Source: a virus
Virus record (IMG/VR): IMGVR_UViG_3300031758_000599
Coordinates: 1-22,942 of that record
DNA: 22,942 nucleotides
Direction: 5' to 3' (one strand)
Both the position numbers and the translations under genes were made by a program. This document shows, in pieces, positions 1-22,942 of this stretch (the first letter of the stretch is position 1; each line of letters opens with the position of its first letter). Under the pieces are notes generated by a model that did not search any database, was not told where the DNA came from, and saw nothing but the letters and a program-made list of their open reading frames with translations.

Positions 1-16
1 GGGTTTGGGAACTCTA

Positions 17-1348
17 TTACAGAGCGGTTGCGCGGGTCTCCAGGCGCAGGTAACGAACCTGACCGAGAGATGTCTGCGGAACCTTGTTCTCGACAAGACC
101 AGCAAGGCCAGTGGCCGAGGTCGTGCCGGAGTTTGCCACGGTGACCGTGAAGGTCGTGGACGACGGAACGGTGGCAACCGTGAGGGCGCCGACCGAGCTG
201 AAGTTCACAAGGGCGTCAACGTCCTGGAACTTGACCGTCTCACCAACGAACAAGCCGTGAGGGCCAGCCGTGGTGATTGTTGCCGTGGTCGTGCTACGAG
301 CAAACGTAGTCACAACCGCAGCCTTGTCTCGACCGCTGTACTCGCTGACAGCAGCCTCGCCCATGATCATAGCGCCGAAGCGGAGCTTATAACCAATGAG
401 TGCGCGCTGGCTGAGCGGGTCGGTGTGGTCGCCACCTGGGGCAACGAAGTACGTCTGCATCGTCTGTGAGTCACCGACGACGAATGCGTCAGGACCAAAG
501 AAGAGTGCGGAGTAAATCGTCTGGCCGTCCTGGGTCCACGTCTTCGCGCCGTTGGCAACGAGGAAGCGAACGCCAGAGTAGGCGCCGATCTCACCGTTCA
601 GCATATCGAGCGGCTGGGTGTACTTCGTGGCCTCGAGGAAGCCGTGTCCCGAAGTATCCGTCAGCAGGTCGTATTGCTGATTTGGGTGAATGATGCAGCG
701 ATAGAACCCATCCGGGAACGGAGGGATGTTTGCTGCCTTGAGGCGAGCGACGGCCTTCTTGACTTCAAGACCATTGAGCTTGTAGTCCTGGCGTGCAGCA
801 CCCTCAGCAATGTTGCTGACGGTTGCAGCGGCAAGACCAGCTCGGGTCGAGATGCTCGAGGAGGTCGACTGAGCCTGTGCGTAGTAAACGCGAGCCGTGC
901 CTGCGTTCATTACGTCTCGAACGATCTCGTCCATGGACTTGGCTGCAGCGAACGACACGCGCTCGGCAGCAATGCCGACCAGGTCGTGCGGTGAGTCAAG
1001 CTGAACGATGTCGCTCAGGCTCGTGTATGCACCGTACTGCTTAACCGAGAAGTATTCCGTCGTAACGGAAAGGTTCACGGTTGCGTCAGGCGTAATGCCT
1101 TCCTTCAGTTCGGTGAGGCTGTGTGAAATATCTGGGTAACGGACGTAGCGAATACGATCCGTGCCCTTGACGAACGTGCCCTGGACATAATTGCCTGGGA
1201 ACACGTGCACCATGCGATCTCGGAGCTCTGTCGCAATCTGCTGAGAGACAAGTTCTTGAACGAGCTTCTGGTAAGCGTTAGCTTCCGTCCCGTTAAACGT
1301 GCCAATCTGATTGAGAGCAGGACCCGAAAGTGACGTAATTGTCGCCAT
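17..1348 (-). CDS. Major capsid protein, N4-gp56 type
   Basis: This 443-aa protein probably forms the icosahedral shell. Its first ~340 residues match my memory of the N4-gp56 major capsid family: an early segment rich in 'vsqqIATELRDR', a Pro/Thr loop (GITPDATVNLSVTTEYFSVK), the 'KQYGAYTSLSDIVQLD' strand-helix, and 'SMDEIVRDVMNAGT', which ends the spine-helix region. Residues ~345-418 look like an extra small beta domain (AxITTAGPHGLFVGETVKF ... VPSSTTFTVTVANSG) of a type common in phage virion proteins. The last ~25 residues (GQVRYLRLETRATAL) probably return to the capsid fold. The ATG at 1348 is preceded by AAGGAG at good spacing. It follows the scaffold gene by 14 bases, the usual scaffold-capsid pair. 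Family assignment is from recalled sequence pattern, not a search. Confidence 0.8.
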   Translation of the reverse strand: MATITSLSGPALNQIGTFNGTEANAYQKLVQELVSQQIATELRDRMVHVFPGNYVQGTFVKGTDRIRYVRYPDISHSLTELKEGITPDATVNLSVTTEYFSVKQYGAYTSLSDIVQLDSPHDLVGIAAERVSFAAAKSMDEIVRDVMNAGTARVYYAQAQSTSSSISTRAGLAAATVSNIAEGAARQDYKLNGLEVKKAVARLKAANIPPFPDGFYRCIIHPNQQYDLLTDTSGHGFLEATKYTQPLDMLNGEIGAYSGVRFLVANGAKTWTQDGQTIYSALFFGPDAFVVGDSQTMQTYFVAPGGDHTDPLSQRALIGYKLRFGAMIMGEAAVSEYSGRDKAAVVTTFARSTTTATITTAGPHGLFVGETVKFQDVDALVNFSSVGALTVATVPSSTTFTVTVANSGTTSATGLAGLVENKVPQTSLGQVRYLRLETRATAL

Positions 1349-1362
1349 TTAAGGTCTCCTTA

Positions 1363-1911
1363 CTAACTTTCCAGCCACGGATTGCCCATAGCCTTGAGGG
1401 CTTCGACAATCTGGTCTGGCTTCATTTTGGTTTCCTTTTGGACTGAACGCTTCGGGCTGTTCGCATCCTTAGGAGCTTCGGTGGTTTCTCCACCAGTGTA
1501 CTGTTTCATCAGAGCTTCGAACTCCAATGCTCGCTGTTCCTCGTCAAGAGTCCTCGTCTTCTCGGAGAACTCAAAGTACTTCGGGTATTTGCTCCGAAGC
1601 TTCTCATTCTCCGCGACCTTGCGACTCTCCTCAAGCTGACGCTCGAGTTCCTGGGCACGGCGCTGCACTTTCTCGAACTCTGAAAGAGAGGCTTCCTCTT
1701 GGGCAGCCTTCCACTTTGCGAGCTCCTCGTACTTCGACTGGAACTCCTCGGCCTGCTTCTTTGCAGCCGTGAGTGCCTGGTCTTTTCCTGCAAGACGACG
1801 CTTCCAAGTGGCGATGTCTTCCTGCTGATCAGTGGCCTGAGTATCGGCAACCTGTGCCTCAACCTCTGGCGACTGTGTCTGCGGAACTTCCGCGACTTGC
1901 TGCTCTGCCAT
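1363..1911 (-). CDS. Capsid scaffolding protein (probable)
   Basis: A 182-aa, strongly charged protein (Glu, Gln, Lys, Ala) with almost no aromatic or hydrophobic core. Residues ~30-115 read as a long coiled coil (repeated KKQAEEF, QELERQLEES, VAENEKLRSK patterns). The N-terminal ~30 residues are acidic, Gln/Thr-rich and probably disordered. The C-terminus is a short basic and amphipathic segment (KPDQIVEALKAMGNPWLES), a layout typical of scaffolds that bind the capsid protein through their C-terminus. It lies directly before the major capsid gene, which is the strongest support. The ATG at 1911 has AAGGAG about 9 bases upstream. No protease domain is visible, so if the scaffold is removed by cleavage the protease must be elsewhere. 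Function is inferred from composition and position. Confidence 0.75.
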   Translation of the reverse strand: MAEQQVAEVPQTQSPEVEAQVADTQATDQQEDIATWKRRLAGKDQALTAAKKQAEEFQSKYEELAKWKAAQEEASLSEFEKVQRRAQELERQLEESRKVAENEKLRSKYPKYFEFSEKTRTLDEEQRALEFEALMKQYTGGETTEAPKDANSPKRSVQKETKMKPDQIVEALKAMGNPWLES

Positions 1912-1932
1912 TGCTTGGCTCTCCTTTACTAC

Positions 1933-1953
1933 TAAGCTGGCACTTCCAGCTTA
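1933..1953 (-). promoter_or_regulatory. Perfect RNA hairpin on the stop codon before the scaffold gene
   Basis: On the minus strand TAAGCTGG and CCAGCTTA form an 8-bp perfect stem with a 5-base loop (AAGTG). The first three bases are the TAA stop of the 1632-aa gene. The hairpin fills most of the only real intergenic gap and ends about 8 bases before the AAGGAG of the scaffold gene. No run of U follows, so it is not a classical intrinsic terminator. It may be an RNA stabiliser, a processing site or a weak attenuator separating low-copy giant proteins from high-copy scaffold and capsid. The stem is seen directly; its role is inferred. Confidence 0.5.
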
Positions 1954-4900
1954 TCTAAGCGTTGGGATATCCTGAGTGATGGACTCTTCTGGCCCACCAA
2001 TCATTCCTGTAATCTCCTGCAGTGACTTGACAATTGTCCTGCCTGCACCGATGACACCAGTGTCAACCAGTGGCTTACCAATCTCTGAGACCATTTGGTC
2101 TGCAGTGAGCTGGTCGTAGCCCTGGCGGGAGATCGTAGACATACCTCGGCGCATCCACCCTGGAAGGCCTACGGTAATATCCTCTGGCGTACCAGGGATA
2201 AGTTGCGTCAGGAAGAAGAGGTAGTCTGGCCTCTCCGTTCCCCTCTTCTCGAAGTCAGGGATGAACCCATTCTGCGAGAGGTAGTCAATGAACTTGCGGT
2301 AGGCTTGGAACCCTGCACCTGGGGCAAGGGCACCGAACGGCTTCCAGAACATGAAGCGGAAGGTCTCTGGGAGAACCTTTCCGAACATGTACGAAAGCGG
2401 GTACAGCCCTAGGAACTGGTGGTTCATGGTGCGCTCTAGGAAGTTACGGTCAGGGTTGAAGTAGTTGATCCTGTCCATTGCACGGGCAGTCTCTTGATAC
2501 CTGAACTTGGCTGCCTGAAATGCAAGCTCCTCTGTTGCGTGGTCGTTGAGCAGTGTGATCGCTGAGTCGTGCAGTGTCCTGCCGATTCGCTCTGCGCTCT
2601 GTGCAAGAAGACCATCGCCAGACATGACATTGTTGATGATCGCGTCAATCCTGGTAATCTTCTCCGCCTCTGTCAATCCACGGAACGACGTGGAGTTGGC
2701 GGCAATGCGGTCGAAGATCTCACCAGTAACTGCTCCAAGGCTGTTGAACTTTGCTCCGTACCTTCTGCCGTTGGCAAGCGCCTTTACGACCACGTCGAAC
2801 GCAGGACCGGTGGCGCTGCTAACGCCAACCTTCTCATACAGCCTGCGCAGGATGAGCTCGTTGGTCTTGGAGTTAAAGATCTGTGAGCCAAGACCGTAGA
2901 CAGACTCTTCCTTTACTGCGGCGATAGATGACCTGAGAGCCTTGTACTCCTTGAGAGTCTTGAAGTTCTCGGGCGACACTCCTCGTGCGGCTTGACGTAG
3001 CTTCAGTGCTGCAACCTCAACGTCGTCAACAAGGGCCGCAAGTCGTTGTACATCATACCCACCCTGACGTGCTTCGTCAACGACCTTGAGCTTCATGATC
3101 CTTGTGAGGTCTGATGGCTTGTGTGCGAGGAGGAATGAGATGGACTCGTTGTCGTCTAGGTATGAAGCAAACGCATCTACCTCCTGCCGCGATCGAGCAA
3201 GGGCAACCTCTGACGGACTTACTGCGAAGCCCCAGTTGGCTGGTCGTGCGTAGTCGAAAATGTCGTCTCCCCACCCTAGGTCTACTGCCCTTCGGTACCT
3301 GGAGAGCCACCCGGCAAACATGTCTAGTTCGTTAGTACCGAACTCGTCTGCAAGAGCTGCGTACTCTGCTGGCCTTGTCTTTGCCGTGTCCTTGGCCCAC
3401 CGCTGTGCGTACTCATACGCAGCCATGATGTCGCGCTGTGATTCCTTGTAGCTTGCGACTACCTCGACAGGGCTTGCATCGCCGCGCTTGCGCCTATAGA
3501 TGGACTTGACAACCCCAACAATGCTTTGCTCCTCAAGGCCAGGCTTGAGCGTTGTGGGCAAGCCTCCTCGTGATGCTACCGCCGTACCGAAGGATGCTTC
3601 GTGCATATTCTGTGCAATGGCAGAGTCTCGCTCGCCAAGCATGATGCGTACATCCTGTGGCTCAAGCCCCGCCTTGCGAAGAGCCGTGGTAACCTCGTCA
3701 GTCCTGATACCTCGTGCCTCCTTGAAGAACGGAGACTCAACAATTTCTTGCAGCCAGAAGAACGGGTTTGCTGCGTACTTTAGTGTCGGGTAGAAGTTCT
3801 CTGTCATCTGCGCGACAAACTTGTTCATGCCTACGCCTGGGATTCCGTTTGCCTTGACCTGTCCAGTAATCCACTGGGTCACGCCTGAGGTTCCGATCTC
3901 TCCAGCATACGCCTTCAGCAGTGCGTTGTCGATGTCGAGCTTCGGAAGTCCGGCAGATGTAGCTTCCTTAAGCCTTGACTCAAGTCCTCCGACCACGCCA
4001 CGGTCCTTGAGAACCGTGTCCATTGCGTTGTAGATGTCCGACTTGTTGCCGAATGCGTTGACGAGACCGCGTACTCCGATACGCTTGGAGGCCGCCTGCT
4101 CGTTGATTAGGCTGTCGAACTGGGTGATCTCGTCTGGGGTGAAGTATGCACCGAGCGATACGATCAGCCGCTGTCGGGCGGAAGATGTGATCTGGCTCTG
4201 CATCACTGGAGAGAACAGCTTCCTAAGGTTGCTGGTAAAGAACCCTCGGTTGTACTTGCCGTTGAAGTTAGGCATGCCGTCGACAAAGTCTGACGTGATG
4301 TCGACATACGGCTCAGCCTTGCTTACCGTGATTGTCTGTGCTGTTCCGTCTGCGTTCCTGACCGCCACCCTCGTTGGGATGCGCATCATGTTGTCGGCTG
4401 GTGCAATGCCAATCCTATATCCAGATCTCCTGGATGCAGCGATGATGTTGTCAATCTCTTCTGGCGATCCACCAATTGATGCCCAGAATGCCTTGAGCTG
4501 CTGCACTTCGGTTTGCTTTGCGACGGAGAATGTGGCCCCGCTCCTGGCAGCTTCTTCCAGCGTGGCAATGACCTGCTGTGGATCGACTGATCCCTTGGCC
4601 ATGGTCACCTGGTTCCTGAGGTCAGCGAACTGCCTGACCGCGTTGTTTGCAAGCGCACGCTTCCTAGCCATGACGGTCTTCCCGGCATCCTTGTATGTGA
4701 TTGCCACAAGCTTGTTTGCAATGTCCTCGGAGAATCCTACGGATACAAGGTCAGATGCATTAAGCTCTGCGTTATCGAGAAGGGCAAACCCCTTGAGGAA
4801 CCTATCCACCTCTGTGTCGAGTAGGCTGTCGTTCCTGAGCAGGGTCATCCTAGTGACGGATGCGTTCTTCATTTCGCCAAGCGTGTTGAGCTGCGCATCT

Positions 4901-6849
4901 GTGAGCGATCGACCAGTAAGCCTGGTGATCTCCTTGCGCACAGCAACCTTCTGCGCATCTGGCATTGTAGCAAACCCTGCGGTGATGAGCGACAGTCTTC
5001 GGATGTTTCCGACACGGTTGACTGCAAATCCGAATCGAACGTGGTTAGCCCATGCCATTCGCTGTGCCAGCTGGCGGCGGATGACTGGGTCAGACTTGAC
5101 GATGCCTTGCTCGTCAAAGAACTTGCCACCAACGATCCTCTGCTTGCCATTGACAATCGCCACCGTTCCGCCCTCTGTCCATGTGGAAACGAAGTCTCCA
5201 AACTGCTCGTCAGTTGCTCGAGGCAACTTGCCAGCGTTAGACAGGTTCTCGTTCTTGGCTCGAGCAAGGTCGTCAGCGAGAGCCCTTACTGGGTCCACAA
5301 GAAGCTCAGACACAAGGCCAGAGTCGCCCATGCCAACGAGAGATGCCTCTCGTGTGACAGTGCTCATCTGAAGGTCTGCCATGCCCCTGGCCAGCGCCTC
5401 TGAGTGTGAGGTTGCGAAGTCTACGCCCTCCCTCTGCCAGTCCCTTCCCCGTGCAAGGTCCTCCATTGCCGAGTTGGCAAGGCGTACATTCCTTCTTGCT
5501 GACCATACGTCAACCTCTCGGTCAGCGTTTAGGTAGCGTGTACCGCCTCGGAACTCTGCTCCCTTTGCGTCAAGGTATGCCGAGACTTCCGACTCCAGGT
5601 AGAACTCTGATACTCCGTACTTGGACGATACGCCCTGTCCGCCCCTAGTCTTGGAGATGAGGAACTGTGCAATCTCTTCTGAGTTGCCGTACCCGCCCTC
5701 TTCGATGATTTGCTTACGGGCTTCGTTGATGTCAGCGATGAACGTGTCAGTCTTGCCCTTGGCTACCTCGTCTACTCCGCCGACAACCTTGTCTCGGACG
5801 ACAGAGAATGCAGACTGCTGGAAGCCGATAGATGCACGCCTCTGGGCGATCCCGGATGTGTCTTCACCAAAGACTTTTGCGGATTCGTCGAGCACATCCC
5901 AGGCCCCGCTGCCATACGCTCGCTCTCCAACCTCGTATGCCTTGACAGCAAACGCTGCCTTGATGCCGTCAGAGATTCCGTTAATCTTACCGAACAGTCC
6001 CTTGTGGATGTTAGCGATGACAGCGTACTTAGCCAGGCTGCCAAGGTCTTTGCCTGCGGCCATGCGTGCCTGAGTAAGTCGGATCTTCCTGCCCAGGTCA
6101 AGACCGACCTGCAGCTTCGGAAGGTTCTGGGCGGCCTTTGTACCAGCCTTAAACCCAGCAGCTCCACCAGCGATGGCGCCTACGCCACCAGCAAGAGACC
6201 CAGCCGCAGCTCCTGCCCCGAACCCTGCAACCTTGGCAAGAGCTGGCGCTAGGGCCACCTTGCCTGCAATGAAAGGGGTGAAGTTGAGCGGGTCAAGAAG
6301 AATGGACGCACCGAGGTTGACCATCGCGTCGTTTGAGAATGACCGATTGGTCTCTCGCATGTACTCAAGGACTCGATCCTGGTCTGCCCCTCCGTCAATG
6401 AGGTTCTTGATGTCTGAGGGCAGGCTGTCTTTGTCCAAAGCGATGCGAGCACGGCCAGCCATGTCCGCAACGAACCGACCAGGCCCCCCGATCCAGTCGA
6501 GGAGCGTCTTGCCGACGTCTCCAACTGGCTGCCCAACAGTCTCACCGTATGCCTTGACTGGCCCGATCCCGTTGAGGAAGTCAGATACACCAGCCATAGC
6601 CCCGCCAACCGCAGATCCTACGGCACCGATGCCACGGAATGGCAGCGATGTGACAAAGCTAATCGGGTCTGGCGACCCTGCGATTGGGCCCTGGTCACGG
6701 GCTGGGCTGTAGTTTAGCTCGTTAGGAAGATCTCCAAGCCTACCAGTGTCAAGCTCGCCCTGCCCAAGGTTTACCCCGAATCGGATATCCCTAGACGTTA
6801 CGGGATCAGCTGGGTCTCCAGGCTGGATCGGCTGATACTTAAACGGCAT
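1951..6849 (-). CDS. Giant virion protein, probably internal/ejected (1632 aa)
   Basis: The largest gene of the window; I do not recognise a named family. The N-terminus (residues ~1-60) is Pro/Asp-rich. Residues ~70-92 and ~198-238 are Gly/Ala-rich hydrophobic stretches, and between them lies LLDPLNFTPFIAG (~184-196); a 'DP.N..P' motif beside a hydrophobic stretch is, from memory, common in large ejected virion proteins. The middle is long, helical and charged. Residues ~1458-1506 hold a Tyr/Phe-rich block (FLERTMNHQFLGLYPLSYMFGKVLPE), followed by a ~126-residue tail. I saw no protease, lysozyme, RNA-polymerase (no T7-type motif) or ADP-ribosyltransferase signature, but cannot exclude divergent ones. 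The ATG at 6849 overlaps the previous stop as TAATG with no good ribosome site, so translation is probably coupled. Position between portal and scaffold supports a virion role. Confidence 0.65.
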   Translation of the reverse strand: MPFKYQPIQPGDPADPVTSRDIRFGVNLGQGELDTGRLGDLPNELNYSPARDQGPIAGSPDPISFVTSLPFRGIGAVGSAVGGAMAGVSDFLNGIGPVKAYGETVGQPVGDVGKTLLDWIGGPGRFVADMAGRARIALDKDSLPSDIKNLIDGGADQDRVLEYMRETNRSFSNDAMVNLGASILLDPLNFTPFIAGKVALAPALAKVAGFGAGAAAGSLAGGVGAIAGGAAGFKAGTKAAQNLPKLQVGLDLGRKIRLTQARMAAGKDLGSLAKYAVIANIHKGLFGKINGISDGIKAAFAVKAYEVGERAYGSGAWDVLDESAKVFGEDTSGIAQRRASIGFQQSAFSVVRDKVVGGVDEVAKGKTDTFIADINEARKQIIEEGGYGNSEEIAQFLISKTRGGQGVSSKYGVSEFYLESEVSAYLDAKGAEFRGGTRYLNADREVDVWSARRNVRLANSAMEDLARGRDWQREGVDFATSHSEALARGMADLQMSTVTREASLVGMGDSGLVSELLVDPVRALADDLARAKNENLSNAGKLPRATDEQFGDFVSTWTEGGTVAIVNGKQRIVGGKFFDEQGIVKSDPVIRRQLAQRMAWANHVRFGFAVNRVGNIRRLSLITAGFATMPDAQKVAVRKEITRLTGRSLTDAQLNTLGEMKNASVTRMTLLRNDSLLDTEVDRFLKGFALLDNAELNASDLVSVGFSEDIANKLVAITYKDAGKTVMARKRALANNAVRQFADLRNQVTMAKGSVDPQQVIATLEEAARSGATFSVAKQTEVQQLKAFWASIGGSPEEIDNIIAASRRSGYRIGIAPADNMMRIPTRVAVRNADGTAQTITVSKAEPYVDITSDFVDGMPNFNGKYNRGFFTSNLRKLFSPVMQSQITSSARQRLIVSLGAYFTPDEITQFDSLINEQAASKRIGVRGLVNAFGNKSDIYNAMDTVLKDRGVVGGLESRLKEATSAGLPKLDIDNALLKAYAGEIGTSGVTQWITGQVKANGIPGVGMNKFVAQMTENFYPTLKYAANPFFWLQEIVESPFFKEARGIRTDEVTTALRKAGLEPQDVRIMLGERDSAIAQNMHEASFGTAVASRGGLPTTLKPGLEEQSIVGVVKSIYRRKRGDASPVEVVASYKESQRDIMAAYEYAQRWAKDTAKTRPAEYAALADEFGTNELDMFAGWLSRYRRAVDLGWGDDIFDYARPANWGFAVSPSEVALARSRQEVDAFASYLDDNESISFLLAHKPSDLTRIMKLKVVDEARQGGYDVQRLAALVDDVEVAALKLRQAARGVSPENFKTLKEYKALRSSIAAVKEESVYGLGSQIFNSKTNELILRRLYEKVGVSSATGPAFDVVVKALANGRRYGAKFNSLGAVTGEIFDRIAANSTSFRGLTEAEKITRIDAIINNVMSGDGLLAQSAERIGRTLHDSAITLLNDHATEELAFQAAKFRYQETARAMDRINYFNPDRNFLERTMNHQFLGLYPLSYMFGKVLPETFRFMFWKPFGALAPGAGFQAYRKFIDYLSQNGFIPDFEKRGTERPDYLFFLTQLIPGTPEDITVGLPGWMRRGMSTISRQGYDQLTADQMVSEIGKPLVDTGVIGAGRTIVKSLQEITGMIGGPEESITQDIPTLR

Positions 6850-9542
6850 TAGAGCTTAATAGGTGTATTCGTAAACCTACCTCCAGATGAACCTGCTGAC
6901 GGAAGCGATTGAATCTTTGGCGTAACCGACGGGATTGGCGTCGGAGGCGGCTCTACTGGTGGGGCGATAATTGGAACTGGCCCACCACCAGGTGCCCCAG
7001 TAAGTACTCCAGCCCCAGGCAGTGCGCCAGGAGTCTTTCGGAAGAAGTACGAACTTGGGTCTTGTGTTGGAAGTGTGTAGCTTCCTCCAGTCTGGTTTAG
7101 AACGTAGGGACTTACGTACGTCGGAGGAGGTGGTGCGGTTGGAGTAGGAGCAGGAACATTGCCTGCACCGCCTACGTAAGACGATCCTACCGCCTGAATC
7201 TCTGTTGTCCCTGTGTTGTACACTACTGGCTCAACTGGGGCAAGTGCACTGATGATTGCAGATCGGATCTTTCCGGTCTTGTCCACAATGTTATTATCCG
7301 TAATGTACTTGTCGACTGCTTCGTCAACAATCTTGTCCCTATCTTGCGGCGGGATATTCATGCCAAGCTTGTTGTTGATGTCGTTTACATATCCTCCGAC
7401 CAGGTCTACCGCTGCTCCCTGGAGACCAGCTGCGCCTGGCTTGGTGATGAACTTGCTATTGTACCACGTCTGGCCCTTGTCTGCTGCGGTAACCTCAAGC
7501 CAAAGCTTGAAGGTTGAGGAGTTGCTGGCATTCAGCAACTCCTTTGCAAATCCGCTTCCGATTCGAAGCGTACCGTCTTGTGGGTTAACCTGTGGCGTAA
7601 GGAAGTCCTGGCCAGTAGATGCTGCGTACGTGGAGAAGTCCTCGAGGTCTTCTCTGGTAAGGCGCATCGTGGTTCCGTTCTGCGTAAACTCTACGTAGTC
7701 GTTCTGGTCCATCTGTCCATTTGAAAGGTCCCCACCACCAGGTACTGCGACGTAGAAGATACCTGCGTCTGCAACATTGTTCTGGTCTGAGTACTTCAGC
7801 TGAACCCTTTCGATGTAAATGATTTCATTCTTGTTGCCTGAGGAGCTACCGATAGAGTAGTCCCCTCGGGTAGCGTCAGAAACTGCGGTTGCCACGTAAG
7901 TGTACTGACCAGTGCCAGTTCGTCGATATGTCCAGACAAGGTTTGGGTCCTTGTCCACCATGTCAACCATCTTAGACTCAAGGGCTAGCCGTGCTACGAT
8001 TCCAATACTCATCTCGTTTCCAGGGGCTGTGCTGACAGACAGCGTGTTAGTGTCCAGGCCCATCCTGGTCATAGCCTGTCCAACTGCAATGAGCGTCTTA
8101 TCGTTCTGATTCCATGCATTCTGGTTACCCATCAGGTCGATCATTGCCTTGAGAACGTCTTGATCTTCCATGCCAGTTTCTGATGAGATCTGCTTTACTA
8201 CGCCGTCGATGCTGGAATCGTTTGCTCCAGGAAGAAGATAGGAAAGATCTCCGCTACCAATTTGATAGACTGTATCTGCAATGGCAATATCGTCGTACTT
8301 TGCAGATGACGATACCTTACCCGATTCCAAAACAAACTTTCCAAACGCTTCTCTCGTTGCATACGGGTCCGACGACAGTGGCGTGTTGACGACTCCTCCT
8401 GTCGCACCGATAGCCTTGGACAAAGCGGTGCTGGCATTGCGTGTTGTAGCGTTGTATGATCCAGCCGTTACTCCTTCGCCAAAGTATGTCGCAATCCTAG
8501 CTGCCGCCCCAAGTTCTTTTCCATACCCAGCCTCAGTGAGTCTGACAACCTCGTTAGAGTAATCATCCACTTTTAGCATGAGCGTCTCTACGTCTGCCTG
8601 GGTCATGCCTGCGGAAAGTGCTGCGTTCGTAACAACTTCTGCAAGTTTGCCTGGGGTAGAAGCGTTAAGCACATCAGTAAGATTTGAAATAAAACTTTCG
8701 CCGTCGTCTGTGATCTTAGATTTTAGAAGGTTGATAGTATTCTTTGAGGTGAACATCCTCTCGAGCACTGGAGAAATAAACTTCTGAAGCGCTACGGCGA
8801 ATGCCTTCTTCTCGTCCTTGATCTTGTTGGCAACCAGGTCGTACCTGGCCTGGGCTGCGTCAGCCTTCTTGGCTGCAACTGCACGAGACCTGGCGTCAAG
8901 GATGGCCTGGTATCGGGCGCTGTCTTGTGGTACGCCGACTGATTCTGCGCGTGCAAGCTCCTTGTCGTAGAAGTTGACCAGCTTGTCCGCATTGATCTTC
9001 TTCTCGTTGTACTGTCGGACTGTGTCAGCAGCTGCGTACTCGTATGAGGCACCGAAGATCGATCGGTTGATTCGGCTGATGTCTGCCTCAGTCATTCCAG
9101 GCTGCTGCGCAATAAGCCCAAGGACCTGTTCGTACTCGGATACGGAGATAGTACCAACGCCAGTACCGCCGAAGAGGGACTTGTCGATCGTTGTTCCTGC
9201 GGTGTAGGCGTTGTTCAACACGGTCTCTTGGTCACGAAGCGACTGGAGGCGGAAGTCTTCTGCCTTCTGTACGAGGGCATTGTAGCCCACGTTGTCACCC
9301 TGGCTTTGCGCCAAGTCTGCCTGCCGGAGGTACCACTGGTACACGCTGGTAGCGGTCGCTGCGTTAGTAGCACCTCCGCTCGTGAATGTATTGCGCGCAG
9401 TACCGCCCTGCATGTTGTTCGTGTATGAACGAAGCATGGTGTCTTCCTGCGAGTTGCGCTCCTCCTTGAGGAGTGCGTAGATCAGGGCGCTAAGGTTCTG
9501 CGAGCCCTGCGTTGGACGCCCGAACCTACCTTGTCGTGCCAT
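6849..9542 (-). CDS. Large virion protein with proline-rich tail (897 aa), function unknown
   Basis: No family is recognised. Residues ~1-330 are Ala/Gln/Lys-rich and look mostly helical, with coiled-coil-like stretches (for example around AARSRAVAAKKADAAQARYD). Residues ~330-560 are mixed alpha/beta. Residues ~560-700 contain beta-like, Gly/Asn/Thr-rich strands. From ~772 onward the chain is low-complexity and Pro-rich (APTPTAPPPPTYVSPY, IIAPPVEPPPTPIPSVTP), ending SSGGRFTNTPIKL. There is no signal peptide or clear membrane segment. It sits directly after the portal gene and before the 1632-aa protein, each joined by TAATG, so the three are probably made in linked amounts. GGAGGTGA precedes the ATG at 9542. 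A connector-associated, internal or tail-hub role is plausible but is inferred only from position. Confidence 0.65.
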   Translation of the reverse strand: MARQGRFGRPTQGSQNLSALIYALLKEERNSQEDTMLRSYTNNMQGGTARNTFTSGGATNAATATSVYQWYLRQADLAQSQGDNVGYNALVQKAEDFRLQSLRDQETVLNNAYTAGTTIDKSLFGGTGVGTISVSEYEQVLGLIAQQPGMTEADISRINRSIFGASYEYAAADTVRQYNEKKINADKLVNFYDKELARAESVGVPQDSARYQAILDARSRAVAAKKADAAQARYDLVANKIKDEKKAFAVALQKFISPVLERMFTSKNTINLLKSKITDDGESFISNLTDVLNASTPGKLAEVVTNAALSAGMTQADVETLMLKVDDYSNEVVRLTEAGYGKELGAAARIATYFGEGVTAGSYNATTRNASTALSKAIGATGGVVNTPLSSDPYATREAFGKFVLESGKVSSSAKYDDIAIADTVYQIGSGDLSYLLPGANDSSIDGVVKQISSETGMEDQDVLKAMIDLMGNQNAWNQNDKTLIAVGQAMTRMGLDTNTLSVSTAPGNEMSIGIVARLALESKMVDMVDKDPNLVWTYRRTGTGQYTYVATAVSDATRGDYSIGSSSGNKNEIIYIERVQLKYSDQNNVADAGIFYVAVPGGGDLSNGQMDQNDYVEFTQNGTTMRLTREDLEDFSTYAASTGQDFLTPQVNPQDGTLRIGSGFAKELLNASNSSTFKLWLEVTAADKGQTWYNSKFITKPGAAGLQGAAVDLVGGYVNDINNKLGMNIPPQDRDKIVDEAVDKYITDNNIVDKTGKIRSAIISALAPVEPVVYNTGTTEIQAVGSSYVGGAGNVPAPTPTAPPPPTYVSPYVLNQTGGSYTLPTQDPSSYFFRKTPGALPGAGVLTGAPGGGPVPIIAPPVEPPPTPIPSVTPKIQSLPSAGSSGGRFTNTPIKL

Positions 9543-11494
9543 TACTCACCTCCGATAATTTCTTCTGGGAGAACCTGAGCCTGCTCTGCGTTAGGCATCG
9601 TCGACCCTGGTTCCTGCGCGTTTCCTGGTAGCATCTCAGGCGGCAAGCTGCCCATCTCGCCACCGTTGAACATAGGGGTACCGCCTGGGGCTCCCTGCTG
9701 TCGGTAGGCGTTCATGGCGCTTTCCTGCTGTGCTTGTAGTTGGGCTGCGGCCTGCTGTTGCTGGGCCTGCATCTGCTGCATCTGGACGCCCTGTGCCTGC
9801 AGCTGCTGGAAGAGTGCCATGAGGTTGCCCATGGTCATCACTGCAGCAGGGTTGAGGGTTGCGTCTGTCTGCTCGTCTCGGATGAGATCCTTCTCGCCCT
9901 CTGGGTCCTCGACGCCAACGCGGTCCATTGCGCGCTCTGCGCTCCAGATCCTGCCCTGTACGAGGTTGAGTGCTGTCTGGGCAAGCTCCAGCGTGTCTCG
10001 CGGAGTGAGCTCAGGTGGGGTAATCTCAAGTCGATACTCCTGACCAATGATCTCGCCAATGGCAGGGTCCATCTCTTCCCACATACGGGCGCTGATCTCC
10101 CAGACCTTCTTGATCCAGGAGTAGAGAAGCTTGCGCTTCGGAGCAATGCGCTGCTCGTAGTTGGCGACGAGAGATGCGATGGCTCGACTGGAACCGAGTA
10201 CGCTCGACGGCGCAAGGCCGAGAAGCAAGTCGTTGAGTCCCGTGACCACCGCGATCTCTCTGTCGATACGTCGGTTGTAGTCCTCAATCTGGAACTGAGG
10301 AATGAATGGTTGAATAGCACGCAGTTCGTTGCCAGGGCCAGGCGTCGCCACGCGGCCAGGCTTCGGGATTGCGTTGGCTGGTACCTCGTCTGGTGCGTCG
10401 CCTCCAACGAGCTGCCACATCTGGCCGCCGACAATCGACTGGATCATCTGCGCCTGAGCCGTGATGCGCTCGTCCTTCTCACGGAGAAGCTGCTCTACGT
10501 CATAGAGTTCCGACCGCCCGTACGGGCTACCTGGGATAATGCTGTTCCGGAGCACAACGTACGGCAGATTGCCAGCAAGTTCTGGGTGTTCGCTCTGGCT
10601 CACGATGGTGTTGCCGACGATAAGAGCGTTGCACACGAGCGCTGGCTGCCCAGCCTTCTTCGGCTTCTTGTACCAGTAATCAATGACGCTGATCTTCATC
10701 TCGTCATAGGCTGTCTGGATTCGGTTGGGCTGGCGCTGGTATTCCTTGTTGTACAGGTTAGCCAGAGGGTCTGAGTGGGATGACGTTGTCGTGTATGGCC
10801 ACCACTTGTTCCCGTCCTTTACAGGGATGACCTCGATGCCGAAGTCCTCTTCCGCTGCCTGTGGGCTGAGGCCGTAGTGGTAGATCGCCCAGTCTGCTCG
10901 GTTGTAGTTTGAGTCACCATACCCGATGTACAGGTTCTCTGGTGTGTCGATGATCTGCAGACGAGGGATCAGCTTCTTAGCGTCCCATGAAATCTTGGCG
11001 GCTGTGTGCCCGTACAAGCACTTGTAGAGGCAGGCCTCCTCTAGGCGAACCTCAAACTCGTTAGACTCCGCCCAGGCAAAGAAGAGCCGCTCACGACGAG
11101 CGGCTGCAGATCGACCATCCTTTGATGTGTCTGTGGCTACGTAGTTCACCACAGGCATGATGGCCTGGAGCGAAGCAGGGATGTTTACGTATGACGGGTG
11201 GAGGTTGACAGAGACGTGCGCACGCCCGGCGGTCCGAGCTGAGGGGTCTTCCGCCCAGTGATCAGCACCGCCGAGCGTGACAGTCGACGGGTAGTAGAAA
11301 TGGTCATGTCGTCTAAAGATGTTGCGGAGCCGAGACTGCTCAGGCTCCATCATCTGCTTTCGGTAGTACGCGTCTGAGATGATGCCAAAGCCAGGATCGC
11401 TCTCAGGGATAATACCCTGCATCTGCAGCGATGTGGACGCCATCGTCAGAGGACGCTGCGCCTCATCTGGCAGTTTGATCTTAGCCTTCGCCAT
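9542..11494 (-). CDS. Portal protein
   Basis: A 650-aa protein immediately after the large terminase, the usual portal position. It would form the 12-fold ring at the capsid vertex through which DNA is packaged and ejected. The sequence has portal-like features: N-terminal helical region (YYRKQMMEPEQSRLRNIFRR), a central mixed region with 'ACLYKCLYGHTAAKISWD' and 'DTPENLYIGYGDSNY', then a stem/clip-like segment around 'YGRSELYDVEQLLREKDERITAQAQ' and a late helix 'SRAIASLVANYEQRIAPKRK'. The last ~105 residues are Gln/Met-rich (QMQQMQAQQQQAAAQLQAQQ) then Pro/Gly-rich, reminiscent of a C-terminal barrel or disordered tail seen in podovirus-type portals. Start ATG at 11494 overlaps the terminase stop as TAATG and has GGAGGT upstream. 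Assignment rests on gene order and recalled pattern. Confidence 0.8.
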   Translation of the reverse strand: MAKAKIKLPDEAQRPLTMASTSLQMQGIIPESDPGFGIISDAYYRKQMMEPEQSRLRNIFRRHDHFYYPSTVTLGGADHWAEDPSARTAGRAHVSVNLHPSYVNIPASLQAIMPVVNYVATDTSKDGRSAAARRERLFFAWAESNEFEVRLEEACLYKCLYGHTAAKISWDAKKLIPRLQIIDTPENLYIGYGDSNYNRADWAIYHYGLSPQAAEEDFGIEVIPVKDGNKWWPYTTTSSHSDPLANLYNKEYQRQPNRIQTAYDEMKISVIDYWYKKPKKAGQPALVCNALIVGNTIVSQSEHPELAGNLPYVVLRNSIIPGSPYGRSELYDVEQLLREKDERITAQAQMIQSIVGGQMWQLVGGDAPDEVPANAIPKPGRVATPGPGNELRAIQPFIPQFQIEDYNRRIDREIAVVTGLNDLLLGLAPSSVLGSSRAIASLVANYEQRIAPKRKLLYSWIKKVWEISARMWEEMDPAIGEIIGQEYRLEITPPELTPRDTLELAQTALNLVQGRIWSAERAMDRVGVEDPEGEKDLIRDEQTDATLNPAAVMTMGNLMALFQQLQAQGVQMQQMQAQQQQAAAQLQAQQESAMNAYRQQGAPGGTPMFNGGEMGSLPPEMLPGNAQEPGSTMPNAEQAQVLPEEIIGGE

Positions 11495-12984
11495 TAGTCA
11501 GAACCTCCAAAATAGTTGAACTGAGGATTGCTCAACAGTCCGCTGTTATTCCTAATTGCATGTCGCACAGCGATAGCCAGTGCCATCACCGCATCCTGCT
11601 CGATCTTCTTATCGTCCAGCTTGTATGATAGGAGCTGCCGTCGAAGGCGCATCCATACCCCTGTCTTCGGGAAGGTGATCATGTTCTTGTCCATCGCTGC
11701 CTTCAGATCAGATAGCACCTCGAGCTTCTTCGCCTTAGTGCCGCCGAAGTCGAATCCCCTGAGTGGCTTGATCACGCTAAACTCCTGCTTGAACAGCTTT
11801 CCGCCGAACCCAGTCTCGTCGACGATGGTGGTGCAGCTTGAGTCCTGGTTGTACAGAAGATGATTCTCCCTTACCATGTTTACTACTGCTTGAATTGTTT
11901 GTTTCCCTGTACGAGTCCTTGCCCTTACCCCTACGATCTTTCCTGGTTCCGTGTGGTCTAGGACGATAGACCATGTAGAGTCAGAGGCGATTCCTGGATC
12001 ACAGCCTTGAACGTACCTTCTCTTTCCCCTTGGAGCTTCCTCTTCTGGCATGTCTACGAAGCATGAGTCTACGGAGGTTGATGAGAAGTATGAATCTTTA
12101 GCCTCGATGAAGAACCCGTCGATGTTCTGCGGTAGTAGATATTCAGCTTGCTGCCTGATTATAGCGTCGAAAGTGTCTGGTGTCAACCCATAACCGACAT
12201 TGTCCCTGGTAGAAAGTCGGACGCTGTAGATCTGCGGGTCCCTGTCTGGCCTGTCTGGGTTGCCCATCTCCCATAGGTCGGCGTAGTCGTTGATCCCCTC
12301 GGTAGGGGTCCCGATGAAGTGGAGCTGTCCACCCGTAGACAGGCGCCGCAGGTTGAGAACCTCTTGGTAGATCTGGAGGAGGTGGGGCTCGAAGGCCGCC
12401 TCGTCAAAGGAAATCCCGTTCATGTCCTTCCCAAGCAGGGCCTTGGCCTTGTCCTGGGTAGTCCTGAAGTGGATGTTAGCCCCTCCAACCAGTGGGTGAA
12501 ACTGGAGCCAGAGGTACTCCCCTCGGTACTTCTTGGTGTGCTCGACCACCCTGCCGACCTCGGTGATCAGGGGGCAGCCCCTGCCTCTCTGTGCAGGGTG
12601 ACCACCCTCCAAGATCATCGAGATTTCTCGGTGTACCAGTTCAGCAGTTTCCTGCTGGATACCGACGTGGTACCATTCGTATGGGGCAGACTGCCAGCGC
12701 ATGGCATCCTTCTCGGTGCCGTCTGGCGGCTGAACCCCTAGCTTGTAGAAGGCGCTGTGGAAAACAGCCACCGCCATGCCGAGGGTCTTGCCTGCTCGGT
12801 TACCAGCTGAACAGATTGTGGTGAGGTATTTAGGCCTCCAGCCAGACTCATCTCTGTCAGCCATAACCTTTACCCATTCGCTTTGACCCTTGTGCAGTTC
12901 GATGCCAAGCCAACGCTTGGCAAAGAATACAGGGTCTGTCCTACCTGCAGCCAGATCTCTAGCTGCAGTTGTGGTAATATTCAA
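11494..12984 (-). CDS. terL: Terminase large subunit (packaging ATPase and nuclease)
   Basis: A 496-aa DNA-packaging motor with both expected domains. ATPase: Walker A GNRAGKT (residues 61-67), Walker B ISFDE (191-195, D194/E195), and the coupling motif IGTP (224-227). RNase-H-like nuclease: first acidic residue in VQGCDPG (D329), second in TIVDETG (D389), third in QDAVMALAIA (D464). All key residues are intact and the length is normal. The start is TTG at 12984, overlapping the previous stop as TTGA, with only a weak AAGAAGAAG ribosome site; no better in-frame start lies before the conserved N-terminal 'PVFFAKRWLGIELHKGQ'. It cuts and translocates concatemeric DNA into the procapsid via the portal encoded next. 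The packaging type (cos, pac, terminal repeats) cannot be told from this window. Confidence 0.95.
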   Translation of the reverse strand: MNITTTAARDLAAGRTDPVFFAKRWLGIELHKGQSEWVKVMADRDESGWRPKYLTTICSAGNRAGKTLGMAVAVFHSAFYKLGVQPPDGTEKDAMRWQSAPYEWYHVGIQQETAELVHREISMILEGGHPAQRGRGCPLITEVGRVVEHTKKYRGEYLWLQFHPLVGGANIHFRTTQDKAKALLGKDMNGISFDEAAFEPHLLQIYQEVLNLRRLSTGGQLHFIGTPTEGINDYADLWEMGNPDRPDRDPQIYSVRLSTRDNVGYGLTPDTFDAIIRQQAEYLLPQNIDGFFIEAKDSYFSSTSVDSCFVDMPEEEAPRGKRRYVQGCDPGIASDSTWSIVLDHTEPGKIVGVRARTRTGKQTIQAVVNMVRENHLLYNQDSSCTTIVDETGFGGKLFKQEFSVIKPLRGFDFGGTKAKKLEVLSDLKAAMDKNMITFPKTGVWMRLRRQLLSYKLDDKKIEQDAVMALAIAVRHAIRNNSGLLSNPQFNYFGGSD

Positions 12985-13580
12985 CGCTTCTTCTTTCTAT
13001 TGTTGTATTTTCCCTTAAGGACCGTCGTGTCAATTTTTCTAACTGTAAAGAATCCCGGCTCACTTCTTCGAATTCCACCACTTGTAGATTGCATCCAGTT
13101 ATAGTTTAGTTCAACTCCGATTTTACCTCGGGCTGAAGTAGCCTGGGTCCACCTTCTATCTGCCTCAGCGCCACTGAGAGTCCTTCTGCCAGTTCCTCCT
13201 GTCAGTTGCTCATGCCATGGCAACTTTGGATTTGGGGCTCGGAATGGTCCTTCCGGTCCGCGTCCAGTAAATCCTCGAAAGGCACCAAGCCACCACTGTT
13301 CGTTTCTGTTAAATCTGCTTCCGTTCCTTGATGGGGTCTGGCCAACGAAGTCATACTTGTCTGGCTTTGCAAATACTCCGCCGCCACGAGCCCCTGGTAA
13401 ACGTCTCAATACAGCATACGATCGATTGTTTGGATTGATTATAGGACCGTATACTGGTCCAACTACTCTGGCGTTTCTTGCTCTTAAGCTAGCGGATGCG
13501 GCTCTAGATCTCCTAGAAGCAGAAGATGCTACGGAAGTTGGTTTCTTTGTTGAATTCCCGTACCCGCCATCTACTCCCAT
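12981..13580 (-). CDS. Arg/Gly-rich basic protein, function unknown (199 aa)
   Basis: No family recognised. The protein is strongly basic and low in hydrophobic residues. The N-terminal ~45 residues are Ser/Arg/Ala-rich (SASRRSRAASASLRARNAR) and probably disordered; the middle is Gly/Arg/Trp/Phe-rich (NEQWWLGAFRGFTGRGPEG); the C-terminus is Lys/Arg-rich, ending NNRKKKR. This suggests nucleic-acid or capsid-interior binding, but that is inference. It is directly upstream of the terminase (TTGA overlap) and downstream of a 70-aa basic gene (TAATG). AAGGGAAG precedes the ATG at 13580. The coding strand here is somewhat more A-rich than its neighbours. A head-completion or DNA-binding role during packaging are the two alternatives I would test. 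Confidence 0.6.
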   Translation of the reverse strand: MGVDGGYGNSTKKPTSVASSASRRSRAASASLRARNARVVGPVYGPIINPNNRSYAVLRRLPGARGGGVFAKPDKYDFVGQTPSRNGSRFNRNEQWWLGAFRGFTGRGPEGPFRAPNPKLPWHEQLTGGTGRRTLSGAEADRRWTQATSARGKIGVELNYNWMQSTSGGIRRSEPGFFTVRKIDTTVLKGKYNNRKKKR

Positions 13581-13792
13581 TACTTGCTTCCCTTGTGCCT
13601 TGCCATTGACCTGGCGTTTGCCTCAAACTGAGCCAGCTGATGCTGGAAGATGAGGGTATTGTAGCTTCCAAGCTTCTTGGACTGGCGTGCGCTGGTCCCA
13701 GCTCGAAGGCCTCGGGCTCGATCCATTCTCAGTAGGGTCGAACCAGTTCGGGCCGACGGAGCAGGGATGCCCTTCTTCTTTGACTTAGGCAT
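13580..13792 (-). CDS. Small basic protein (70 aa), function unknown
   Basis: A 70-aa protein very rich in Lys, Arg, Ser and Ala (MPKSKKKGIPAPSARTG ... MARHKGSK) with a single less-charged stretch (LGSYNTLIFQHQLAQFEANA) that could be one helix. The ATG at 13792 has AAAGGAAAG at good spacing. It overlaps the previous gene by 8 bases and is joined to the next by TAATG, so it is embedded in the packaging operon. No catalytic or metal-binding motif is visible. It may be a DNA-binding or packaged protein, but there is no direct evidence for any function. Confidence 0.6.
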   Translation of the reverse strand: MPKSKKKGIPAPSARTGSTLLRMDRARGLRAGTSARQSKKLGSYNTLIFQHQLAQFEANARSMARHKGSK

Positions 13793-14093
13793 CTTTCTTT
13801 CCTTTCCCTTTGTTCCTTGCGCTGATCGCCTTTGCCTTGCGCTTAGCGTCAGCCTTACTGCTTGCTCCCCAAGCCTGGAGGCTCAGGAGAAGTCGTGTTG
13901 GTCGCCCCTTCTCGTCCCGCTCTGGTCCTGGCATATTCCCCATACGGGCCAGGAATGATGCCCTGCGAGGGTTGTCCCCGCTCTTAACTGGAGGCTTAAG
14001 CTTGCCACCCTTGTAGGAAGCACGCCCCTTGGCGTTCAGTCCGCCCTTCGGGTTCTTCCCCTCCTTACGCGTCCACGCTGGCGTCTTGGCCAT
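13785..14093 (-). CDS. Small basic conserved phage protein (DUF6321-like, 102 aa)
   Basis: The sequence pattern 'RKEGKNPKGGLNAKGRASY', then 'SGDNPRRASFLARMGNMPGP', then 'PTRLLLSLQAWGASSKADA' matches my memory of a short conserved protein of aquatic phages and their relatives annotated as DUF6321; function unknown. Gly/Lys/Arg-rich segments flank a probable helix at the C-terminus (KADAKRKAKAISARNK). The start ATG at 14093 has GAGGAG seven bases upstream and lies inside the last 29 bases of the preceding 163-aa gene, in another frame. Its place between the candidate small terminase and the large terminase suggests a packaging or DNA-condensation role, which is inference. The family name should be checked by profile search. 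Confidence 0.65.
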   Translation of the reverse strand: MAKTPAWTRKEGKNPKGGLNAKGRASYKGGKLKPPVKSGDNPRRASFLARMGNMPGPERDEKGRPTRLLLSLQAWGASSKADAKRKAKAISARNKGKGKKDA

Positions 14094-14556
14094 CGGTAAT
14101 CTCCTCAGCTTGCATCTCGATCATTTGGATTGTCGGACCGCCACCCAGTATGCCAGCAATAGACACAGCGAGCTCACGGTCGGCAGATTTCTCAACACGT
14201 CGATCAATCATCTCCTGCGCTCGCAAGCCTTCTGACAGGCTGGGTACTAGCTCTCCAGCTTCTACCATTGCAATAACGTGGTTCTTCACCAGCATTGCCA
14301 GGTCACCATCAGCCTTGAGCTTTTCCTGATTCTTTTTGAACTTCTTGATCACAGCCGCCTTGGCCGTCTGGTACTCGTTGGTAAGGTGATTCCGGCGGTG
14401 CATGCCCAGGGTGATCCTGGAGATGTATCCGTCGTTCTCCTTGAGCCAGTCGCTCACCTTGGTGTCAGGTTGCCCGTTCGACATCCGCTGATTAATCTGC
14501 TCAGCGAACGGGCTCCTGCACGCGGCGCACCGTTCAAGGACGGGCGCTAGGTTCAC
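14065..14556 (-). CDS. Candidate terminase small subunit (CxxC and helix-turn-helix protein)
   Basis: A 163-aa protein. The N-terminal half has CAAC (C10, C13), a helix 'FAEQINQRMSNGQ', a second helix 'KVSDWLKEN', and a likely recognition helix 'YISRITLGMHRRNHL' with H53 and H57. This spacing (helix, short helix, S..T...H...H) resembles the DNA-binding half of phage small terminases and related regulators. C10/C13/H53/H57 could bind zinc. Residues ~65-125 form charged helices (AAVIKKFKKNQEKLK, RAQEMIDRRVEKSADREL) suited to oligomerisation. The C-terminus is acidic. The start is GTG at 14556, overlapping the holin stop as GTGA; the ribosome site is weak. It is a few genes upstream of terL, as expected for a small terminase. 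A transcription regulator is the main alternative. Confidence 0.5.
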   Translation of the reverse strand: MNLAPVLERCAACRSPFAEQINQRMSNGQPDTKVSDWLKENDGYISRITLGMHRRNHLTNEYQTAKAAVIKKFKKNQEKLKADGDLAMLVKNHVIAMVEAGELVPSLSEGLRAQEMIDRRVEKSADRELAVSIAGILGGGPTIQMIEMQAEEITDGQDASVDA

Positions 14557-14759
14557 TTAATCCCGAAAGCCTTGTCTTCTGGGTTGAGCCAGCGAATGAT
14601 CACTGGAACAACTGCTGCGATACCAGCGGACAGGACTGACTTCCAGCCGTCTGCCCCGAAGTCAAAGGCCCCACCGCCAAGCGCAATGAACTGCGCGAGG
14701 CATGCTGCCAGGAATGAACGACCCCAAGATGCGAGTGCTGCCTGTGTGCTCTTGCTCAT
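14553..14759 (-). CDS. Holin (r1t-like, two membrane helices)
   Basis: A 68-aa membrane protein with two clear hydrophobic helices, residues ~13-30 (GRSFLAACLAQFIALGGG) and ~41-58 (SVLSAGIAAVVPVIIRWL), joined by a short Asp/Gly turn, with a charged C-terminus (NPEDKAFGIK). The 'RSFLAA...W.S.LSAGIAAVVPVIIRWLNP.D.AFG' pattern is the one I associate with r1t-like holins of phages of Gram-positive, especially actinobacterial, hosts. Holins open the inner membrane so that the endolysin reaches the wall. It lies 7 bases after the endolysin stop, and AGGGAGATT precedes the ATG at 14759. Topology was judged by eye. Confidence 0.8.
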   Translation of the reverse strand: MSKSTQAALASWGRSFLAACLAQFIALGGGAFDFGADGWKSVLSAGIAAVVPVIIRWLNPEDKAFGIK

Positions 14760-14766
14760 AATCTCC

Positions 14767-15336
14767 CTACTTCTTTACGATGATGCACCGACTTGACGGA
14801 GCATCGCCCTTACTGGAGGCAATTGCCTTCAGCTCTTGTCCCGTCACCGTGACGGCAAACTTTTCCTTGCCCTTGCCGCTGAACGTCGGATCAGCGAACT
14901 GGAACCCGTGGTCTTCACACCACGCAGCTGCTACCATGTGCCCGTAGGTGGCACCCTTGTGCCTACCGACGAACCGCTTGTGCCAGGCGCTGATCGCCTG
15001 GGGCGGGTAGTTCTTTGCTGCGTCGACGTTGATGATCAGTGCCGCCCCCTTCTTGAGGCTGGCCACGCAGTCGGCCCAATCCTGCGCGTATTTCGCGTTG
15101 GCGCCAAGTACCTTGCAGGTCTTTACTAGATCCCATAGACTCGATCCATTGTCGCTAACGCCTTCCTTTTCCTTGAATCCTGTGGCCTTCTCCTTGGCAT
15201 TGATGCCTTCTGCTGCGGTAATCTCCTTGCCAAGAACCCAGGACACAGCACAGGCTGCGCTTGAAGGCCCACAGTCATCGAGGATGCCGCCCTTCTCGAC
15301 GTGGTCGAGCTGGCTTCTAATGATCAGTTTGCTCAC
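14767..15336 (-). CDS. Endolysin, C39-like cysteine peptidase
   Basis: A 189-aa protein probably cutting peptide cross-bridges in peptidoglycan. The papain-like C39 pattern is visible: catalytic Cys in DDCGPSSAACAVSWVLG (C22), His in YGHMVAAAWCEDHG (H133), and Asp in FQFADPTF (D149). The length fits a single catalytic domain with no separate cell-wall-binding domain. I choose GTG at 15336 as the start rather than the more distant GTG at 15411: GGAG lies 7 bases upstream, it overlaps the previous stop as GTGA, and the longer version would overlap the neighbouring membrane gene by 79 bases. Being flanked by two small membrane-protein genes confirms a lysis role. It has no signal peptide, so it depends on the holin. 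An alternative is a virion-associated C39 peptidase, less likely in this setting. Confidence 0.75.
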   Translation of the reverse strand: MSKLIIRSQLDHVEKGGILDDCGPSSAACAVSWVLGKEITAAEGINAKEKATGFKEKEGVSDNGSSLWDLVKTCKVLGANAKYAQDWADCVASLKKGAALIINVDAAKNYPPQAISAWHKRFVGRHKGATYGHMVAAAWCEDHGFQFADPTFSGKGKEKFAVTVTGQELKAIASSKGDAPSSRCIIVKK

Positions 15337-15524
15337 TTGTTTGCTCCATTCGTTGCGAACCATGCTGCCAGGGACGATAGACCAGTGAGCCCAAGAAGCC
15401 CGACAATCCACTTGGCTAGGCGGTAGGCCCCTCGGGTCTCTGCCATCTCCATTCGGATAGTGCCAAGCTCTACCTCGATCTTGTCGAGTCGCTCGATGAT
15501 CTGATCTACCTGGCTACGTGTCAT
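15333..15524 (-). CDS. XhlA-like small membrane protein (second holin or holin partner)
   Basis: A 63-aa protein with an amphipathic, charged coiled-coil N-terminus (residues ~4-36, VDQIIERLDKIEVELGTIR) followed by one hydrophobic helix (~38-57, AKWIVGLLGLTGLSSLAAWF) and a short tail. This architecture (cytoplasmic coiled coil plus a C-terminal transmembrane helix) is that of the XhlA/haemolysin family, which works with a holin and an amidase or lysin in lysis of Gram-positive hosts. It overlaps the previous gene as ATGA and its stop overlaps the endolysin start as GTGA. It could be a holin, an antiholin, or a lysis regulator; the sequence alone does not decide. Confidence 0.7.
   Translation of the reverse strand: MTRSQVDQIIERLDKIEVELGTIRMEMAETRGAYRLAKWIVGLLGLTGLSSLAAWFATNGANK
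15344..15347 (-). promoter_or_regulatory. Ribosome binding site that fixes the endolysin start
   Basis: GGAG on the minus strand, seven bases before GTG at 15336. It supports the GTG start over the upstream GTG at 15411 and over the ATG at 15363. Confidence 0.6.
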
Positions 15525-15982
15525 GCGTCTGGCTCTTCAGGGAACTCAATGCTAAATGGGTTATTGGTATTAGTGATATCCCTAAGGTATTGACGATATG
15601 TCATCCACTCGTCTTTCTTTTCTGTGGATAGCGGTGAATCTTCAAGCTGCGTCCAATCTGACTTAGCCAAAAGCTGGTTTCGCTCTCTTCGGATTTCATC
15701 CCATCGTATAAGCAATCTGTTTTGAATTTCCTCTTCTGGTGCGTCATGCTCAACCCAAGTCTGCACCCATCTGGTTACTTCAAACTTTGGGTCACCTTCT
15801 GTGTATACTTTTGTGTAATCAGTTGGCTTTGCCACTTCAAGCACAGGAAAAACACCGTACCTGAACATCATATTTTCAGAGAACCACCCATCGATAGAGT
15901 CGTTTGGGAAATCTTTTGCAAGGTCAGAGATAGAATATGGATACTTTTGAACATTTCCATTGACGACTTTTACGTACGGCAT
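15521..15982 (-). CDS. Phage tail assembly chaperone-like protein
   Basis: A 153-aa protein whose residues ~93-135 carry the pattern RWDEIRRERNQLLAKSDWTQ ... SPLSTEKKDEWMTYRQYLRDI, characteristic of the tail-fibre assembly chaperone family (Pfam 'Phage_tail_APC', PF16778, named from memory). Such proteins help fold or attach the fibre encoded next to them. The N-terminal ~90 residues (VVNGNVQKYPYSISDLAKDFPN ...) are a less conserved half that often reads like the start of fibre-associated proteins. It follows the 322-aa probable receptor-binding protein through a TAATG overlap (ATG at 15982, GAGGTT upstream), which fits fibre-specific chaperoning. Coding DNA is AT-rich compared with the packaging genes. 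Confidence 0.75.
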   Translation of the reverse strand: MPYVKVVNGNVQKYPYSISDLAKDFPNDSIDGWFSENMMFRYGVFPVLEVAKPTDYTKVYTEGDPKFEVTRWVQTWVEHDAPEEEIQNRLLIRWDEIRRERNQLLAKSDWTQLEDSPLSTEKKDEWMTYRQYLRDITNTNNPFSIEFPEEPDA

Positions 15983-16939
15983 TATGTTAACCTCAATCTT
16001 CCAAGTGAAACGTGGTATACAAGAGTTCTGGTTCCTCCTGCTGAGTTTGCGTAGAACCCATTTGCTCCTATATCCCTACCTCTAAAAAGATGGCCAGGGC
16101 CGATAACAACTCTATTTTCTGATTCAAACCCAGTAGTCCATTGCGTCGGACTGTTTCCGTTCATGCCTAGATGCAGCTTTGATCCTGGTGTATCTTTCCA
16201 AAAATCTGTTGCTTTTGCATGTAGTTCTGAGGCTGGATCCGTTTCAGAGAAGTAATGCGGCTCAGTGTTTGTTGTTGCCGTTGTGCTGCTAACTGCTGTT
16301 TGAGCAACTGCAATGTAGTAGTCTGATGAATTAAACACTACTTCTCCTGCTGAAATTTTACAAGAAGTGTTCAAATAAAGATTTGTGTTTTCGCTAGATG
16401 ATTCAATTTTTTTTCTTGCAATTGTATCTACGCCGACTGTTCCAGTTCCAGCAAAACTCATTCCACTGGGGTGATCGTATAAATACGCATAAACATTTGA
16501 TCTTCCGATAGTTCCAACTGTCCTAGGGAAATAATTAATTTTGTTGTCTGTCATGTCGCCTGACCTCATGACCCTCGTCCACGATGCGCAGAACTTACCT
16601 AAACCGCAGGCCCATCCCAGCTCGTTGAACGTCGTGCCATTAAGTCCGGCTGTGCTTGTGTTGTCTCCAAAAACAGATGAAATGTTTGTTTCAAATGATC
16701 CCTCAATACTACTTGATGTGGAGTTTCCATTTGCAAGGACAACAAGAAGTTTTCCTACCGTTTCGTATCCCCACCCCATCATCCAGTTATCCCCAGCGGT
16801 AGATCCAGGTGTGAATATTGCCCCTGGGTCTCCTGAGCTTGAACCCCTTGATCTTTTGTAGTATTCAAACCCTGCGTTTGAACCTATGTTGCTGGTGACG
16901 ATTAGCGGTCCAGGAACCGTTTTTCCTGGTACAAGGAGG

Positions 16940-16950
<11 letters not shown>
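15982..16950 (-). CDS. Probable distal tail fibre or receptor-binding protein (322 aa)
   Basis: No family recognised. The protein is rich in Gly, Ser, Thr and Asn with many short beta-like strands (for example [54 protein letters not shown]), few Lys, and no coiled coil or membrane segment, as in fibre tips and beta-sandwich receptor-binding domains. It lies between the collagen-like fibre gene and the chaperone-like gene. I choose the ATG at 16950, overlapping the fibre stop by 11 bases with a GAGG upstream; an in-frame TTG at 17001 has AAAGGGG but would overlap the fibre gene by 62 bases. Bases 16321-16440 have 39 G+C of 120 by hand count, against 36 of 60 at 9781-9840, suggesting transfer or fast diversification. 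A run of eight T at 16407-16414 (A8 in the coding strand) lies inside it. Confidence 0.65.
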
Positions 16951-19413
<2,463 letters not shown>

Positions 19414-19417
<4 letters not shown>

Positions 19418-19770
19418 CGCGTCACCTCTGGGCTTACGATGATCCTACCTCGAAGCACTCGACGAACAACTGATGTTGCCGTTTCTTGTGCCTCGATATC
19501 ATAATATGCTGTTGGGATATCAATTGCTGATGTTGTTGCTGCAGAAATGGTAACAGTAATAACTCCTGATGAGTTCTTTGTCATGACAATAGTTGGCGAC
19601 ACACCCTCTGACGTAAGGATAGGGGATGAGTCAGCAGGAGTCTCTCGCACTTGCATGCGCACAGTCCACCCAGTCAGATCAACTGGGTTTCCGTTTGCGT
19701 CCTTATACGTAATCGTAAGGCCGAACGTAGCCCCTTTCTCAATGGTGGTATTGTAGACTCCTGCTGCCAT
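19414..19770 (-). CDS. Small beta-rich virion protein (118 aa), BppU N-terminal-like
   Basis: A 118-aa protein predicted mainly beta: '[20 protein letters not shown]', '[13 protein letters not shown]', '[18 protein letters not shown]', '[20 protein letters not shown]', ending [12 protein letters not shown]. This pattern recurs, from memory, in short phage proteins with an immunoglobulin-like fold, including the N-terminal part of baseplate upper proteins (BppU) that hold receptor-binding fibres. It lies just before the collagen fibre gene (TTGA overlap) and just after an 82-aa gene, so a fibre-attachment adaptor is plausible. The ATG at 19770 has a weak GGCGGA upstream and starts directly at the previous stop (TAGATG). 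Family resemblance is tentative; an alternative is a separate head or tail decoration protein. Confidence 0.6.
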
Positions 19771-20019
19771 CTATCGTCCGCCAGTGCGTCGTCGTGTTCG
19801 TGATCCTGACCTAACTGCTGGAGCTGTTGCGTGAGCAGCAACGCCAAGCGTGGTTGCAGTGATAATTCCAGCTGCAAGCGGCGGATTGAACGGAGCAACT
19901 GCTGCTCCTACCGTGTAGCCAAGAACAACTGGCGCCATGTTGCGGCGTGCTGTTCGAGCGGCTGGCGTCATCGCCTTGTTTGCAGCCTTTGATCGCTGAA
20001 GATATTCGCTCTGTGCCAT
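19771..20019 (-). CDS. Small protein with two hydrophobic stretches and basic ends (82 aa)
   Basis: I place the start at ATG 20019, giving 82 aa; a longer in-frame version from 20139 runs through the preceding 55-aa gene and reads as unstructured Arg-rich sequence, while AAAGGAAA sits 7 bases upstream of 20019. The protein has a basic N-terminus (AARTARRN), hydrophobic stretches at residues ~30-45 (PVVLGYTVGAAVAP) and ~48-66 (LAAGIITATTLGVAAHATA), and a very basic tail (RSGSRTRRRTGGR). It could be a small membrane or ejected pore-forming virion protein, given the large Gly/Ala-rich protein encoded just upstream. No family is recognised. Confidence 0.6.
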   Translation of the reverse strand: MAQSEYLQRSKAANKAMTPAARTARRNMAPVVLGYTVGAAVAPFNPPLAAGIITATTLGVAAHATAPAVRSGSRTRRRTGGR

Positions 20020-20020
20020 C

Positions 20021-20188
20021 TTACTTTCCTTTCTTTGCTCCACGGAGACTCTTGCCCTTTGCGGCTGCCTCCTGGAACTTCTTCTTTCCGTATTTCTTTC
20101 GTCCGATTGAAGCTGCCAAAGCTTTCGGGTCCCGAACACCCTGCTTCTTGAGCTTCTCCGTAAGCTTCTTAAACCCTACGTATGCCAT
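20021..20188 (-). CDS. Very small basic protein (55 aa), function unknown
   Basis: A 55-aa reading frame, starting ATG at 20188 and ending TAA at 20021-20023, below the size at which most gene callers report. It reads MAYVGFKKLTEKLKKQG ... and ends KGKSLRGAKKGK, with strong Lys content and a likely amphipathic N-terminal helix. Support: TAATG overlap with the previous stop, GAGGG upstream, and a 1-base gap to the next gene. From memory, short proteins beginning 'MAYVGFKKL.EKLKKQGV.DPKALAA.IGRKKYGKKKF' occur in other phages, with unknown role. It may bind nucleic acid or be packaged. Confidence 0.75.
   Translation of the reverse strand: MAYVGFKKLTEKLKKQGVRDPKALAASIGRKKYGKKKFQEAAAKGKSLRGAKKGK
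20025..20030 (-). promoter_or_regulatory. Ribosome binding site that fixes the 82-aa gene start
   Basis: AGGAAA on the minus strand, with AGGA seven bases before ATG 20019 and overlapping the end of the preceding 55-aa gene. It decides for the short form. Confidence 0.55.
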
Positions 20189-22942
20189 TATGGTACCCTC
20201 ACGTTAATATCCGGTGTGTTGATTGACGGCGATGTCTGCCTTCGGATAGACCAGTTGTCACCCTGCCCGAACAGAGCTTTCCACAACTCGTCTGCTACGA
20301 ATCCACCAGCCACCGAACCGCCAAGGCTGCCGATTCCACCAGTTGCGACGGCTCCAAGAGCACCGCCGCCGATTGAACCGAGCAGATTGAACACAGTCCT
20401 ACCAATATCTCCGCCTGTAGCTGCGGTAGCACCAAGGCTTGCCACAGCTCCAATTGCCGTGGCCTTGAGCGGAGACTTAGTAAGCAGGTTGGTGGCGTTC
20501 AGTGCCCCTGTAAACAGTGCGTTTTGTGGGTTTAGGTTGCCAGAAAGCCCCAATGTGGCAAAGTCGATGGCTGCACCCGCGACTGATCCCCCAACTGGGG
20601 TGCGGACTCCCATATCAAACGAGCGCAAGCCAGGACTCATCTTCGGAAGCAGGCGATCCGGAGTCAAAAGCCCCATCAACTTGCCCTGCTTGACCGAATA
20701 ATTTATTTCTGCGTCACCCTGTGAGGTCTCTGGGGTCGGATCTGTTAGGTCTGGGCCCTCCCAGAAGCCAGAATCAAAGTCATCGTAGCTGTAATCTGCG
20801 GATTCACCGCTAGTTGATCGTGGTCGACCAGTTGCAGATACCGATGGAGCTTGAACTTCTCCTTGTGAACCCATGCGGACGGCAATTTCTGACTTATCAC
20901 GCAGTGGTTCGGTGTCAAACGCAGGGATTTCACCGCGCCTAATCGCCTCAATGGCGATTTGCACCTGCCTAGACATCGGTCCGCCCTCAAGCGTTGGGAT
21001 AACAGTGATAGATTTCTTGCCTTTAGTGGTCTTCTTCACGCTGACGTTGAAGATATCTGCAAGGATTTCATATAGAGGGACGGCAATCTTCCTGTCCCCG
21101 TCAAGAACTCCAGCCTGCATGTTCTCTAGGATCGGCAGAACGAGCTCTGCGTTAACAAGTTTGCCCTTCTTACGGGTCACAGTGATGACTTCCTGCTTGC
21201 CAGTTGTGGTATTCTTTGATACTACACCAAGAGCAGGCTTGCCTTCGACCTCAAGATCAGTCGCAAGTGCTCGTTCAACGTAGTTGTCTGGCAGGTTTGC
21301 CCCAATTGCCTTGACCAGCTCTACGGATTTTGCGTAGTTCCTGCCAACCGTAATGTCGGAGAAGTTCTTCCAGAATACACGGAAGAACCCATCCAGCGCT
21401 CGCTTTGAGTCAATCTTAACGTCAAGACCCTCTAGCGCGTTGCGAATGGCTGTCTCAGCGCTGTCCGAACCCTTGTTCTGAAGTGCGATGGCGATCACTG
21501 TGGCCACGCGCTTAGGGCTGGTGCCAGTTCGGATCGGCTTCTCTGCGTCCATCTCCTCTACTGCGCCGCCCTCATCGCCCTCGTCCCACACGCTATATCC
21601 GTACTCTTCTGGGGATGTGATCTCCATCCCGTCAGCTGCATCGTAGACAGTTCCCTTGCTCGTGCTCTTGCGCTTTCTCATCTCTTCTTCGGTGTAGTCC
21701 TGGAACTTCTCTGGAGACTTCTCGTCGTACACACGTACGTATCCAGGCTCAACAGGAACCACGCGCTTGTGAACATCCTGCGCTGCGCTTGCAATCTCTC
21801 GGTACTGTTCTTGAAGCTGGTCTGCCTTGATCTTTGCAGGGTCGAGATCTGCTGAATCGAATCCGCGCTTCTTTACGATCTCTGCAATCCTGCGATCAAG
21901 TTCTTCTACGGTGATGGTCTTCTGTAGTCTTTCAACAACTGGCTCTCGGCTCTCTACGGTACTTACCGTAACGTCGCGTAGTCCTGGCATTGGGATCTGC
22001 TGTACAATTGGGGCAGAGGAAAGGGTGACCTTCCCGTCTCCTCCAATTGTCCACATCTTCTCAATCTTTCCAATGGCCTTCACCATCTCTACGGTAAGAG
22101 CCTGCTGGCTCCTCGGGTCAATGTCTTCTCTGCCGATTCTAGTTCCAGACGGCATGTCTGGCGTCTTGTTCAGCGTCCAGCCAAACTCAGGGTCCCAGAA
22201 GAACGTGCGACCGCCCTCTGCCTTCGTCGTGTCCGCTCGTGTCTCTGTGCCAATCGTAATACCAATGTCCCTGAGGGCAGCGAAGAACTTGTCGGACTTC
22301 GAGCTCAGCGCTCCAGATGACCGCATCCCGGCAAGCGTGCCGCCAGAAATAACGGTCTGGGCAACTGGAGCAGCGACGCTGTCTAGGAGTCTTGTGAGTG
22401 GGTAGTATCGTTCGTCTACGCTTGATCGCCCTGGAACAACGACCTCTGGGAATCGATCTCGGTGGAACTGAGGGTCAAGGTCGATAGTCCACTCTCTTCC
22501 AAGAAGCCCACGTGCGACCTCTACCGCTGCTCTGGAGGCAAGGATTGCTGCTCGGTCTGTTCCCCTAATAACTTCTATTGCCTTACCTGCCCTGTCGCCA
22601 GTCACAACCGCACGTGCGCTGAGCACTGCTTCAGACTGTACCGTGTCACCAGCGAAGATTCCGTTTTCATCTAGTGTGGATGGGCTTGAGACCTCTGCGG
22701 CTGAGTCGTAGACGCTTCGGTCTGCAAGCATCCAGAAGTTATCACGAGGAATTTGTCGTCGCCCTTCTTCGGTCTCGTATGTGGCTGGGTCTTGTGCAAT
22801 CCCGCCATAACCAATCTGCGTGCCAGCAATAGTGGACATCTTCTGAAGTAGTCGTAGGCCCCTTACGATTGAGTTCAGGTTGTCAGAGTAGGTACGTACA
22901 TCAGTGTCTGGCGAGTATCCAAAGACTTCTGGGTCATGAAGA
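20188..22942 (-). CDS. Large virion/ejection protein, partial (5' end outside window)
   Basis: The frame ending at 20188 stays open to the window edge: upstream of the ATG at 22839, 34 further codons read protein-like sequence (HDPEVFGYSPDTDVRTYSDN ...) with no stop, and that ATG has no convincing ribosome site, so the true start is beyond 22942. About 917 residues are visible. The middle is charged and helical (for example VEELDRRIAEIVKKRGFDSA), with an acidic patch (DEGDEGGAVEEMDAEK). The last ~200 residues hold Gly/Ala-rich hydrophobic segments (GGSVAGAAIDFATLGL; LGSIGGGALGAVATGG) that could insert into a membrane. I recognise no enzyme motif. Position before the fibre module and the hydrophobic C-terminus suggest a virion or ejection protein; this is inference. 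Confidence 0.6.
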   Translation of the reverse strand, partial: LHDPEVFGYSPDTDVRTYSDNLNSIVRGLRLLQKMSTIAGTQIGYGGIAQDPATYETEEGRRQIPRDNFWMLADRSVYDSAAEVSSPSTLDENGIFAGDTVQSEAVLSARAVVTGDRAGKAIEVIRGTDRAAILASRAAVEVARGLLGREWTIDLDPQFHRDRFPEVVVPGRSSVDERYYPLTRLLDSVAAPVAQTVISGGTLAGMRSSGALSSKSDKFFAALRDIGITIGTETRADTTKAEGGRTFFWDPEFGWTLNKTPDMPSGTRIGREDIDPRSQQALTVEMVKAIGKIEKMWTIGGDGKVTLSSAPIVQQIPMPGLRDVTVSTVESREPVVERLQKTITVEELDRRIAEIVKKRGFDSADLDPAKIKADQLQEQYREIASAAQDVHKRVVPVEPGYVRVYDEKSPEKFQDYTEEEMRKRKSTSKGTVYDAADGMEITSPEEYGYSVWDEGDEGGAVEEMDAEKPIRTGTSPKRVATVIAIALQNKGSDSAETAIRNALEGLDVKIDSKRALDGFFRVFWKNFSDITVGRNYAKSVELVKAIGANLPDNYVERALATDLEVEGKPALGVVSKNTTTGKQEVITVTRKKGKLVNAELVLPILENMQAGVLDGDRKIAVPLYEILADIFNVSVKKTTKGKKSITVIPTLEGGPMSRQVQIAIEAIRRGEIPAFDTEPLRDKSEIAVRMGSQGEVQAPSVSATGRPRSTSGESADYSYDDFDSGFWEGPDLTDPTPETSQGDAEINYSVKQGKLMGLLTPDRLLPKMSPGLRSFDMGVRTPVGGSVAGAAIDFATLGLSGNLNPQNALFTGALNATNLLTKSPLKATAIGAVASLGATAATGGDIGRTVFNLLGSIGGGALGAVATGGIGSLGGSVAGGFVADELWKALFGQGDNWSIRRQTSPSINTPDINVRVP

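Follow-up and report, generated by a model that had tools for sequence, protein, structure and literature searches.

Two giant cysteine-depleted proteins encoded between portal and scaffold as candidate ejection proteins of an uncultured phage lineage

Gene layout and relatives of C6 and C7

What do the two large genes lying between the portal and scaffold genes of an uncultured phage encode? We analyzed a linear 22,942-base IMG/VR record (IMGVR_UViG_3300031758_000599; hereafter, the window), which is a fragment and whose genes were called on the minus strand. The gene order on this strand was a 917-aa 5'-open ORF, a fibre gene, several small genes, TerL, portal, C6, C7, scaffold, and the major capsid protein (MCP). 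The main features of the window were as follows:

17..1348, minus strand: MCP, 443 aa (phrog_1357, 9e-41)
1363..1911, minus strand: putative scaffold, 182 aa (assignment based only on its size, its position, and the scarcity of Cys)
1951..6849, minus strand: C7, putative ejection/internal virion protein, 1632 aa
6849..9542, minus strand: C6, putative ejection/internal virion protein, 897 aa
9542..11494, minus strand: portal, 650 aa, with a 1-nt overlap with C6 (phrog_332, 3.6e-10; phrog_156, 4e-9)
16940-19417, minus strand: tail fibre with collagen-like repeats, 825 aa (Pfam Collagen, 8.5e-18)

The preliminary description had placed genes for 897-aa and 1632-aa proteins, joined by TAATG, between portal and scaffold/capsid. 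Both ORFs were found there on the minus strand, and TAATG was present at both the portal stop/C6 start and the C6 stop/C7 start. The window portal showed 26% identity to a Gordonia phage portal (E 3e-5), and the identity of TerL was also supported by the family search of window proteins. The 182-aa scaffold had no family match in PHROGs or Pfam.

Portal relatives were collected from 83 matched IMG/VR stretches, 80 of which were kept. For C7, the best 80 of 140 IMG/VR matches were kept, corresponding to 78 loci that overlapped in part with the portal set. Genes of the relatives were called with a simple ORF picker, with occasional calling errors. The order C6 then C7 was repeated in about 100 IMG/VR contigs, and wherever a contig reached far enough, a C6-like ORF and next a C7-like ORF nearly always came after the portal. 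The full order TerL-portal-C6-C7-scaffold-MCP-C10-C11-C12 recurred in contigs of sufficient length, with an extra gene, C22, 3' of MCP in one clade. The 1-nt overlap was kept at 71 of 86 portal-C6 junctions and 62 of 84 C6-C7 junctions. Where measurable, dN/dS was 0.04-0.18 for both C6 and C7; most pairs were close to saturation in dS. The recurrent gene order, low dN/dS, and kept overlaps indicate that C6 and C7 are not chance ORFs. In the relatives, C6 ranged from about 790 to 1020 aa and C7 from 1189 to >3600 aa. The C7 proteins of three distant lineages (L164, L170, and L162) were 2955 to >3605 aa, without a recognisable added domain; L164 and L170 also had a very large C12 of about 1490 aa.

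Other proteins of the window were also characterized. A 214-aa protein at 14767-15411 showed weak likeness to Peptidase_C39_2 (E 0.0035, below cut-off) and is a candidate lysis or cell-wall enzyme. Portals of the window's clade have 650 aa, and those of other clades have about 750-770 aa and an N-terminal extension. The window MCP, at 443 aa, is longer than the MCPs of other clades (about 323 aa). Its additional C-terminal part matched an endosialidase beta-barrel domain weakly (E 5e-5, below cut-off) and is perhaps a fused decoration domain. The 917-aa 5'-open ORF (20188-22941, minus strand) belongs to a cysteine-free family with members of 2400-2556 aa in relatives G001 and G002; none was seen in G003-G006. 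This family showed DUF7831 and DprA-like matches in the relatives and may represent a further packaged, injected polyvalent protein.

Cysteine depletion and divergence

We compared the Cys content of C6 and C7 with that of other proteins from the same contigs. C6 contained no Cys in 39,520 residues (43 non-redundant proteins), and C7 contained 5 in 68,684 residues (42 non-redundant proteins). Cys content was 0.28% in portal, 0.32% in MCP, 0.33% in C12, 1.02% in TerL, 0.12% in fibre, and 0.04% in scaffold. About 110 (C6) and 190 (C7) Cys would be expected at the portal rate, a figure that is not a formal probability because the proteins are related. As a yardstick, proteins of T7, P22, phiKMV, P-SSP7, epsilon15, and N4 were sorted into ejection and other proteins by record annotation and general knowledge. 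The known ejection/internal proteins (n=17) contained 5 Cys in 14,756 residues (0.03%), and other structural or packaging proteins of the same six phages (n=34) contained 109 in 17,544 (0.62%). Two tape measure proteins checked, with Mycobacterium phage Sabertooth (JX307703) serving as a control, contained 0 Cys in 866 residues and 1 in 2075 residues (partial). Since these two tape measures and the scaffolds are also Cys-poor, the signature is one of proteins that are threaded or lie inside, and not of ejection proteins alone. Cys may have been lost because such proteins traverse a narrow portal and then an oxidising periplasm. In a limited literature search, we found no paper stating a Cys signature of ejection proteins. 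As a simple test, the signature could help to pick out further internal or ejected proteins that are still hidden in viral dark matter.

C6 and C7 also diverged faster than their neighbors. Distant relatives shared 60-64% identity with the window in portal, 23-29% in C6, and 26-33% in C7. Among 35 representatives, mean identity was 66% for portal, 71% for MCP, 53% for scaffold, 27% for C7, and 22% for C6. This matches the published contrast of fast-diverging T7/P22 ejection proteins with portal, for which Swanson et al. gave identities of 34% for gp15-like proteins versus 69% for portal (PMC8954989). In the same 35 representatives, C6 and C7 distances were correlated (r 0.98; partial r given portal 0.92), whereas partial correlations given portal were about 0 to 0.14 for C6-MCP, C7-MCP, and C6-scaffold; co-divergence figures of this kind can be raised by clade structure and by saturation.

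Sequence features, predicted structures, and known proteins

Conserved parts of C7 were the N-terminal region, a core at residues 800-1200, and a C-terminal signature. The following features were located in C7:

2335..2433, minus strand: C-terminal signature, residues 1473-1505, the best conserved part
2530..3222, minus strand: variable insertion hotspot, about residues 1210-1440
6088..6267, minus strand: Gly/Ala-rich hydrophobic stretch, residues 195-254, a possible membrane-active segment
6274..6294, minus strand: DPLNFTP motif, residues 186-192

The C-terminal family consensus was RxxxERSxNHPFLGxYPLSYMxGKVIPE, and NHPFLGxYPLSYM was found in all or nearly all C7 relatives. The DPLNFTP motif noted in the preliminary description is present, and its D186 and P187 were invariant in 42 of 42 aligned C7 relatives. 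The Gly/Ala hydrophobic stretches described there held in part: the enrichment is real (G/A at 32 of 60 residues in 195-254, equalled in 0 of 1000 shuffles), but no 19-mer of the window C7 reached the transmembrane-like Kyte-Doolittle mean of 1.5. Several C7 relatives showed hydrophobic peaks near this stretch. Taken alone, the Gly/Ala stretches and DPLNFTP are weak arguments for ejection. C6 carried a conserved basic N-terminal signature, MARxGRFGRxxxGxQNL.

The preliminary description had proposed profile-profile searches and structure prediction of both proteins; profile searches and structure models, the latter for C7 of a relative, returned no known family or fold. The AlphaFold model of C6 (pLDDT 80, pTM 0.55) consisted of helices at residues 17-531, a beta-rich patch at 535-630, helices to 767, and a disordered Pro-rich tail at 774-897. 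Foldseek gave no match to this model in the PDB at E<=0.001 and one significant match in BFVD, A0A6J5RZ15, an unnamed protein of an uncultured phage (E 2.3e-9, TM only 0.25). The C7 fold was taken from a compact relative of 1189 aa (L074), the model of which was almost all helix; at its modest confidence (pLDDT 68, pTM 0.67), Foldseek found no match in the PDB at E<=0.001. PHROGs and Pfam searches of window proteins and of members of the first alignments gave no convincing family for either protein. Matches were likewise absent from tblastn against 50,697 phage records, from a pattern-based scan of GTDB genome contigs for C7, and from PDB profile searches with C6 and C7, and no cultured relative of either protein was found. 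A DUF6861 match in C7 (E 7.5e-4) was dismissed as below cut-off and an endolysin match as weak (E 0.095); no peptidoglycan hydrolase domain was found. By these searches, C6 and C7 are two protein families without detectable known relatives.

The T7/phiKMV/P-SSP7-type internal core proteins (gp15, gp16) are, like C6 and C7, two large, helix-rich, cysteine-free late proteins that diverge much faster than portal; T7 gp16 is largely alpha-helical (PMC8954989), and phiKMV gp36/gp37 (898/1337 aa) form a similar size pair to C6/C7 (897/1632 aa). However, hhalign gave E 0.82 for C6 against the gp15 set and E 0.56 for C7 against the gp16 set (each reference alignment comprising 3 sequences), and no gp14-like third (pore) protein of ~200 aa was recognised in the block. 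T7-type gp15/gp16 genes lie downstream of tail tube and nozzle genes, whereas C6 and C7 lie between portal and scaffold, a position upstream of scaffold unlike that of the ejection genes of T7, P22, phiKMV, and epsilon15. P22 gp7, gp20, and gp16 are cysteine-free late gene products like C6 and C7, but they are three much smaller proteins encoded after tail genes and show no sequence match. P22 ejection proteins are thought to be recruited by the scaffold (PMC8402733).

Another comparable protein was an unnamed gp9-type protein of Beephvirinae, which is 1635-1648 aa (1635-1646 aa in FlowerPower and Manuel), cysteine-free, and encoded between portal and scaffold/MCP like C7; it has a DPL motif at a similar position, and the MCPs are related. 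In these phages, portal and gp9 are separated by several small genes, and no C6 counterpart was found. Despite position and size, there was no support for a shared origin of C7 with the gp9 of Beephvirinae (at most 1% probability in hhalign) or with Pascal gp19. The N4-type virion RNA polymerase is also giant, cysteine-free by our count, and ejected (PMC12633501). In the C7s checked, simple patterns for polymerase motifs B and C were not found, none being complete, and there was no family match; this candidate was rejected.

Homology to a non-virion enzyme, which the preliminary description had named as evidence against its reading, was absent from C6 and C7 of the window, neither of which had a Pfam domain above cut-off; enzyme domains were found in some C7 relatives only. 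The C7s of L027 and L071 carried a GNAT-like domain, sub-threshold in Pfam, which aligned to window C7 residues 1362-1414, inside the variable slot. A 2904-aa C7 relative (L146:5195-13909) carried an ADP-ribosyltransferase exoenzyme domain above cut-off (Pfam 1.5e-6). This recalls T4 Alt, an earlier example of an ADP-ribosyltransferase that is packaged and injected. GNATs occur often among the polyvalent proteins predicted to be injected (PMC5512222). The domains in the C7 relatives fit the idea of an ejected effector like T4 Alt.

These domains raise the alternative that C6 and/or C7 are head-packaged polyvalent effectors (T4 Alt/DarB-like) that disarm or reprogram the host instead of building a DNA conduit; for portal-terminase phages, packaging of polyvalent proteins has been predicted (PMC5512222). 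However, polyvalent proteins carry several catalytic or LPD domains per chain, whereas C6 and C7 of the window and most relatives have no enzyme domain and some C7 relatives have one. The conserved parts of C6 and C7 are non-enzymatic and present in all lineages, and both proteins occur in essentially every long-enough contig, whereas effectors are typically patchy. We therefore consider this alternative unlikely.

Tail context and proposed role

The preliminary description recognised no tape measure, tail tube, or connector in this block; because the window is a 22.9-kb fragment, the lack of a recognised tail protein is partly an effect of the record end. In relatives, the genes that come next past the left end of the window are C10, C11 (Dit-like), and C12 (hub-like). 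C11 matched Dit (best PHROG_33, 2.6e-18) and PDB 2x8k (2.5e-5), which we take to be SPP1 Dit, gp19.1. C12 matched a tail protein weakly and is presumably hub-like, judging from general knowledge, its position after the Dit-like gene, and its N-terminal pattern. Only C10, plus C22 in some relatives, lay between MCP and C11. Tail tube, tail terminator, chaperone pair, stopper, and tape measure were not recognised in relatives of 36-46 kb, a result limited by search sensitivity and by their unproven completeness. The MCP family matched MCPs of Streptomyces Beephvirinae and Bacillus Pagevirus (FlowerPower, 2e-32; Pascal, 7e-32). Abafar, a member of Beephvirinae, has podoviral morphology with a very short tail (PMC11536984). 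The Dit- and hub-like genes without a tail tube or tape measure, together with MCP kin that include a podovirus, suggest that the lineage is likely to have a short tail.

This context bears on a second alternative, in which the phage has a long tail that escaped recognition and C7 is its tape measure protein. C7 is large, helix-rich, and cysteine-free with Gly/Ala stretches, features common to tape measure proteins, and Dit-like and hub-like genes are present; however, the sparse gene content between MCP and C11, the lack of recognised tail genes in the 36-46-kb relatives, the location of C7 upstream of scaffold, and the podoviral MCP kin make this very unlikely. We regard it as equally improbable that C6 and C7 serve to assemble the portal vertex or core, working in the procapsid like a scaffold without being delivered into the cell: their location, the Cys-poor scaffold-like genes, and the invariant basic C6 signature, which could bind DNA, portal, or scaffold, would fit, but their size, the enzyme-domain insertions in relatives, and their fast divergence, unlike portal, argue against it.

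We infer that C6 and C7 are present in the virion and ejected, and they are probably the ejection (internal or pilot) proteins of an uncultured short-tailed phage lineage. The suggestion that the block is a distinct ejection apparatus is backed by Cys depletion, the rate pattern, co-divergence, helical models, and the short-tail context, and the enzyme domains of some C7 relatives point the same way. The word distinct finds support in the searches, which returned no similarity in sequence, profile, or fold to known ejection proteins. These several independent ejection-like marks, together with failed homology, suggest a system that is ejectosome-like in function but cannot be assigned to a known ejection family.

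In the proposed mechanism, translation of C6 and C7 would be coupled to that of portal. Both proteins would join the procapsid along with the scaffold, at the portal vertex or close to it, and stay in the head with the DNA. They would precede the DNA through the portal channel in a partly unfolded state and then fold again in the envelope, forming a conduit for the genome. C7 may play the part of the large, gp16-like component, contributing membrane-active Gly/Ala segments and a conserved C-terminal part, and C6 that of its gp15-like helical partner. Like virion location and ejection, the membrane insertion, conduit, and stoichiometry of C6 and C7 are what we infer.

We tentatively raise a more specific possibility, that of a two-protein ejectosome unrelated to the T7, P22, or N4 types. 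The uncultured lineage, a widespread one, would have as its short tail a siphophage tip in reduced form (Dit-like and hub-like), seated directly on the head. The giant component of the ejectosome might carry an interchangeable effector-enzyme slot (GNAT, ADP-ribosyltransferase), so that one protein would open the way for DNA and deliver an enzyme. If true, two new protein families would join the small set of phage genome-delivery machines, ejection genes could adjoin portal and scaffold, and siphophage tail-tip proteins would be tied to a short-tailed way of life.

A gut phage with a related MCP (MT835607; L171:13404-21461) encodes a 2685-aa protein with a single cysteine downstream of the capsid, which is another candidate internal protein.
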